Origin: Methylococcus mesophilus
GTDB taxonomy: Bacteria > Pseudomonadota > Gammaproteobacteria > Methylococcales > Methylococcaceae
DNA length: 64,000 nucleotides
Direction: 5' to 3'
NCBI RefSeq assembly: GCF_026247885.1
Contig: NZ_CP110921.1
Location: 2,165,001 to 2,229,000 of the forward strand
Shown in pieces: positions 1-64,000 of this stretch. The stretch's first letter is position 1. Each line of letters opens with the position of its first letter. The notes under the pieces are model-generated. The model searched no databases and was not told where the DNA came from. It saw only the letters and a list, made by a program, of their open reading frames with translations. The translations under genes were made by a program, and so were the position numbers.

Positions 1-1133
<1,133 letters not shown>

Positions 1134-1137
<4 letters not shown>

Positions 1138-2177
1138 AACTCACTCTCTTCCGCCGCGGCGCGCTCCGGAGGCGCCGCATGCTTCAGCCCCGCCAGCGCC
1201 TTTTCACGAACTGCAGCCTCGATGGCGGCGGCGGTTTCGGGATGCTCCTTGAGATAGATCCGGACGTTGTCCTTGCCCTGGCCGATGCGGTCGCCGCCGT
1301 AGCTGTACCACGAGCCGGACTTCTGCACGATGTCGTGATTCACACCGAGGTCGATCAGTTCGCCCTCGCGCGAGACGCCCTCGCCGTACAGAATTTCAAA
1401 ATCGGCGACGCGGAACGGCGGAGCCACCTTGTTCTTGACCACCTTGACGCGGGTCTCGTTCCCGATCACCTCGTCGCCGTTCTTGATCGCGCCGGAACGG
1501 CGGATGTCCAGCCGCACCGAGGCGTAGAACTTGAGCGCATTGCCTCCGGTGGTGGTCTCCGGATTGCCGAACATCACGCCGATCTTCATGCGGATCTGGT
1601 TGATGAAGATCACCAAGGTGTTGGAGCGCTTGATGTTGGCGGTCAGCTTGCGCAAAGCCTGCGACATCAGCCGGGCCTGCAGGCCCATGTGGGAATCGCC
1701 CATCTCGCCTTCGAGTTCGGCCTTGGGCGTCAGCGCCGCCACCGAGTCGATCACCACCACGTCCACGCCGCCGGAACGCACCAGCATATCGGCGATCTCC
1801 AGCGCCTGCTCGCCGGTGTCGGGCTGGGAGACCAGCAGGTCGTCGAGGTTCACCCCGATCTTTTCGGCGTAGACCGGGTCCAGCGCGTGCTCGGCGTCCA
1901 CGAACGCCGCCACGCCGCCGGTCTTCTGCGCCTGGGCGATGACCTCCAGGGTCAGCGTGGTCTTGCCCGAGGATTCCGGGCCGTAAATCTCGACGATGCG
2001 GCCGCGCGGCAAACCGCCGCAGCCCAGCGCGATGTCCAGCGCCAGCGAGCCGGTTGACACCACATCGATGTCCCGGACCGCCGCGACGTCGCCCATGCGC
2101 ATCACCGATCCCTTGCCGAACTGCTTCTCGATCTGGGAAAGAGCGGCACCCAAGGCCTTGCGTTTGTTCTCGTCCAT
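1134..2177 (-). CDS. recA: Recombinase RecA
   Basis: DNA strand-exchange ATPase and SOS co-protease. The 347-residue protein begins [20 protein letters not shown], the usual start of gammaproteobacterial RecA. Walker A is GPESSGKT (around residue 67), Walker B is [10 protein letters not shown], and the L2/DNA-binding region reads [20 protein letters not shown]. The frame is open further upstream, and an ATG at 2210 would add 11 residues; family alignment favours 2177. No LexA-like operator is visible in the 32 nt between thpR and recA, so damage induction, if any, must come from further upstream. The stop overlaps the proposed recX start. Confidence 0.98.
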
Positions 2178-2209
2178 CCGGGTTACTGCATCGAAAGTGG
2201 AAAGAAGCA

Positions 2210-2785
2210 TTATTTCATAGCGACCATTTCGGGCATAGTCCGGAGCCGCTTTTCGGCGAGTACGATATAGCCCGAACCGGCGCCGGAAAGACGTGACTCG
2301 ACGAGGGTGACGCACTCCACGGCCCAGGTCACAGATGTCTTCAAAGACAGGGTAGACCAGGCTGCATCGGCTTTGCGGGCCAGCGTCAGATGCGCGCGGA
2401 ACGGACGCTGCTCGATAGGAAAACCCGCTTCGCGCAGGTTCGAATTCAGGACACGGACCAGTTCGAGCATAGGCGGGGGCATCTGGCTCGCTCCCAGGCA
2501 CAACACCCGGTTGTGCCGCCAGCATTCCAGCCTGTCCAGCACCAGCTCGAACCTCGGCGGGTCCAAACGCTGGACCATCGCGGCCAGTTCCGGCAGACGT
2601 CCGGGCGGCACCGCTCCCAGAAACGCCAGGGTGAGATGAAGCTTGTCCGGCTCTACCCAGCGCCCTCGGACCGTTCGGCGCAAAGACCGAAGCAATTTGC
2701 CTAAGGTCTCGCGAACCCCCTCGTCCGGCCAGAGCGCGAAAAACAGACGCAGCGGAGGCGGCTCAGGAGGCGCCTGAGCAGACAT
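2210..2785 (-). CDS. thpR: RNA 2',3'-cyclic phosphodiesterase (2H superfamily)
   Basis: Member of the LigT/ThpR family, which opens 2',3'-cyclic phosphates and in vitro joins 2'-5' RNA ends. The 191-residue protein has the two diagnostic HxTx motifs, HLTLAFLG near residue 50 and HLTLARK near residue 131, which form the 2H active site. It overlaps the end of pncC by 23 nt and precedes recA by 32 nt, so the three genes probably share a transcript. Its cellular substrate is not established for the family. Confidence 0.92.
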
Positions 2786-3269
2786 CGATCAGCCCTTCCA
2801 GCGCCGCGATCACCGCCTGCCGCCGCACCGCCTCCCGGTCGCCATCGAACCGGCATCGCCGTGTGACGGCCACCGTCCCCTTCAGCTGCCAGGCAAGCCA
2901 GACGGTCCCCACCGGTTTGTCTGGACTGCCGCCTTCGGGGCCGGCGATGCCGCTGACCGCCACCGCGCAGTCGGCCCGGCTGTGCGCCAGCGCCCCGCCG
3001 GCCATGGCCACCACGGTCTCCGCGCTCACCGCGCCGTGCGTCGCGATCACCTCGGCCGGCACGCCGAGCAGTTCCTGCTTGGATTCGTTACTGTAGGTCA
3101 CGAAGCCGCGGTCGAACCAGCTCGAACTGCCGGGAATGGACGTCACGCACTGGGCGATCCAGCCTCCCGTACAGGATTCGGCCGTGGCGAGCCGACTGCC
3201 TTCGCCCCCCAGCAACTCGCCCAGACGCCCGGCCAGAGCGTACATCTCACGATCACCCTGTGCGTCCAC
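2763..3269 (-). CDS. pncC: Nicotinamide-nucleotide amidohydrolase PncC (CinA C-terminal type)
   Basis: Deamidates nicotinamide mononucleotide to nicotinate mononucleotide in pyridine-nucleotide recycling. It shows the CinA-C hallmarks TAESCTGGWIAQ, GFVTYSNESKQELLGV, HGAVSAETVVAMA and VSGIAGPEGGSPDKPVGTVW. The GTG at 3269 is chosen because GGGAGG lies five bases upstream and the resulting DREMYALAGRLGELL aligns with the N-terminus of the E. coli protein; ATG at 3245 would cut into it. The protein is about 168 residues, the stand-alone form without the CinA N-terminal domain. It is the first gene of the pncC-thpR-recA-recX-alaS run. Confidence 0.93.
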   Translation of the reverse strand: MDAQGDREMYALAGRLGELLGGEGSRLATAESCTGGWIAQCVTSIPGSSSWFDRGFVTYSNESKQELLGVPAEVIATHGAVSAETVVAMAGGALAHSRADCAVAVSGIAGPEGGSPDKPVGTVWLAWQLKGTVAVTRRCRFDGDREAVRRQAVIAALEGLIDVCSGAS

Positions 3270-3483
3270 CGAACCCTCCCGACTCGCAGCACCGTGACCC
3301 AAACAGACCGTTCACAGACGACTCAGGAACGGCACCCGGAGTAGCCTACGCCGCCTACGAGACAACCGAAATCCCCCAACGCCTTCCAGCATCGCCAATG
3401 AAGAAACTGCTGCCGCCAATTCTGCTGGAGTCCTGGCCCATGATTCTCAGCATTAGGCTTGCCTAGTTTTCGGGTAGCTCGAC

Positions 3484-3895
3484 CTGCGGAGATACCCGAC
3501 AGGAACCGGCCGGCCCAAAGCAGAACCGGGCATTACATCGGAAGCACGGGAGCAATGGTCGGCGCCGGGACTCTCGGGCAGTTTGCCTGAAATATGCCAA
3601 AGAGAAAGCGTGGTCGGCCGCTCGACCCCGACGGCACCTCCATTTCACACCAACTTACGCCAGGAAGCTCAACTCCGTCGAGCGATTCTTCAGGCTGACT
3701 ACCGACGAGGCGATCTGCCGTGGCGCATTTACCAGCGTCAAAGACGCTGGTGACCAGGGCCGATCATTTTCACCATCCAGTACAACCAAAACTGCCGGCC
3801 GTTGGCCTGAAGCGCGTCGGCAGAACCCGACCCGGAGAAACTCCAGCAACTACTATTGCGAAGTAACGGGATAGAACACCAGCAAGATCACAACC
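3484..3895 (+). pseudogene. IS630-family transposase remnant (internally deleted, frameshifted)
   Basis: The plus strand carries pieces of an IS630-type transposase in three frames. An N-terminal piece RRYPTGTGRPKAE (from 3484) is followed, after a 1-nt shift near 3558, by RRRDSRAVCLKYAKEKAW. This joins directly to the C-terminal catalytic part RRHLHFTPTYARKLNSVERF and CRGAFTSVKD. After a further shift it ends with TIQYNQNCRPLA, a TGA where the family has Trp, then SASAEPDPEKLQQLL. The middle of the protein, including the first catalytic Asp residues, is missing. Minus-strand ORFs here are antisense shadows. The element cannot encode a working transposase. Flanking sequence (3270-3483) shows no gene. 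Confidence 0.8.
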
Positions 3896-3919
3896 TTTTC
3901 CGGATACCGACCACCGGCC

Positions 3920-5224
3920 CTAATTGTCAACCATCGACGAAATAAATAGATTAGGATCGATCTGGCCTTGCGGTCCCTTCCTCAGTTTTTTGTTCGTGTA
4001 CCGCGAGCCGGGCGACACATTCGCGCCTTTGCGCAATTCAAAATAGAGGTGCGCTGGATGCTGACCGCTATTTTTGCATGCTCCGCCCTTCGACCATTCC
4101 CCCCGGCCAACCGCCGCAATAGGCTCCGCGGGAGACACCTCGCGACCGAGGGCGGGCATCCCTTGATCCAGCCAGTTTACGTGGGCATACATGGAAGTAT
4201 ACGTCCCTTGCGGCAACACATGACTCACAAATATTATATTCCCCCATTGGCAGACATTCTCGACGACCCTCGCCACGCGTCCCTTCGCAATCGGATAAAC
4301 CGGCTCGTTCAGATCACCGCCGCCCCTGTCATAGGATGCCCCCAGACTATAGCCGTAACGCTTGCCCCACACCTTGGTCTTGCGTTTTTGAAAGGGGTGA
4401 ACATCGCGCCACACCGTCTCCACGTCTTCTGAATTTGCACTCAGCCAATAACAACCCCGACGGCCGGGGCCCCCTTCCGCGGCACATGCACCGTAATGCC
4501 CCCTTGGAATGTCTGGAGAACCGACTGGCCAGGCAAAACTCAAAAATGGGGTGGTCGCCCCATAAGCGGCGCCATTGATATCTATATTTTCATCCCTTAT
4601 CCGCGCCACGCCGGATGTCAAGTCTATCGTATAAACATCATCATCTGCGATGCCAAACATAGCCCCACCGTGATAGGCCATGCCGAATACCGAAGGCACT
4701 CCCACCCCACCAATCACCGTACCTGCGCCCGATCCCAGGTCGACACGCAACAACAGATCGCCGCCCTCTGCCGTCAGATATAAATTTCCAGCGGGATCAA
4801 ACTCCAGATCACCAGAGGAAATATAACCCATGCCGCCTATATATACAGACTCGCCGGTTTCCTTATTCAGCCGATATAAACTCGGACCGCCAGCCGCATA
4901 GAGACTGCCGTCACCCGCCGATGCCAGCGCATTCACATAAAAATCGAGGGGGCCTACCAGCTCGGAAAAACCAGTACCCGGGTCGATCCGATAAAGCTGG
5001 AATCCACCACCAACCCCCCATAACCGCCCACCGGAGTCAAAAGCGATATCGTTCATAGCTACGCCAGTAGACCCGACGAATCTTGTGGTCCGTTTTTCCG
5101 TGTCGTAAGTATACAGCGCGGCACTGTCCGTACTGATGTAAATCGTACCCCCAAATGCCGGAGGCGCCAGAAGGCTCGATAAAAATCCAAACACCATTAC
5201 GCACAACGAATAATCTTTAATCAC
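3920..5224 (-). CDS. Secreted beta-propeller protein with C-terminal M23 (LytM-like) domain
   Basis: The 434-residue protein has a signal peptide (LCVMVFGFLSSLLAPPAFG). About 230 residues of propeller-like repeats follow, with units such as YTYDTEKRTTRFVGSTG and LYRLNKETGESVYIGG. The C-terminal domain resembles M23 metallopeptidases: PIAKGRVARVVENVCQWGN, IIFVSHV, TSMYAHVNW and HPAHLYFELRKG place three His residues at M23-like positions. The GTG start at 5224 has GGGAGG four bases upstream; the frame is open further up but without a site. A role in cell-wall hydrolysis or binding is inferred. Whether the zinc ligands are complete cannot be settled by eye, because the first HxxxD motif is not obvious. 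Base composition is slightly AT-richer than the neighbours. Confidence 0.75.
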   Translation of the reverse strand: MIKDYSLCVMVFGFLSSLLAPPAFGGTIYISTDSAALYTYDTEKRTTRFVGSTGVAMNDIAFDSGGRLWGVGGGFQLYRIDPGTGFSELVGPLDFYVNALASAGDGSLYAAGGPSLYRLNKETGESVYIGGMGYISSGDLEFDPAGNLYLTAEGGDLLLRVDLGSGAGTVIGGVGVPSVFGMAYHGGAMFGIADDDVYTIDLTSGVARIRDENIDINGAAYGATTPFLSFAWPVGSPDIPRGHYGACAAEGGPGRRGCYWLSANSEDVETVWRDVHPFQKRKTKVWGKRYGYSLGASYDRGGGDLNEPVYPIAKGRVARVVENVCQWGNIIFVSHVLPQGTYTSMYAHVNWLDQGMPALGREVSPAEPIAAVGRGEWSKGGACKNSGQHPAHLYFELRKGANVSPGSRYTNKKLRKGPQGQIDPNLFISSMVDN

Positions 5225-5444
5225 AAACCCTCCCGCTACATAACCACACTCTTGCCGGCATGGAATCGCCCAATACACAGAAAACACCAAGACCCACGAA
5301 CATCCAAAATCGACTCCAGAATGTACGCTCAGCTACAGGAATCCGGTTCGAGCCGGCCGATTTCAAAGTCGATAAACCATTGCCTGCTAGCCGAGACAAT
5401 TCAGCAAGCAACAGGGCATAGAATGCGACGACACATGCGCCCGC

Positions 5445-6164
5445 TTATAAAACTTCCTTCCACGACGCCGAGGCCGCATACTCGCCCTTCACTTCGCAGT
5501 AGAGACCTTCGCGCTCCGCCACAATTTCCTTGCCGCTCTTCAAGGTCCAGTGATACTGGCGGCACGGATAAGGGCCAATCGGATGGTCGCCGGTCGCCTG
5601 GACCGTGCCGGAGTAGCGGGCACCTTTCCAACCCAGGCTCTGGCCCGGCTTGAGAGCGATCAGCATCGGCGTGAATTTTTCATAGCTGTTGCCCCCTTTC
5701 ACCAGAAAGAAATGCGCCCAGGCGTCGAAGGAGTAGCCGCCCTCGCAATCCGAACAGGGCACCTTGCTGGCATCCTCAAAGGCCTTTTTCTGGGCACGCG
5801 CCAGGTCGAATTTCAGATCGCTGAACTTGTAGTAGTCGCACCCGGTCTCTTCCGGCCACAGCACCGCCGGCTCATAGCTGGCCGGGCGCGGGCCGAGCGG
5901 CGGCAACGGCGTCGCGCGCGTCCTGGGACAGCCGGCTTTCGGAGCGGAGCGACTGGAGGACGCAGATGATGGCGCCGCCTGCGCCGTACCGGCCGCTGCC
6001 GCGCCGCCGCTCCGCTGGGGAGAATCGTTGGCGACCGAGCGCACGACTTCGTTGGCAGCACCCCTGATCAGGGACTCCAACCCGAAATCGGCCAGTGCGA
6101 TGGAGGGTCCGGCGATGCCGATGGAGAATGCGAAAAAGGCTTTCCTCATGGATAAGGCTCTCAT
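5445..6164 (-). CDS. Putative secreted protein, function unknown
   Basis: The 239-residue protein has an N-terminal export signal (MRKAFFAFSIGIAGPSIALA), a low-complexity Ala/Ser segment near residues 45-75, then a Cys-containing domain (EETGCDYYKFSDLKFDLARA, VPCSDCEGGYSFDAWAHFF, GPYPCRQYHWTL, EGLYCEVKGEY). The Cys pattern suggests disulfides in the periplasm or outside the cell. Starts at 6164 or 6149 are both possible; neither has a strong ribosome site. I do not recognise the family. The 220 bp between it and the upstream propeller-peptidase gene hold no other gene. Confidence 0.6.
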   Translation of the reverse strand: MRALSMRKAFFAFSIGIAGPSIALADFGLESLIRGAANEVVRSVANDSPQRSGGAAAAGTAQAAPSSASSSRSAPKAGCPRTRATPLPPLGPRPASYEPAVLWPEETGCDYYKFSDLKFDLARAQKKAFEDASKVPCSDCEGGYSFDAWAHFFLVKGGNSYEKFTPMLIALKPGQSLGWKGARYSGTVQATGDHPIGPYPCRQYHWTLKSGKEIVAEREGLYCEVKGEYAASASWKEVL

Positions 6165-6328
6165 GCTGTAAAGAGGGGATCAAAAAAACGACGCTTCGAG
6201 CGGACCGACAAGGTCAAGAAACCGCGTAGTCCGGATGGATGAAATAAAAAAGGCGGCACTCTAACGTTGGGCGATGAGACGGGAATTGGAGAAATTGGAC
6301 ATTTTGAAATGCCCTCGCGGGAATGAAC

Positions 6329-9067
6329 TCAGCCGGCGTTGGCCCGCCACCAGGCGGCCGCCTGGCCGCGGCTTCCCATCGCGAGCTTGGCGAGGATGTT
6401 GGCGACGTGCCGTTTCACCGTGAAGGGACTCAGACTCAGCAATCGCGCGATCTGCTTGTTGCTGTCACCGGCGGCAAGGCGCTCCAGCACTTCCATCTCG
6501 CGGTCGGTAAGCCCATGCCGCTCCTCGTCTCTCTCCCTGACCGGTGGCGAGGGATGACGTGCCTGCCAGGAAGCCAGCCTGGCCAGAATATTTCGGAAGC
6601 CGTCACTGTCGCGCTCCCCGGCGGGCGCTAGCGCGAGCAGTCGTGCCAGCGGCTCGCGGGGCTCCATCAGCAAGGGACCGATGGCGTCCTCGTCCATCGC
6701 TTCTTGCAGCGCCGGCACAAAGGCGGCCCAGGCCGCCTGTGGGTCGCCCTGGGCCAAACGCAGCAGCGCCAGGCTAACGGACGGATTGCCCATGAAATTG
6801 GGCAGCCGCCAGCGCTGGTACAGCTCCCGCGCCCGCAGAAGCTGAAATTCGGCATCTTCCAGCCGCCCCTCCAGCAGCGCAAGCTGGCCCAGCACCTTGG
6901 CCCGGCCGGTTTCGATCGCCGGCCACTCTTCCGGCCGTGTCGCGGCTTCGAGCTGCGGCATGAGTCCTGCGAGTGCCCGACCGTCCTGCGCCATCCAGTA
7001 GACCCCCGCCACGTTCAGCACGATCGAGCGACGCCAGGTGGGCGCCAGGGAGCTGAATTCCGGGGCATCGACGATCTGCAGATTCCGGTTTTCCATCGCC
7101 GCCGCCCCGTCAAAGTCGCCCGAGGCGGCGAGTATCCAGCAGCGGAGCTGATACAGGTTGATGCACAAAGGCGGCAGCGCCTCGATGCGCTGCAGGAAAC
7201 GCGATTGAGCTTCCAGCGCGGCAATTGCCGGTCCCCGCTCACCGCGCCAGAAATCCGGCCAGGCCGTTTGCGCCATGGCTTCCACCTGCCAGTGCACGGG
7301 CTGGCGCGCGCTCCAGGCGGCGCTCAGCTCGCGCAGCCGCCGCAGCGGCGCGAGCGTGCCCGGCAAGCCGTAGAAAAAAGTGTTGAATACGTCGCTGATC
7401 GCTGGGAACAGCGTCGTCAGATCGCGTTCGGCGGCATCCGCCATGGCCTGCAAGGCCGGGGCGACCTCTTGCGGCCGCCCGTCCGCCAGCGCCTGCCAGG
7501 CGCGGACCGAGTGGAAAGCCGAACGCAGATGGGCGTTCAAGCCGGCAGCCATGCCATCGGCCTCCCGCAACAACTCGGCGCACGCCGCGAGATCGCCGGT
7601 AGCCTGAAGGCTGCGCCCCAACATGACCAGAGCCCGAGCCAGACTCTCCGTATCGCCGCGCCGCCGATAGCCGGCGCAGGCCAGCTCCAGCGGAACGCGC
7701 ATGCCTAAGAAGTCGTAGCGCGCCCAGTGGCACATACCCAGCAGGTGTGCCAGTTCCGGAACTTCGTACGGCATTTCTTTGGGCAACTGGTGTATCCAGC
7801 GTTCGATCGATGCATAGCCGCCCTCTGCCATAAGAGGCTCGGCGCAGCGCTGAATTTCACCCGCCGCTTCGTTCCAGCGTCTAGCCTTGAGCCAGTGCGT
7901 GACTGCCCGGGGTGAAACCGTTTCGGCGGCCGCGGCCCGTGCATGCAGTTCTTCCGCGACCTCCGGGCCGCGCAGCGCCAATTCGCCCTGCAGATAGTCG
8001 CGAAACAGATCGTGCAGGCGCAGCACTGGCGTCCTGTCCTCGAGGACGGTCAGGAACAGGTTGCGCCGATACAGTTCCTGCAATGCTGGACGGCTGTCGT
8101 CGCGGCCGGTGACGGCGGCGCAACGGCGAGGGTCGAGCTCCGGCAGAATCGAGCAGTACAGCAGGAAGTCGCAAAGGTCCGACGGCAACCCCGCCAGCAC
8201 CTCGGAGGCAAAGTAATCGAAAAGGTGGCGGTCGGCACGTCCAACGGACTGACCCGAATCCGCCGCCGCCCGGCTCTCCACGGCCCCGAACATCAACTGC
8301 AACCCCGCTGCCCAACCTTCCGTGCGCTCCAGAGCCTGCCGGACGAAATCCGGCGGCAGCGCGCGCCCTGGGTTGGCACGAGCAAAGGCCAGCGCTTCCG
8401 CCTCGCTGAATTGGAGATCAGCCGTCAGCAGTTCGCCCAGGTCACCGCGCGCCCGCCAGCGCGGCAGCGAAAGGCCCGGCTCGATACGTGAGCCGATCAC
8501 GAGGCCGATTTCCTCGGGCAGCCGGTCGACCAGATCATCGAGCAAGTGCAGCGCCGCCGGATCGTGGATTCGATGCAGGTCATCGACGATGACCAGGAGG
8601 CGCTGGCCGCGGTAGCTGCACAGCGCGTTCACCATCCCGGCTACCGCGGCACGCGCGCCCGGCCCGCCGGTATCCACCTGGGAAGCCAGGACCTGCGGAT
8701 CCTGCAGCCACGCCAAGCGGACCTTCTGCAGCGCCCCGAGCAGGGACACGAAAAGCCGGTTGGGATCGTTGTCGTCCTCGTCCGCGGAAAGCCAGACAGT
8801 CTCGGCAGGCAATGCGGTTTGGGCAGCGAACTGGGCCAGCAGCGTGCTCTTGCCGAAACCGGCAGGCGCGCGCACCAGGGTGACGCGCCGGTCCCCAGCG
8901 AGGGCGGTCAGGCGTTGCAGCAACGCCGAACGTTCGACCAGGGATGGCCGCAGGCGGGGGGCGCGGAACTTGGTGGCAGCAACGGAACGCCACGCGTCCG
9001 GCGGGTACGGATCGTCCGCCTGAACGGCAGAGTCCTGCTTGAGCATGGCTTGGACCATCGAGGGCAC
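6329..9067 (-). CDS. LuxR-family ATP-dependent transcriptional regulator (MalT/LAL type)
   Basis: A 912-residue STAND-class regulator. The P-loop APAGFGKS is at residues 67-74 and Walker [12 protein letters not shown] near 160. A long TPR-like helical region fills the middle. A C-terminal LuxR helix-turn-helix reads [20 protein letters not shown] and [18 protein letters not shown]. Proteins of this type bind ATP and an inducer, oligomerise and activate target promoters; the inducer here is unknown. It is divergent from the secreted FG-GAP gene across a ~294-bp gap (9068-9361), which makes that gene a candidate target. The GTG at 9067 is the longest start; ATGs at 9058 and 9046 are equally plausible. 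Confidence 0.9.
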
Positions 9068-9361
9068 TTTGACTTGGGTGGAGTACGATCAGCCTGCACT
9101 GTAACGCTCGACACCTCTGTCCGAATTGGAAAAATCAGACATTTCCATAGCCTTGTAACCGTACCTGACGGCCATCAGGGCAGTCCCTCCGGTCGTGACT
9201 ACCTGCCGACACGGGGCCAGCCCCGCGCAATGGTCCGAAAATCCGCAGGGCAATGGCCCATTTGGGCGATGCGCCACGGTTCGCGATCCAACAGAATCGT
9301 GTCTTTCGCGGCGCCCGCTCGCTGCAATCTTCCATTTCACTCCCAGCCCGAGAGGTTTCGC

Positions 9362-11164
9362 ATGAATCCCGTTTCTCCGCGCCGATTCCGGCGGAGCCTG
9401 CTGCATTTTTCCCTGTGGACCGGCATCTTGAGTTCGGGTCTCGCATCGGGGGCGGCCGGACTGCCTCCCGGCCTGAGCACCGCGGTCAGCCGGATCGCCG
9501 CCCAGCAAGCCAAGCTGGCCGCACCGGTCCCCGTTTACAACGGCGAATTCGGCTATTCGCTCGCGGTCGACGGCGACACCGCCGTGGTCGGCATGCCCAA
9601 CACGGACACCGGCGAGGCGTACGTCTTCGTGCGCGACGGAGGAGCCTGGAACCTGCAGGCCACGCTTGCCGCCAGCGATGGACAGATCGACGACGGTCTC
9701 GGCCATTCGGTGGCGATCTACGGCGACACTGCCGTCGTGGGGGCCCCCGCCACGGCCACCCGAACCGGCGCCGCCTATGTATTCGTGCGCAACAGAACGA
9801 CCTGGAGCCAGCAAGCCAAGCTCGTCTCCCCCGACAGCGAAAGCGCTCAATTCTTCGGCAGGTCGGTGGCGGTGGCCGGCGATACCGCCGTAGTGGGGTC
9901 GCCCATGGCCAGCCATGCCGGAGTGGCCGAGACCGGCGTCGCCTACGTGTTCGTCCGAAAAGGATCGAACTGGAGCAAACAGGCCAGATTGCTGGCTTCA
10001 GCCCCGGAGGCTTTCAGCAACTTCGGCAATTCGCTGGCCATCACCGGCAATGCCTTGATCGCGGGGGCCGCCAATGCCGACGTCGGCGGTTTGCGCGATA
10101 CCGGCGCCGCTTATGTGTTCGTGCGCACGGGAACCGCCTGGAGCGAGCAGGCCAAGCTGACTGCCGCTGACAGAGCGGCTGAGGACAATTTCGGCTATTC
10201 GGTGGCGATTTCGGGCAACACGGCGGTGGCCGGGGCACCCGGCGCAGATGGAACCGAAAATGAAAACCCAGGAATGGGCGCCGCCTATGTCTTCGATCGC
10301 GAAGGAACGGCCTGGGCCCAACGCGCCAAGCTGGTGGGTACGCCGGAAGAGCCCGATGCGCTGCTGGGCCATTCAGTCGCAATTGCGGGCGACCTCCTGA
10401 TCGCCGGTTCACCATACGCGAACGCTTCCGGCAAGCTGGCGGGCGGTGCGGCCTATGTGTTCACCCGTGACGGAGCAGGCTGGAGCCAGCGCGACAGACT
10501 CACGATGGACGTCACGGAAGGCAACGACGAGCTATTCGGCTGGTCGGTAGCCGTCTCGGGCGGCGCCGCACTGGCGGGAGCCTATGGCACCGACATCGGC
10601 GACGCTGGGATGGCGGGCGCCGCTTACGCCTATGCCCTGCCGAACACTCAGTCCACCTTGAACGTATTCCCGCCGACCGGGGGCACGATCACCGGCGACC
10701 CGGCTGGCATCGACTGCGGCGGGGCTTGCCGCGGGGGTTTCGTGACAGGAACGAGCGTCACTCTCAAGGCGGACCCCGTTTCGGGCTATAGCGTGTCCGG
10801 CTGGACCGGCTGCGACAATGTGGACGGCAACACTTGCACGGTGAACATGCATACGGACAAGATCGTAGCGGCCATTATTGAGCCCCCCGTTGTGCCGGGA
10901 CCCTTGCCGCAAGCCGGGCTGAGCGTGGTGAAGGCCGGCGAAGGCACGGTCAGCAGCCTGCCCGGCGGAATCGCATGCGGCGACGTATGCACCGCCAACT
11001 TCAACGCCGGCAGCAAGGTGACACTGACCGCAGTGCCGGCCGAGGGTTACAAGTTCAAGGGCTGGTCCGGCGCAGGCTGCGAGACGCGGGGCAAAAAACC
11101 CTGCACGGTCAAGCTGAAGAAGGCCAGGGCGGTCAAAGCCAAGTTCATCCGAAAAGCCAAATAG
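9362..11164 (+). CDS. Secreted FG-GAP repeat protein with two C-terminal InlB-type B repeats
   Basis: 600 residues beginning MNPVSPRRFRRSLLHFSLW, with a signal peptide (SLWTGILSSGLASGAAG). AGAGG precedes the ATG. Six or seven FG-GAP/integrin-type blades follow, each like FGYSVAISGNTAVAGAPGAD then GAAYVF and W..QAKL. The last ~170 residues hold two domains of the divergent InlB B-repeat type: GGTITGDPAGIDCGGAC to GWTGCD, and GTVSSLPGGIACGDVC to GWSGAGCETR, with paired Cys. This is an extracellular or surface protein, probably adhesive; no substrate can be named. A second, larger FG-GAP protein lies at 40605-43871. Frames open upstream to 8546 are antisense to the LuxR gene. Confidence 0.85.
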   Translation: MNPVSPRRFRRSLLHFSLWTGILSSGLASGAAGLPPGLSTAVSRIAAQQAKLAAPVPVYNGEFGYSLAVDGDTAVVGMPNTDTGEAYVFVRDGGAWNLQATLAASDGQIDDGLGHSVAIYGDTAVVGAPATATRTGAAYVFVRNRTTWSQQAKLVSPDSESAQFFGRSVAVAGDTAVVGSPMASHAGVAETGVAYVFVRKGSNWSKQARLLASAPEAFSNFGNSLAITGNALIAGAANADVGGLRDTGAAYVFVRTGTAWSEQAKLTAADRAAEDNFGYSVAISGNTAVAGAPGADGTENENPGMGAAYVFDREGTAWAQRAKLVGTPEEPDALLGHSVAIAGDLLIAGSPYANASGKLAGGAAYVFTRDGAGWSQRDRLTMDVTEGNDELFGWSVAVSGGAALAGAYGTDIGDAGMAGAAYAYALPNTQSTLNVFPPTGGTITGDPAGIDCGGACRGGFVTGTSVTLKADPVSGYSVSGWTGCDNVDGNTCTVNMHTDKIVAAIIEPPVVPGPLPQAGLSVVKAGEGTVSSLPGGIACGDVCTANFNAGSKVTLTAVPAEGYKFKGWSGAGCETRGKKPCTVKLKKARAVKAKFIRKAK

Positions 11165-11253
11165 CGAGAAATGCAAAGCCCCCGCGCCAGGGCGCGGAGC
11201 ATTAAAGAACACAACTCGGACCCCACAAGGGAGACCTGCACCTAACCAATCGG

Positions 11254-11282
11254 CTCATCTTGTTACATAATTACAAGATGAG
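11254..11282. promoter_or_regulatory. Perfect 10-bp inverted repeat upstream of an AraC-family gene
   Basis: Two perfect 10-base arms, CTCATCTTGT and ACAAGATGAG, are separated by the AT-rich 9-mer TACATAATT. The core lies 52 bp before the GTG start of the regulator at 11334. An imperfect direct copy of ATCGGCTCA brackets it (near 11250 and 11283). It could be an operator, for example for autoregulation, or a stem-loop ending transcription from the FG-GAP gene. No T-run follows, which favours an operator. Confidence 0.55.
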
Positions 11283-11333
11283 ATCGGCTCACCTCGAACA
11301 GGCTCACGGAATCCCCGCGCGGGGCTCACTTCC

Positions 11334-12179
11334 GTGAGCGCCTTTCATTCATTTCCGCCATCGCCCCTGCTCGCGCCATTCGTATCGGCGCTGTGGGTCC
11401 ACGACGACCTGATGACGCCGGAGTTGGGGACATGCACCGTGCTGCCCGACACGGCAACCTATATCTGCTTTCTGTGCGGCGATCATCCCATTCAGGCAAC
11501 GCACAGGCACCGCACCTATACGACGCTGAGCGGTGTGTCGGGCTTTCAGACGCACCGCTTCGACCTCGAAAGCCGGGGAGCGATGTCTGGGGTGACCGTG
11601 CGCCTGACCCCCTGGGGACTGAGCGCCTTCCTGGGAGACGCGGTGGGCGCCGTGGCGGAAATCCGGGCGGATTGCCGCGACCTGTTTGCGCCGGCGGCGG
11701 TCCGGGAGTTGGAAGACCACCTGTTCCGCCTGAAATCCCCCAAGGGCCGCGCGCAATGCGTGGAGAATTTCCTGCTGGCCCGGCTGCGCAATCCCCGGGT
11801 GGACGAGCTGGCTCGGGCGGCCTGCCTGGCCTTGGCGAGAACCAGCGGCGCTTTGCCGATCAGGAAGCTGGCGCACGACCTCGATCTGGGCGAACGCACG
11901 CTGGTGCGGCGCTTCCAGAACGCCATCGGCACGACTCCCAAGAAATACGCTCGCGTGCTGCGCCTGCGCGACGCGGTGTACCTGCACAACAAGTTCTCGT
12001 CCTGGACCGAGATCGCCTATGCGGCGGGATATTGCGACCAAAGCCACCTCATCCGCGAATGCCAGGACCTATTCGGCGCTTCGCCGGAAGCGCTGTTTCC
12101 CATTCCCCGCGGCGGCGATACGGACAAATCCGGAGAACCCGACCAGTCGGTTTCGTCCAGATTGGTCATCGCCCGTTAG
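11334..12179 (+). CDS. AraC-family transcriptional regulator
   Basis: The 281-residue protein has an N-terminal sensor-like half of the DUF6597 type (MSAFHSFPPSPLLAPFVSAL, TVLPDTATYICFLCG). Two AraC helix-turn-helix motifs follow from about residue 180: IRKLAHDLDLGERTLVRRFQ with IGTTPKKYARVLRLRDAVYL, then EIAYAAGYCDQSHLIRECQD. The start is GTG at 11334. It is followed after 80 nt by a cupin gene, a possible target. The ligand is unknown. An inverted repeat lies just upstream. Confidence 0.88.
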   Translation: MSAFHSFPPSPLLAPFVSALWVHDDLMTPELGTCTVLPDTATYICFLCGDHPIQATHRHRTYTTLSGVSGFQTHRFDLESRGAMSGVTVRLTPWGLSAFLGDAVGAVAEIRADCRDLFAPAAVRELEDHLFRLKSPKGRAQCVENFLLARLRNPRVDELARAACLALARTSGALPIRKLAHDLDLGERTLVRRFQNAIGTTPKKYARVLRLRDAVYLHNKFSSWTEIAYAAGYCDQSHLIRECQDLFGASPEALFPIPRGGDTDKSGEPDQSVSSRLVIAR

Positions 12180-12259
12180 ACTGTCGACCGCCGGGTGCGG
12201 TCCGGACACCGGTGGACAACTCGACGTATTCCGACCGACGGCTTCCCTGGAGTCGCCCC

Positions 12260-12628
12260 ATGCCAAAATCGACCATACACTACTGGAATCCCCTGACTCA
12301 GTCCGCCGACGCCGGCTGGACGGCCGTGCCCGGCCTGGAAGGCATGGCCGAGCACCTGACCCTGAGCCTGGACGAGACGACCGGCGAATACACGCGGCTG
12401 ACCCGCTTCTTCCCCGGCGCGGACACCGCCGCGCTGGGCGGCAAGAGCCACGACTATCCGGAGGAAGTCTTCATCGTCTCAGGAAGGCTGTACGATCAGG
12501 CCTTCGAGCTGTGGCTGGAAACCGGCCACTACGCCAGCCGCCCGCCGGGCGAAGTCCATGGGCCATTCCGGACCGACGCCGGGTGCGTAGTATTGGAGAT
12601 TTCGTTTCCGCAGAAAACTGCCGGATAA
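12260..12628 (+). CDS. Small cupin-domain protein (ChrR-like)
   Basis: The 122-residue protein begins MPKSTIHYWNPLTQSADAGW and has a single cupin barrel. The motif PEEVFIVSGRLYDQ and the later His of GEVHGPFRTDAGCVVLEI occupy the metal-site positions of anti-sigma ChrR-like cupins. No zinc-binding N-terminal anti-sigma domain is present, so it is a stand-alone cupin. Substrate and metal are unknown. It follows the AraC gene in the same direction, and co-regulation is plausible. Confidence 0.75.
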   Translation: MPKSTIHYWNPLTQSADAGWTAVPGLEGMAEHLTLSLDETTGEYTRLTRFFPGADTAALGGKSHDYPEEVFIVSGRLYDQAFELWLETGHYASRPPGEVHGPFRTDAGCVVLEISFPQKTAG

Positions 12629-12709
12629 GGCAACGATGCGGGACGTCGTGGGACAGCAGCCGCCGATCGACGCCGAGACTCGACCAGCCTTGGCCATCGG
12701 CGGAGGAAA

Positions 12710-13501
12710 TCAGCTGCGCGAATCCGGTTCGCGTTGTGGCCCGGTCTCCAGCCAGGCCAAAATGGCTTCGATCGTCCAGGCGGGGTCATCCAGCGGCAGA
12801 TCGTGTCCCGCGTCCGGATGCATTTTCAACGGTAATCCCCAGTGCCGCGCGATGGCTTCGGAACACGCCGGGCCGACCAGCCGGTCGCCCCGGCTGCCAA
12901 GCAAAAGCGCGGGGACGGCGGGGGCATCCGCAGGCGGGCGGTAGCGGGCCGCGGCCCAGAGCTGCCGGAACACGTTGACCCTGCGGATCGGACGCTGGCG
13001 GTAAGCGTCGACCCGCGCCTGGACGCGTGACGGATCGTCCGCGGCAGAGCGGCTGGTGAGCCGAAGTATCGCCCGCTCCCTGTCGGCAATGTCAGCTGTC
13101 AGCAGGGCGCCGGCAACCTCCGGCCAGGCATGCCAGTTCAAGCGGCGGTGCAGGGGGCTCAAGCTGCTCAGGCTGGTGTTGATAAGCACGGCGCCGGCGA
13201 TTTCACGGGGATGGCGCGCGATCCATTCGAGGGCGACCATCGCCCCGAGGGACAAGGCAAGAAGATAGCGCGGCATGCCGGCTTCCGTTCCGAGTTCGGC
13301 GCGGGCGAACTCCATCATCTCCCGGATGGAAAGCGGACTGTCGAGACGCCAGTGCCGGCCGTTGCCGGGCAGGTCGACCGTCCGGACGCGGGCTCCAGGC
13401 ACGGCGCCGGCGAACATTTGCGGAAACTCGTCCCAATGCGCGCTTTCGCGGACCAGCCCGCGGATGAACACCCATTCCGCCGGGCCGCTCCCCTCAGACA
13501 T
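12710..13501 (-). CDS. Alpha/beta-hydrolase
   Basis: 263 residues. The nucleophile elbow ALSLGAMVAL (Ser near residue 84), the acid loop LLGSRGDRLVG and the C-terminal PDAGHDLPLDDP form a Ser-Asp-His triad in the usual order. The oxyanion-side motif is FIRGLVRESAHWDEF. No signal peptide is visible. It overlaps the preceding M14 peptidase gene by 8 nt, so the two are translationally coupled and probably act together. The closest families include BioH-like and peptidase-like hydrolases; the substrate cannot be assigned. Confidence 0.85.
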   Translation of the reverse strand: MSEGSGPAEWVFIRGLVRESAHWDEFPQMFAGAVPGARVRTVDLPGNGRHWRLDSPLSIREMMEFARAELGTEAGMPRYLLALSLGAMVALEWIARHPREIAGAVLINTSLSSLSPLHRRLNWHAWPEVAGALLTADIADRERAILRLTSRSAADDPSRVQARVDAYRQRPIRRVNVFRQLWAAARYRPPADAPAVPALLLGSRGDRLVGPACSEAIARHWGLPLKMHPDAGHDLPLDDPAWTIEAILAWLETGPQREPDSRS

Positions 13502-14585
13502 ACCAGTAGTCCAGGCCCTGCTGCGTCAGCCGGTGGCGCTCCCCGTTGTCCAGGCCGGTCCACGGTTCCGGCGAACGCACGGCACGGTAGAGCAGGTCGA
13601 ACAGGAACAGATGGCGGCGCAGGGTGCGGCGCACCCGGTGCGGCATGCGCGGATTGAACACGCCCAGAGTGGAAAACAACTGGCTCCAGTTCTTCCGGAT
13701 CCAGGCCCAGGAGCCCAGTTCCAGCGTGAAGGGGATGAACCGCCCGTCCGGCTGTTCTTCCCGGTAGCAGTCGTAGAGGTAATCCCACAGATCGCCGTGC
13801 GCGAGGTATTGGCGGGACTGCGGTTCCATGCAATAGATATGATTGGGATGGCTGCGGTCCAACAGATGCTTGAGCGCCACCGCTTCCGGCAGATTCGGAA
13901 ACGGCTCCCGCGTCTTCGCATAGGGAAACCACAGCCGGTCGACCCGGCCATAGCCCGAGTGGACGTCCACGCTCAGGGCGATGCGCGCCGGAAAGATGTC
14001 CCGCCGGACGAAATCGCACAGTGCCTGCGCCTCGGTCTGCATCGGTTTATCCGCCGCTCCCTGGTACCACGGCAGACTCGGCGACAGCCGTTGCCCCGCG
14101 AACAGATGCCAGGGCGAAAGGCCTTCCGCCTGCACCGGCGCGTTGCGCATGAGGTCCACGAACTCGCCGTTGGAACGACGTTTGAGATACATGCCGACCG
14201 GATTAACCAGCGGCACCATCAAGAGCCGGGTCTTCTGCAGCATCTCCCGGGTCACCTCGTCCCAGCGGGCGAGTTCGAGGATGGTGCGCAGATAGGCGAT
14301 CACCACGCGGGTGCCGATGCGCTCGAGGCCGTGCACGCCGCCGAACAGCGCCAGCACCGGCGTGGTCGGATCGGTCGGCCCGAAGCTTATCGCAAGCAAC
14401 GGGAAGCTGTCCTCACCATGCCGCAGCCGTGCCAGGGTCTCGACCCGGCCCAGTTCGGGGAACTCCTTCAGATGTTCCACCAGCAGCAGGATCTCGCGCA
14501 GTTCCGGCAGTCCCCGCAGCAGGTTGCGCGTGAGTGGCTGGGATTCGTCCTCAGCCCGGAAGATGTGCTCTTGGGATGCGATCAT
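13494..14585 (-). CDS. M14-family zinc carboxypeptidase-like protein
   Basis: 363 residues. The zinc-binding HxxE occurs in LFGGVHGLERIGTRVV and the distal His ligand in LSVDVHSGYGRVDRL; PFTLELGSWAWIRKN may supply the catalytic Glu. The substrate-binding Arg region is near VPLVNPVGMYLKRRSNGEF. There is no signal peptide, so the protein is probably cytoplasmic. It is coupled with the downstream alpha/beta-hydrolase by an 8-nt overlap. Cytoplasmic M14 enzymes often process peptidoglycan or modified peptides, but nothing here identifies the substrate. Confidence 0.85.
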   Translation of the reverse strand: MIASQEHIFRAEDESQPLTRNLLRGLPELREILLLVEHLKEFPELGRVETLARLRHGEDSFPLLAISFGPTDPTTPVLALFGGVHGLERIGTRVVIAYLRTILELARWDEVTREMLQKTRLLMVPLVNPVGMYLKRRSNGEFVDLMRNAPVQAEGLSPWHLFAGQRLSPSLPWYQGAADKPMQTEAQALCDFVRRDIFPARIALSVDVHSGYGRVDRLWFPYAKTREPFPNLPEAVALKHLLDRSHPNHIYCMEPQSRQYLAHGDLWDYLYDCYREEQPDGRFIPFTLELGSWAWIRKNWSQLFSTLGVFNPRMPHRVRRTLRRHLFLFDLLYRAVRSPEPWTGLDNGERHRLTQQGLDYWYV

Positions 14586-14706
14586 GGCGCGGGCATTGTA
14601 GCCGGCTCGGGACGGGGGTCAACCGGATGGCGACGCCCGGCTTCGTGGCAGACCGTACGGAGGGCGGTTAAAATCGGCATACGTCAACTCCCCTGATCCC
14701 ACAGAC

Positions 14707-15900
14707 TTGTATCACACCCTTTTCAAACAGGGGCGAGGCCCCCTCCTCCTGATCCTCTTCTTGCTACTGCCGCTGGCAGCAGGCGCGGCAGACGCGATAC
14801 GCGAAACCGCACTACCGGACACCCTCGACGCAGAACTGAACTATCTGTTGGGCTTCGTCGGCAAGAACCGCCTCGACCCCCATCGACTGGATACCGAGCG
14901 CATCGGCCGGCTCCTCGATTTCGTCGAAAGCCAGAAGGACGAAGCCAGGCTCTACCGCGCCGGGGAACGCGACGGCGCCGCCTCGGCCTACTACGAATCG
15001 GACATCCGGCGCAGCCTGGACCACCTGCTCCGGCTCAGCTACGGCAACGACATCCCTTCGGTGTTCACCGCACCGTCCACCGTACGCACCGAACGCTGGA
15101 CCGCAGTCGACGCGCCCGGCCAGAAGCTGCCAGAACTCTGGACCCTGCCGGGCTATCCGGACAAGCCGATCGTGGTCACCGGCATCGAACACCTGGTCAA
15201 TTCGCCGGACAGCCATTCCGGCGCCTATTACGAATACGACCTGGACCGCACGCTCATTCTGACCCGGATACGCGGGCGCAAGCTCCTGATCAGCCTGTCC
15301 GGCCAGACCGGCGAGTCCAGAGTCGGGCGCAAAGGCATCATCGTCGGACCGGACGAAAACTGGGATTACCTGTACACCGACCACACCGGTCTCAACCGCA
15401 TGGGGCTCGGCTGGGCCAGCACCTATATGTACGGCTCCCACTCGGTGGCTTTCTACCTCGAGGCCGACGGCGCCGCTCCGAAAACCCGATTCGGGGTGTT
15501 CAAGTGGATTCGGGCGGGCTGGGCCGGCATCAACGTGGTCAACAGCCAGCACATCTTCAACGGCCTCCGGCGCTTCGGCGAGGTGTTCAGGCGGATCGCC
15601 GAGCATCGGCGCACCGACGACGTCGCAGCCCTGGCCCGGACTTTCCGCGAAGTGTCGCGCATGCCGCAGCCGCGCCTGAAACGGATCGCGCAGGACTATC
15701 TCGCCGGATTGCGGAAGCGCTGCGAGGAGGAAGGGCTGCTCGCCGACGGCGAGGTGCAGGCGCTGTTTCGCGACGGGCGCTACCTCGGCTCACTGAACCG
15801 GGAACAAATCGAGTCCATCCTGGCCGTCGAATACGCCAAAGAGATACTCGGCAAACCGCATTACGTTGACCTTTCGAATGAATTCGCGCAGGCGGAATGA
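14707..15900 (+). CDS. Secreted protein of unknown function
   Basis: The 397-residue protein starts at TTG (14707), the only start that keeps the signal peptide GPLLLILFLLLPLAAGAADA. The mature part is a single globular region with no familiar motif (DTLDAELNYLLGFVGKNRLD, PDKPIVVTGIEHLVNSPDSH, YGSHSVAFYLEADG, GVFKWIRAGWAGINVV). It is transcribed away from the M14/hydrolase pair. No ribosome site is evident upstream of the TTG, so the start is uncertain. I do not recognise the family. Confidence 0.7.
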   Translation: MYHTLFKQGRGPLLLILFLLLPLAAGAADAIRETALPDTLDAELNYLLGFVGKNRLDPHRLDTERIGRLLDFVESQKDEARLYRAGERDGAASAYYESDIRRSLDHLLRLSYGNDIPSVFTAPSTVRTERWTAVDAPGQKLPELWTLPGYPDKPIVVTGIEHLVNSPDSHSGAYYEYDLDRTLILTRIRGRKLLISLSGQTGESRVGRKGIIVGPDENWDYLYTDHTGLNRMGLGWASTYMYGSHSVAFYLEADGAAPKTRFGVFKWIRAGWAGINVVNSQHIFNGLRRFGEVFRRIAEHRRTDDVAALARTFREVSRMPQPRLKRIAQDYLAGLRKRCEEEGLLADGEVQALFRDGRYLGSLNREQIESILAVEYAKEILGKPHYVDLSNEFAQAE

Positions 15901-16158
15901 CGCACATCGCCTCGTAAGGAGGCTCATCGCCGCCTAGACTACCTTCGGGAGTTGCGTATCCGGCTGCTGGGCGACCGTGTGCTGCAGCACGTAGCCTGGA
16001 GTGTGGCCGTAGAACTGGGATGGAGCGACACGTTCCAGGCAGAGTACGTCGCCTTGACAAAGCTCCAAGGAGAGGCGTTAGTGACGATGGATGCCGAGTT
16101 CGCATCGGTCGCTGGCAAAATAGTCACGATTGGGTCAATCGACGATCTTTTGACCTGA
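15901..16158 (+). pseudogene. 5'-truncated PIN-domain (VapC-like) toxin gene
   Basis: The frame directly after the stop at 15900 reads EAHRRLDYLRELRIRLLGDR, then LGWSDTFQAEYVALTKLQGE, LVTMDAEFASVAGKIVTIG and IDDLL. This is the C-terminal half of a PIN-domain ribonuclease, including the late acidic residues. The first ~60 residues with the initial catalytic Asp are absent, and there is no start codon with a ribosome site or partner antitoxin gene. It is a relic of a VapBC-type module joined to the end of the secreted-protein gene. Confidence 0.7.
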
Positions 16159-16198
16159 TCTTGTTGCGTACCCGAGAAAACAAACGCTGAACTTGCCT

Positions 16199-16310
16199 GT
16201 TGGAGAAGTCGCCAGCTACGGCCGCTGTGGGCAAGCTCAAAGACCGAGTTCACGACCTGACACGCCGTACCCGCGGCCGTCGCTTGATCGACATCAACCG
16301 TGGCGTTGCC
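16199..16310 (+). pseudogene. Possible fragment of a group II intron reverse transcriptase/maturase
   Basis: A short frame reads KSPATAAVGKLKDRVHDLTR followed by RTRGRRLIDINRG. It resembles the start of the maturase-specific region of bacterial group II intron proteins. Only ~35 codons match and no intron RNA structure is recognisable. The rest of 16159-16490 holds nothing I can assign. Confidence 0.3.
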
Positions 16311-16491
16311 GGCGAAACTATTCAGCAGCATGGGGCTGCCCGCCTTGCTTGGTTCACGATGGGGTGCGGCGGCATTGTTGATCATCGAAACGCCGGATAC
16401 GTGATCCGTATATCCGGTGTTGTCGGTGGGAGGGGCAGCGAGGCTTCGTCCTATTCCGATTAGGCCTCACAGCGGCACGGGGGAGCATCAA

Positions 16492-16842
16492 ATGCCAGAG
16501 CACCGCATCTTTGCCACGAAGTTCTCCAGCGTGTATCCGTTGTATGTCCAGAAGGTCGAACGCAAGGGGCGAACCAAGGAAGAAGTCGATCGCGTCATCT
16601 GCTGGTTGACGGGCTACAGCGAAGCCGAGTTGCAGCAACAGCTCCGGCGCGAAAGTGACTTCAAGACCTTCTTCGCCGAGGCACCACGCCTCCATCCGAA
16701 CAGCGCATTGATCAAAGGCGTGGTCTGCGGTGTTCGTGTCGAAGGCGTCGAAGACCCCTTGATGCGGAAGATTCGCTACCTCGACAAGCTGGTGGATGAG
16801 CTTGCCAACGGGAGGGCGCTGGAGAAAGTCCTTCGCGAATGA
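16492..16842 (+). CDS. DUF2200 family protein
   Basis: A 116-residue cytoplasmic protein, [20 protein letters not shown], with [52 protein letters not shown] and [20 protein letters not shown]. Sequence and length match DUF2200, a widespread family of unknown function. A GGGAG precedes the ATG at 16492. The longer upstream frame overlaps intron/toxin debris and is not needed. Confidence 0.88.
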
Positions 16843-16962
16843 GAACTCGCGGCTCAGCTCAAACGTTATCGCCGCAAGAAAGCATTCTTCATCCTATTGC
16901 AATCACCATGTAACAGTCGACTGCTAGCTTTTCGGGTCCCATCCACCCAAGGTGACTGACCC

Positions 16963-18366
16963 ATGACCAAGAAGATGCAGTTGTCGACCCTCGCCGCGGC
17001 CCTGTTCGCCGCGAGCGCCTGCCATGCCGGCGTAGACCTCATTGCGATCGGCGGCGCCGATCCCACCTCCTCCGACCGGGCGGCCAGAACCCATGCTCCT
17101 TTGGAAAACGGCGTCAGCGGCAACATTCTCGGCGGCCTCGGCTCCGGCCTGGCCTGGGCCGGCGGCTCCATGTTCCTCGCGCTGCCCGACCGCGGCCCGA
17201 ACGCAACGCCCTACAACCCGCTGGTGGACGATACCGCCTCCTACATCAACCGCTTCCAGACTTTCCAATTCCAGCTCAAGCGCAACAACGGGGAAACGGG
17301 CTTCCCCTTCACCCTGAAACCCGTGCTGCTCACGACCACCCTCTTCCACAGCGCCACGCCGCTCGTCTACGGAACCGGTGCCCTCGGCACCGACGAAAGC
17401 CACACTCTGGGGAACGGGGAACCGGCCTTGAACGGCAGGCGCAGCTTCTATTTCAGCGGCCGTTCGGATAATTTCGACGCCGCCGCCCCGTCGACCAACC
17501 CCGACAACGGCAGGCTGGACCCGGAAGGCATCCGCCTCTCCAATGACGGCCGTAGCGTGTTCGTCTCCGACGAATACGGCCCGTACGTCTACCAGTTCGA
17601 CCGTTTCAGCGGCAAGCGGATCAAGTCGTTCACGCTGCCGGACCACTTCGCCGCCGAGAACCTGAGCTCCAAAGGCGATAACGAAATCGCCGGCAACACA
17701 GTCGGCCGCGTCGCCAACAAGGGTATGGAAGGCCTGGCCATCACGCCGGACGGCAAGACCCTCGTGGGCGTCATGCAGACCAACCTGGCGCAGGACAAGA
17801 AGAACAGCGTCCGCATCGTCACCGTCAGCATCGCGACCGGCATGACCCACGAATACGCCTACCTGCTGACGGAAGGCTCGGGCATCAGCGAAATCCTCGC
17901 GATCAACGATCACGAATTCCTGGTGGACGAACGCGACGGCAAGGGCCTGGGCGACAACAGCGCCGCCAAGGTCAAGAAGCTGTTCAAGATCGATCTCGCC
18001 GGGGCCGCCGAAGTGAGCGGGGTCAGCGGCGACCTGTCCGCCTACGCGGTCCCCAAGGCTCTGTTCCTGGACTTCAAGGCGGCCCTGCTCAACGCCGGCA
18101 TCAGCGCCTACGACGTCCCGGCCAAGATCGAAGGCATCGCGTTCGGCCCGGATGTCATGATCGACGGCCAGAAACGGCATACGCTGTTCGTCGCCAACGA
18201 CAACGATTTCCTGCCCGCCATCACCGACTCCAACCATCCCAACGGCGTCGCCAATCCGAACAATTTCTACGTGTTCGCCTTCGACGATGCGGACCTGGGC
18301 ACCGACGCGGAAGAAAATCTGACGGTGTTCCAGAAGCAGAAAATCCTCGAAGCTTCCTTCAGGTAA
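16963..18366 (+). CDS. Secreted esterase-like/phytase-like beta-propeller protein
   Basis: The 467-residue protein has a signal peptide (MTKKMQLSTLAAALFAASAC, cleavage after CHA). The mature part matches the esterase-like activity of phytase family: LGGLGSGLAWAGGSMFLALP, DRGPNATPYN, DPEGIRLSNDGRSVFVSDEY, KGMEGLAITPDGKTLVG, HEFLVDERDGKGLGDNSAAK and KIEGIAFGPDV. It is probably periplasmic or extracellular; phosphate-ester hydrolysis is suggested by family name only. It is a stand-alone gene with a G+C-rich hairpin behind it. Confidence 0.85.
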   Translation: MTKKMQLSTLAAALFAASACHAGVDLIAIGGADPTSSDRAARTHAPLENGVSGNILGGLGSGLAWAGGSMFLALPDRGPNATPYNPLVDDTASYINRFQTFQFQLKRNNGETGFPFTLKPVLLTTTLFHSATPLVYGTGALGTDESHTLGNGEPALNGRRSFYFSGRSDNFDAAAPSTNPDNGRLDPEGIRLSNDGRSVFVSDEYGPYVYQFDRFSGKRIKSFTLPDHFAAENLSSKGDNEIAGNTVGRVANKGMEGLAITPDGKTLVGVMQTNLAQDKKNSVRIVTVSIATGMTHEYAYLLTEGSGISEILAINDHEFLVDERDGKGLGDNSAAKVKKLFKIDLAGAAEVSGVSGDLSAYAVPKALFLDFKAALLNAGISAYDVPAKIEGIAFGPDVMIDGQKRHTLFVANDNDFLPAITDSNHPNGVANPNNFYVFAFDDADLGTDAEENLTVFQKQKILEASFR

Positions 18367-18379
18367 TCCCGAAGGAGCG

Positions 18380-18411
18380 GGAGACGCACCGCTGACCGGC
18401 GGCGCGTCTCC
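18380..18411 (+). terminator. Hairpin after the phytase-like gene
   Basis: The 8-bp stem GGAGACGC/GCGTCTCC encloses a 16-nt loop that can itself pair partly. It lies 14 nt after the stop. There is no T-run, so it is at best a weak intrinsic terminator. It separates this gene from the convergent pqi operon. Confidence 0.5.
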
Positions 18412-18451
18412 TCGGCTCGGCTCCGGACCCGATCGGGTCCGGCTCTCCGTC

Positions 18452-19057
18452 TCAGCCCCTGTTGAGACCCCTGACCGCTTCGGCCACGTCGCAGCTGAAC
18501 CGGCCCAGCGCCCGGCTCATGGCGGCCACTGTCGCGCGGTAGTCCGTCCCCGCCGCAGGCTCGGCGTAGCGGGATTCGCGAACCAGGAGCTCGGTCTTGC
18601 CATCGCCGCTGGACACCGACCAGCGCACGTTCAGCACACTCTCGCCGCCGCTTCCTTCGAAGCGGATCACCTTCACCACGAGCTGATAGTCCACCTGTGC
18701 GGAACGCTTCCACGGGTAGGTCACCACTTTCCGGCTCGGGAGTGAGGCGGCGAGATTTTCAGCGAGCACGTGGGGCACGCTCTCCTCGAGCGATTCCGCC
18801 CATTTGTCGAATTCGCCGAGCTGGAGCTCGTTCTGGCCGGTCCGCGTTACGATCTGGGGACGGTCCAGATACTCCGGCAGTTCGACCGGCCCCACGCCGA
18901 GCGCGATCTCGCGCTCCCGGCCGGCGACCGGTCGGAGCGGCTCCTGCGCGGCGGACAGCACATAGAAGCGGGTGTCGGGGCTGGTGCCGCAGCCTCCGAG
19001 GAGCAGCGCGGCCAAAGTCGCCGCCAGAAAGGTGGATCGCATCACGGGTTCCCTCAT
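18452..19057 (-). CDS. pqiC: PqiC-type outer-membrane lipoprotein
   Basis: 201 residues with a lipoprotein signal ending at the lipobox LLLGGC, followed by the family start SPDTRFYVLSAA. Further matches are GVGPVELPEYLDRPQIVTRT, EFDKWAESLEESVPHVLAEN and the C-terminal AMSRALGRFSCDVAEAVRGL. PqiC is the outer-membrane partner of the PqiAB lipid-transport tunnel. The start at 19057 overlaps the pqiB stop as ATGA, so it is translationally coupled; an internal ATG at 19042 would also leave a complete signal. Confidence 0.9.
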   Translation of the reverse strand: MREPVMRSTFLAATLAALLLGGCGTSPDTRFYVLSAAQEPLRPVAGREREIALGVGPVELPEYLDRPQIVTRTGQNELQLGEFDKWAESLEESVPHVLAENLAASLPSRKVVTYPWKRSAQVDYQLVVKVIRFEGSGGESVLNVRWSVSSGDGKTELLVRESRYAEPAAGTDYRATVAAMSRALGRFSCDVAEAVRGLNRG

Positions 19058-20772
19058 GGCTTGCCTCCCGATCCGCCCTTGCCGTGCAGCAGGGCTTCCG
19101 GATGGCGTTCGAGATAGTCGGTCAAGGCGCGGATGGAACGAGCGGAGGCGGCGAGTTCTTCCAGGACGTTGCTGATGTCCTCCGCCATCGCCGATCCCGG
19201 TTCAAGCTGCTCCAGCACCTTGGCCGTCGAGCTCAGGCTCTTTTCCGCGACCGCGGTCAGCGTCACCATTTCCCGGTCCGCGGTCTGGGCCAGATGGCGG
19301 AGGTCCTTCAGAGCAGTGTTCATGGAGCCCACGGCATCCTTCAGCTCCGGCGCGTTGAGCAGGCGATTGCTGCCCTGCACGGTGCCGAGGAGCTCCTGGC
19401 CGATCTTGTCCAGCGGTATCTTCTTCAGGTTCGCCACGATCTCGGTGACGTTACGCTGCAACTCGTCCGCCACCGAGGGCAGGGTCGGCAGCTCGGGGTG
19501 CTGGCCACTGTAATCCAGGCTTTTCGGCGGACTTTCCGGATAAAAATCGAGGTCGACGTAGAGCTGGCCGGTCAGGAGGTTGCCGGTCTTGAGCCGGGCG
19601 CGGAGGCCGCGTTCAACCAATTTTTCCATGAATGGGCGGCGGCCGGCTTCCATTGCCGCCTTGAATTCTTCTCTCGCCCGTTTGATCACGTCCTCCGCGC
19701 CGTACGGGATCAGCCGTTCCGGGTCGATTTCGATGACCACGGGAATCCGGATCTTGTGCGCGCCGAAATCCAGCGCGAGCTTCAGTTCGGTCACCGTGCC
19801 GACCCGAATTCCCTTGAGTTCGACTGGCGCTCCCACACTCAGCCCCCGCACGGAGTCGTCGAAGAACAGCAGGAAGGGCTGGCGCAGCGTGTAGGTGCCT
19901 TCAGCGATGCTGGCGAAGTCCTTGTGCAGCCTGAAATGCGTATTGGGTTCGCTGGACTGCACTTTGGGGTCATTGAGCGTCGGCGTTTCGAAGGTGATGC
20001 CGCCCTGGAGCAGGGACATGATCGAACCGACCTTGAGGTTGACGCCCTGGGCGCTCATGGAGAGATCGATCCCGCTGACCTGCCAGAAGCGTGTGCTGTT
20101 GTGAATGAGTCGGTGGTAGGGCGCGTCGATGAAAACCTCGACCTGGACGCTCTGGCTGTCCTCGGCCAGGCCGACGTTCACCACCTGTCCGACCTCGATA
20201 TCGCGGAAATAGATCGGCGTGCCGTATTTCAGGGGACCCGCATTGTCCGCGGCAAGAAAAAACGAACGGCCGGGGGTGTCCGCCTTGATCCGGGGCGGCT
20301 GTTCGAGTCCGATGAATTTACGGACCGCATTGCCGCCGCCGAACTCGACGGCGATGTAGTTCCCCGCCATCAGCGTGTCCAAGCCCGAGACACCGCCCAG
20401 GCCGAGCTCCGGCTTCACGACCCAGAAGGCGGTATTTTCACCGAGGTGAGTGGCGACGTGCTTCTCCATCTTTGCGGTGACGACGACGCCCGTCAGGTCT
20501 TCGTTCAGCACCACCGATTCGACCGTGCCGATTTCCACGTCCTTGAACTTGATCTTGCTTTTTCCGGCTTCGAGCCCCGGCGCCTCCTTGAACAGCAGGG
20601 TGATGGTCGGCCCCTCCTCGCTCAGCGTCTTGTAGGCCAGCCAGATGCCGATGCCCAGTGCTACGAGGGGAATCAGCCAGACCAACGGCAGGCCGCGGGA
20701 GGACTTGACCTCCGCCTCCCAGGCGTCGTATTCCTGGACGTCGCCGGCACCTTCCTTTGGAGATTCGTTCAT
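19054..20772 (-). CDS. pqiB: Intermembrane transport protein PqiB (three MCE domains)
   Basis: 572 residues. An N-terminal membrane anchor (LPLVWLIPLVALGIGIWLAY) precedes three MCE domains, beginning near ITLLFKEAPGLEAGKSKIKF, GRSFFLAADNAGPLKYGTPI and FLLFFDDSVRGLSVGAPVEL. Each has the G(L)xxGxxVxxxGIxVG-type loop. A long C-terminal helix follows. The family forms a hexameric periplasm-spanning channel for lipids between inner and outer membrane. The start MNESPKEGAGDVQE at 20772 overlaps the previous stop (ATGA). The longer open frame upstream only shadows pqiA. Confidence 0.94.
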   Translation of the reverse strand: MNESPKEGAGDVQEYDAWEAEVKSSRGLPLVWLIPLVALGIGIWLAYKTLSEEGPTITLLFKEAPGLEAGKSKIKFKDVEIGTVESVVLNEDLTGVVVTAKMEKHVATHLGENTAFWVVKPELGLGGVSGLDTLMAGNYIAVEFGGGNAVRKFIGLEQPPRIKADTPGRSFFLAADNAGPLKYGTPIYFRDIEVGQVVNVGLAEDSQSVQVEVFIDAPYHRLIHNSTRFWQVSGIDLSMSAQGVNLKVGSIMSLLQGGITFETPTLNDPKVQSSEPNTHFRLHKDFASIAEGTYTLRQPFLLFFDDSVRGLSVGAPVELKGIRVGTVTELKLALDFGAHKIRIPVVIEIDPERLIPYGAEDVIKRAREEFKAAMEAGRRPFMEKLVERGLRARLKTGNLLTGQLYVDLDFYPESPPKSLDYSGQHPELPTLPSVADELQRNVTEIVANLKKIPLDKIGQELLGTVQGSNRLLNAPELKDAVGSMNTALKDLRHLAQTADREMVTLTAVAEKSLSSTAKVLEQLEPGSAMAEDISNVLEELAASARSIRALTDYLERHPEALLHGKGGSGGKP

Positions 20773-21449
20773 CGCTGCATCCTGTAAGCCCCCTCGGGGC
20801 TGGAGTGGGAAGAAATCTTGCCGTATTTCAGCGCCATGCGATCCCAGATCAGGCGGGGATCGAAACTCATCGCCGCGAACATCGTAACCACGACCACGCC
20901 GCCGAACGCCACGGCACCGGGGCCCGCCTCGATGGTCGCGAGGGCCCCCAGTTCGACCACCGCCACCAGGATGGTGATCACGAAAACGTCGATCATCGAC
21001 CAGCGCCCGATCGATTCGGTGAGCCGGTAAAGCACGGTGCGCTCCCACGGCCGCCAATGCGAGCCAAACTGGACCGACAGGAGCAGGAAGGTCATTACCA
21101 GGAGTTTGAGCACCGGTACTACGATGCTGGCGAAAAACACCAGGAGGGCCAGCGGCCACATCCCGCCCACGATCAGTTCCTTGACGCCGCTGATGATGGT
21201 GTCGGGCTCGCCCCGGCCGGACATCGTCACGGTCATGATCGGCAGCAGGTTGGCCGGAATATAGAGGATGTAGGCCGTCAGCGTCAGCGCCCAGGTACGC
21301 GCCAGGCTGTCGGGCTTGCGCCGGTGCAAAACCGCGCCACAGCGCGGGCAGCGGGGATGAATCGATCCGGGCTGCGGCCGGCAGAGCAGATGGCAGCAGT
21401 GGCAGAGCAGATAGCCGGCATCGGCGGCTGTAATCGCGTGCCTAGTCAC
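20769..21449 (-). CDS. pqiA: PqiA-like membrane protein, second half
   Basis: 226 residues. An N-terminal zinc-ribbon-like motif (CHCCHLLC, then CPRCGAVL) is followed by four hydrophobic segments: LTLTAYILYIPANLLPIMTV, WPLALLVFFASIVVPVLKLL, IDVFVITILVAVVELGALAT and AVAFGGVVVVTMFAAM. E. coli PqiA contains two such units in one chain; here each is a separate gene. The GTG at 21449 overlaps the stop of the first half (GTGACTAG) and is preferred to the longer frame. It is coupled to pqiB. The protein sits in the inner membrane at the base of the PqiB tunnel. Confidence 0.88.
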   Translation of the reverse strand: MTRHAITAADAGYLLCHCCHLLCRPQPGSIHPRCPRCGAVLHRRKPDSLARTWALTLTAYILYIPANLLPIMTVTMSGRGEPDTIISGVKELIVGGMWPLALLVFFASIVVPVLKLLVMTFLLLSVQFGSHWRPWERTVLYRLTESIGRWSMIDVFVITILVAVVELGALATIEAGPGAVAFGGVVVVTMFAAMSFDPRLIWDRMALKYGKISSHSSPEGAYRMQR

Positions 21450-22089
21450 CAGCGGCCTCCAGCCGTTCCCAGACCTCGTGGTCGTCCAGCACGGCATCGC
21501 CCGCCGCCATGGATACCATCAGGCCGGCGAAGGAATAGAGTGCGATGCCGGGCGCGAGAGCGGCCAGGTCGGCCAGCTTGACCACGGCCACCAGGATGCC
21601 CAGCATGAAAACCTCGGTCATCGCCCAAGGCGACAACTGCTCCGTCCAGCGAAACACCAGAACCGCCTTCGGCGCCCGAAGTCCGAACAGCCGCAACGGC
21701 AGCAGTACGTAGAAAAGACAAAGCAGCTTGGCCAACGGCGCCAGAAAAGTGACGACGAACACCAGCGCCGAGATTTCCCAATAGCCCTGCGAATTGAGTT
21801 CCTCGATGCCGGTGAGCAGCGAACCCTCCTGCACCCGTCCCGCGATGTTCATCCGCAGCAGGGGATAAGCGTTGGCCAGCATGAACAGAATCAGGCTGGT
21901 GAACGCCAGCGCGAGCGATTGATCCAGCCCGCCGCCCTTGCGCTGGAACAGGACCGCGCCGCAACGCGGACAACGCGCCTTCTGCCCGGGCTGCAACCGG
22001 GGTTTGCGGAACAGCAGATCGCAATCGTGGCAGGCGACCCGTTCGTGCTCGGCGACTGCATACTCGTTCTCGATGGATCGTACTGCCAT
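21442..22089 (-). CDS. pqiA: PqiA-like membrane protein, first half
   Basis: 215 residues with a zinc ribbon (CHDCDLLF and CPRCGAVLF) and four hydrophobic segments: SLALAFTSLILFMLANAYPL, ISALVFVVTFLAPLAKLLCL, MTEVFMLGILVAVVKLADLA and IALYSFAGLMVSMAAGD. It contains the family pattern NAYPLLRMNI. It begins the split pqiA-pqiA-pqiB-pqiC operon, 37 nt downstream of purD on the same strand, so read-through from purD is likely. Each half keeps its own zinc ribbon. Confidence 0.88.
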   Translation of the reverse strand: MAVRSIENEYAVAEHERVACHDCDLLFRKPRLQPGQKARCPRCGAVLFQRKGGGLDQSLALAFTSLILFMLANAYPLLRMNIAGRVQEGSLLTGIEELNSQGYWEISALVFVVTFLAPLAKLLCLFYVLLPLRLFGLRAPKAVLVFRWTEQLSPWAMTEVFMLGILVAVVKLADLAALAPGIALYSFAGLMVSMAAGDAVLDDHEVWERLEAAGD

Positions 22090-22126
22090 GTCCGCTCAAA
22101 TCGGTTTACGTAGATTGAAGAACCGT

Positions 22127-23410
22127 TCAGTGGTTGCGCCGGACCGCCCGGTAGCCGATATCACTGCGGCAATACGCGTCCGGCCAGTGAATCTTCCCCA
22201 CCAGCCGGTAGGCGGCGGCCTGAGCCTCGCCTACGCTCTTTCCCAAAGCCGTGACGCACAACACCCGGCCGCCCGCCGTCAGCACCTTGCCGCGGTCCAG
22301 CCGGGTTCCCGCATGGAACACCTTGCCGCCGGGCGCTATCGCCAGCCCCAACCCTTCTATCACATCGTCTTTACGGTAATCGAACGGATAGCCGCCGGCG
22401 GCCATGACCACCCCCAGCGCGACACGAAGGTCCCACTCTGCCTTCACCACATCGAGCCTTCCCTCCTCCGCGGCGCAGCAAAGGTCCACCAGGTCGCTGC
22501 GCAGCCGCATCATGATGGGCTGGGTTTCCGGGTCGCCGAAACGGCAATTGAACTCCAGCACCTTGCAGCTGCCGTCTGGGGCGATCATCAACCCTGCGTA
22601 CAAAAACCCAGTATACGGCACGCCGTCCGCCTTCATCCCCTCAAGCGTAGGCAGAATGACCTGGTCCATTACCCGCTGATGGATTTCCGGAGTCACCACC
22701 GGTGCCGGGGAATAGGCCCCCATGCCGCCGGTGTTCGGCCCCAGATCGCCGTCGTCCCGCGCCTTGTGGTCCTGCGAGGTCGCCATCGGCAGGGCGTGCT
22801 CGCCGTCCGCCATGACGATGAAGCTGGCTTCTTCCCCTTCGAGGAACTCTTCCACCACCACCTGGTGACCGGCGCTGCCGAAGGCGTTACCGGCCAACAT
22901 GTCGTGCACCGCGGCGATCGCCTCGTCCTCGCTCTGCGCCACGATCACGCCCTTGCCGGCAGCGAGACCATCGGCCTTGACCACGATGGGTGCGCCTTTC
23001 CGGCGGATGTAGTCCTCGGCTTCGCCGGCGTCGGTGAAAACCTGGTATTCCGCGGTCGGAATGCCATGGCGGGCCAGGAAATCCTTGCAAAAGGCCTTGG
23101 AACCTTCGAGCTGAGCCGCCGCTCGGGTCGGGCCGAAACAGGGCAGCCCGGCAGCACGGAAAGCGTCGACGATACCGGCGACCAACGGCGCCTCCGGACC
23201 GACAATGGTGAGCGCCACACCCGCCTCTTTTGCAAACGCCAGCAGGCCCGCCACATCGTCCGCCGCGATGGCTACGTTCTCCAGGCCCGGCTCCATGGCG
23301 GTGCCAGCGTTGCCGGGCGCCACGAACACTTTGCGCACGCGGGGGGACTGCGCGGCTTTCCAGGCCAGCGCGTGTTCGCGCCCGCCACCGCCGACGATGA
23401 GGACTTTCAT
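22127..23410 (-). CDS. purD: Phosphoribosylamine--glycine ligase
   Basis: The second step of purine synthesis: ATP-dependent joining of phosphoribosylamine and glycine. 427 residues from MKVLIVGGGGREHALAWKAA with the ATP-grasp signatures GSKAFCKDFLARHGIPTAEY, PIVVKADGLAAGKGVIVA, QDHKARDDGDLGPNTGGMGA, YTGFLYAGLMI and LEFNCRFGDPETQPI. The open frame extends 28 codons upstream but the conserved start is at 23410. It is divergent from rsd across ~115 bp. Confidence 0.97.
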   Translation of the reverse strand: MKVLIVGGGGREHALAWKAAQSPRVRKVFVAPGNAGTAMEPGLENVAIAADDVAGLLAFAKEAGVALTIVGPEAPLVAGIVDAFRAAGLPCFGPTRAAAQLEGSKAFCKDFLARHGIPTAEYQVFTDAGEAEDYIRRKGAPIVVKADGLAAGKGVIVAQSEDEAIAAVHDMLAGNAFGSAGHQVVVEEFLEGEEASFIVMADGEHALPMATSQDHKARDDGDLGPNTGGMGAYSPAPVVTPEIHQRVMDQVILPTLEGMKADGVPYTGFLYAGLMIAPDGSCKVLEFNCRFGDPETQPIMMRLRSDLVDLCCAAEEGRLDVVKAEWDLRVALGVVMAAGGYPFDYRKDDVIEGLGLAIAPGGKVFHAGTRLDRGKVLTAGGRVLCVTALGKSVGEAQAAAYRLVGKIHWPDAYCRSDIGYRAVRRNH

Positions 23411-23525
23411 GGGGATATCAAGACTCCGGATGGATTTGAAACGGCGCCAATTATACGCGCTGGGCCGGCCGGGACATGGCATACTGTGCGCCATCCGCTC
23501 TCAAATCCTCATTACGGACACACCC

Positions 23526-23966
23526 ATGCCTCAAGAAGCGACTCTGGAACAGCCGCAATCGATCGGCGAGCTGATCAAGGAACTGCTCGACGAGCGCCGC
23601 CAGGTCTGGCTGGCATACAGCGAACTGGGCGGCATGAAGCCGTTCACCCCCGGCCTGCCCCTGGAATCCAGCCTGCGCGGATTTTGCCAGATACTGATCG
23701 ACTACATTTCTCTGGGCCATTTCGGGCTGTACCGGCGTGTCACCAATGACGCGGAGGTGCGCGCCAATGCCGCCGAAATCGCCGATGCCATCTACCCCGG
23801 CATCGCCGAAGCGACCGACGCCGCCATGGCGTTCAACGACAAGTACGAGCACACGCCTTCCGAACGCCTGTGCGACGAACTGGCGGAAGACCTTTCCCGG
23901 CTGGGGGAAAGGCTGGCGCTGCGCGGCGAACTGGAAGACCGCCTGATCGCCAGCCTGGCCGGCTAG
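23526..23966 (+). CDS. rsd: Rsd/AlgQ-family anti-sigma-70 factor
   Basis: The 146-residue helical protein MPQEATLEQPQSIGELIKEL has the family core DERRQVWLAYSELGGMKPF, LRGFCQILIDYISLGHFGLY and LAEDLSRLGERLALRGELED. Rsd binds free sigma-70 and shifts polymerase toward alternative sigma factors; Pseudomonas AlgQ regulates alginate and siderophores. The ATG at 23526 is chosen by family length (the open frame extends much further up, antisense to purD). It is followed by a Nudix gene 9 nt later. Confidence 0.88.
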   Translation: MPQEATLEQPQSIGELIKELLDERRQVWLAYSELGGMKPFTPGLPLESSLRGFCQILIDYISLGHFGLYRRVTNDAEVRANAAEIADAIYPGIAEATDAAMAFNDKYEHTPSERLCDELAEDLSRLGERLALRGELEDRLIASLAG

Positions 23967-23975
23967 CAGGGCGGC

Positions 23976-24527
23976 ATGAAGTACTGCAGCCAGTGCGCCG
24001 CGCCGCTGCGCCTGGGAGTTCCGGCGGGCGACGACCGGCCCCGCCACATCTGCGACGCCTGCGGCACCATCCATTACCGCAACCCCAAGGTGATCGCCGG
24101 CTGCATCCCGGTCTGGAACGGACAGATTCTGTTGTGCCGGCGCGCCATCGAGCCGCGCCACGGGTTCTGGACCCTGCCCGCCGGCTTCATGGAACTGGAG
24201 GAGACGCTGGAGCAGGCAGCCGAACGCGAGTCCTACGAGGAGGCCACCGCCCGGGTGCGGATCGACTCACTTTATACCCTGTTCAGCCTGCCGCATCTGT
24301 CGCAGGTCTACGCCTTCTTCCGCGCCGAACTGCTCAGCCCGGACGTGGCCGCCGGCCTGGAGAGTCTGGAGACGCGGCTGTTCGAAGAAAACGACATCCC
24401 CTGGGATGAACTGGCTTTCGAAACCGTCCGCCGTTCGCTGACCCTGTTCTTCGAAGACCGGCGCAGCGGCGCCTTCGGCCTGCACGTGGAAACCCTGGTT
24501 CCGGACAGCTGCCGTATCCGGAATTGA
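23976..24527 (+). CDS. Nudix hydrolase with N-terminal zinc ribbon
   Basis: 183 residues. A zinc-ribbon start (MKYCSQCAAPL and RHICDACGTIHYRNPK) precedes a Nudix box beginning GFMELEETLEQAAERESYEE, at roughly residues 70-92. The layout matches the NudC-like or ADP-ribose/NADH pyrophosphatase branch without the extra N-terminal domain. It hydrolyses some nucleoside diphosphate derivative; the substrate is not determinable. The TGA overlaps the TTG start of the PHP gene, in a four-gene run rsd-nudix-rnm-tag. Confidence 0.88.
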   Translation: MKYCSQCAAPLRLGVPAGDDRPRHICDACGTIHYRNPKVIAGCIPVWNGQILLCRRAIEPRHGFWTLPAGFMELEETLEQAAERESYEEATARVRIDSLYTLFSLPHLSQVYAFFRAELLSPDVAAGLESLETRLFEENDIPWDELAFETVRRSLTLFFEDRRSGAFGLHVETLVPDSCRIRN

Positions 24528-25369
24528 GATTCTCCTTGTACGACCTGCACGCCCATTCCACCGCTTCCGACGGCACGCTCACGCCCGCCGAGCTGGTTCG
24601 CGCCGCCGCCGCCAGCGGCATTCGCACCCTCGCCCTGACCGACCACGATTCGGTGGCGGGGCTGGCAGAAGCCGGCGCCGCGGCGGCGGAAGCGGGATTG
24701 CGGCTGGTTCCCGGCGTCGAGCTGTCGGTCACCTGGGAATCCCGGACCATCCACGTAGTCGGATTGAACATCGCCCCGGATCATTCCGGCCTGAATGAAG
24801 GCATGCGCCGGCTCCAGGCGGTACGCTTCGAACGCGCGAAGGAAATGGGCCGTCGGCTGGAGAAGAAAGGCATTCCCGGCACCCTTGAAATCGCGGCGGG
24901 ACTGGCCGGCGCCGGCATGGTCACCCGCACCCATTTCGCCCGTGCCCTGGTACAACTGGGCCATGCCGCGAGCGTCCGGGACGTCTTCGACAAGTTCCTG
25001 GCTCAGGGCAAGCCGGGCCATGTCCCCACCGTGTGGGCGGAAATGGCCGCCGCCGTGGGCTGGATCATCGATGCCGGGGGCGTTGCGGTACTGGCGCATC
25101 CGCAACGCTACAAGATGACCGGAAGCTGGATCCGCCGCCTCACAGGTGACTTCAAAGCCGCCGGCGGACAGGCGATCGAAGTCATTTCCGGCAACGCCAC
25201 GCTTTCCGACATCCAGACCAACACCGCGCTGGCGCGCCGCTTCGAACTGCTGGCCTCGGTGGGTTCCGACTACCACGGCCCCGAACAGGTCTGGCTGAAA
25301 CTCGGGAAGATTCCGCCGCTGCCGGACGGCCTCGCGCCGGTCTGGACCCGCTGGGAAACCGAGCAATGA
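24524..25369 (+). CDS. rnm: PHP-domain phosphoesterase (RNase AM/YciV-like)
   Basis: 281 residues with PHP metal motifs DLHAHSTASDGTLTPAEL, ALTDHDSVAGLAEA, LVPGVELSVTW and the later VAVLAHPQRYK and SVGSDYHGP. Together they build the trinuclear metal site of 5'-3' exonuclease/3',5'-nucleoside bisphosphate phosphatases of the YciV type, which trim RNA 5' ends. The start is TTG at 24524, overlapping the Nudix stop. The ATGA overlap with tag at the end indicates one operon. Confidence 0.88.
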   Translation: MRFSLYDLHAHSTASDGTLTPAELVRAAAASGIRTLALTDHDSVAGLAEAGAAAAEAGLRLVPGVELSVTWESRTIHVVGLNIAPDHSGLNEGMRRLQAVRFERAKEMGRRLEKKGIPGTLEIAAGLAGAGMVTRTHFARALVQLGHAASVRDVFDKFLAQGKPGHVPTVWAEMAAAVGWIIDAGGVAVLAHPQRYKMTGSWIRRLTGDFKAAGGQAIEVISGNATLSDIQTNTALARRFELLASVGSDYHGPEQVWLKLGKIPPLPDGLAPVWTRWETEQ

Positions 25370-25941
25370 CCTCCGTACACCGTTGCGCCTGGGCGCTGCG
25401 CAGCCCGGAAGAAACCGCCTATCACGACACGGAATGGGGCGTCCCCCTGCACAACGACGTGAAACTGTTCGAATACCTGGTACTGGATGGGGCGCAGGCC
25501 GGACTGAGCTGGACCACCATCATCAAGAAGCGGGACGCCTACCGGCTGGCTTTCGACGGCTTCGATCCGGAAGCGGTCGCCCACTACGACGAGGCCAAGA
25601 TCGCCGCCCTGCTGGCCGATCCGGGCATCGTGCGCAACCGGCTGAAAATCGAATCCGCCGTGCGCAATGCGAAAGCCTATCTGCGCATCCAGGAGGAATT
25701 CGGCAGCTTCGACGCCTATTTGTGGCGCTTCGTCGATGGCACGCCGGTGCGGAATGCCTGGCGCGAACTGCGCGAAGTCCCGGCGAGCACCCCGCTATCG
25801 GATGCGCTCAGCCGGGATCTCAAACAGCGCGGCTGCAACTTCGTGGGCTCCACCATCTGCTACGCCTACTTGCAGGCGGCGGGGCTGGTGAACGACCACT
25901 TGGTCGATTGCTTCCGCTGGAGTGAGGTGAGCGGCGGCTAG
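25366..25941 (+). CDS. tag: DNA-3-methyladenine glycosylase I
   Basis: Removes 3-methyladenine from alkylated DNA. The 191-residue protein has the constitutive-Tag hallmarks RCAWALRSPEETAYHDTEWG, FEYLVLDGAQAGLSWTTIIK, NAKAYLRIQEEFGSFDAYLW, and C-terminal GCNFVGSTICYAYLQAAGLV with NDHLVDCF, whose Cys/His pair binds zinc. The ATG overlaps the preceding stop (ATGA). It is the last gene of the rsd operon. Confidence 0.95.
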   Translation: MTSVHRCAWALRSPEETAYHDTEWGVPLHNDVKLFEYLVLDGAQAGLSWTTIIKKRDAYRLAFDGFDPEAVAHYDEAKIAALLADPGIVRNRLKIESAVRNAKAYLRIQEEFGSFDAYLWRFVDGTPVRNAWRELREVPASTPLSDALSRDLKQRGCNFVGSTICYAYLQAAGLVNDHLVDCFRWSEVSGG

Positions 25942-25986
25942 TCCGCCAATCGAGAAACGACCTTAAATCCATCGAGGGACGCTTCC

Positions 25987-26370
25987 ATGCCGTTATGGCT
26001 GACATTTGTAATCATCGGTACTCTCGGCGGCCTTGCGGCCGGCTTTTTCGGTATCGGCGGTGGCTTGGTGATCGTGCCGGCGCTCATTTACTGGGCGGGA
26101 TTCTCTCAGCACATGGCAACCGGAACATCCATTGCGGTCCTGCTTCCTCCCATTGGTCTTGCTGCGGCTATCGAGTATTACAGACACGGAAACGTGAATG
26201 TCCGTGCCGCCGTCATTCTGGCGGTGGCCATGCTGATCGGTTCTTGGGTGGGCGCCTACTTCGCCAACCAGATTCCAGGGCCTTATCTCCGCCTGATGTT
26301 CGGCATTTTCGTTTCGAGCGTTGGGATTTACCTCATTTATGGCGCTTGCGACCGCCTGGGCTGGCTCTGA
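25987..26370 (+). CDS. Half-length TSUP (TauE/SafE) family membrane protein
   Basis: 127 residues with four hydrophobic segments. The TSUP repeat signature GGLAAGFFGIGGGLVIVPAL is followed by MATGTSIAVLLPPIGLAAAI, AAVILAVAMLIGSWVGAYFA and LMFGIFVSSVGIYLIYG. Full-length family members (about 250 residues) contain two such repeats; this is one, so it probably dimerises. The likely cargo is an organosulfur or sulfite anion by family, not proven. It stands alone, 45 nt after tag. Confidence 0.85.
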   Translation: MPLWLTFVIIGTLGGLAAGFFGIGGGLVIVPALIYWAGFSQHMATGTSIAVLLPPIGLAAAIEYYRHGNVNVRAAVILAVAMLIGSWVGAYFANQIPGPYLRLMFGIFVSSVGIYLIYGACDRLGWL

Positions 26371-26588
26371 TGATACCCGCACCCAACCTCTGAAGCGCAT
26401 GGCCATTTTGGGCTGCCAGCTCGCTTCAGCGGGTGGTCGGACTGACTCCGAATATCACGCCCACGGAGATCTGCCGCCGCTCCGTTTCTAGCCATGGACG
26501 TTTCCTGATTAGCCGCTCCCCTCCTCATGAATTCGAATGCGTGAACTTCGAATATCCCTTAAGGCTAAAACAAAACCCCGGAGATACT

Positions 26589-27149
26589 ATGTTTCGATTT
26601 TTTGACAAGCAAGCATTGATACCTGCCTTGGTGATTGCCGGATTTCTTGGCGGATGCGCCCAGCATGTCGATATCTCGTATAAACCGGCCAATCTATCAA
26701 AAGGGACGGGCGAGCTTTACGTCAGGGCGTTCGAATATCTTCCTGCCGTGAAGGGAGATGTCGAACCGGATGAGGCTCAACAGGACAAATCGGGCTTGGC
26801 GTACACCCATTTCTCAGAAAACGTTGATGCGCTGTTTACGAACGCCGTAAAAAAAGAGCTTGGTTCCTCCGGCTATTTGGTGTCGGACGGCAGCTCCAGT
26901 GGCGTATCGGGTGAAATCCGGCGATTCAGCTTCGATTGGGTTGGCATGACCAGAATGCGGTTTGATATCGCTGTTTTCTTTATCGTTACGAAAAATGGCA
27001 AGGTTGTTTATTCGAACTTGATTGAATCGACTCACGAAGCGCGTAAGGAAGGCTATAAGCTGGAGGATCCCTCCGAACCGATCGAACTTGCGATGGCTGA
27101 TTGTATCGGGCGATTCATCCGAGATGCCCAGAAACGAGGCGCGCTTTAA
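26589..27149 (+). CDS. Putative lipoprotein, function unknown
   Basis: 186 residues with a lipobox (VIAGFLGGC at ~residue 22) after MFRFFDKQALIPA. The mature part contains YVRAFEYLPAVKGDVEPDE, VDALFTNAVKKELGSSGYLV and SGEIRRFSFDWVGMTRMRFD, similar in style to YajG-like lipoproteins. The gene is noticeably AT-richer than its neighbours. The 218 bp upstream (26371-26588) hold no gene I can support. The stretch downstream (27150-27634) is also non-coding, apart from a short interspersed repeat. Confidence 0.7.
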   Translation: MFRFFDKQALIPALVIAGFLGGCAQHVDISYKPANLSKGTGELYVRAFEYLPAVKGDVEPDEAQQDKSGLAYTHFSENVDALFTNAVKKELGSSGYLVSDGSSSGVSGEIRRFSFDWVGMTRMRFDIAVFFIVTKNGKVVYSNLIESTHEARKEGYKLEDPSEPIELAMADCIGRFIRDAQKRGAL

Positions 27150-27377
27150 GCGAGGAATTGCACGGGCTTGGCCCCCAACCAGGCCCCGCCCATACCCTTG
27201 ATACACTTTTGTGGCACCGACCGCCCGAATGCCTGCAATCGTTGATTTTCCGGGCTTCCGGCGTTGCAGGTGTCGCCGCGCTGCCCATGCTTGCCGCATG
27301 TCATTGACTTTTTGTTGCCTGGCGGAGATGTGTGCAGAGGCAGGGATCGAAAGGGCTTCATACCCTTCATCGCAAAA

Positions 27378-27414
27378 GCCGCATCCCTGCGGCTTCCTTT
27401 CGGGCTATTTCCGG
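27378..27414. repeat. Short interspersed repeat, copy 1
   Basis: GCCGCATCCCTGCGGC (a 6-bp-stem hairpin) followed by TTCCTTTCGGGCTATTTCCGG is almost repeated at 35232-35270 (same orientation). Both copies are intergenic. It lies in the 485-bp gap between the lipoprotein gene and rpiA, where no coding region is seen. Confidence 0.6.
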
Positions 27415-27634
27415 CAATCTGGTCTTTGGCCGAGCGATGGCACTACGCCAGGGGCGAAATGTGAAAGCGGAAAGCTGGTCGACGCACAAAATCCAAAAAA
27501 TGGGTCGTGCAGTGTCACCCGCGTTCGCTTGCGGCCGGCCGATTCAAATCATCGCCGCGGCCGCAGCTCCTCGCCAAAGCCATTGCCCGTCCGGATCACC
27601 ACCGCTCGGAAAGTGAGGACGGCCACCGGCGGCA

Positions 27635-28306
27635 TCAGGGCAGCGTGCGCACGCCGATGGGCGAACCGAGCAGTACCACGTCCGCCGGCCGCAGGGCGAA
27701 CACGCCGTTGCAGACTACACCGGGGATGTCGTTGATCCGGTGTTCCAGCTCGACCGGATCGGTGATGCTGAGGTTGTGCACGTCGAGGATCACGTTGCCG
27801 TTGTCGGTGACGCAGTTTTCCCGCCACACCGGCGTGCCCCCCAGTTCCACCAGGCGACGGGCGACGAGGCTGCGCGCCATCGGAATCACTTCGACCGGCA
27901 GCGGGAACTTGCCCAGCACGTCGACATACTTGGTCTCGTCGACGATGCAGACGAACTTGCGGCTGGCCTCCGCCACGATCTTTTCGCGGGTCAGGGCCGC
28001 CCCGCCGCCCTTGATCATCTGCTTGGCCGCATTGACTTCATCGGCGCCGTCCACATAGACGTCCAGGGTGCCGGCGGCGTTGAGATCAAGCACCGGAATG
28101 CCGATCTTCTTCAGACGCTCGGAGCTGGCCTGGGAGCTGGACACCGCGCCTTCGATCCCGCCTTTGAGATCGGCCAGCAAATCAATAAAATGGTTCACGG
28201 TCGAGCCGGTTCCCACCCCCAGGATGGTGACGTCCTTGACATAGTCCAATGCCGCTTCGGCGACTTTCCGTTTGAGTTCGTCTTGAGTCATTGCCTTATC
28301 TGCCAT
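27635..28306 (-). CDS. rpiA: Ribose-5-phosphate isomerase A
   Basis: Interconverts ribose 5-phosphate and ribulose 5-phosphate in the pentose phosphate and (if present) ribulose monophosphate or Calvin routes. 223 residues with [72 protein letters not shown] and [16 protein letters not shown] covering substrate and catalytic residues. Starts at 28306 (MADKAM) or 28291 (MTQDEL) are possible. It is divergent from ilvA across ~75 bp. Confidence 0.97.
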
Positions 28307-28381
28307 CGTGTGTGATCAAACCGGTGGCGGATGATACTGGGAAAACCGCCCCGCTGCCATGATGGCCCCCTGCCCCGAACC

Positions 28382-29911
28382 ATGCTGCAAAAATACATAG
28401 AGAAGATACTGCGCGCGCGCGTCTACGACGTGGCCCAGGAAACCCCGCTGGACCCGGCGCCTGGCCTGTCGCGGCGGCTGGACAACACGGTGCTGATCAA
28501 GCGCGAGGACCTGCAGCCGGTGTTCTCGTTCAAGCTGCGCGGCGCCTACAACAAGATCGCATCGCTCAGCCCCGAGGCGCGCGCGGCCGGCGTCATCGCG
28601 GCTTCTGCCGGCAACCACGCCCAGGGCGTGGCGCTGGCGGCGCAGCGGTTGGGCATCCGCGCCGTGATCGTGATGCCCTGCACCACCCCGCAGATCAAGA
28701 TCGACGCCGTGCGCAACCGCGGCGGCGAAGCCATCCTGCACGGCGACGCCTACGACGAGGCCTACGAACATGCGCTGGAACTGGCCCGCGAACGAGGTTT
28801 GAGCTTCGTCCACCCTTACGACGATCCGGAAGTCATCGCCGGGCAAGGCACCATCGGCATGGAGATCCTGCGCCAGCGCCAGGACGCCATCCACGCCATC
28901 TTCGTGCCCGTGGGCGGCGGCGGATTGATCGCCGGCATCGCTGCCTACGTCAAGTTCGTGCGCCCGGACATCCGCGTCATCGGCGTGGAACCGGAAGACT
29001 CCGACTGCCTGAACCGAGCGCTGAAAGCCAAGCGGCGGGTGATCCTGAAACAGGTCGGCCTGTTCGCCGACGGCGTCGCGGTGAAACAGATCGGCAAGGA
29101 AACCTTCCATATCGCCCACCAGTGGGTGGACGAGGTCGTGACCGTCGACACCGACGAAATCTGCGCCGCCATCAAGGACATCTTCGACGACACCCGCTCC
29201 ATCGCCGAGCCGGCGGGCGCGCTGGGTATCGCCGGGCTCAAGAAATACGTGGCCGAAACCGGCATCCGGAACGAATGCCTGGTGGCGATCGAAAGCGGCG
29301 CCAACATCAATTTCGACCGGCTGCGCCACGTCGCCGAGCGCGCCGAGATCGGCGAGAAGCGCGAACTGCTGCTGGCGGTGACGATCCCCGAGCGTCCCGG
29401 CAGCTTCCTCGAATTCTGCCGGATACTGGGGCGCCGCAACATCACCGAATTCAACTACCGCTTCTTCGACGAAAAGGCCGCCCAGGTCTTCGTCGGCCTG
29501 CCCGTGGCGAGCGGCTCGATCGACCGCGAAAGCCTGGTCCGCGAATTCGAACGCCAGGGCTTCGGCGTGCTCGACCTGACCGGCAACGAACTCGCCATCG
29601 AACACATCCGCTACATGGTCGGCGGCCACGCGCCGAAACTGCTGGACGAACAGGTCTACAGCTTCGAATTCCCCGAACGCCCCGGCGCGCTGCTGCGCTT
29701 CCTCTCCATCATGGGCGGACGCTGGAACATCAGCCTGTTCCACTACCGCAACCACGGCGCCGCCTTCGGCCGGGTACTGATGGGCATCCAGGTGCCGAAG
29801 CCCGAACGCAAGGCCTTCCGGGAATTCCTCGAAGCCATCGGCTACGCCTTCAAAGAGGAAACCCACAACCCGGCCTACCGGCTGTTCGCGGGAGGCAGCG
29901 AGCGGGGGTAA
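28382..29911 (+). CDS. ilvA: Threonine deaminase, biosynthetic
   Basis: PLP enzyme making 2-oxobutanoate for isoleucine. 509 residues. The PLP lysine lies in PVFSFKLRGAYNKI, the phosphate loop is VPVGGGGLIAGIAAYVKF, and Asn in AASAGNHAQGVALAAQ. Two C-terminal ACT-like domains (from RELLLAVTIPERPGSFLEF and VYSFEFPERPGALLRFLSIM) mark the allosteric, isoleucine-inhibited form. The start is ATG at 28382. A long minus-strand ORF across ilvA and the next gene is a codon-bias shadow. Confidence 0.96.
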   Translation: MLQKYIEKILRARVYDVAQETPLDPAPGLSRRLDNTVLIKREDLQPVFSFKLRGAYNKIASLSPEARAAGVIAASAGNHAQGVALAAQRLGIRAVIVMPCTTPQIKIDAVRNRGGEAILHGDAYDEAYEHALELARERGLSFVHPYDDPEVIAGQGTIGMEILRQRQDAIHAIFVPVGGGGLIAGIAAYVKFVRPDIRVIGVEPEDSDCLNRALKAKRRVILKQVGLFADGVAVKQIGKETFHIAHQWVDEVVTVDTDEICAAIKDIFDDTRSIAEPAGALGIAGLKKYVAETGIRNECLVAIESGANINFDRLRHVAERAEIGEKRELLLAVTIPERPGSFLEFCRILGRRNITEFNYRFFDEKAAQVFVGLPVASGSIDRESLVREFERQGFGVLDLTGNELAIEHIRYMVGGHAPKLLDEQVYSFEFPERPGALLRFLSIMGGRWNISLFHYRNHGAAFGRVLMGIQVPKPERKAFREFLEAIGYAFKEETHNPAYRLFAGGSERG

Positions 29912-30088
29912 TTTTCCTGCGTCAAAGAGCCTGTGCGTGCTTGATAGGCAGGCCACCCAAATGTTTACGATGCCGTCGAAGCACGTATGATTGGCCCCAG
30001 TTGACGGCGATTTTCCGGACAAACCACGACGGCATGTTGATGGGGGTATCGCCTTGCGGGCGTCCCCCGAACGCATGAGGCAAACCCC

Positions 30089-32425
30089 ATGAGCTTGAAC
30101 TTGAGCGACTACCAGGAACATCTCGAACGGCTCGATCCCCACGTCAAGGACACTCTGGAGGCGAGCTTTCACGAAGCGGCACGGGTCATGTCGCCGGGCG
30201 CGCTGAAAAACTACATCGAAGGCGCGCGGGCGCTTTCCGAACTCGGGCGCGGCGCCGGATTGGTGCTCGGCTATGTCCAGCAGATGCCGCTGGTGTGCAA
30301 GGAAGTCGGCGACGAAGTGATCGCGGACGTCGTCACCGGCGTGATGAAACTGGCGTCCATGGTCAGCGGGGCGGTGATCGAGCGGCTGTTCGACAGCCTT
30401 CCCACCGCGGCCCGGCGGCTGGGCGATGGCGAACTGCTGCGGCAGTACCTCGGCCTGATCCACCAGCTTTCCGCCAAGGCACCGCGCGGCCTGCGACCGA
30501 TGCTGGACCACCTGGACCCGCTGTTCGACAAACTGACATTGGGGGGCCTGCGGCGCTGGGCGCTGTGGGGCGCCCAGGCCCATGCCCGCGACTTCGAGAC
30601 CTTGGCAAAGTACTTCGCGCTGGAGACTGCCGACAGCCTGGCGGTGCTGCAGCAGGAGCGGCGCGGCACCCTGTTCGTCGACACCCAGCGCAAGCTGAAC
30701 TTCTACCTGCGCGCGCTGTGGGGCCGGGATTTCTACCTGCGCCCGACCTCCGGCGATTTCGAGACGCGCGAAGGCTACAAGCCGTACATCGAACACGGGG
30801 TGATCTTCGTGCCCGATGCGTACGACGACTTCGGCCCAGTACCGGGCAAAGAGCTCTACCGGGCAACCGCCGCCCATGCCGCCGCCCACCTGGCTTACAC
30901 CACCCGCCCGCTGTCCGCGGAGCAACTGACGCCGGTGCAGATGTTCCTGATCGGGCTGTTCGAGGACGCCCGCGTCGAGGCGCTGGCGATCCGCGAATTC
31001 CCCGGGCTCAAACAGCTCTGGGCGCCTTTGTTCGAAGCCGCCCTCGGCAGCGACCGCAACGCCGACCCGATGGTACTTTGGCTGGAACGGCTGGCTCACG
31101 CTCTGCTCGATGAACGGATAGGGGCCGACGATCCGATCGTGGCCGAGCTGCGCGAATCCTTCCATGCCGCGCTGGCCAAGAACCCGGCCGACAACCGGCT
31201 GAGCTGGGCCCTGGGTGTCACCCTCTCCAACCGCATCAAGGACCGGTGGGGCCTGCCCTCGCTGCGCGTCCTGGAGAGCTTCGGCGTACCGTACCGGGAC
31301 GACAACCGCTTCCTCTGGACCTTCGGCGAAACCGAATGGGCCGAAGCCGACTACATCGCCGCCAGCCAGCGCCAGGTGCGCAGGAAGGTGTCCTTGATGG
31401 AGATGATCGACGAGATCGATTGCGAACTGGCCGGGGACGACGCCCAGGAAGTCTGGACCCTGGAAACGCCGTTCTATCTGGATCAGGAAGGCTGCACTAT
31501 CAATGAGTTGGAAGGCAAGGAGCCGGTCAGCGACCCCTATCACTACCCGGAGTGGGACTACCAGGTCCAGTTGCACCGGCCCAACTGGGCCACCGTGCTG
31601 GAGCGACGCCAGGCCAAGGACGACCCCGCCCTGGTCGAGCGGATTCTGCTCGAATATAGACCCATCGCCAGCCGGCTCAAACACATCATCGACGCCCTGC
31701 AGCCGCAGGGCGTGATCCGCCAACGGCGACGGGAAGACGGCGACGAGATCGACCTGAACGCCGCCATCCGGGCCATGATCGACATCCGCATGGGCGAGAT
31801 GCCCGACCCCCGCATCAACATCCGCACGGTCCGCAAGACCCGCGACCTCGCGGTACTGCTGCTGCTCGACTTGTCGGAATCCACCAACGAAACCTTGCCC
31901 GGCAGCGACCGGCCAATCATTCAGCTGGCACGCGAGGCCTGCACGCTCCTGGCCTGGGCTATCGACGGCATCGGCGATCCCTTCGCCATCCACGGCTTCG
32001 CCTCCGACGGCCGCCACGACGTGCAGTACTACCGCTTCAAGGATTTCGACCAGCCTTTCGACGACCAGGCCAAGTCCCGCCTCGCCGGGATGAAGGGCGG
32101 GCTGTCCACCCGGATGGGCGCCGCCATGCGGCATGCCGCGCACCACCTGCGACATCAGCCTCAGCAGAAGAAATTGCTGCTCCTGGTAAGCGACGGCGAA
32201 CCAGCCGACATCGACGAGCGCGACCCGCAGTATCTCCGCCTCGACACCAAGAAGGCAGTCGAGGAATTGGCCTCCTCGGGCATCATGACCTACTGCCTGA
32301 CGCTAGACCCGGAAGCCGACGATTACGTCTCCCGGATTTTCGGCCCCAACCGCTATACGGTAGTGGACCACGTCCAGCGCCTGCCGGAACGGCTGCCCAT
32401 GCTGTTCGCCAGCCTGACGGCCTGA
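30089..32425 (+). CDS. CbbO/NorD-type VWA-domain protein
   Basis: 778 residues. The C-terminal von Willebrand A domain has the MIDAS motif LLLLDLSESTNE and LLLVSDGEPADIDERDPQYL. The large helical N-terminal part (LSDYQEHLERLDPHVKDTLE, GLRPMLDHLDPLFDKLTLGG, LFEDARVEALAIREFPGL) matches CbbO/NorD proteins. These pair with a MoxR-type AAA+ ATPase (CbbQ or NorQ) to remodel rubisco or nitric oxide reductase. No cbbQ or norQ lies nearby, so the partner is elsewhere. The start ATG 30089 follows a 177-bp gap. CbbO versus NorD cannot be separated by eye. Confidence 0.82.
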   Translation: MSLNLSDYQEHLERLDPHVKDTLEASFHEAARVMSPGALKNYIEGARALSELGRGAGLVLGYVQQMPLVCKEVGDEVIADVVTGVMKLASMVSGAVIERLFDSLPTAARRLGDGELLRQYLGLIHQLSAKAPRGLRPMLDHLDPLFDKLTLGGLRRWALWGAQAHARDFETLAKYFALETADSLAVLQQERRGTLFVDTQRKLNFYLRALWGRDFYLRPTSGDFETREGYKPYIEHGVIFVPDAYDDFGPVPGKELYRATAAHAAAHLAYTTRPLSAEQLTPVQMFLIGLFEDARVEALAIREFPGLKQLWAPLFEAALGSDRNADPMVLWLERLAHALLDERIGADDPIVAELRESFHAALAKNPADNRLSWALGVTLSNRIKDRWGLPSLRVLESFGVPYRDDNRFLWTFGETEWAEADYIAASQRQVRRKVSLMEMIDEIDCELAGDDAQEVWTLETPFYLDQEGCTINELEGKEPVSDPYHYPEWDYQVQLHRPNWATVLERRQAKDDPALVERILLEYRPIASRLKHIIDALQPQGVIRQRRREDGDEIDLNAAIRAMIDIRMGEMPDPRINIRTVRKTRDLAVLLLLDLSESTNETLPGSDRPIIQLAREACTLLAWAIDGIGDPFAIHGFASDGRHDVQYYRFKDFDQPFDDQAKSRLAGMKGGLSTRMGAAMRHAAHHLRHQPQQKKLLLLVSDGEPADIDERDPQYLRLDTKKAVEELASSGIMTYCLTLDPEADDYVSRIFGPNRYTVVDHVQRLPERLPMLFASLTA

Positions 32426-32811
32426 AAAAGCCTCGGCGCGGCGAAGCCGACGACTCCATCGTTGGGATCGAGATTATTTGAGAGCGAAAAATAATCGAAG
32501 TTCTGAAGTTCTAGTAAATTACTCTCGCCACGCATGGCCGATCGCGGACCGGGCCAGTCAAACGCCCGCCGAATGAAACCTTGCCGACAAAGAAAAGAAT
32601 AATGAAACTACTCAAACACTTGCCATCCAACACGCGTTCTCGTCCATTCCGCTCGGACCGGCGGACCGTTGCGGCGCCGAGTGAAACCGGCGACCGCCGG
32701 TTCTAGGCCCTGTCGAACAGGATGCGGACGCGCCCACTGGCGTAGATCACGCGGACCGGCTGGCCCGCGAAGCCAGGCGCGCGCCCACCGAAACCTCTCA
32801 GTGGCAGCCCC

Positions 32812-34197
32812 ATGTTCTTCAATTACCGCGGCTTTCTGAAAGCCCTGCGCCTGGCGTTGTTCCAGCGGCCATTCCGGCTCAGGCGCTGGTTTTACGTACT
32901 GCTTTTTTCCGCCTTGTATCTCGCTTTCGTGGCTTTCGTGGCGCTCGGCCGCCTGCTGGATCACGTCTTTTTTCCCGGCTTCAGAAAAACCGGCGTCGAA
33001 CGGCCGGTATTCGTGATCGCCCCGCCCCGGAGCGGGACCTCCTTCCTGCAGCGTGTGCTCTGCGCGGACGAGCAGCGCTTCGTGCACTGGAAGATGTACC
33101 AGACCATCTTTCCGAGCATCTGCTTTCAGGCCGTCTTCAACGGTCTGGCGTGGATCGACGTCAAGTGCGGCGGTGTGATCCGGCGCCTGATGCAAGGGTG
33201 CGAGCGGAAGTGGTTCGGCGGCTGGGACGAAATGCACCGGATGCGCCTGGACCAGCCGGAGGAAGACCAGGCACTGTTCCTCTACGCCTTCGCTTCCGAG
33301 GCGATCTTCATGCTGTTTCCGTTCGTGGAGCCGCTTTGGGAGGTGGGTTTTCCCGATGCCCTTCCGCCGGCATCCCGCCGCAAGCTGATGGCCTATTACC
33401 GCTCCTGCATGCAGCGCCATGTCTACGCCAACGGCGGCGGGCGCATCCTGCTGGTCAAGTCGACCCATGCTTCGGGCGCCATCGAGTCGATCGCGGAGGA
33501 GTTTCCGGACGCCCGATTCATCACCATCGTTCGCCACCCGGACGAAGCGATCCCCTCCCACGTCAGCCTGTTCGTTCCGGTCTGGCAGGCCCATTCGCCG
33601 GAAATCGAAAAGGACGGGGCCGAGTCGAAAGCCTACGCCGCCCTGGCAGCCGAATGGTACCGGCATCTGCACCGGTTCCGCGCGCGGGTGGAACCCGCCA
33701 ATTATTACTGCATCGACTACCGCGATCTCCGGGCCGATCCGGGCCGCACGGTCGCCGCCCTTTACCGCCACTTCGGCTGGAACATGACCGAATCCTACCG
33801 GGCGGTGCTGCAGGACTTCACCGAGCGGCAGCGCACTTTCCAGAGCACCCATCGCTATTCGCTGGAGGAATTCGGGCTGTCGAAACAGTGGATACGCCAG
33901 GGACTGGGTCCGGTGATCGAAAGCCACGGCCTGGACGGGGAGGCGGCTTCCAGCCAGAAGCAACAGACAGAAAGCCTAGGGCAGGCGCTTGTTCCAGGCG
34001 GGTACCGGCGATCCTCGGCGTTCGGCCAGCAAGCGGTAATACGCGGCATGCAGGAGCCCGAGGAGGATCAGGGCGAGCCCGTCGGCCACCACCACCGCCA
34101 CCGCCTGCGTGCCGGCGAAACTTTCCACGGCGACGAGGATGGCCAGGGCGATGTTGCGGTTGGCTGTGCCGAATGCGATCACTCGCCTGCCCTGTGA
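32812..34197 (+). CDS. Sulfotransferase-family protein with overrun C-terminus
   Basis: An N-terminal hydrophobic segment (WFYVLLFSALYLAFVAFVAL) precedes a PAPS-binding 5'-loop, VFVIAPPRSGTSFLQRVL. The 3'-phosphate motif region FITIVRHPDEAIPSHVSL and YCIDYRDLRADPGRTVAALY follow, so it transfers a sulfuryl group from PAPS, probably at the membrane. Homology should end near GLGPVIESHGLDGEA (about 33945). The frame continues ~74 codons antisense to the BASS gene, ending at 34197. A TAG in the next frame at 33977-33979 suggests a small indel removed the original stop. The 386 bp before it (32426-32811) hold only a 34-codon ORF (32602-32706) with no known match. Confidence 0.78.
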   Translation: MFFNYRGFLKALRLALFQRPFRLRRWFYVLLFSALYLAFVAFVALGRLLDHVFFPGFRKTGVERPVFVIAPPRSGTSFLQRVLCADEQRFVHWKMYQTIFPSICFQAVFNGLAWIDVKCGGVIRRLMQGCERKWFGGWDEMHRMRLDQPEEDQALFLYAFASEAIFMLFPFVEPLWEVGFPDALPPASRRKLMAYYRSCMQRHVYANGGGRILLVKSTHASGAIESIAEEFPDARFITIVRHPDEAIPSHVSLFVPVWQAHSPEIEKDGAESKAYAALAAEWYRHLHRFRARVEPANYYCIDYRDLRADPGRTVAALYRHFGWNMTESYRAVLQDFTERQRTFQSTHRYSLEEFGLSKQWIRQGLGPVIESHGLDGEAASSQKQQTESLGQALVPGGYRRSSAFGQQAVIRGMQEPEEDQGEPVGHHHRHRLRAGETFHGDEDGQGDVAVGCAECDHSPAL

Positions 34198-34881
34198 ACC
34201 CGGCCCGCCGAAGGCATAGCCCAGCCAGAACGACAGCTCTCCCGCCAGAACGAAGGCCAGCAGGGGTTTCCACCCGGTCGCGAGGAGAGTCCCGGATTCG
34301 ACCCAGGTCACGAACGCCAGGGACACGGCTCCCGCCGCTTCCGCCAGGATATCCAGAGGCCGGACCAGGCGGCCGGCCAGCCGAGGCAGGCCGAACCTGA
34401 GTGCCATGCCTGCGATGAGCGGCATGCTGACGGTGCAGAACAGCACCGCCAGAAGATTCAGATAACTGAACCTGAGCGTAGCGCCACCGCCCAGGGCCGC
34501 GAAACTGGCATCGAAAGCCAGCGGCGTAAGGAAAATGGCGAACACGGGAAAAATCGCGGTCAAACCGGCAGCGAGCGCCAGATCGCCCCGCGCCATTTTC
34601 ACGAAGACCGGTACCACCGGAGCGAAGGGCGCGGCGGCCAGCAAGAGCATCCCGGCCGCATATTCCGGCGGAAGGGCGAAAGCCCGCGCCAGGCCGTAAG
34701 CCAGCAGCGGAACCGCGATGAAATTGAGCGGCAGTACGACGGACCATCGGCAGCCTCGAATCGCCGACACGACCGCTGTAACTTCGAGCCGTAGGCCGAC
34801 CGCCAGCAGCAGCCCTCCCAGGGAAACCATGGTCAGGCCGCGGATCAGAAGCTCAGGCTGTATCGGAAGATTGTAGGACAC
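33976..34881 (-). CDS. Bile acid:sodium symporter (BASS) family transporter
   Basis: 301 residues with about nine hydrophobic segments, for example LTMVSLGGLLLAVGLRLEVT, LPLNFIAVPLLAYGLARAFA and AGMLLLAAAPFAPVVPVFVK. The conserved GTANRNIALAILVAVESFAG carries the crossover Asn of the BASS sodium site. The substrate is an organic anion of unknown kind. The GTG start at 34881 lacks a clear ribosome site. The last ~220 bp overlap the 3' end of the convergent sulfotransferase frame. Confidence 0.82.
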   Translation of the reverse strand: MSYNLPIQPELLIRGLTMVSLGGLLLAVGLRLEVTAVVSAIRGCRWSVVLPLNFIAVPLLAYGLARAFALPPEYAAGMLLLAAAPFAPVVPVFVKMARGDLALAAGLTAIFPVFAIFLTPLAFDASFAALGGGATLRFSYLNLLAVLFCTVSMPLIAGMALRFGLPRLAGRLVRPLDILAEAAGAVSLAFVTWVESGTLLATGWKPLLAFVLAGELSFWLGYAFGGPGSQGRRVIAFGTANRNIALAILVAVESFAGTQAVAVVVADGLALILLGLLHAAYYRLLAERRGSPVPAWNKRLP

Positions 34882-35033
34882 GAAAGATAAGAGGAAGAGG
34901 CAGGATCTGGAACCGTCTTTCCTGGCGGCTGGAATACCACTTCAATCGACAGCGGAACAAACACGCTAAAAGAATTTGAATATGAAACGCGCGCGAAGCC
35001 TATTAGATGTGGGTTTTCGGACCCACGGCCGAC

Positions 35034-35285
35034 GTACTTTCTTTTGGACGGCCAAAAGAAAGTACGCAAAGAAAAACCGCCCGGAGGCCGCGAAAGCTTC
35101 CTGCGCTTCTACGAAAACCATCCATGGTTTTCGCCCTGCGGGCCAGCCTGCGGCTGTTCAACTTTGCTCCAGGCAAAGTTGTCGCTTTCGACGAGGGTCC
35201 ATCGAAGGGGCTCCTGCCCCTCGATGGACGAGCCGCATCCCTGCGGCTCCCCTTCGGGCTATTCTCGCCGAAAGCTGCGATGCTC
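35034..35285. repeat. Hairpin-rich intergenic element
   Basis: A 14-bp perfect stem with a 4-nt loop (35034-35065, arm GTACTTTCTTTTGG) is followed by AACTTTGC/GCAAAGTT (35160-35180). A stem CCATCGA-GGGG/CCCC-TCGATGG with one bulged A (35199-35227) comes next. The short repeat at 35232-35270 is shared with 27378-27414. All frames are open in places, giving pseudo-ORFs of ~90-110 codons, but there is no coding signal. The element fills the 443-bp gap before hpnN and ends ~40 bp from its ribosome site. Confidence 0.65.
35232..35270. repeat. Short interspersed repeat, copy 2
   Basis: GCCGCATCCCTGCGGC followed by TCCCCTTCGGGCTATTCTCG matches 27378-27414 at most positions in the same orientation. 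It forms the distal part of the hairpin-rich element upstream of hpnN. Confidence 0.6.
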
Positions 35286-35324
35286 GGCGCGGCCTAACGG
35301 GATAGCTCAAAAAGGAGGCACGTT

Positions 35325-38006
35325 TTGATCACGCGAAAAATACGCCTACGGACCCGTATCGACCGCCTGTTGTCCGTCTGGTTCTATTTTTCGATGCGCC
35401 ACGCCGTGGCGGTGATCGCTTTTTCGATCCTCGCCGCCACGGCCGCCGTAAACTACACTATCCACAACCTCCGCATCAACACCTACCCCGGCAATGTGCT
35501 GTCGGACGAACTGCCGTGGCGCCAGGACAAGCTGGCCTACGAAAGGGCCTTCCCGCAGTTCCGCGATTCCATCGTCATCGTCCTCGACGCCCCGACGCCG
35601 GACCAGGCACGGGATGCGGCGGCCAGGCTCTATCACCGGCTGCGCGAGGATGCCGCCCAATTCGAATGGGTGTTCTATCCACCGGAAAGCGGATTCTTCC
35701 GCGAGAACGGCCTGCTGTTCGACGACGCCGTGGACCTGGAAAAACTGTCCGATCACCTGGCCAAGGTGCAGCCGTTCCTGGCGGAGGTGTCCGCCGACCG
35801 GAGCCTGCGCGGCGTTTTCTCGCTCCTGGAGCGGGCCCTGCGCACCGGAGAGGACAAGGACATCGATTTCGCCGCCGTGTTCGGCCGCCTCGCCTCGGCG
35901 CTCCGCGGCTATCTGGACGGCTCCGGGACGCCCCTGTCCTGGATCGAACTGATGGCCGGCGAGGACGCCAAGCCCGCCGACAGGCGCGTGCTGCTGGAAG
36001 TCATGCCGCGGATCGAATACAGCTCGCTGGCGCCCGGCGAAAATCTCATGGCGGCGATCCGCCAGACCGGCAAGGAGCTGCGCCTGGAAGAAAGCGGCGT
36101 CGCGATGCGGCTCACCGGTGCCGCCGCCTTGTCCGTGGACGAACTCAAGAGCGCCAGCGTCGGCGCCCAGATGGCGAGCCTCGGCTCGTTCCTGGGGGTC
36201 AGCCTGGTCATGCTGATCGGGTTGCGGTCGCTGTGGCTGGTGCTGGCGGTGCAGATCGGCCTGGTGCTCGGACTGATCTTCACCGCTGCCTTCGCCGCCG
36301 TGGCGCTCTGCCAGCTCAATCTGATTTCGGTCGCCTTCTCCGTCATGTACATCGGCATCGGCGCCGATTACGCCATTTATCTGAGCCTGCGCTACCGCGA
36401 GCTGGCCTGCCGCTCGCACAGCCACCGCAGCGCCCTGAAACGCGCCGTCCGCCACGTCGGCGGTTCGCTGGAAATCGGTACCCTGACCACCGCCGTCGGC
36501 TTCTTCTGCTTCGTGCCCACCAGCTACCGGGGGGTCGCCGAGTTGGGGATCATTTCCGGCGCCGGCATGTTCATCAGCCTGCTGGTGACACTCGCCATCC
36601 TCCCCGCCTTCCTCTGCCTCCGACGCCCTTCCCGTTACCTCGGTCCCCATGCCGGGCATGCCGAGCCGCCGCGCTGGCAGCGGAATTTCCTGACTTTTCC
36701 GCTGCGCCATTCGCGGGGCGTTCTGGTCGCTGCGGCCATCGTCGCCGCCCTCGCCTTCGTGCAACTGAAGTCGGCGCGCTTCGACCAGAATCCGCTCAAC
36801 CTCCAGGATCCCTCCGCCGAATCGGTCCAAACCTTCCGCGAACTGCTGGCCGACGGCTCCAATTCGCCCTGGTTCCTGGCGGCGCTGGCCAAGGATGGCG
36901 GAGAAGCGGCGGCCATGAAGCAGCGGCTGGAAAAGCTGCCGGTGGTGGACAAGGTTCTGACGCTCGAGGATTTCGTGCCGGAAGACCAGGACGAAAAACT
37001 GGACCTGATCGACCAGATGGCGCTGACCCTGGGGCCGCAGCCGGCATCGGGCGACACCAAGCCGCGGCCCGCGCCCGACGAGGAGGCCGCGGCCGTGCGC
37101 CGGTTCCTGGCGACCCTCACGGCTCACCTCTCGGCCCACCCCGACGCCGCCGACGCGCCGGCCGGCTTCCGCCTCGCCGCGGAACAGGCCCGGCTGGCCG
37201 AACGCATCCAGTCCACGCAGGGCGAGGCCCGAACCGAAACCGTGGCGCGGGTATCTCAGACCCTGGTGGGCGGGCTCGGCAGCCAGTTGGACCGGCTGGC
37301 GGATGCGCTGAAGGCCCGCCGGGTCGGCATCGGCGACCTGCCGGACGACTTCCGCTCCCGCTGGATCACCAAGGATGGCGTACAGCGGGTCGAAATCCGG
37401 CCGAAAGAGGACCTGCACGACCCGCAAGCCATGCGCCGGTTCGTCGATCAGGTCCGGCAGGTGGTGCCGCACGCCACCGGGGTGCCGGTGCTGTTCCTCG
37501 AATCCAGCGACGCGGTGGTGACGGCCTTCCTGCAGGCCTTCGCCTACGCCATCGTAGCGATCATAGTGATCCTGTTCCTGACCATGGAGAAAAAAATCGA
37601 CGTACTGCTGGTCCTGCTGCCGCTGCTGCTGGCTTCCCTGCTGACGGGAGCGGCCATGGCGCTGGCGAAGGTTCCCTTCAACTTCGCCAACATCATCGCC
37701 CTGCCGCTGGTGTTCGGCATGGGGGTGGACAACTGCATCCACATGGTCCACCGCTTCCGCACCGCGCCGCCGAAGGACGGCATTCTCCTGCACACCAGCA
37801 CCGCCCTGGCCGTCGTGCTGAGCGCACTCACCAACATCAGCGGCTTCGGCAACCTCGCGGTGTCGCCCCATCTCGGCATGGCCAGCATGGGAATCATGCT
37901 GAGCATCGGCATCCTCGCGACGCTCTTGTGCAGCATGATCGTGCTGCCGGCGCTGCTGGCGCAGACGGAGCATTTGGGGCGGCGGCTCACGAAGCCCTGT
38001 GGCTGA
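35325..38006 (+). CDS. hpnN: RND/MMPL-family transporter, HpnN type
   Basis: 893 residues in the inner membrane with two RND halves, each an N-terminal helix, a large periplasmic loop and a five- or six-helix bundle. Examples are LGSFLGVSLVMLIGLRSLWL, MYIGIGADYAIYLSLRYREL, then FAYAIVAIIVILFLTMEKKI, FGMGVDNCIHMVHRFRTA. The paired GIGADY and GMGVDN motifs carry the proton-relay Asp. Size and pattern match HpnN, which moves hopanoids to the outer membrane; related sterol transporters (BstA) are the main alternative. The start is TTG at 35325, with a perfect AAAGGAGG seven bases upstream. Confidence 0.82.
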   Translation: MITRKIRLRTRIDRLLSVWFYFSMRHAVAVIAFSILAATAAVNYTIHNLRINTYPGNVLSDELPWRQDKLAYERAFPQFRDSIVIVLDAPTPDQARDAAARLYHRLREDAAQFEWVFYPPESGFFRENGLLFDDAVDLEKLSDHLAKVQPFLAEVSADRSLRGVFSLLERALRTGEDKDIDFAAVFGRLASALRGYLDGSGTPLSWIELMAGEDAKPADRRVLLEVMPRIEYSSLAPGENLMAAIRQTGKELRLEESGVAMRLTGAAALSVDELKSASVGAQMASLGSFLGVSLVMLIGLRSLWLVLAVQIGLVLGLIFTAAFAAVALCQLNLISVAFSVMYIGIGADYAIYLSLRYRELACRSHSHRSALKRAVRHVGGSLEIGTLTTAVGFFCFVPTSYRGVAELGIISGAGMFISLLVTLAILPAFLCLRRPSRYLGPHAGHAEPPRWQRNFLTFPLRHSRGVLVAAAIVAALAFVQLKSARFDQNPLNLQDPSAESVQTFRELLADGSNSPWFLAALAKDGGEAAAMKQRLEKLPVVDKVLTLEDFVPEDQDEKLDLIDQMALTLGPQPASGDTKPRPAPDEEAAAVRRFLATLTAHLSAHPDAADAPAGFRLAAEQARLAERIQSTQGEARTETVARVSQTLVGGLGSQLDRLADALKARRVGIGDLPDDFRSRWITKDGVQRVEIRPKEDLHDPQAMRRFVDQVRQVVPHATGVPVLFLESSDAVVTAFLQAFAYAIVAIIVILFLTMEKKIDVLLVLLPLLLASLLTGAAMALAKVPFNFANIIALPLVFGMGVDNCIHMVHRFRTAPPKDGILLHTSTALAVVLSALTNISGFGNLAVSPHLGMASMGIMLSIGILATLLCSMIVLPALLAQTEHLGRRLTKPCG

Positions 38007-38016
38007 ACGCGATCCT

Positions 38017-38304
38017 TCAATCAAATGCCCCAGGCCAAACCCGGGCTGTGTGATAGACCCGGAGAATCTGAAGCGTATCGCCGGCAACGCGATAAGGAAC
38101 GATGTACCGGCTTCCCGGTATCACCAACTCCCGCGTGCCCGGCACCCGTCCGGGCCGGCCGATCTGGGGCGCATCCGCCAGCTGCAGGACCCGTGAGCGA
38201 ATGCGTTCGTGCAGTGCGCGGACCGCGCCCGGGCTGTCCTTCAAGAGGTAAAGATATATCTCACGAAGGTCGCGCAAGGCCTGCGGGGCCCAGATTATCT
38301 TCAA
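38017..38304 (-). CDS. ParE/RelE-family toxin
   Basis: 95 residues, MKIIWAPQALRDLREIYLYL with the RelE/ParE fold pattern: RSRVLQLADAPQIGRPGRVP, GTRELVIPGSRYIVPYRV and DTLQILRVYHTARVWP. The target (gyrase for ParE, ribosome-bound mRNA for RelE) cannot be told apart by eye; the C-terminal RVYHTARxW is more ParE-like. The TTG start overlaps the antitoxin stop (TTGA), giving strict coupling. It is transcribed convergently to hpnN with an 11-bp gap. Confidence 0.88.
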   Translation of the reverse strand: MKIIWAPQALRDLREIYLYLLKDSPGAVRALHERIRSRVLQLADAPQIGRPGRVPGTRELVIPGSRYIVPYRVAGDTLQILRVYHTARVWPGAFD

Positions 38305-38555
38305 GGCGCCTCTTCGCCGCCCGAAAGCAACGACTCGAGATCGGCCATCGCCTGTTCATGCGGAATGCCTTCCCCCCTATCCAGAGAGGCCTTGGCTTGC
38401 TCGATGCCCTCGATCTGCCACGCCTGGGCTTCGACGTAGTGCCTGAGTGCATCCTCGATGACCCAGTTGCGCGAACGATCCATAGCCGCCGCCAAAGCCG
38501 CAACCTTGGCGGCAAGTTCGCTATCCGTTCGGATGGTAATGCTGGTGTCGGCCAT
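38301..38555 (-). CDS. Ribbon-helix-helix antitoxin
   Basis: 84 residues. The N-terminal MADTSITIRTDSELAAKVAA is an RHH DNA-binding strand and first helix; RSRNWVIEDALRHYVEAQAW completes it. The acidic C-terminus (MADLESLLSGGEEAP) would wrap the toxin. It is the first gene of the pair and probably represses its own promoter upstream of 38555. Confidence 0.88.
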   Translation of the reverse strand: MADTSITIRTDSELAAKVAALAAAMDRSRNWVIEDALRHYVEAQAWQIEGIEQAKASLDRGEGIPHEQAMADLESLLSGGEEAP

Positions 38556-38665
38556 CTTGCACCCGTTTTGTTTGCAATGTAATCAAACGCGTTATTACCA
38601 CAACGGGCGATCGGATGCCAAATTTGGCTATGGATTTGGCAAAGAATAATTTCCCGAAATTAACA

Positions 38666-38769
38666 GCCGTCGTTCCGGCATGGATTGCCGGAACCCAGGT
38701 TCCAGGGATGGAATGGCTTGGGAACATCCATGTAAGCTGGATGCCGGCAATCCTTGCCGGCATGACGGT
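38666..38769. repeat. Imperfect palindromic interspersed element
   Basis: The left arm (GCCGTCGTTCCGGCATGGAT then TGCCGGAACCCAG) pairs with the right arm (CTGGATGCCGGCAATCC then TTGCCGGCATGACGG) around a ~45-bp centre. It resembles the extragenic palindromes seen in many gammaproteobacteria that begin with a GTCATTCC-like arm. It lies between the toxin-antitoxin operon and the LuxR gene. The region 38556-38874 contains no gene. Confidence 0.65.
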
Positions 38770-38874
38770 GCTTTGAACGAAAATGTCGTTCGGTCACTCA
38801 GGGAAGTTATTTTCGGCCATATCCTAAAGGCGGCCTTGCCGCGCAGGATCTGGCGATCGCGAATTCAAAATGGA

Positions 38875-40053
38875 TCAGGGCGCACGGCTGGCGGCCAGCG
38901 CTATCCGGACCAGTTCGGTGAGGCGGCGGACCCCGGTTTTCTGGCGGATATGCTGAATGTGGGAGCGGACCGTGGCGACGCTCACGCGCAGGGTCGCCGC
39001 GATCACCTCCGGCGTCGCTTCGTCCATCAGCCCGACCAGCACGGACTGCTCCGCCGCGGTCAGATGGAACAGCCCGCAGAAAGACCGCAGTGAATCCTCG
39101 TTGATTCCGCGGCAATTCTCGATCACCAGCAGATAGCGCGCATGCAGCGATGGCAGACCCAGCGTAGAGACCTCGCCCAGCGGCGCGACCACGGCGCTGA
39201 GCGTTTCGCCCGCCTCGCCCGGCCGTGCGTGAGTGAAGGCGATTCGTGTATGCCGGCCGTGATCCGCCAAGTTCAGCGCTTCGTCGAGATCGGGACAGGC
39301 GCGCGTGCCCAGACCGATGACCCGGCCATGCCGCATCTTGACCGGCGCCGGACAGGCATCCAGCAGCCGCTGCGCCGCCGGATTGCAATGCAGAATCCTG
39401 CACCCCGCATCGAGGACGAACACCGCCTGACTGAGGCCGGCGACAACCGATTCGTTGAGGGCGCGCCCTCTCTCCAGCAGCCCCAGCCGGAACGCGATCC
39501 TGAAGGCCCGGTTGAGATGCCGTGAAACACTTTGCAGTTTCAGGCGGTCGGCCTCATCGAAACCCTCCGAGCCCACGCCGCGGAAATAACAAAGTACGAC
39601 GTGCGGCGTATCCGGCTCGGCATCCCATAAGTTGCTGCAAAGCACGTCGCCGATGTTCTGGTTCACCAGCCAGTCGTTGTAGAACTCACCCCGGACCAGT
39701 TCCCGCCGCTCCACCAGCATGCCGCCCGCAAGCGTCTGGCCGCCCGCCGCCAGGTTCTTGTCACGCGCCGCCTGCACCCAGATGTCGCGCTCGCCCCAGT
39801 AAGCCTGGTAATCCTTGCCGTAGTCGGTGGAAATATTGTGGCTGAGCAGGAAGGGGTTGGCGTAGTCGGTCAGTTTGAAACCGATCAGATTGAAGGCGCT
39901 GGCGTCGAGGTGGATACGCAGTTGATCGAGCGTAGTCCGCCAGCTCTCCGGATTCAGGGCGGACTCGTAGATGGCCTGAACCAGCTCATCGTAATCCGGA
40001 CCGCCCCGGCCCTCGGCGGGCGCGGTTTCCGGCTTTGAATCTTTCCCACTCAT
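38875..40053 (-). CDS. LuxR-type transcriptional regulator (PAS-like sensor)
   Basis: 392 residues. The N-terminal YDELVQAIYESALNPESWRT and the middle VFVLDAGCRILHCNPAAQRL look like a PAS-type input region. The C-terminal helix-turn-helix is FHLTAAEQSVLVGLMDEATP and LRVSVATVRSHIQHIRQKTG. A paralogue with the same layout is at 54368-55540. Proteins of this type often act alone without a kinase. The ATG at 40053 is the only good start. Targets are unknown; the next gene upstream on the same strand is the FG-GAP gene. Confidence 0.85.
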   Translation of the reverse strand: MSGKDSKPETAPAEGRGGPDYDELVQAIYESALNPESWRTTLDQLRIHLDASAFNLIGFKLTDYANPFLLSHNISTDYGKDYQAYWGERDIWVQAARDKNLAAGGQTLAGGMLVERRELVRGEFYNDWLVNQNIGDVLCSNLWDAEPDTPHVVLCYFRGVGSEGFDEADRLKLQSVSRHLNRAFRIAFRLGLLERGRALNESVVAGLSQAVFVLDAGCRILHCNPAAQRLLDACPAPVKMRHGRVIGLGTRACPDLDEALNLADHGRHTRIAFTHARPGEAGETLSAVVAPLGEVSTLGLPSLHARYLLVIENCRGINEDSLRSFCGLFHLTAAEQSVLVGLMDEATPEVIAATLRVSVATVRSHIQHIRQKTGVRRLTELVRIALAASRAP

Positions 40054-40220
40054 AAGGCCTTCCGCATGAGACGCTCGATTTGCCCGAATGGCTCAAAAGC
40101 GCCTGACCGGCCAGCCCCTGATCCGAACCGGAGCCTATTACACTATTTTTTCTGCTGTTCCTTCAATCCGAAAAAGCGCGCGCCTCATCCGGACACCGTT
40201 GGCGGATCGCCCCTCGGTAT

Positions 40221-40350
40221 CCGCCGTAGGGCGGAACCTGCTTCTCCGGGTTCCGCCATCCCGAAACAACACGCATGCCGGCCGGGCCCACAAATCGTGT
40301 CGCTTGGGGGATCGGTTGGCGGATCGCCTTCGGCATCGCCCTACAGCCCG
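40221..40350 (+). repeat. Direct repeat R1 (about 130 bp)
   Basis: It starts CCGCCGTAGGGCGGAACC and ends GGCATCGCCCTACAGCCCG. It is highly similar to R2 (43912-44030), in the same orientation, differing by scattered substitutions and an ~11-bp insertion. Its ends form inverted GTAGGGCGG/CCGCCCTAC-like arms. R1 and R2 flank the FG-GAP gene 40605-43871. The stretch 40054-40604 otherwise contains only the tail duplication described separately. Confidence 0.75.
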
Positions 40351-40633
40351 TAGGTGCGCACGCGTAGCGTAATCGCACGCATGGCTCAGCATTCCCGTTC
40401 GACTCCGCTCACGGCAGGCCTCCGATTACGCTGCGCGTGCGGAGCTACCACCGGCAGGCGATCCGCCATTACGGCCTGCCCAGGCCGCCGAGGTAGCTTC
40501 GTAGGATGTGCCGAACGAAGAACCCGTAGGTGCGATTAGCGTAGCGTAATCGCACGTATGGGTATGGGTGGCATTCCCTCCTACCACCGGCAGGCGATCC
40601 GCGACTACGGCCGGCCCAGGCCGCCGAGGTAGC
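40348..40633 (-). repeat. Partial duplication of the FG-GAP gene 3' end
   Basis: The 52-bp block 40582-40633, which contains the last codons and stop of the FG-GAP gene, recurs at 40446-40497 with three mismatches. The remnant copy still encodes YLGGLGRP and a stop. A second shared block (CCCGTAGGTGCG to CGTAATCGCACG) occurs at 40348-40385 and 40523-40562. It looks like the tail of a lost tandem paralogue or a slipped duplication. Confidence 0.75.
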
Positions 40634-43600
40634 GCCAGGTGAGGCGCTGGACCTTGTCGGCCAGGAACACGGCCAGGCCGTTGGCGAGGCTGGGGTCGGT
40701 GGCGGCGTAGGTCTGGCCGGTGCCGAGGTCGGTGATTTTGCAGCGGGCCAGGATGCGGGGGTGGCCCTGCCAGCTCACCCGTACTTCGGAACCGGGCTGG
40801 TCGGCGCGGATTTCGATGTCCCAACTCATGGGCTTCAAGCCTTTGGCGGGCCGGTAGTCGCTGGCGTAGTTGCCGGCCTTGTCGCCCCAGTTCTTGTGCG
40901 GAAACACCAGGGTGAGGTAGGGCGCGGCGAACGGGGCCGGTTCGATCAGGTCGTGGCTGTCGTAGCCGACCTGGGCGTCGGTCAGTTGGCCGAGGACGTT
41001 GCCGCTGTCCTTGTAGCCGAGGGCTAGGTTTTCGACGCTGAGCCGGACGTACCAGGCCTTGAGGCTGGCCAGGGCGGAGGCGTGGCCGCGGCTCTGCGCC
41101 GCACGGCCGGCGAGGCCTTGCGGCTGCCCGGCGGCGGCGGGGGGAACGACCCAGTCCAACCAGCCGAGGTACCAGGGCAGGGTCGGCAAAGAGCCTGCTT
41201 GAGACACCCTCACCCCGTCCCAATCATGCCGGGCCGTCCTGCCCGGCACCCTTTGGGCAAGTGCAAATCCGTTCCCGACGGATTTGTCCCAAAGGCGAGA
41301 GGGGGAAAACGGTGCCGGTTCGGCCTGGCCGGTGGTGCTGGGGGCGGCGGGAATGAGGAGCTGCAGGGTGTGGCCGTTGGAGCCGGACAGGGTCTTGACG
41401 AACAGCGATTGGAACACCTGGAGGGCGCCGGTCATGCCGGGGGTGGCGTCGTCGTAGACGTCGTAGCTGGTGCCGTTCCATATCCAGAAGCTCTTGGACA
41501 TGAGGTTGTTGGTCTCGGCGTCGCTGGGGGTGTAGGCGGTGGTGCCGTCGACCAGCAGCCGGACGCTGGCCCAGTCGATGCTGTACGGCAGGGGGTTGCC
41601 GACCAGGTTCATCAGGCCGGAGGCGCTTGCGGTACTGGTGAGGGTGATGGCGTAGCAGCCGTTGGCCGAAGCGCAGTGGGCGCTGGCGGTTACCGGGGTG
41701 GCGCTGCCGTTGATAACGATGGAGCCGTTGGCAGGGTTGGCGCTGCTTTTGATCCAGTAGCCGGTGCCGGGGGCGACGGCATCGCCGGTGCCGGCGAACA
41801 CGTAGGCGTTGGCGGCGGCGTCGCGGGTGTACAGGCCCCAGGTGTCGTTGTAGCTGGCGGTGGCCAGATTGGAATAGGGGCTGTTGCCGGTATCGCCGAA
41901 CGTGCTCGCCACCGTGGCCGAAGCCGGGACGCAGGGCGCCGCCGCCATCTTCCACAGCGAGGTCGCCAACGAGCCGGTGGCGGTGATGCCGGTGCCGAAA
42001 GCGCAGGGGAAGGTGTACATATAGGCCGAACCGGCGTAGCTGAAACCGCCGGAGGTGGCCCAATACGCCCCGACCACCGTGGTGTTGCCGGACAGAGCGG
42101 CCGACTGGCCGAAATGGGCACTCGCCGCCCGGTCAGAGGCGTAGAGGATCTGCTGCTGGGTCCATGTGGCGCCGCCGCGGGTGAACACATAGGCCTGACC
42201 GGCGTTGCCGAAACCGCCGGAGGTAGCCTGATACGCTCCCACCAGCGCGGTGTCGCCGGACAGGGCCACCGACTGGCCGAACGAGGCGCTGGCGGCTTTG
42301 TCTGATGCGGAGAGGATGGCTTGCTGGCTCCAGATGCCGCCGGTGCGGATAAAGACATAGGCTTGGCCGGCGCCGCCAAAACCACCGGAGGTAGCGTTGT
42401 ATGCCCCCACCAGCGAGGTGTTCCCGGACAGGGCAACCGAGCGACCGAAATTGGCGCTGGCGGCTTTGTCAGATGCGAAGAGGATGGCTTGCTGGCTCCA
42501 GGTGCTACCGCTGCGGGTGAAGACGTAGGCCTGACCGGCGGCGGTGAAACCGCCGGAGGGGGCGTTTTGCGCTCCCACCAAAGCGGTGTCGCCGGACAGG
42601 GCGGCCGAGATGCCGAATAAGGAACTCGTCGTCCGGTCCGAGGCGTAGAGAGGGGAGCCTTGCTGGGTCCAGGTGGTACCGGAACGGGTGAACACGTAAG
42701 CCTGGCCGGCCTGACCGAAACCGCCGGAGGTGGCGCCAGGCGCACCTACCAGCGCGGTGTCGCCGGACAGAGCAGCCGAGCCGCCGAAATAGGCATTCGC
42801 CGCCCGGTCCGATGCGTAAAGGGGAGCTCCTTGCTGGCTCCAGGTGCTACCGCTGCGGGTGAAGACGTAGGCTTTGCCTGCGCCGGGGATACCGCCGGAG
42901 GTGGCCTGATACGCCCCCACCAGCGCGGTGTCGCCGGATACGGCCACCGAGACGCCGAAATAGGCACCCGCCGCCCGGTCCGAGGCGTAGAGAATCTGCT
43001 GCTGGGTCCACGCGCCGCCGGAGCGGGCGTAGACGTAGGCTTGGCCGGCGTTGCCGAAACCGCCGGAGGTGGCCATAAATGCCCCTACCAGCGCGGTGTC
43101 GCCGGACAGGGCCACCGAGACACCGAAATAGGCGCCCAAGGACCTGTCCGAGGCCGAGAGGATCTGCTCGCTGCTCACCAGCGGATCGACCACGAGGGGC
43201 CAGGCTGCACCGCGAGCGTCGACCCGGATTTGCACACCGTCCCCGGCCAGGGCGAGGCGGGCCGGGAGGGACTTCCCAGCGGCATCGACGACCTGCAGGT
43301 CCTTGTAGTGCAGGACGGTGGCACCGGCGCCGTCGCGGAAGGCGACGGCCCGACCGGCGGGATCGAGCGAGGGCTTCAGGCCGCCCTCGATGGCCAGGCC
43401 GAGCACCAGGATATCTGCGCCGGGCGTTGGCGGTGCGGCCAGGGTGAAGCCCTGCTCCAGTCCTTCCGGACGGTTCTCGTACCACTCCACAATAGCTCCG
43501 CGGCGGTATTCCAGCCGCTGTCCCGCCGCGACGGCTTCGGCCGGGGCCACGGGCCGGATCGCCTTCGAGGTGCCGTAGCCGGTGAGCTTCATCCCCCAGC

Positions 43601-43871
43601 GCCAGGCGGGCGAGGCTTTGGCGTCCCCCGGCTTGCCCACCGGGCCGACGGCGACCGCGCCTTGCTCGAAACGCAGCGCGAAGCCGTGGTCCGGATTGAG
43701 CGAGGCGTAGCCGCCTTCCGCCGCCTCGATCTTCCGGAGGTCGGTGCTCACCGCCGCCTTGAGTTCCGGCGGCATTTCAGCCGGCTTTTCCGCCGCCCCC
43801 AGTCCGAAGCTCCAGGCCGCCAGAAGCAGCACCCCGCCAATTCGCCGCCACACTCGATATCCGTCACACAT
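40605..43871 (-). CDS. Large secreted FG-GAP repeat protein
   Basis: 1088 residues. Signal peptide: RIGGVLLLAAWSFGLGAAEK. Residues ~30-235 form an N-terminal domain (LRKIEAAEGGYASLNPDHGF, LEQGFTLAAPPTPGADILVL). From ~240 eight FG-GAP blades follow, with units like FGVSVALSGDTALVGAFMAT, GFGNAGQAYVYARS and TQQQILYASDRAAG. Several units are nearly identical at DNA level, so copy number may change. The C-terminal ~430 residues are unrelated (GTGYWIKSSANPANGS, PYSIDWASVRLLVDGTTAYT, KNWGDKAGNYASDY). It is probably exposed on the surface or released. The gene lies between direct repeats R1 and R2. Confidence 0.85.
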   Translation of the reverse strand: MCDGYRVWRRIGGVLLLAAWSFGLGAAEKPAEMPPELKAAVSTDLRKIEAAEGGYASLNPDHGFALRFEQGAVAVGPVGKPGDAKASPAWRWGMKLTGYGTSKAIRPVAPAEAVAAGQRLEYRRGAIVEWYENRPEGLEQGFTLAAPPTPGADILVLGLAIEGGLKPSLDPAGRAVAFRDGAGATVLHYKDLQVVDAAGKSLPARLALAGDGVQIRVDARGAAWPLVVDPLVSSEQILSASDRSLGAYFGVSVALSGDTALVGAFMATSGGFGNAGQAYVYARSGGAWTQQQILYASDRAAGAYFGVSVAVSGDTALVGAYQATSGGIPGAGKAYVFTRSGSTWSQQGAPLYASDRAANAYFGGSAALSGDTALVGAPGATSGGFGQAGQAYVFTRSGTTWTQQGSPLYASDRTTSSLFGISAALSGDTALVGAQNAPSGGFTAAGQAYVFTRSGSTWSQQAILFASDKAASANFGRSVALSGNTSLVGAYNATSGGFGGAGQAYVFIRTGGIWSQQAILSASDKAASASFGQSVALSGDTALVGAYQATSGGFGNAGQAYVFTRGGATWTQQQILYASDRAASAHFGQSAALSGNTTVVGAYWATSGGFSYAGSAYMYTFPCAFGTGITATGSLATSLWKMAAAPCVPASATVASTFGDTGNSPYSNLATASYNDTWGLYTRDAAANAYVFAGTGDAVAPGTGYWIKSSANPANGSIVINGSATPVTASAHCASANGCYAITLTSTASASGLMNLVGNPLPYSIDWASVRLLVDGTTAYTPSDAETNNLMSKSFWIWNGTSYDVYDDATPGMTGALQVFQSLFVKTLSGSNGHTLQLLIPAAPSTTGQAEPAPFSPSRLWDKSVGNGFALAQRVPGRTARHDWDGVRVSQAGSLPTLPWYLGWLDWVVPPAAAGQPQGLAGRAAQSRGHASALASLKAWYVRLSVENLALGYKDSGNVLGQLTDAQVGYDSHDLIEPAPFAAPYLTLVFPHKNWGDKAGNYASDYRPAKGLKPMSWDIEIRADQPGSEVRVSWQGHPRILARCKITDLGTGQTYAATDPSLANGLAVFLADKVQRLTWRYLGGLGRP

Positions 43872-43911
43872 GTCCGGTGTCTCCTATTTCCTATAGCCTG
43901 TAGAGAGTTAG

Positions 43912-44030
43912 CCGCCGTAGGGCGGAACCGGCGTCTCCGGGTTCCGCCAGCCCGAAACAACACACATGCCGACCGGGCCCACAAATCGTATGGCTTGGCG
44001 GATCGCCTTCGGCATCCGCCCTACAGCCCG
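43912..44030 (+). repeat. Direct repeat R2 (about 119 bp)
   Basis: Near-copy of R1 (40221-40350), CCGCCGTAGGGCGGAACC to GGCATCCGCCCTACAGCCCG. It occupies the gap between the FG-GAP and GloVer genes and supplies the stop codon (TAG, read on the minus strand) of the GloVer gene. Confidence 0.75.
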
Positions 44031-45268
44031 AAAATCCGGGCAAGGCCGGGATAAATGCCGGGGCTCCGCTCGAAATCGTGCAGCACGCCGAAACCATGGG
44101 CCGGGTCGATCCGGTACACCGTGCCGATGTTGGAGCCGCCGCCGTTCGCGGTGGTGCCGTAGAGCGTGCCATCCGGGCCGATCGTGATGCCGGCGTAGGG
44201 ATACGCCCCTTGGGCCCGGTCGAATTCGTGCAGAATGCCGAAGCGGCCGTCCGGGCCGATGCGGTACACGGTCCCTGCGCCCGCGCGGCCTCCGCCGCGC
44301 GTGGTGCCGTACAGCCCCCCCTCGCCGAACGTCACGGCGGCAAAGGGCTGGGCTCCGTCCTTTCCGTCGAAATGGTGCAGCACGCCGAAACGACCGTCGG
44401 GGAGGAGACGGTAGATCGTGCCGGCGTTCGAACGTCCGCCGGCGACGGTCGTGCCGTAGAACGCGCCGTCCGGACCGGCGATCAGGCCGGCGTAGGGGCT
44501 GGCACCGCGTTTGAGGTCGAAAGCGCGCACCACGCAGAAACGGCCGCCCGGGTCGATCCGGTACACCAGACCGGCCCCCAGGCCGCCGCCGCTCCAGGCG
44601 GTGCCGTAGAGGGTTCCGTCCGGCGCGAAGGCCGGGGCGCCGTAGGGGTTGGCGCCGGCGGTTCCGTCGAAATGATGCAGTACGCCGAAGCCGCCGTCGG
44701 GATGGATCCGGTAGACGGTGCCCTGGCCGGCGTGGGCGCCGGTCCAGGCCGCGCCGTACAAGGCTCCGTCCGGCCCCAGCGTGACCGGCGCGTAGTGGTT
44801 CGCCCCGTGCATGCGCTCGAAGTCGTGCAGGAGGCCGAAGCGTCCGGCCGGGTCGATCCGGTAGACAGTGCCCTGGTCCGATTCGCCGCCATTGACGGTG
44901 GTGCCGTACAGCGTGCCGTCGGGGCCGAAGGCCGGAGCGGCGTAAGGGTTCGACCCGTGCGCGCCGTCGAAGTCGTGCAGCACGCGGAAGGCGCCCTCCA
45001 GACCGAGCCGGAACACCGTGCCGCGGTCGGCGCTGCCGCCGCGCCAGGTCGTCCCGTACAGCGCACCGTCCGGGCCGAAAGTTACCGCGGCATAGGGATG
45101 CGCGCCGCGCGCCATGTCGAAGTCGCGGCACACGCCCGCGACGGCGCCAGGGGCGGCGACACGGTCCCCGCCCGCATTTTGATCGGCGCCGTACGAGCCG
45201 CCATCGGTACGGCAGGCGCGTTGGTGAGGAATACCCGGCCCGGCATTCGCGGAATGGCCGGTGTTCAT
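44021..45268 (-). CDS. GloVer-type tandem repeat protein
   Basis: 415 residues of about eight ~43-residue repeats of the form GPDGTLYGTT, GG, GTVYRIDPAGRFGLLHDF, HGANPYA. These are the GloVer motif of anchored bacterial surface proteins (a likely beta-propeller). No standard signal peptide is visible after the ATG at 45268 (MNTGHSANAGPGIPHQRACR), which is unexpected for this family. The start overlaps (ATGA) a short upstream ORF with a strong ribosome site, so either coupling or a frameshift between them is possible. The stop codon lies inside repeat R2. Confidence 0.75.
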   Translation of the reverse strand: MNTGHSANAGPGIPHQRACRTDGGSYGADQNAGGDRVAAPGAVAGVCRDFDMARGAHPYAAVTFGPDGALYGTTWRGGSADRGTVFRLGLEGAFRVLHDFDGAHGSNPYAAPAFGPDGTLYGTTVNGGESDQGTVYRIDPAGRFGLLHDFERMHGANHYAPVTLGPDGALYGAAWTGAHAGQGTVYRIHPDGGFGVLHHFDGTAGANPYGAPAFAPDGTLYGTAWSGGGLGAGLVYRIDPGGRFCVVRAFDLKRGASPYAGLIAGPDGAFYGTTVAGGRSNAGTIYRLLPDGRFGVLHHFDGKDGAQPFAAVTFGEGGLYGTTRGGGRAGAGTVYRIGPDGRFGILHEFDRAQGAYPYAGITIGPDGTLYGTTANGGGSNIGTVYRIDPAHGFGVLHDFERSPGIYPGLARIFGL

Positions 45269-45375
45269 GGCAAGGCCCCGGAAGCTTGCGGACCACCCGC
45301 TTCGCAAACGGCCGGCCGCACCGGAATCCCGACGGGAATTGCGGAGCCTGAAGGTTTGACAGCAGACATGTTCAT
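45265..45375 (-). CDS. Short ORF behind conserved leader, coupled to the GloVer gene
   Basis: 36 codons (MNMSAVKPSGSAIPVGIPVR and more) start six bases after ACGGAGAG and end at a TGA that overlaps the GloVer ATG. The same leader and ATGxxCATG start precede another short ORF at 50989-51123. It may be a leader peptide, or the true N-terminus of the GloVer protein separated by a frameshift. No homologue is recognised. Confidence 0.4.
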   Translation of the reverse strand: MNMSAVKPSGSAIPVGIPVRPAVCEAGGPQASGALP

Positions 45376-45523
45376 CTCTCCGTTCAAGGTGTGTTCTCGA
45401 TCGTTGCCGGGTTCTTCCCGATCTTCGACTTTGCTGGCGAGCGCGCCGCTTACGAAGCACCGCCCCTGCGGCAGCCACCCTACCACCGCGGTTTCCGCGC
45501 TCGCATCATCCAAATGGATGATG
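45367..45523 (-). promoter_or_regulatory. Shared 157-bp leader, copy 1 (upstream of the GloVer gene)
   Basis: Read on the minus strand, a 20-bp dyad (CATCATCCATTTGGATGATG, 45504-45523) is followed by ~75 bp of diverged sequence. A hairpin CGGG-N5-CCCG and the invariant TGAACGGAGAGATGAACATG come next. Copy 2 at 51115-51271 has the same length, the dyad at the same distance, and about 60 nearly identical bases around the ribosome site. It is probably a promoter with operator plus a structured 5' untranslated region. Confidence 0.6.
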
Positions 45524-45591
45524 TTTTCGCCGGCAATTTGTGATGGCGGCTCGGCGAAATCCTGCAAAGGCATAGGGCAGGTGCCGTAAGG

Positions 45592-46273
45592 GCCTGTTCA
45601 CGATCTTCTGATGAGCACGACGAGAATGCCAAGTGGATGAGCTGCAAGCTGGTGTTGAGCTTGCGCTCGCAGTTCTTCCACAGTCGGCGACACTTCTCCA
45701 GCCAGCCGAAGCTGCGCTCCACCACCCAGCGCTGGGGTAACACGGCAAACGTGTGCAGATCATTACGTTTGACCGCCTGCGCGGTGGCGCCAAGCTTCTC
45801 CTTGACCGCTTCGGCAAATGGCCATCCGGTATAGCCGCCGTCCACCAATACGGTCTCGACCTGCGTCAGGTTGCCCGCACACCGGTCCATCGCCTGCAGT
45901 GCGCCCTGGCGATCGGTCACGTCCGCGGTCGTCACCGCAATGGCATGCGGCAACCCGTGGGTATCCACCGCAATATGGCGCTTGATGCCCGAGACCTTTT
46001 TGCCAGGGTCGTAGCCCTTTTGGTCGGCGCTGTCGGTGTTCTTCACGCTCTGGGCATCAACGATCAGGAAGGTCGTCCGGGCTCGGCGCCCCTGGCCGGT
46101 ATGGGCCGCGCCAACCTGATTTTTTTAATGCCCGCTCCGGCACGCTGATGCCGTCCGGATCGGGTTCGCTCCACTTGGCGAAGTACGAATACACCGTGCG
46201 CCATTTCGGAAACTCCCCAGGCAGCATCCGCCACTGGCAGCCGCTCCTGAGCAGGTACAAGCCCCCCGTAAGG
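45592..46273 (-). pseudogene. Degenerate IS5-family element
   Basis: Two frames of an IS5-type transposase. The first (46057-46260) reads LYLLRSGCQWRMLPGEFPKW. The second (from ~46120 down to ~45600) reads FLIVDAQSVKNTDSADQKGY, SGIKRHIAVDTHGLPHA, VLVDGGYTGWPFAEAV and WVVERSFGWLEKCRRLWKNC, carrying the DDE residues. A run of seven A residues (46120-46126) sits at the frame junction but would need a +1 or -2 shift. The first ~50 codons are missing, and a 1-nt deletion near 45625 destroys the normal LAFLVVL end. The right terminus is around GGCCTGTTCACGATC (45592). Confidence 0.8.
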
Positions 46274-46430
46274 GCATCCCGTTACACACAAGTCGGCGAC
46301 ATCTTGCGTGTCAATCACTTGAAGAGCCTCGACGCCTCCCTAGCTGTAACAAGCAGAGACACGAAATCAACGAGTTGCATGTCGCCCAACATGCAGCAGG
46401 AGGAGATGTGTATAAGGGTGTGCCTTAAGG
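46273..46430 (+). repeat. 158-bp inverted repeat, left copy
   Basis: It runs from GGCATCCCGTTACACACAAG to GTGTGCCTTAAGG. The reverse complement of 48433-48590 matches it over exactly 158 bp without gaps at roughly 80% identity by hand count. It directly adjoins the truncated IS5 element. The two copies flank the poly-glycine gene. Short frames cross both copies, but no family is recognised. Confidence 0.75.
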
Positions 46431-46529
46431 GGTCTTACTATAACTTTATGGCAGGGCAACGTGTACAGGACAAACTTCTATTCAAATAGAGAAAGTCCGC
46501 CCATATTCCAGGGCGGTCGCTACAGGTCC

Positions 46530-48167
46530 TTATCGACAAATGTAAGTACCAATACCATCCCAGATGCCGGTATCATCTGGCTTAGCAGGGAATTTTGTAT
46601 CCGCGCACACAGCGTATTTTACCAGGCCATCTAATTTAATAGCGATATATTCTTTACTATTTGCGCCGACGTACACGGCACATCCTGTTTTGCATGGGCC
46701 TTCATCAAACCACATTAATATGACTCTGATAGAACACGAATTAACGGCAAAAGTTATAGCCGGATCTGAAGTGGCGTCAAACGATATGCACTGATGCGAA
46801 TCGCTCCCAGTGCCGTCGCCGTTACCACCACCTCCGTTACCGCCACCGCCACCGCCACCGCCACCGCCACCGCCACCGCCACCGCCACCGCCACCGCCAC
46901 CGCCACCAGAATTATCGTCTGGCGCGTGGTAATTTGGGATTGTAGCCAGTACGTCGGAAATCCTTCCCGCCAGCCCTTCGTCTAACGGACTGATATTGCT
47001 AGCAATCCTATCTGATATCTCAAATTGATTGTCTACAATACCGGAAAACTCAGAAGGCAAATGCATGCTTTCAAGCAACCCCCCAAGCCTATTATCAACA
47101 AATAGTTCCGACGCCGCATTGGCAGCAACATTATTAAAGAAAAAATTGAAAGATGGTTTCAGAGCCTCCATCGCTTTTTGCTCCAACCCGGCGATACCTG
47201 GCGCCATATCCAGGACCATACCGTTTACTGTGCCAAACCCTAAGCCGACCATGCTAGCTACCGCAGCCGTTCCCCCGATGGTAATTACCGCAGGCGCTCC
47301 TAAGGCTAACCCCGCAACAGAAACTGCCGCACCAACATAGACAGATGAAGTCATGAGCTTTTGGCCAATTTCCCTAGATTTATCGGCCAACTCATGAACA
47401 GAGCCAAGTAGTTCACTGGCAAAACTATTCACCAAATCTGCATCTGAAAAAATACTGGCTCTGGATGACGCTGATGCCGACCGTGGAAGTAAGCTCAACG
47501 TACGCCCAGTCGTATTTGATTTTCCAAAATTCAGGTCTATAGGACGACCTAGCCAGTTTTCCAACATCGCCTTGGCAGCCAAATCAGTCAAAGTCTTATC
47601 CGCGTTCTTCATGACAGACAAGTTAAGCTCAGGCATATCGAACCCAAGCTTTCTATTGACTCCGGCCCATATACTTGTTAACCGCCCAGGATTTTTAATC
47701 TTTGGAATTTTGTATTTAATGCTGTACTTCGTGTACCACCTTGAGTATGACTGAGAGGTGTCATCATAGAGAATAATAAAAAACTCGAAATCACCAAAAA
47801 CTTTAAATTGTTTTGGTATCGCCGGCATACTCGTTACAACATTTCTCGAATCATCCAAATAAGCAGGAAAGTATATAGTTTTCCCAAAAAATGGGCCACT
47901 TCGCGACGTAACAAGCAGAGAGATAAATATTCGGCCCGCATGAGACGCATTATCTGCAAAACTACCCTCTACGACCCCGCAATGTTTATCATGGACAGAG
48001 CAATCACCGATCTGAGTTCCCAGACTTGAGTCCACCGGGATATATATTTTATCAAATGGAGCAACCTTCAGGACATCTGACGATGCGACATTAGAATACA
48101 AAACAAGAAGAACTAAGAAGGGGAAGACCACGATAGCACACCCTTCTGCGTTAGTCGTTATATTCAT
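46530..48167 (-). CDS. Secreted protein with long poly-glycine linker
   Basis: 545 residues from MNITTNAEGCAIVVFPFLVL (ATG at 48167, GAGGTG eight bases upstream), with a signal peptide. The N-terminal domain includes GRIFISLLVTSRSGPFFGKT and FKVFGDFEFFIILYDDTSQS. A central hydrophobic stretch (VGAAVSVAGLALGAPAVITI) could insert in a membrane. More than 20 consecutive Gly residues (encoded at 46840-46908) join it to a Cys-rich C-terminal domain (HQCISFDATSDPAITF, CKTGCAVYVGANSKEYIAIK). The gene is clearly AT-richer than the chromosome, which suggests recent acquisition. No family is recognised. Confidence 0.7.
   Translation of the reverse strand: MNITTNAEGCAIVVFPFLVLLVLYSNVASSDVLKVAPFDKIYIPVDSSLGTQIGDCSVHDKHCGVVEGSFADNASHAGRIFISLLVTSRSGPFFGKTIYFPAYLDDSRNVVTSMPAIPKQFKVFGDFEFFIILYDDTSQSYSRWYTKYSIKYKIPKIKNPGRLTSIWAGVNRKLGFDMPELNLSVMKNADKTLTDLAAKAMLENWLGRPIDLNFGKSNTTGRTLSLLPRSASASSRASIFSDADLVNSFASELLGSVHELADKSREIGQKLMTSSVYVGAAVSVAGLALGAPAVITIGGTAAVASMVGLGFGTVNGMVLDMAPGIAGLEQKAMEALKPSFNFFFNNVAANAASELFVDNRLGGLLESMHLPSEFSGIVDNQFEISDRIASNISPLDEGLAGRISDVLATIPNYHAPDDNSGGGGGGGGGGGGGGGGGGGGGGGNGGGGNGDGTGSDSHQCISFDATSDPAITFAVNSCSIRVILMWFDEGPCKTGCAVYVGANSKEYIAIKLDGLVKYAVCADTKFPAKPDDTGIWDGIGTYICR
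46840..46908. repeat. Hexanucleotide tandem repeat (CCGCCA)n
   Basis: About 11 copies of CCGCCA encode alternating GGC/GGT glycine codons of the poly-Gly linker. Gain or loss of units keeps the frame and would alter only the linker length. Confidence 0.9.
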
Positions 48168-48432
48168 TGCAAACACCTCGAAATTACAGCAACATCACCA
48201 ACCCGGATATTCTCTTTGATATTAGCCAAGCCCGAATCACACATAAGCACGCCCGCAACAATATGCAGAACTAGAAAACCCTTATATGGTACATTACATA
48301 GCCAGGTTAATGGACGCACCCAAGAAATAAGTATCTTCCAGCAGACCAGGGGATCTACACTTTTTGGTTAGATGAGCCCTTGCGGAGCAACGATATCCGC
48401 TATTTTCAGTTACCCTCCGGGCAAAGCGGGGA

Positions 48433-48590
48433 CCTTATGGCATACCCTTATATACATCTCCTGCTGCTGCCTGCCAGATGACTTGCAAATCGTTGATGTC
48501 GAATCGTTGCTTGCCACAGCCAGGGAGGCATCGCGGTTCGTCAAATGATTGATACGGAAGATGTTACCAACTTGTCTCTAACGGGATGCC
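48433..48590 (-). repeat. 158-bp inverted repeat, right copy
   Basis: Inverted partner of 46273-46430, same length and no gaps. It abuts an IS200-type remnant at 48592. The surrounding 48177-48859 has no intact gene. Confidence 0.75.
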
Positions 48591-48591
48591 T

Positions 48592-48750
48592 ATTGGGAAT
48601 GAACATCACGTGATACTTACAATCCCATCGCGTATAGGAAAGACTCTGGCACTCTTTCATCCTGCTCTTGGCGAGATTTCAGGTTCACAACGGCCGCTCC
48701 CGAGGTCAAACCCCGTGACTCCCCGGCAAAGCCGGGGTTTACCTCAGTTA
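48592..48750 (-). pseudogene. IS200/IS605-family element end with tnpA start
   Basis: On the minus strand a hairpin typical of IS200 left ends (GAGGTAAACCCCGGCTTTGC folding with GGGGTTTGACCTC, 48702-48745) is followed 42 bp later by the start of a Y1 transposase, MKECQSLSYTRWDCKYHVMF (ATG at 48660). After ~23 codons the sequence changes abruptly into the 158-bp repeat. The HUH and Tyr residues are absent, so the element is dead. Confidence 0.7.
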
Positions 48751-48859
48751 ACCACCCTATAGGTTGAAAGTTAAGCCAAGCCCAAATCGGATTTCGACCT
48801 GGCGACGAGAAAAGTAGTCGAGAACGGGATATCTTACCCCCTAAGATTGAGCTGCCACA

Positions 48860-50089
48860 TCAAAAAGCTCTGCCCAACCATCCCAGAAGCCCGCCATCAG
48901 ACTTAGACTTGCTTCTCCGATAATAAGAGATCACAAACTCACCTTTTGAATTGGAAGCAACTTTAGCATACCTCACATCAGCACTTACGCTCTTTCTAAG
49001 CCTAAGCCCCTTATTGTTTAGCTGCGCAGACCAGAGAACCCCATTATTAACCTTCCTATTATTCGTTGACCAAAACACAGTTTCACTCCCCTTGCCGTCC
49101 AAAAATACCGCCAAAGGATGGGTAAGCATGGTGCTAGGCATCTTATACTTCGGGGATTGAGCCTTCAGGGACAGCATCCCTTCAGAATCATAACGGTAAA
49201 TTTCCACCCAACGGCGCCACGTGCGCGCATTTGCATTATAGCCGCCAGAGGCACCGAAGATCACAGAGAATTCGCCTTGCTCGTTAGCAGCAATTGCGCT
49301 TCCAAACACTCCACCAAAGTCGGTTTGGAATTTACTAACTTCGATCGCTGGCCCAGCAGCCAAATCTTCAAAATCATATGACTGTACAAGAACCCTATGT
49401 ATGTTCTCGGACGACTCGGACCAAGCAAGAAGGTACTTATCAGATGTTAACGCAACACTAGGTCTTGACCAATCTTCGCCCTTGTTTGAGACAACGATGG
49501 CATGCTTACTGGCAACGCCGTTTGCATCAAGCCTTCTAGCAAACGAGCCAGTCGCCTTATAATCGTCATACGTATCGTGATGTGCCGTAACAACAAACTC
49601 CTCCCACGTAACGACGGATATACCAGCATTGTTTATCGCAGCCGATATGGTGTAACCTTTTTTTGACGATAAGGCAACCAATGGATGATCTTCCTTTATC
49701 CCTGAAGCGGTACATCCATCGTACTTCCTGGCCTTAATCCCCTCAGCGGAATTCCAAGCCAGTACAAACGCTCCAGTCCCACTCATCGCCAACGCTGGCG
49801 ACTCTAATGTGTTCGACCGCACGGATTCCCATGATTCCGGAGAGTTCGCAGGGACCAATGTCAAGGGCTCTCCAAGAGGCGCTCGGTCGCGACTGAAGCA
49901 GCGGCCGTCTACCGTGCCGGTTTCCGCGTTAACCCAAGCCATGATAAAGCTTCCGTCATCTGCGACACCTACGGAAATTGAGCTATTCTTGGAACCGTTA
50001 ATTGGTATTTGAAATCCGCTGCTCGTTTCTGCATTTACATTGAAAGCAAGAAATGCGGAAGTCGCCGCACAGAATATAATTCGCTTCAT
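48860..50089 (-). CDS. Secreted protein of unknown function (propeller-like)
   Basis: 409 residues from MKRIIFCAATSAFLAFNVNA (ATG at 50089, AGGA upstream), a clean signal peptide. The mature part has spaced repeats with W and G such as SVGVADDGSFIMAWVNAETG, LAMSGTGAFVLAWNSAEGIK, AINNAGISVVTWEEFVVTAH and VALTSDKYLLAWSESSENI. This suggests a six- or seven-bladed propeller. Codon use and composition are AT-rich like the neighbouring poly-Gly gene. No enzyme motif is visible. Confidence 0.7.
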   Translation of the reverse strand: MKRIIFCAATSAFLAFNVNAETSSGFQIPINGSKNSSISVGVADDGSFIMAWVNAETGTVDGRCFSRDRAPLGEPLTLVPANSPESWESVRSNTLESPALAMSGTGAFVLAWNSAEGIKARKYDGCTASGIKEDHPLVALSSKKGYTISAAINNAGISVVTWEEFVVTAHHDTYDDYKATGSFARRLDANGVASKHAIVVSNKGEDWSRPSVALTSDKYLLAWSESSENIHRVLVQSYDFEDLAAGPAIEVSKFQTDFGGVFGSAIAANEQGEFSVIFGASGGYNANARTWRRWVEIYRYDSEGMLSLKAQSPKYKMPSTMLTHPLAVFLDGKGSETVFWSTNNRKVNNGVLWSAQLNNKGLRLRKSVSADVRYAKVASNSKGEFVISYYRRSKSKSDGGLLGWLGRAF

Positions 50090-50225
50090 TTTCAATCCTA
50101 CGCTTAATATTTTGTTATCACTTATATAATTAATACTAACACGAAACCTAACCCCTACCCCCTTAACTTTTGTGATCTCATGTTACAAACGACGCAACAC
50201 GCGCCTCAATGCAAACGTCATTAGT

Positions 50226-50963
50226 TTATCTAAATTGCAAAGGCAGCTTTAGAGGGGTCGAGAAAGGCAAAGATACTTCAACAATCTCAACCCTGTCGAA
50301 GCCTATCAAATAGTCATCCTCTCTTGGGATAACATCATTGCAAGTGTATTTATAATTACTCCAAGTCCAAGAAAACATTTCATGGTATGAAGCGGAATCG
50401 CCTGAAACAACAGACGCGATATAATGACGCCCGAACGAGTCAACTAATAGTGCTGGCGCAGCACTTATTTGATAATCCTGGGCAACATAAGCTGGGCCAG
50501 AGCAATCTTTCGATTTATAGAACGTTGGGACATCCCCCCCCACAAAACCATCTATCCTGGTCGTCACTTTTAGGGAGGGTATCCAGACATACAGAGACCT
50601 TGATGGACCAATTGGTACAAAATCACCCGTACTACTATCTTCGAGATAAGTGACCGGCCCCTCTGCCGCACCGGACAAGTATCCGATAAACTCATTATCT
50701 GCGCTAAAGATGGCAGGCGTAGTGGTCGGTCCTTGAGGTCCTTGAGGTCCTTGAGGTCCTTGAGGTCCTTGAGGTCCTTGAGGTCCTTGAGGTCCATTGG
50801 AGCCTAGACTGAAAGTTTGCTCGCTGGCTTTGCAGGGTATGGCTAATCGCATAACTTTTGTTTTCTTATTCACACATACAGGGGTATTTTCTGCAAATGC
50901 AGCGACAGGCAGGGAGGCCATTATAAATGCAGCCGCGCGAAGCGAATTGAGTGCTCTATTCAT
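50226..50963 (-). CDS. Secreted protein with collagen-like Gly-Pro-Gln repeat
   Basis: 245 residues. Signal peptide: LRAAAFIMASLPVAAFAENT. A short Cys-containing segment (PVCVNKKTKVMRLAIPCKAS) is followed by seven Gly-Pro-Gln triplets plus Gly-Pro-Thr and then a ~150-residue C-terminal domain (DNEFIGYLSGAAEGPVTYLE, FYKSKDCSGPAYVAQDYQIS). Such proteins may trimerise through the collagen stretch and sit on the cell surface. The gene lies 26 nt downstream of a short ORF that follows leader copy 2. It is AT-rich like its neighbours. Confidence 0.78.
   Translation of the reverse strand: MNRALNSLRAAAFIMASLPVAAFAENTPVCVNKKTKVMRLAIPCKASEQTFSLGSNGPQGPQGPQGPQGPQGPQGPQGPTTTPAIFSADNEFIGYLSGAAEGPVTYLEDSSTGDFVPIGPSRSLYVWIPSLKVTTRIDGFVGGDVPTFYKSKDCSGPAYVAQDYQISAAPALLVDSFGRHYIASVVSGDSASYHEMFSWTWSNYKYTCNDVIPREDDYLIGFDRVEIVEVSLPFSTPLKLPLQFR
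50728..50790. repeat. 9-bp tandem repeat in collagen-like gene
   Basis: Seven exact copies of GGTCCTTGA (minus strand reading Gly-Pro-Gln units). The identical units imply recent expansion; unit gain or loss stays in frame. Confidence 0.92.
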
Positions 50964-50988
50964 TTTTTATTTGTCCAGACACAGAGTA

Positions 50989-51123
50989 TTAATGCCGTGA
51001 CGAAGGCGACGAAACTTTGGTACAGGCTGTGACACCTGCCTCGGAATGGAATTCATCAACAGATAGAGCGTGTGAGGTTAAATAGTAACGGGCACAAAGG
51101 TACTTTCCTGGGAGCATGCTCAT
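50989..51123 (-). CDS. Short ORF behind conserved leader, upstream of collagen-like gene
   Basis: 44 codons, MSMLPGKYLCARYYLTSHAL onward, six bases after ACGGAGAG. Its position matches the 36-codon ORF at 45265-45375, but the peptides share only the start. It may be a regulatory leader peptide or merely an open frame behind the conserved ribosome site. Confidence 0.35.
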   Translation of the reverse strand: MSMLPGKYLCARYYLTSHALSVDEFHSEAGVTACTKVSSPSSRH

Positions 51124-51271
51124 CTCTCCGTTCATGGTGTTTTATCGTTCTGCCGGGTTCCGCCCGGTCCTTTTCGTTCCGAGGCAGGCAAGTCAACCGC
51201 CACGCCTCCTCTGACTTGTGCGCGAACATACCATCGGATTCCTGTGTGGCGCATCATCAAAAGTGATGATG
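51115..51271 (-). promoter_or_regulatory. Shared 157-bp leader, copy 2 (upstream of collagen-like gene)
   Basis: The dyad CATCATCACTTTTGATGATG (51252-51271) is at the identical distance from the start codon as in copy 1. The hairpin CCGGG-N5-CCCGG and the TGAACGGAGAGATGAGCATG start region are retained. The stem is kept while the loop differs, consistent with selection on RNA structure. Nothing else is seen in 51272-51419. Confidence 0.6.
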
Positions 51272-51419
51272 ATTTTTTTGCGAATTTATGTTAGGCAAAT
51301 GTCGAGCCGACGCTTTTCCATGACGCCGTTGTGGTTACCGTCAAGCCCGGCTAGACTCCCTGACTGCCGCCATCCCATCGGCCGGCACTCACAATAACGA
51401 ACAACAACGGAGCATCCCC

Positions 51420-53321
51420 GTGGTCCTGCGGACCGGAACTCTCGGCGTGCTGGCAGCCTTGACGTGTCTGCCGGCCCTGGCCGAGGACAAGAACAAACCC
51501 GTCAAGAAAAAGAAAGGCGGGCAGGAATCCATCGTCCAATTGAGCCCGCTGGTGGTGTCCGGCACCCAGGATTACCCGTTCGGCCACCAGACCGACGAGC
51601 ACGCCGTCACTGCCCTCGACAACCAGGCGCTGGTCCGCTCCGGCAAACGCGGGCTGGGAGATGTATTGCAGGGCTTTCCGAGCCTCAACATGGTGTCGGT
51701 ACCCGCCGGCGGGGTGACCTCCCTCACCTTGCGCGGCGCCAGCGGCTACGGCCTGATCCAGATCGACGGCATCCCCCTGCCAATGAGCAACACCGGCCAG
51801 TTCAACCTCGCGGGCATGCCTGCGGAAGCCTTCGAGAACACCGAAATGATCCGCGGCTCCGGCGCCGTGCTCTACGGCAGCCATGCCCTGGGCGGCCTGA
51901 TCCGGCTCTCGACCCGTGACCTGCTCGCCACCACCGGCTCGGCCCACGTCGAAGGCGGCAGCTTCGGCGCCCTGCGCGACACCGTGGCGGGCAGTTGGGC
52001 CGGCGAACAAGGCCGGATCAGCGGCACCTACAGCCGGGACGACTTCTTCGACGGCACGCCCTATGTCAATCCGCAATTCGGGGACGGCTACCGCAAGCCG
52101 GCCAACGCCAGTCTCGCCACCCTGCGCGGCAGCACCAAACTGGGCGATGCGGGGGAATCCGAAAGCAGCCTGGTGTATTCCAACTCCCACAGCGGCTACG
52201 GTAAGTACGTCCTTACACCGGAGCACGTCCTCGATTTCGTCGACGACCCCAACGCCTTCATCAACCAGGAAACCTGGCTGGCGCAGAACCGCAGCCGGAT
52301 CGCGCTCCACGAACATTGGCAGAGCGGGCTGCAGTTCGGCTTCACCCAGCAGCAGAAGACAGTGCGCTCCGGCGTCACGGATAGCGGCATGCTCAGCCAC
52401 ACCTATCTGGCGCGCTGGGAGAACCTGCATCAGTGGGTCACGCCGGACACCGGCACCTGGCACCTGACCTGGGGCGGCGAAGGCTGGTACGAGGACGGCG
52501 CCACACCGGACGGCCGGTACCGCAGCCAGCGCGCCACCGGTGCCGCCGTCGGGCGCCTGGAAATGAAGTCCGACCGCTACTCGGGCGTGGTCGGCTTCCG
52601 CACCGACAGCTACGAGCAGTACGGCGTCCACACCACTTTCCACGCCGGCAGCCAGTACCGGGTCCTGCCCGAATTCGCCGTCTTCGCGGATGGCGGCATC
52701 GGCTACCGCCTGCCCAGCTTCCCCGAACTGCTCACGCCCTTCATCGGCAACCCCGCGCTGCGCCCCGAGCATGGCGCCAGCGGCCAGGCGGGGTTCAACT
52801 GGGACGTGACCGGCTCGACCCAGCTTTCCCTGACCGGCTACTACAACCGCTTCGACGACCTGATCATTCTGGCCCGGCTGCCGATCGGCCTCTACCGCTC
52901 GGAAAACATTCCACGCACCCGCATCATGGGCCTGGAGATGCAAGGCGCCACGGCCTGGAACGCGCAATTCAGCAGCGGCATCGACTACACCCTGAGCTCG
53001 AACGAAAACCTGGACACCGGCGACCCGCTGCCGCACCGCCCCGACAGCATCGGCCGTTTCTGGACCGAATGGCGCGGCCAGACCTGGCCCCTGCGCCTAT
53101 GGACCGAAGCAATCTACCGCGGCCTGAGCTACTCCGACGGCCGCAATATCTACATCGGTGACGCCCTGCTCATAAACATGACACTGAACTACGTCGTCGA
53201 TCCCCGCCTCACCCTTTACGTCCGCGGCGAAAACATCACCAACAACCAGACCTCCGACACCTACATCCTCGGCGTCCCCGGTGCGGCGGTGTATGGGGGG
53301 ATTCGGGCGAGTTTGCCCTGA
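51420..53321 (+). CDS. TonB-dependent outer-membrane receptor
   Basis: 633 residues. Signal peptide: GTLGVLAALTCLPALAEDKN. A TonB box-like LSPLVVSG precedes the plug domain (RSGKRGLGDVLQGFPSLNMV, SLTLRGASGYGLIQIDGIPL, EMIRGSGAVLYGSHALGGLI). Then comes a ~480-residue 22-strand barrel ending LTLYVRGENITNNQTSDTYI and VYGGIRASLP. The plug resembles BtuB/siderophore receptors. No cobalamin riboswitch box or Fur-like dyad is visible upstream, so the ligand is open. The GTG at 51420 has GGAG eight bases before it. Confidence 0.92.
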   Translation: MVLRTGTLGVLAALTCLPALAEDKNKPVKKKKGGQESIVQLSPLVVSGTQDYPFGHQTDEHAVTALDNQALVRSGKRGLGDVLQGFPSLNMVSVPAGGVTSLTLRGASGYGLIQIDGIPLPMSNTGQFNLAGMPAEAFENTEMIRGSGAVLYGSHALGGLIRLSTRDLLATTGSAHVEGGSFGALRDTVAGSWAGEQGRISGTYSRDDFFDGTPYVNPQFGDGYRKPANASLATLRGSTKLGDAGESESSLVYSNSHSGYGKYVLTPEHVLDFVDDPNAFINQETWLAQNRSRIALHEHWQSGLQFGFTQQQKTVRSGVTDSGMLSHTYLARWENLHQWVTPDTGTWHLTWGGEGWYEDGATPDGRYRSQRATGAAVGRLEMKSDRYSGVVGFRTDSYEQYGVHTTFHAGSQYRVLPEFAVFADGGIGYRLPSFPELLTPFIGNPALRPEHGASGQAGFNWDVTGSTQLSLTGYYNRFDDLIILARLPIGLYRSENIPRTRIMGLEMQGATAWNAQFSSGIDYTLSSNENLDTGDPLPHRPDSIGRFWTEWRGQTWPLRLWTEAIYRGLSYSDGRNIYIGDALLINMTLNYVVDPRLTLYVRGENITNNQTSDTYILGVPGAAVYGGIRASLP

Positions 53322-53423
53322 CGGGGTTCGATCATTCCGGCGGAATCCGAAAAAGACGGTTCCGCCCGAGTTGAGCGTCAGGCCCGAAGGGGCGGAAGCA
53401 AGGAATAAGGTAGAATTCGAACC

Positions 53424-53612
53424 ATGAAAGTGTCCGAAATTCTACGGCTACTGGCTGATGACGGATGGTATCCAGCCATGACTCGCGGCAGTCATCGTCA
53501 GCTCAAGCATGCGATCAAGCCCGGCCGTGTTACCGTAGCAGGCAAGCCAAGCGACGAGATTTCCCCAGGTACCTTGAATAGTATTCTCAAGCAAGCCCAG
53601 CTCAAGAGGTAG
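53424..53612 (+). CDS. hicA: HicA-family mRNA interferase toxin
   Basis: 62 residues, MKVSEILRLLADDGWYPAMT with the catalytic His in RGSHRQLKHAIKPGRVTVAG and the end GTLNSILKQAQLKR, all standard for HicA. Double-stranded-RNA-binding fold; cleaves mRNA. It is followed after 4 nt by hicB, in the usual toxin-first order. Confidence 0.93.
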   Translation: MKVSEILRLLADDGWYPAMTRGSHRQLKHAIKPGRVTVAGKPSDEISPGTLNSILKQAQLKR

Positions 53613-53616
53613 TCCC

Positions 53617-53829
53617 ATGCGTTATGCCATCGTCATAGAGCCCGCTGGCGGCAACTTCTCCGCCTATGTTCCCGATCTGCCCGGTTGCATTGCAACTGGC
53701 GCCACGCTTCAGGAGACCGAGGTAAACATCCGTGAGGCAATCCTTTTACACCTGGACGGCATCAAAGAAGACGGTGAGCCCATTCCCGTACCTTCTGCTG
53801 TAGTCGAATATTGCGAGCTGGCTGCCTGA
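53617..53829 (+). CDS. hicB: HicB-family antitoxin
   Basis: 70 residues, MRYAIVIEPAGGNFSAYVPD with LPGCIATGATLQETEVNIRE and AILLHLDGIKEDGEPIPVPS, the partial RNase-H-like HicB fold. The short form lacks a clear C-terminal DNA-binding domain, so repression of hicAB may use another factor. Confidence 0.92.
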   Translation: MRYAIVIEPAGGNFSAYVPDLPGCIATGATLQETEVNIREAILLHLDGIKEDGEPIPVPSAVVEYCELAA

Positions 53830-54091
53830 TCCGAAAACCGCGGTTCACTCGAAGAGCGTCGATACCCTCGCCAACACCTCATCCATGATCGCAACCGGGA
53901 TTCGGCGCTGGTATGGCCCGATATGCGTCGCGATTACGGTGAGCCGCGTCAGTGTGCGCTGGCGCTGCTGGAAATACGTTTGTTTTTCGTGGCCTTCGTG
54001 GATCGCGTCGACGAGAGACGCATCATCAGTCTGCGCAAGGCCAACAACCGGGAGAAGATGCGCTATGCAAAAGTTTCTGACGCTACGTAAC
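53830..54091 (+). pseudogene. BrnT-like toxin gene, N-terminus lost
   Basis: Right after hicB a frame reads NRDSALVWPDMRRDYGEPRQ, CALALLEIRLFFVAFVDRVD, RRIISLRKANNREKMRYAKV. This is the C-terminal two thirds of a BrnT-type RNase toxin, including the RIIS-RKAN signature. No start codon or conserved N-terminal strand precedes it. A minus-strand ORF across this region is a shadow. Confidence 0.75.
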
Positions 54092-54367
54092 GGCAGGAAA
54101 GTCCTGATCAACACACCGGAAGAAGACGCCGCCATCACGGCGGCGGCCCTGTCCGATCCTGACGCCGCGCCGCCGACCGATCAAGAATAGGAGGCGGTTA
54201 AACCGCTCGTGCGCAGAGGAAGGCCGCCCGCAGATGCCCCAAAGGAACGCATTACGATCCGGCTATCGCGCCACATCGTAGACCGGTTCAAAGCAACCGG
54301 CCCTGGCTGACAAACCCGGATCGACTCCGCACTGGCGGAATGGCTGAAGGAACATCGCCAGGAGTAG
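54065..54367 (+). pseudogene. BrnA-like antitoxin gene with two in-frame stops
   Basis: From ATG 54065 the frame encodes MQKFLTLRNGRKVLINTPEE and onward to a TAG at 54188. It continues RRGRPPADAPKERITIRLSR and HIVDRFKATGPG to a TGA where the family has Trp, then QTRIDSALAEWLKEHRQE and TAG at 54365. The sequence otherwise aligns end to end with BrnA (RHH domain), so two point mutations inactivated it. The start overlaps the brnT remnant, as in intact brnTA operons. Confidence 0.8.
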
Positions 54368-55540
54368 ATGATCGTAACGAATAAGCGGTGCGCTTCCCTT
54401 CGTTCAGCGCACCCTATGGCCCTGATCGGGACGCTGTACGAGGCGGCACTGGAGCCGGAGCTGTGGCCGGAGGCGTTCGCCGGGTTATTGCGGCGGGTGG
54501 ATGCGCAGGTCGGGCAGCTTGGTTTCGTGGACCGGAGCAGCGGACAGATCACCCATTCGATCGCGTGGGGGACCGAACTCGACCCGGAAGCCAGTGCAAA
54601 GGGGGACGCCGAGTACGTCGCCTATTACGGCGCAATCGATCCACGCCTAGCGACAATGGCACGCATGGGAGTGAGAGAGTGGATGCTGGACCACCAGCAT
54701 TTCGACGAGGCTTTCTACCGCCGCAGCGAGTTCTTCAACGACTTTCTGTTCCGCTATGGTGTGCGCTACATGTTCGCCACACGCCTCAGCGATCTGGAAC
54801 GGCACTCGATCTTCCTGGGCACAATGCGCTCCTTGGGCAGCACGCCGTTCGGCGAGGACGACATCCGGCGGCTGAAACGGGTCGAAACCCATCTGGCACG
54901 CCCCGCCCGGCTTTACCACAAGTCCGAAGACCTGCGGCTGAAGCTGGACGGCGGCTTGCGGGCCTTGGATACGCTGGATTTCCCGGCGCTGATCGCGGAT
55001 GGAACCGGCACGATCCGCTTCGCCAATGCGGCGGCGGAGGCCCTGCTGAGCACCCCGGCCGGGCTGTCGGTGCGCAGCGGCAGGCTGGTCCACGCCCTTC
55101 CCCGCGACAACGCGCTGCTGAACACCCTGATACGCGATGCCGCCGCGGGCAAAGGCGGGGGGATGCGGCTGCCGCGCGGCGGGGAGCGCCCGGACCTGCA
55201 TCTGTCGATGGCGCCGTTGTCGGCCCGCTCGCGCTTGGCGGCGCCCTGGCAAACGCCGCTGGTCCTGCTGCTGGTGTCCGACCCGGCGGCCCAGCGCGTG
55301 CCGCCGGAACAGCTCTTGCGCCTCTTGTTCGGGCTGAGCCCGGCGGAGGCGCGCCTGGCCGGGGCGCTGGTCCGGGGCCTGAGCCCCGGCGAGTACGCGG
55401 CCGATAGCGGACTGTCGCTCAGCACGGCGCGCACCCAGGTCCGCCGCCTATTCGAGAAAACCCATACCCGCCGTCTGGCCGAACTGGTGAAGCTGCTGGC
55501 CTCGCTGCCGGCGGTCAGGGTGGATTGGGAGGGCGGGTGA
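54368..55540 (+). CDS. LuxR-type transcriptional regulator (paralogue of 38875-40053)
   Basis: 390 residues. N-terminal LIGTLYEAALEPELWPEAFA and VDAQVGQLGFVDRSSGQITH resemble the other LuxR protein of the window. A central PAS-like segment reads FPALIADGTGTIRFANAAAE, and the C-terminal helix-turn-helix FGLSPAEARLAGALVRGLSP and LSLSTARTQVRRLFEKTHTR. The ATG at 54368 directly follows the brnA stop; ATG 54416 (MALIGTLYEAAL) fits the paralogue better and may be the true start. The target is unknown. Confidence 0.83.
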   Translation: MIVTNKRCASLRSAHPMALIGTLYEAALEPELWPEAFAGLLRRVDAQVGQLGFVDRSSGQITHSIAWGTELDPEASAKGDAEYVAYYGAIDPRLATMARMGVREWMLDHQHFDEAFYRRSEFFNDFLFRYGVRYMFATRLSDLERHSIFLGTMRSLGSTPFGEDDIRRLKRVETHLARPARLYHKSEDLRLKLDGGLRALDTLDFPALIADGTGTIRFANAAAEALLSTPAGLSVRSGRLVHALPRDNALLNTLIRDAAAGKGGGMRLPRGGERPDLHLSMAPLSARSRLAAPWQTPLVLLLVSDPAAQRVPPEQLLRLLFGLSPAEARLAGALVRGLSPGEYAADSGLSLSTARTQVRRLFEKTHTRRLAELVKLLASLPAVRVDWEGG

Positions 55541-55644
55541 GACGCCAGCATCGTCGGATAATGGCCGAACGAAGAGAGACGCATCACTCGCGCGGCTGCA
55601 CTCGAACTATGCGCTTCCTTGCGTCAGCACATATCCTAACAGTG

Positions 55645-56991
55645 CTAACAATCATCCATCGCTTGAACCAAAGCCTTCAATCGCCCGGCAATTTCTACCG
55701 GATAAGCCGGCACCGGTGACAGCCGGCGTAACGCTTCCGGCAGGCGGCCAAGCTGTTCGATCGCATGGGACCGAACGGTCTGCAACGGCGGACTCGCTCC
55801 GAGCCGGCGGCCGCTGCGCATCACCGGACGCAGCAGGGGCTCCCCCGGCTGCACGTCGTCGACAAGCGTCAGGCTGTCCCGCCGCATTTTCCCCTCGTCG
55901 TCGTAATACCGGTAAACCTGTTTCCGGCCGGGCCAGGTCGCCTTGCCTTCCGAACGCTTGCGCCGGGGGACGCTAGCGTATTCCTGGAGCTTGTAAGCAC
56001 AGTCGAGATAGGGTGCGTCGGACGAGGTGTCCATGCGGGTGCCGATGCCGTAGCCGTCGATCGGCACGGCTTCCGCGGTGTGCCCGGCCAGGAGGTATTC
56101 ATCGAGGCTGCCGCTGGCGAAGATACTGACTTGGCCGAGGCCGCCGCGGTCGAGGATACTCCGGACCCGGCGGGCGTGCTCGGCCAGATCGCCGCTGTCG
56201 AGGCGCACGCCCTGGATGCGGATTCCTCTCCCGGCCAGGCGTTCGGCCAGGGGGATGAGCTTTTCCGCCGCGGCTTCGGTGTCGTAGGTGTCGATCAGCA
56301 GCACCAGGTTGTCCGGCTGGGCGAGGGCGAAATGCTCGAAGGCGGTGAGTTCGTCGTCGTGGGCCTGGATGAAGGAATGGGCCATGGTGCCGTACAGCGG
56401 GACGGCCCAAAGCCGGCCGGCCAGCACGTCGGAGGTGCCGGAGAACCCGGCGAGGCAGGCGGCGCGCGCCGCCAGAAGTCCCGCTTCGGCGCCGTGGGCG
56501 CGGCGGAGGCCGAAATCCACCAGCAGCCGGCCCGGCGCGGCCAGGGTCATGCGCGCCGCCTTGGATGCGATGAGGGTCTGGAAATGCAGCAGGTTGATGA
56601 GCCGGGTTTCGGCCAGTTGCGCCTCGGGAAGGGGCGCCGTCACCCGCAATATCGGCTCGCCGGGGAAGAACACCGTGCCTTCCGGCATAGCATCGACGTC
56701 GCCGCTGAAGCGCAATGCGGCAAGGGCGTCGATGAAATCCGGCGCGAACCGTCCGCTGGCACGCAGCCACTCGACCTCGTCACGCTGGAACCGCATGCCT
56801 TCCAGAAAATCCACCGCCTGTTCCAGCCCGGCCGCGACCAGGAAATTGCGCTTGGGCTCGGCTCCGCCGGGAAGCTTGCGCACGAAAAATTCAAAGACTG
56901 CGGTCTCGTTCATCCGCTGGGCGTGATAGCCCTGCAGCATCGTCAACTGATAGAGATCGGTGAGCAACAGGCTGTCGACCGGCAGACTCAT
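55645..56991 (-). CDS. pncB: Nicotinate phosphoribosyltransferase
   Basis: Converts nicotinate and PRPP to nicotinate mononucleotide. 448 residues beginning LLLTDLYQLTMLQGYHAQRM. Catalytic and binding segments include VDFGLRRAHGAEAGLLAARA (the His autophosphorylation region lies in YGTMAHSFIQAHDDELTAFE), LLIDTYDTEAAAEKLIPLAE, GVRLDSGDLAEHARRVR and IDGYGIGTRMDTSSDAPYLD. The start overlaps the pncA stop (ATGA), so the salvage pair is translationally coupled. Confidence 0.95.
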   Translation of the reverse strand: MSLPVDSLLLTDLYQLTMLQGYHAQRMNETAVFEFFVRKLPGGAEPKRNFLVAAGLEQAVDFLEGMRFQRDEVEWLRASGRFAPDFIDALAALRFSGDVDAMPEGTVFFPGEPILRVTAPLPEAQLAETRLINLLHFQTLIASKAARMTLAAPGRLLVDFGLRRAHGAEAGLLAARAACLAGFSGTSDVLAGRLWAVPLYGTMAHSFIQAHDDELTAFEHFALAQPDNLVLLIDTYDTEAAAEKLIPLAERLAGRGIRIQGVRLDSGDLAEHARRVRSILDRGGLGQVSIFASGSLDEYLLAGHTAEAVPIDGYGIGTRMDTSSDAPYLDCAYKLQEYASVPRRKRSEGKATWPGRKQVYRYYDDEGKMRRDSLTLVDDVQPGEPLLRPVMRSGRRLGASPPLQTVRSHAIEQLGRLPEALRRLSPVPAYPVEIAGRLKALVQAMDDC

Positions 56992-57584
56992 TCGAAATCC
57001 TTCAGGGTAGCGAACTCTGCACCTTCCTCTCGCATCCGGGCCAGCGCGCGGCGGCCGTCCTCCGGTTCCATGTCGACGGCGCGCACAGCGTCTTCCAGGA
57101 CGACGACCTCAAAACCGAGGCGGCGTCCGTCGAGCACCGTGTGCAGCACGCAGTAGTCGGCCGCAAGGCCGCCGATGAACAAACGGCGAACGCCGATTTC
57201 CTGCAGGAGGTAGGCGAGGTCCGTCCCCTCGAAACTGGAGTAGGCTTCCTTGTCCGGCCATGTCGCCTGGGACACGATGGGAACGTCCTCGGGTAGCGCG
57301 AGACCGGGCGCAAACTCCGCTCCCGCGCGGCCGGCCACGCAGTGCAGCGGCCAGGACCCGCCCTGGGCATGGAACGAGCAATGGTCCGGCGGATGCCAGT
57401 CGCGGGTGGCAATGACGGGCAGCCCTTCCCGAACGAAGCGCGCGACGTGTTGATTCAGGACCGGTATCACCTCGTCGCCGCCGGGGACGGCAAGGCTTCC
57501 ACCTGGCAGGAAGTCGTTCTGCACGTGGACCACGATCAAGGCATCGCCCGGTGAAAGGCGGAACGCATCAGTCTCGGTGTTCAT
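56988..57584 (-). CDS. pncA: Nicotinamidase
   Basis: Hydrolyses nicotinamide to nicotinate. 198 residues. Catalytic Asp is in DALIVVHVQNDFLPGGSLAV, metal site ATRDWHPPDHCSFHAQGGSW, Lys in SQATWPDKEAYSSFEGTDLA, Cys in FIGGLAADYCVLHTVLDGRR. The ATG at 57584 with GGAG ten bases upstream is preferred over a longer frame. It forms an operon with pncB. Together with pncC near the window start, both nicotinamide and NMN recycling are covered. Confidence 0.95.
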   Translation of the reverse strand: MNTETDAFRLSPGDALIVVHVQNDFLPGGSLAVPGGDEVIPVLNQHVARFVREGLPVIATRDWHPPDHCSFHAQGGSWPLHCVAGRAGAEFAPGLALPEDVPIVSQATWPDKEAYSSFEGTDLAYLLQEIGVRRLFIGGLAADYCVLHTVLDGRRLGFEVVVLEDAVRAVDMEPEDGRRALARMREEGAEFATLKDFE

Positions 57585-57702
57585 TTTCAGCCACTCCTTC
57601 ACGATCACGGGATGATACGCCGGGCAAGGTCCGAACGGATTGAGTTTTCCGTCATCCGCCTCTATAAATGCCGCATCCATGGAACGCTGGAAGGAGAACG
57701 CC

Positions 57703-57963
57703 GTGCCGAAATACGATTATTTTTGTGAAACGAACGACCGTGTCGTGGAAGTCAGCCATCCGATGAGCGATCGTCTGGCAACCTGGGGCGAAGTGTGCGA
57801 GCGCACCGGGCTGGCTGTCGGCGATACCCCGCCCGATACGCCAGTCAAGAAGTTGATTACCGGCGGCGGCATCGTCCGCTCCGGCGCCCTCAAGAACCCG
57901 GAAGCGCCCCCCTGCCAGAGCGGCGCGCCCTGCTGCGGCGCCGGAGCCTGCGGATTCAACTGA
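57703..57963 (+). CDS. FmdB-like small zinc-ribbon protein
   Basis: 86 residues, starting VPKYDYFCETNDRVVEVSHP at GTG 57703 with AAGGAG before it. The first CxxxN replaces the usual CxxC of FmdB N-termini. The C-terminal CQSGAPCCGAGACGFN provides several Cys. Metal binding is likely; function unknown. It is divergent from pncA. Confidence 0.75.
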   Translation: MPKYDYFCETNDRVVEVSHPMSDRLATWGEVCERTGLAVGDTPPDTPVKKLITGGGIVRSGALKNPEAPPCQSGAPCCGAGACGFN

Positions 57964-57980
57964 TTGGAGGCGAAGGACTT

Positions 57981-58970
57981 TTAGGGCGCGGCCCGGTTGG
58001 CCCGCGCCTCGTCTTCGAACTTCTGCCGGTATTTCAGGATTTCGTCGACGATCTGTTCCGCGGTCTTTTCGATGTCTTTGCCGGTCGCATTTTTCTCCAT
58101 CACGAACTTGGCGGCGGCGACATAGGGGTTCATGGTCACGACCGCGCCCGGCATCTTGCTCGGGTCCTTCACCGTGCCGAACACGATGAAGGGCTGGTGC
58201 GGGTCCTTGCCGGCGAGATCGCTCACGCCGACCTGCACGTCCATGGAGGTCGCCCCGGCTCCGAAACCGATTACCGCGCGCTTGAGCCGGCTGCCTTCGT
58301 CGACCTCGGTGAACATGCCCTGCACCAGCCAGCCGTCGCGCGGCAAGGCTCCGGCCGTGGAGGCGATGCGCTGCGCCGGAACACCCTTGTCCGACAGGCT
58401 CTTCACCAGCGCGGCCGCCATGGCGTCGACGATTTCACGGGCCTTGTCGCCGGGACTCCCGGCGCCGAAGGGACTCCTCAAGCGCTGGCCGAGTCCGCCG
58501 AGCAGGCCCTGGCGCTGGGATTGAGATTGACCCGGCAGCAATCCCCTGACGCCGGGATCGCTCTGGATGTTTTCGGCATCCAGTGCGAAATCGGCGACAT
58601 ACACCGTCCTCGGCCCTTCGCCGGGCTTGACCGCGCCGAGTTGTTCGTTGCGGACCTCCACGCTGCCAAGGAGCTTGCGGGTACGATCCGCTCCGCAACC
58701 CCCGAGCGCTACACTTAAGCAAACCAGAAGTAAGAGTCTGTCTTGAAAAAGAAGATGGGGGATCGTAGGGCGGATAAGCGGCAGCGCATCCGCCAAATTC
58801 GGCTCCGCCGCTCTTCGAGTCAGCTTCGCTGCCCTTCGAGTCGGCGTTGCGGTGGATGCGCTACGCTTATCCACCCTACCTGAGCGGAGACTTTTCCTGA
58901 TTTCAACTGATTGACTTCGCTTGAATAGACTTTTCAAGACAGGTTCCAAAAGGGAAATACGGCGCGCCAT
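57981..58970 (-). CDS. DUF4410-type lipoprotein with repeat inserted in its signal peptide
   Basis: The mature part (from the lipobox SVALGGC) matches DUF4410-like lipoproteins: TVYVADFALDAENIQSDPGV, DGWLVQGMFTEVDEGSRLKR, GFGAGATSMDVQVGVSDLAG, MNPYVAAAKFVMEKNATGKD. The ATG at 58970 has a strong AAGGAGAG site and starts MARRISLLE. The next 69 codons come from a 205-bp inverted-repeat element. The hydrophobic LLLLVCLSVALGGC follows. The frame is open through the insert, giving 329 residues. Without insert and 2-bp duplication the leader would read MARRISLLELLLLVCLSVAL. Whether the product is still exported is unclear. Confidence 0.75.
   Translation of the reverse strand: MARRISLLEPVLKSLFKRSQSVEIRKSLRSGRVDKRSASTATPTRRAAKLTRRAAEPNLADALPLIRPTIPHLLFQDRLLLLVCLSVALGGCGADRTRKLLGSVEVRNEQLGAVKPGEGPRTVYVADFALDAENIQSDPGVRGLLPGQSQSQRQGLLGGLGQRLRSPFGAGSPGDKAREIVDAMAAALVKSLSDKGVPAQRIASTAGALPRDGWLVQGMFTEVDEGSRLKRAVIGFGAGATSMDVQVGVSDLAGKDPHQPFIVFGTVKDPSKMPGAVVTMNPYVAAAKFVMEKNATGKDIEKTAEQIVDEILKYRQKFEDEARANRAAP
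58738..58942. mobile_element. MITE-like element (205 bp, 12-bp terminal inverted repeats)
   Basis: Perfect 12-bp terminal repeats CTGTCTTGAAAA/TTTTCAAGACAG bound the element, and the flanks share a 2-bp AC on both sides (58943-58944 and 58736-58737, minus strand), a possible target duplication. Inside, GTAGGGCGGATAAGC and GCTTATCCACCCTAC form a larger palindrome with GCGCATCC arms. There is no coding capacity for a transposase. It is inserted near the 5' end of the lipoprotein gene. Confidence 0.75.
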
Positions 58971-59068
58971 TTACTCTCCTTGAGATTTCATAAAGCTGAG
59001 GAATTCAGACGGTTTCCGGCCACCGCCAGATGACGGCGCCTACCGGACCCGATCCGTCTCACCCTCGG

Positions 59069-59434
59069 TCAGTCGCACTCCCATAGATCCAGCGCTACCC
59101 GGTCGTGCCGCTGCGGATCGTATTTGACCGGAACCGTGCGGCCCGGCTGGGCCAGGGGAACTTCCAGGTGGGAGATGAGGGCCTTGGTTTTCGCCTCGAA
59201 CGGCGGACCCTGGTCCGGCTGCACTTCCAGCACGAATTCGGCCACGGGGTTCTGATTGATGGTGATGCCGGTATCCGCGAGGCCGACGATCCGGGCAGTT
59301 GCGGGCCTGCCGGTGCGCAGAATCTCGCAGGATTCGTTGCGTCCGCTGAACCGGTCGACGATCGTCGTGCAACCTGCAGCCGACGCGAACAGGGATAGCA
59401 GCAACCCTCGCCGAAGCAAGGCCGGTATTCTCAT
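59069..59434 (-). CDS. Small putative lipoprotein
   Basis: 121 residues. The N-terminus RRGLLLSLFASAAGCTT provides a lipobox-like AAGC. The rest (CEILRTGRPATARIVGLADT, GITINQNPVAEFVLEVQPDQ, RTVPVKYDPQRHDRVALDLW) is beta-rich and resembles the DUF3592-like extracellular domain. Starts with ATG at 59434. No partner gene; function unknown. The 98 bp between it and the previous gene are non-coding. Confidence 0.7.
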   Translation of the reverse strand: MRIPALLRRGLLLSLFASAAGCTTIVDRFSGRNESCEILRTGRPATARIVGLADTGITINQNPVAEFVLEVQPDQGPPFEAKTKALISHLEVPLAQPGRTVPVKYDPQRHDRVALDLWECD

Positions 59435-59545
59435 CGCGTTCGAACTTGTAGGAATCGGTAACGAGGTCGGGCCTGATCCGGATCAAAGAACCAATGGTGC
59501 GGACCAGGCCGGGGTATGCGGGAGGGTGCTTTCTCGACGGCCAGC

Positions 59546-60199
59546 CTATTGCGGGCTTTCTTCAAGGACATCGAGAACGAACCGCTCCAGAGCGATGGCG
59601 TTGGCGGAAGCCGTCGAATCCTGCGTGGCCGGCTCCGGTCCTTCCGCCTGCGTGGCCGCCAGCAGTAGCGGGGTTGCGACATAGGTACCGGAAGCCTTCA
59701 GATTCATGTTGATTCCCGAGAGAGAAATGATCAGGCCCAAATCATAGGCACCCTTGAGGTTGCCGTTATCCAGGACCTTGCCCGCAAATGAATTGCGGGT
59801 GATCGTCACGCTGCCGCCGCGCTGTTGGACTGCGGCGATCAGCTCCTGGAAATCGATGTCGACCTGGAACTTGGACGAGGTGAGCATCGACCAGACGCCG
59901 TGCAGATGAATGGGCTTGCCGCTGTCGAGTGGGTTGTTGATCGTCATCAGGAAGTTGTCCTGCCCATTGGCCGCCGGGGAAAATTGCATGGGCAAACCGA
60001 GCTTGAGCAAGGCGTTCAAAACGGCCACGTCCGGACTGGTAACCGAGGCCTTGGCGACATGGGGAGCGTTCAATTTGATGGCGGTAGGACCATGCGGCGT
60101 GTAGAGTCCGTGCGGCTCGGCTGCGCCGGCCGGCGGGGACATCGCCAATGAACCTGAAAGTGCAAGGAAAACGATGAGGGACGGGATTTTCTTGAACAC
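59546..60199 (-). CDS. Secreted protein of unknown function
   Basis: 217 residues from GTG 60199 (AGGAG nine bases upstream). Signal peptide: PSLIVFLALSGSLAMSPPAG. The mature part shows LNALLKLGLPMQFSPAANGQ, MTINNPLDSGKPIHLHGVWS and LKGAYDLGLIISLSGINMNL, beta-strand rich. The longer upstream frame lacks a signal and ribosome site. No family is recognised. Confidence 0.7.
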   Translation of the reverse strand: MFKKIPSLIVFLALSGSLAMSPPAGAAEPHGLYTPHGPTAIKLNAPHVAKASVTSPDVAVLNALLKLGLPMQFSPAANGQDNFLMTINNPLDSGKPIHLHGVWSMLTSSKFQVDIDFQELIAAVQQRGGSVTITRNSFAGKVLDNGNLKGAYDLGLIISLSGINMNLKASGTYVATPLLLAATQAEGPEPATQDSTASANAIALERFVLDVLEESPQ

Positions 60200-60370
60200 G
60201 GCTGCGTCTCCTGTGCTGAGTCTCACGATTTCGGCACTCGTGCATCCCTTGGCCGGTGTTGACCTTTCGCGTGAGGCTGGAATTTTTTGTGTTGGTCGCC
60301 TCAAACGACTCGACTATAGGCCCGGACAGGGAAACTCGCAACACACCGTGACGCAACGGTCCTCAAACAC

Positions 60371-60805
60371 TCAGTCGGGCAGATAATCCAGATCCAGCAC
60401 CTCCACGAGATCGAAGGGCGGCTGCACCGGGAAGGCTTCCAGCGTCAGCCCTGTCTCCATCATGGCGCTGAAGCGGGCGTTGTCGTAGGTCTCGAGAAAA
60501 CAGACGTGGAGGGCGGGCTTCAGGCTCGGGTTGGCGTCGATCAGCTTGGCGAGGCGCCTGCGCTGGTCGAGTATGGCCGACTCCCAGCGCTGCCCGTGAA
60601 ACTCGGGCTGGTGGCCCCATTTCAGCAAATGCGTCAGCAACACCTCGAGGCGCCGGGTCAGTTGCAGCCGCGCGCTGCGGCCCATGGCCTCGATTTCCTC
60701 GCAGAGATGCTCGGTATCCAGTTCCGAGAAGCGGCCGGCCTTGAGCAGTTCGGACTGTTGCAGAGTCCAGCCGAAAAAATCGCGTTCGTAGAGACTGGCG
60801 TTCAC
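60371..60805 (-). CDS. DUF29 family protein
   Basis: 144 residues, MNASLYERDFFGWTLQQSEL with the DUF29 core LDTEHLCEEIEAMGRSARLQ, LTRRLEVLLTHLLKWGHQPE and the Trp/Arg-rich WESAILDQRRRLAKLI. All-helical cytoplasmic protein of unknown role, common in multi-copy in some bacteria. GTG start at 60805 with GAGG nine bases before it. Confidence 0.88.
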   Translation of the reverse strand: MNASLYERDFFGWTLQQSELLKAGRFSELDTEHLCEEIEAMGRSARLQLTRRLEVLLTHLLKWGHQPEFHGQRWESAILDQRRRLAKLIDANPSLKPALHVCFLETYDNARFSAMMETGLTLEAFPVQPPFDLVEVLDLDYLPD

Positions 60806-60863
60806 ATGATGACCCTCGTCGTCAGGAGCGCGGGACGGGAATTTCCGCCCCGCGGATTTCCGC

Positions 60864-62261
60864 TTACCCCCTCAGGTGCTGCAGGACTTCGTCCAGCATC
60901 TTCTTGGCATCGCCGAACAGCATCCGGTTGTTTTCCTTGTAGAACAGCGGATTGTCGACGCCGGCATAACCGGATGCCATGGAACGCTTCATGACGATGG
61001 ACGTGCCCGCCTTCCAGACCTCCAGCACCGGCATGCCGGCGATGGGGCTGTTGGGGTCTTCCTGGGCGCCCGGATTGACAATGTCGTTGGCGCCGATGAC
61101 CATCGCCACGTCGGTTTCCGGGAAGTCCTCGTTGATTTCGTCCATTTCCAGCACGATGTCATAAGGCACCCTGGCTTCGGCCAGCAGCACGTTCATGTGC
61201 CCCGGCATGCGGCCGGCTACCGGATGGATAGCGAAACGCACGTTGACGCCCTTGTCCCGCAGGTGCTTGGTGATTTCATACACCGTGTGCTGAGCCTGCG
61301 CCACCGCCATGCCGTAGCCCGGCACCAGGACCACATTGCGGGCGCTGCGCAGCAGCTCCGCGGTTTCCTCGGCGCCGATCGGCTGCACCTCGCCCTCCGG
61401 CTTTGCCCCAGTTGCTGCAGTCCCCCCCTCGGTGCCGAAACCGCCGGCAATCACCGCAAAAAAATGACGGTTCATGGCCCGGCACATGATGTAGGACAGG
61501 ATTGCGCCGGAAGAGCCCACCAGCGCGCCGGTGACGATCAGGAGATCGTTCGACAGCATGAAGCCCGTGGCCGACGCCGCCCAACCCGAATAGCTGTTGA
61601 GCATGGACACGACCACAGGCATGTCGGCGCCACCGATCGCCATGACCATGTGGATGCCGAACAGCAGGGCTATGGCGGTCATGATGCCCAGCGGCACGAT
61701 GCCGGCCGCGGTCGAATCGGCGTCGAGAAACTGCTTGCCGACCACGAGGACGGCGATCAATAGCCCCAGGTTGAGCCAGTGACGCCCCGGTATCAGCATC
61801 GGCTTGCCGCTGATCTTGCCTGACAGCTTGCCGAAGGCGATGACCGAACCCGAAAAGGTCACGGCGCCGATCAGTATCCCGACGTAGATTTCCGATTCGT
61901 GGATAGTCTTCTCGACGCCGGCGAAGTGTGCGCTCGGATCGAAGTAGTTGGCGAAACCGACCAGGGCCGCCGCAAGGCCGACCAGGCTGTGCATGAGCGC
62001 AACCAGTTCCGGCATCTCGGTCATCTTGACCTTGATCGCGGCATATACGCCGACACTGCCGCCGACCAGCATGGCGATCAGGATCGGCACGTAGCTGGTG
62101 ACCTTGGGGCCCAGCAGCGTCGCCAGGATGGCGATGGCCATGCCTGCGATGCCGTAGAAATTCCCTCGCCTTGCCGTTTCCGGATGGCTCAGCCCGCCCA
62201 GGCTGAGGATGAACAGGATGGTCGCGCCGATGTACGCGACCGTAACCAAACCTTCAGACAT
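60864..62261 (-). CDS. pntB: NAD(P) transhydrogenase subunit beta
   Basis: 465 residues. The first ~260 form the proton channel with at least eight membrane helices ([60 protein letters not shown]). The C-terminal NADP-binding domain has [40 protein letters not shown] and [20 protein letters not shown]. Uses the proton gradient to make NADPH from NADH. It lies 18 nt after pntA. Confidence 0.96.
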
Positions 62262-62279
62262 GATCTTCTCCCGTCCTTG

Positions 62280-63818
62280 TTATCTTCTGAACATGCGCAG
62301 CATGCGCTGGGTCACCCAGAATCCACCCGCCATGTTGACCGCCGTCAGGGCGACCGCTAGCCCTGCCAGCGTCAGGATCAGCGTGCCGGGCGAGGAAATC
62401 TGGATCAGTGCGCCGATCGCGATGATGCTGGAGATGGCGTTGGTAACGCTCATCAAGGGTGTGTGCAGCGCGGGCGTCACGTTCCAGATCACCATATATC
62501 CGACGAAGCAGGCGAGCACGAACACGGTGAAATGTTCCATGAAGTCGGCCGGGGCATTGGCCCCGATCAAGTAGAAGATCAAGGCGCCGACACCGATGCC
62601 GAGGCCGGTTCGGACCCAGGCCGGCAGCAGCGGCTTCTTTTCGGTTACGACCGGCGGCGCGGCCGTGGCCATCTGCGGAGCCGCCGCGCTGATCTTGGGC
62701 GGCGGTGGCGGCCAGGTGATGGTGCCGTCCTTGATCACCGTGGCACCGCGGATCACTTCGTCGTCCATGTCCACCACGGCATTGCCATCCTTCTGCGGGC
62801 ACAGCTCTTCGAGCAAACGCAGGAGGTTGGTGGCATAGAGCGTACTGGACTGCCGAGCCAGGCGGCTGGGCAGGTCGGTATAGCCGATGATGGTGACCTC
62901 GTGGCGCACCACGACCTCGCCGGGAACGGTCAGCTCGCAGTTGCCGCCCTGTTCGGCGGCCATGTCGACGATCACGCTGCCCGGCTTCATGGACTTGACC
63001 ATGCCGACGGTGATCAGCTTGGGGGCAGGCTTGCCAGGAATCAGGGCAGTGGTGACGATGACGTCGACGTCCATGGCCTGACGGGCGATCATCTCGGCCT
63101 GGGCCTTCTGATAGCCCTCGCTCATGATCTTGGCATAGCCGCCGACGCCGGTCCCCTCCTCCTGGTATTCCACTTCGACGAACTCGGCGCCCATGGACTT
63201 GACCTGATCCTTCACTTCCGGCCGGGTGTCGTTGGCGCGGACGATGGCGCCCAACCCGCCGGCGGCGCCGATTGCGGCAAGACCCGCCACGCCGGCGCCG
63301 ATGACGAAGACCTTAGCCGGCGGCACCTTGCCGGCCGCCGTCACCTGGCCGCAAAAAAAGCGGCCGAAATGATGGGCCGCTTCGATCACCGCACGGTAGC
63401 CGGCGATGTTCGCCATGGAGCTCAGGGCATCGAGTTTCTGCGCCCTGGAAATCCGCGGCACGCTGTCCATGGCCAGCACGGTTCCGCCGGTGGCGGCCAG
63501 TTGGTCCATGAGTTCGGCGTTCTGGGCCGGCCAGATGAAACTGACCAGACACCCGCCCTTCCGCATCAGTTCGACTTCGGCGGACGAAGGCGCGCGCACC
63601 TTGAGCACCATGTCGGAGTTCGCCCACAGCTCGACGGCGGTCGGTACGATCTCGATGCCCGCCTCGCGGAACACGTCGTCGGAAAAATTCGCATCGTCCC
63701 CGGCGCCGGTTTCGACGGCGACCTCGAATCCAAGCTTCTTGATCTTCTCGGCCACTTCCGGTGTGGTCGCTACCCGGCGCTCTCCGGGAAATATTTCCTT
63801 CGGTATTCCTATTCGCAT
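62280..63818 (-). CDS. pntA: NAD(P) transhydrogenase subunit alpha (single-chain)
   Basis: 512 residues, MRIGIPKEIFPGERRVATTP. The alanine-dehydrogenase-like NAD domain has VFVIGAGVAGLAAIGAAGGL, GAIVRANDTRPEVKDQVKSM and SVIVDMAAEQGGNCELTVPG. Four C-terminal membrane helices (GLGIGVGALIFYLIGANAPA, FTVFVLACFVGYMVIWNVTP, PLMSVTNAISSIIAIGALIQ, LILTLAGLAVALTAVNMAGG) make it the enterobacterial-type undivided alpha subunit. It is first in pntAB; its promoter should lie in 63819-63935. Confidence 0.96.
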   Translation of the reverse strand: MRIGIPKEIFPGERRVATTPEVAEKIKKLGFEVAVETGAGDDANFSDDVFREAGIEIVPTAVELWANSDMVLKVRAPSSAEVELMRKGGCLVSFIWPAQNAELMDQLAATGGTVLAMDSVPRISRAQKLDALSSMANIAGYRAVIEAAHHFGRFFCGQVTAAGKVPPAKVFVIGAGVAGLAAIGAAGGLGAIVRANDTRPEVKDQVKSMGAEFVEVEYQEEGTGVGGYAKIMSEGYQKAQAEMIARQAMDVDVIVTTALIPGKPAPKLITVGMVKSMKPGSVIVDMAAEQGGNCELTVPGEVVVRHEVTIIGYTDLPSRLARQSSTLYATNLLRLLEELCPQKDGNAVVDMDDEVIRGATVIKDGTITWPPPPPKISAAAPQMATAAPPVVTEKKPLLPAWVRTGLGIGVGALIFYLIGANAPADFMEHFTVFVLACFVGYMVIWNVTPALHTPLMSVTNAISSIIAIGALIQISSPGTLILTLAGLAVALTAVNMAGGFWVTQRMLRMFRR

Positions 63819-63938
63819 GCAAGCCTCTCCTGATCCCTATTCTGGTTGGGAGACGGGCCTCGCACCGGCGCTCGATCGCTCGTTGGCAGACGAATCGCTT
63901 ACTCGGAGGAAACAACCCATCTCGCAAGGTTGGATTGA

Positions 63939-63965
63939 CAAAAGCAAACGGGCGCCGAGCGCCCG
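63939..63965 (-). terminator. Intrinsic terminator for a minus-strand gene beyond the window
   Basis: On the minus strand the 7-bp stem CGGGCGC-TCG-GCGCCCG is followed by TTTGCTTTTG. It would end a transcript entering from beyond 64000, upstream of pntA. It isolates pntAB from that neighbour. Confidence 0.65.
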
Positions 63966-64000
63966 CATCTTTAATACCGGCAAAGCCAGGCCGGGTCAAC

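Follow-up and report, generated by a model that had tools for sequence, protein, structure and literature searches.

An IS5-type MITE inserted in frame into the signal peptide of a Methylococcus lipoprotein gene and present at the same codon in two species

A MITE has inserted in frame into the leader of a DUF4410 lipoprotein gene of Methylococcus mesophilus, and the event is real, being established by empty sites in sister species. Our main reading, to which we assign a probability of roughly three in four, is that a MITE mobilised by an IS5-family transposase inserted into a TTA codon, the frame was kept, and the resulting allele, found in two species, is probably translated and tolerated, not used. 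The gene lies in the window, by which we mean the whole 64,000-nucleotide stretch of DNA analysed, and the relevant features are given below in window positions.

57981-58970, minus strand: DUF4410 lipoprotein gene, 329 codons, ATG at 58968-58970 (PF14366, E 1.9e-32)
58695-58697, minus strand: codon of Cys92 in the lipobox LGGC, from the sequence of the DUF4410 gene
58974-58981, minus strand: ribosome-binding site AAGGAGAG of the ancestral start, read directly from the sequence
58734-58946, minus strand: IS5-derived MITE, 213 bp, from the copy alignment; the gene reads its frame +0 (EPVLKSLFKRS...LFQDRL)
58931-58946, minus strand: terminal repeat GAACCTGTCTTGAAAA (gene strand), an exact match to one end of an IS5-family IS in genome G002
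58734-58749, plus strand: terminal repeat GAGTCTGTCTTGAAAA, from aligned copies
58731-58733: one copy of the target triplet, TAA (gene strand TTA), from the sequence
58947-58949: the other copy of the target triplet, CAA (gene strand TTG), with one base different, from the sequence
58799-58840: two 21-bp units, the second 81% like the first, each equal to 7 codons and differing in number among copies
58765-58879: internal hairpin with arms GTAGGGCGGATAAGCG / CGCTTATCCACCCTAC, from fold prediction and repeats
58794-58796, minus strand: candidate internal start TTG (Leu59) within the element, GGAG lying 6 nt upstream, from sequence only

Read 5' to 3', the gene consists of AAGGAGAG, its first eight codons (MARRISLL, of which the eighth is the target copy), the palindromic element and LLLVCLSVALGGC. 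The product has the hydrophobic core followed by a lipobox Cys that marks a lipoprotein and SPase II substrate (LLLLVCLSVALGGC), and, as an earlier note on this DNA had it, the frame is open from the ATG at 58970 through the element and into the lipobox, giving 329 aa. The same note described perfect 12-bp inverted repeats, which are indeed present (58738-58749 and 58931-58942) and bound a strong predicted fold (z = -6.5, with 0 of 200 shuffles as good). It took these arms as the limits of a 205-bp element lying ten codons into the gene and, with a 2-bp AC duplication, adding 207 bp or 69 codons. However, the ends common to aligned copies run four bases further on each side (GAGTCTGTCTTGAAAA...TTTTCAAGACAGGTTC), hence the element occupies 58734-58946 and is 213 bp long with imperfect terminal repeats of 16 bp. 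It follows eight codons, not ten. The duplication is a 3-bp TNA, and the net insertion is 216 bp, or 72 codons, made up of the element and one 3-bp target copy. In the window the target triplets are TAA/CAA on the plus strand and TTA/TTG on the gene strand, both encoding Leu.

The gene was present in all six Methylococcus genomes compared (G000, the window genome, to G005). An insertion at the same codon and in frame was found in G000 and G002, whereas four congeners (G001, G003, G004 and G005) had no element at the leader site, as the idea of a MITE in frame inside a lipoprotein signal peptide predicts. In G002 the duplication is perfect, TTA/TTA, and the element is shorter than the window copy by one 21-bp (7-codon) unit. 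Removing the element and one triplet from the window leader gives MARRISLLLLVCLSVALGGC, in which Met to the shared VCL spans 13 residues, the same length as in each of the four species with an empty site: MVRRISLMALVCL (G004), MKRRTSLLFLVCL (G005), MKRRISLSLLVCL (G003) and MTGRNPFLFLVCL (G001). Including the Cys, the leaders are 20 residues long in G004 and G005 and 23 in G003 and G001, where three additional residues follow VCL; the empty-site leaders have a short basic n-region and a Cys near the N-terminus. Relatives thus have a matching empty site, as the earlier note expected, although the 207-bp deletion it proposed would leave 16 residues from Met to VCL, and together with the aligned copies this length rules out the AC duplication and the 207-bp sum. 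The ribosome site AAGGAGAG upstream of the leader is identical in G002, G003 and G001, reads GAGGAGAG in G004 and is weaker in G005. Scans of 58650-59500 for promoters and terminators returned no site of either kind.

A second MITE insertion is common to G000 and G002, this one intergenic, between genes which we take to be hemerythrin-like and amidotransferase-like, and G005 has a clean empty site there with a single TTA. G004 has other DNA at this position; by eye, a different short sequence with a palindrome replaces the MITE (L157, about 1687-1793).

Further copies with the same 12-bp ends, anticipated in the earlier note, are present in the window genome (4.34 Mb, one contig), where the 12-mer of the arms occurs eight times, never read backwards, and three other full-length copies match at 97, 93 and 81%. 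We read 24 loci from G000, G002, G003 and G005, yielding 16 two-ended copies (188-547 bp) at 12 distinct sites; these are not independent, as one site is counted in three species and two sites in two. Left out of the count were L116, where the MITE is split by an IS110-type transposase gene, L119 (a single end), L128 (no end), L122, L123 and L124 (taken as IS copies) and L126 and L127 (solitary ends). An identical TNA (TAA, TTA, TCA or TGA) stood on both sides of 13 of the 16 copies, and in the remaining three, the window copy included, the flanking triplets were one base off. The family therefore has the terminal inverted repeats common to several copies, target duplication and empty sites that define a MITE. 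Of 41 genomes searched, nine matched the element; only in Methylococcus were the copies complete or almost so, the matches elsewhere being short pieces, and there was no match among 72,556 plasmid records. By ORF reading, which for most sites was done without homology tests, 10 of the other 11 sites are intergenic or coincide with a stop codon, and one (G002 3505k) is ambiguous.

Several copies merit separate description. One insertion, at the stop codon of a glycosyltransferase-like gene, is present in three species (L125 of G005, 685-1149; L111 of G002, 598-873; L002 of G000, 1499-1711) and measures 465, 276 and 213 bp respectively; the number of 21-bp units is very different, amounting to a minisatellite inside the MITE. 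In L116 (G002, 707-2177) the IS110-type gene (PF01548, PF02371) that splits the MITE may have inserted into the palindrome. The solitary ends of L127 (G000, 1663-1678) and L126 (G003, 1485-1500) have the same flank, CCGTCTTTTG, and no second end was found nearby. The triplet before GAACC is TTG in two G000 copies (L003, 1495-1497; window, 58947-58949) and TTA in their G002 orthologues, by chance or by recurrent change. In L109 (G002, 598-831) the MITE ends 8 bp before the start of an ABC ATPase gene, presumably SufC-like. Read in the opposite direction, an ATG inside the MITE (MRCRLSALRSSIFFFKTDS...) opens a frame that continues into the following gene at three sites (L121 of G002, 802-1380; L120 of G002, 271-657; L002 of G000, 529-1554), which could provide an N-terminal extension or a new start, or be a mere annotation trap.

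The probable source of mobility is an IS5-family element. G002 carries two IS copies of 843 and 847 bp whose first 17 bases are identical to the MITE end, and which encode an IS5-family transposase in two frames (DUF4096, DDE_Tnp_1; NF033580). At their other end there are two mismatches to the MITE end and the flanking triplets do not match, hence these copies may be rearranged. Transposase relatives in G000 were only partial or distant (5 matches, the best 82% over 65 residues). Duplication of a 3-bp TNA target suits IS5 subgroups. The MITE resembles these elements in the end shared with the NF033580 IS, but differs in having no transposase of its own, and its GTAG hairpin and 21-bp units are absent from the IS, where the interior finds matches of no more than 10 bases. 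Judging by its ends, the MITE would be a non-autonomous element mobilised in trans by an IS5-family transposase; it entered a TTA (Leu) codon in the lipoprotein leader and duplicated that triplet.

The open frame needs no selection to explain it. Frame +0 was stop-free in 10 of the 16 copies and any other frame in none; among 4000 shuffles frame +0 was open in 8.5% and some frame in 40%, hence an open frame alone is unremarkable. The frame was kept because the element is a multiple of three, the duplication is 3 bp and the sole stop-free phase and orientation of the family matched the gene; changes in unit number, being of 21 bp, also preserve it. Together, the openness of frame +0, the shuffle rates and the 21-bp steps account for the fusion without selection. 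In the three forward frames of 11 copies outside the gene, pN/pS was 0.65, 0.62 and 0.68, with no sign of coding constraint, in a count that omits L110, L121 and L004 (other gaps) and both leader copies; the alignments behind these values and the copy tree contain length-variable repeats with gaps placed by MAFFT.

The fate of the fused protein depends on where translation begins. The protein is probably still made. A start at the ATG would put a basic extension of 72 residues ahead of an intact hydrophobic core and lipobox; the alternative is a start at the internal TTG. In the occupied leader the Cys is residue 92 from the ATG, far past usual lipoprotein leader lengths, and residue 34 from the TTG. 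In a predicted fold of 306 nt the hairpin is strong (z -5.3); the ribosome site and ATG are paired in this fold, which could hinder the old start, and two bases of the TTG fall in an internal loop. It is conceivable, if rather doubtful, that the MITE supplies a new start at this TTG, behind GGAG, giving MADALPLIRPTIPHLLFQDRLLLLVCLSVALGG-C: the GGAG 6 nt upstream is the same in G000 and G002, Cys34 brings the leader nearer the usual range, and the partial exposure of the TTG in the fold agrees with it. However, the ancestral ATG and AAGGAGAG are intact in both occupied species, the TTG itself sits inside the strong predicted hairpin, and the first eight residues of the shorter leader contain no basic one.

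About equally doubtful is that the insertion disables expression or export, leaving an early pseudogene whose decay is still to come. The remote Cys92, the paired ribosome site and ATG and the basic character of the insert (16 K/R against 6 D/E among 71 inserted residues) are consistent with this, and the insertion looks young, so that decay would not show yet. Against it, the frame is open in two species, and the predicted fold of the first 106 nt around the start is unremarkable, 144 of 200 shuffles folding as well. The branch of G000 in the gene tree is also short, 0.020 compared with 0.060 for the empty G004. Moreover, dN/dS of the mature gene is 0.13 between the occupied species, with a range of 0.13-0.33 over ten pairs of five species, and such low values suggest the gene has been functional over most of this time. 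The earlier note had offered an extended leader, silenced export or domestication; the mature gene is intact, with the proviso that the insertion may be too young for decay, and the last of these possibilities did not find support. On the sequence evidence, the cell most likely tolerates the insertion without making use of it.

Domestication would mean that the extended n-region or the mRNA hairpin usefully alters export or translation, so that selection keeps and spreads the allele, a reading we consider improbable. Its best argument is conservation. The elements of G000 and G002 show 2 differences in 192 aligned sites (plus one 21-bp unit), compared with 57 in 717 for the mature coding sequence (Fisher p = 1e-4) and 60 in 459 for the region upstream (-500 to -31). 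Of all 192-column segments in the 6.6-kb alignment of the two genomes the element is the most conserved, segments with three or fewer differences starting only at 58700-58740, and a difference of 7 codons is the only one in length, with the frame kept in both species. However, two non-coding orthologous MITEs of the same species pair are also conserved, at 6/213 (flanks 37/1000) and 6/212 (flanks 93/1179), and the leader copy was not significantly lower than these two (2/192 compared with 12/425, Fisher p = 0.25). One of its two substitutions is synonymous and the other is not, and four of the six species do without the element. The absence of coding constraint in the family (pN/pS 0.62-0.68) and a divergence like that of non-coding orthologues therefore leave domestication unsupported, and selection on the fused peptide found no support in either comparison. 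More improbable still is the fuller version, in which the MITE is a working, length-variable signal-peptide extension, adjustable in 7-codon steps through its 21-bp unit, and the fused leader was spread by selection, altering export or translation of the DUF4410 lipoprotein.

How a tolerated insertion came to be in two species is a question of descent. The two leader copies are mutual nearest relatives among the 16 copies (support 0.92). In the tree of the mature coding sequence G000 groups with the empty G004 (0.986) and G002 with the empty G003 (0.912); with the occupied species thus separated, one insertion passed on vertically would require recombination. Directly behind the element G000 and G002 both have GTTTGCTTAAGTGT, which the four empty species lack there, and before it G000 equals G004 (CGT ATT) and G002 equals G003 (CGG ATT). 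On the basis of the common GTTTGCTTAAGTGT and the split resemblance before the element, we prefer lateral exchange of a short tract carrying the inserted leader. The informative sites are few, and in many parts of the block G002 is the genome closest to G000, so a history of common descent in which the gene body recombined does almost as well. From the sequences, the presence of the inserted allele in two species is most likely due to exchange of the short tract with the leader, or else to inheritance from a common ancestor and recombination on either side. Two independent insertions into the same codon would suit the separation of the occupied species in the mature-gene tree, but are very unlikely given that the copies are mutual nearest relatives and are both followed by GTTTGCTTAAGTGT. 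Over window positions 61001-63700 the nearest relative of G000 alternates between G003, G001 and G002, suggesting recombination between Methylococcus species.

Searches of the open-access literature on MITEs (in-frame, signal peptide, coding sequence, fusion) and on Rickettsia palindromic elements did not show this family or case among the matches listed. No paper was found for DUF4410, for MITE with signal sequence and lipoprotein, or for Methylococcus with IS5 family, and the sole match for MITE with Methylococcus concerned Methylobacterium. Among the sister species one and the same signal peptide occurs naturally in empty, occupied and length-variant form, so it can be tested directly how well lipoprotein export copes with a long added n-region and what becomes of genes fused in frame to a MITE.

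The internal hairpin begins with GTAG, like the GTAG-tagged REP palindromes described in PMC3733652, but unlike them sits inside an element bounded by terminal repeats; the main text of that paper does not mention Methylococcus. The closer parallel is with the Rickettsia palindromic elements, as presented in PMC10969869 (citing Ogata et al. 2000, 2002), which are likewise short palindromes lying in frame in coding genes with an open frame of their own. The MITE shares the in-frame insertion in a coding gene, at one site in two species. It differs from what PMC10969869 presents in its IS5-type ends, in having one of 12 sites inside a gene rather than recurrent gene insertion, and in giving no evidence of a conserved family peptide across those sites by pN/pS. 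The review PMC10969869 describes it as not unusual for a MITE ORF to be fused in frame with a genomic ORF, the Rickettsia elements being the extreme; the fusion in the window belongs to this known kind, the in-frame MITE fusion.
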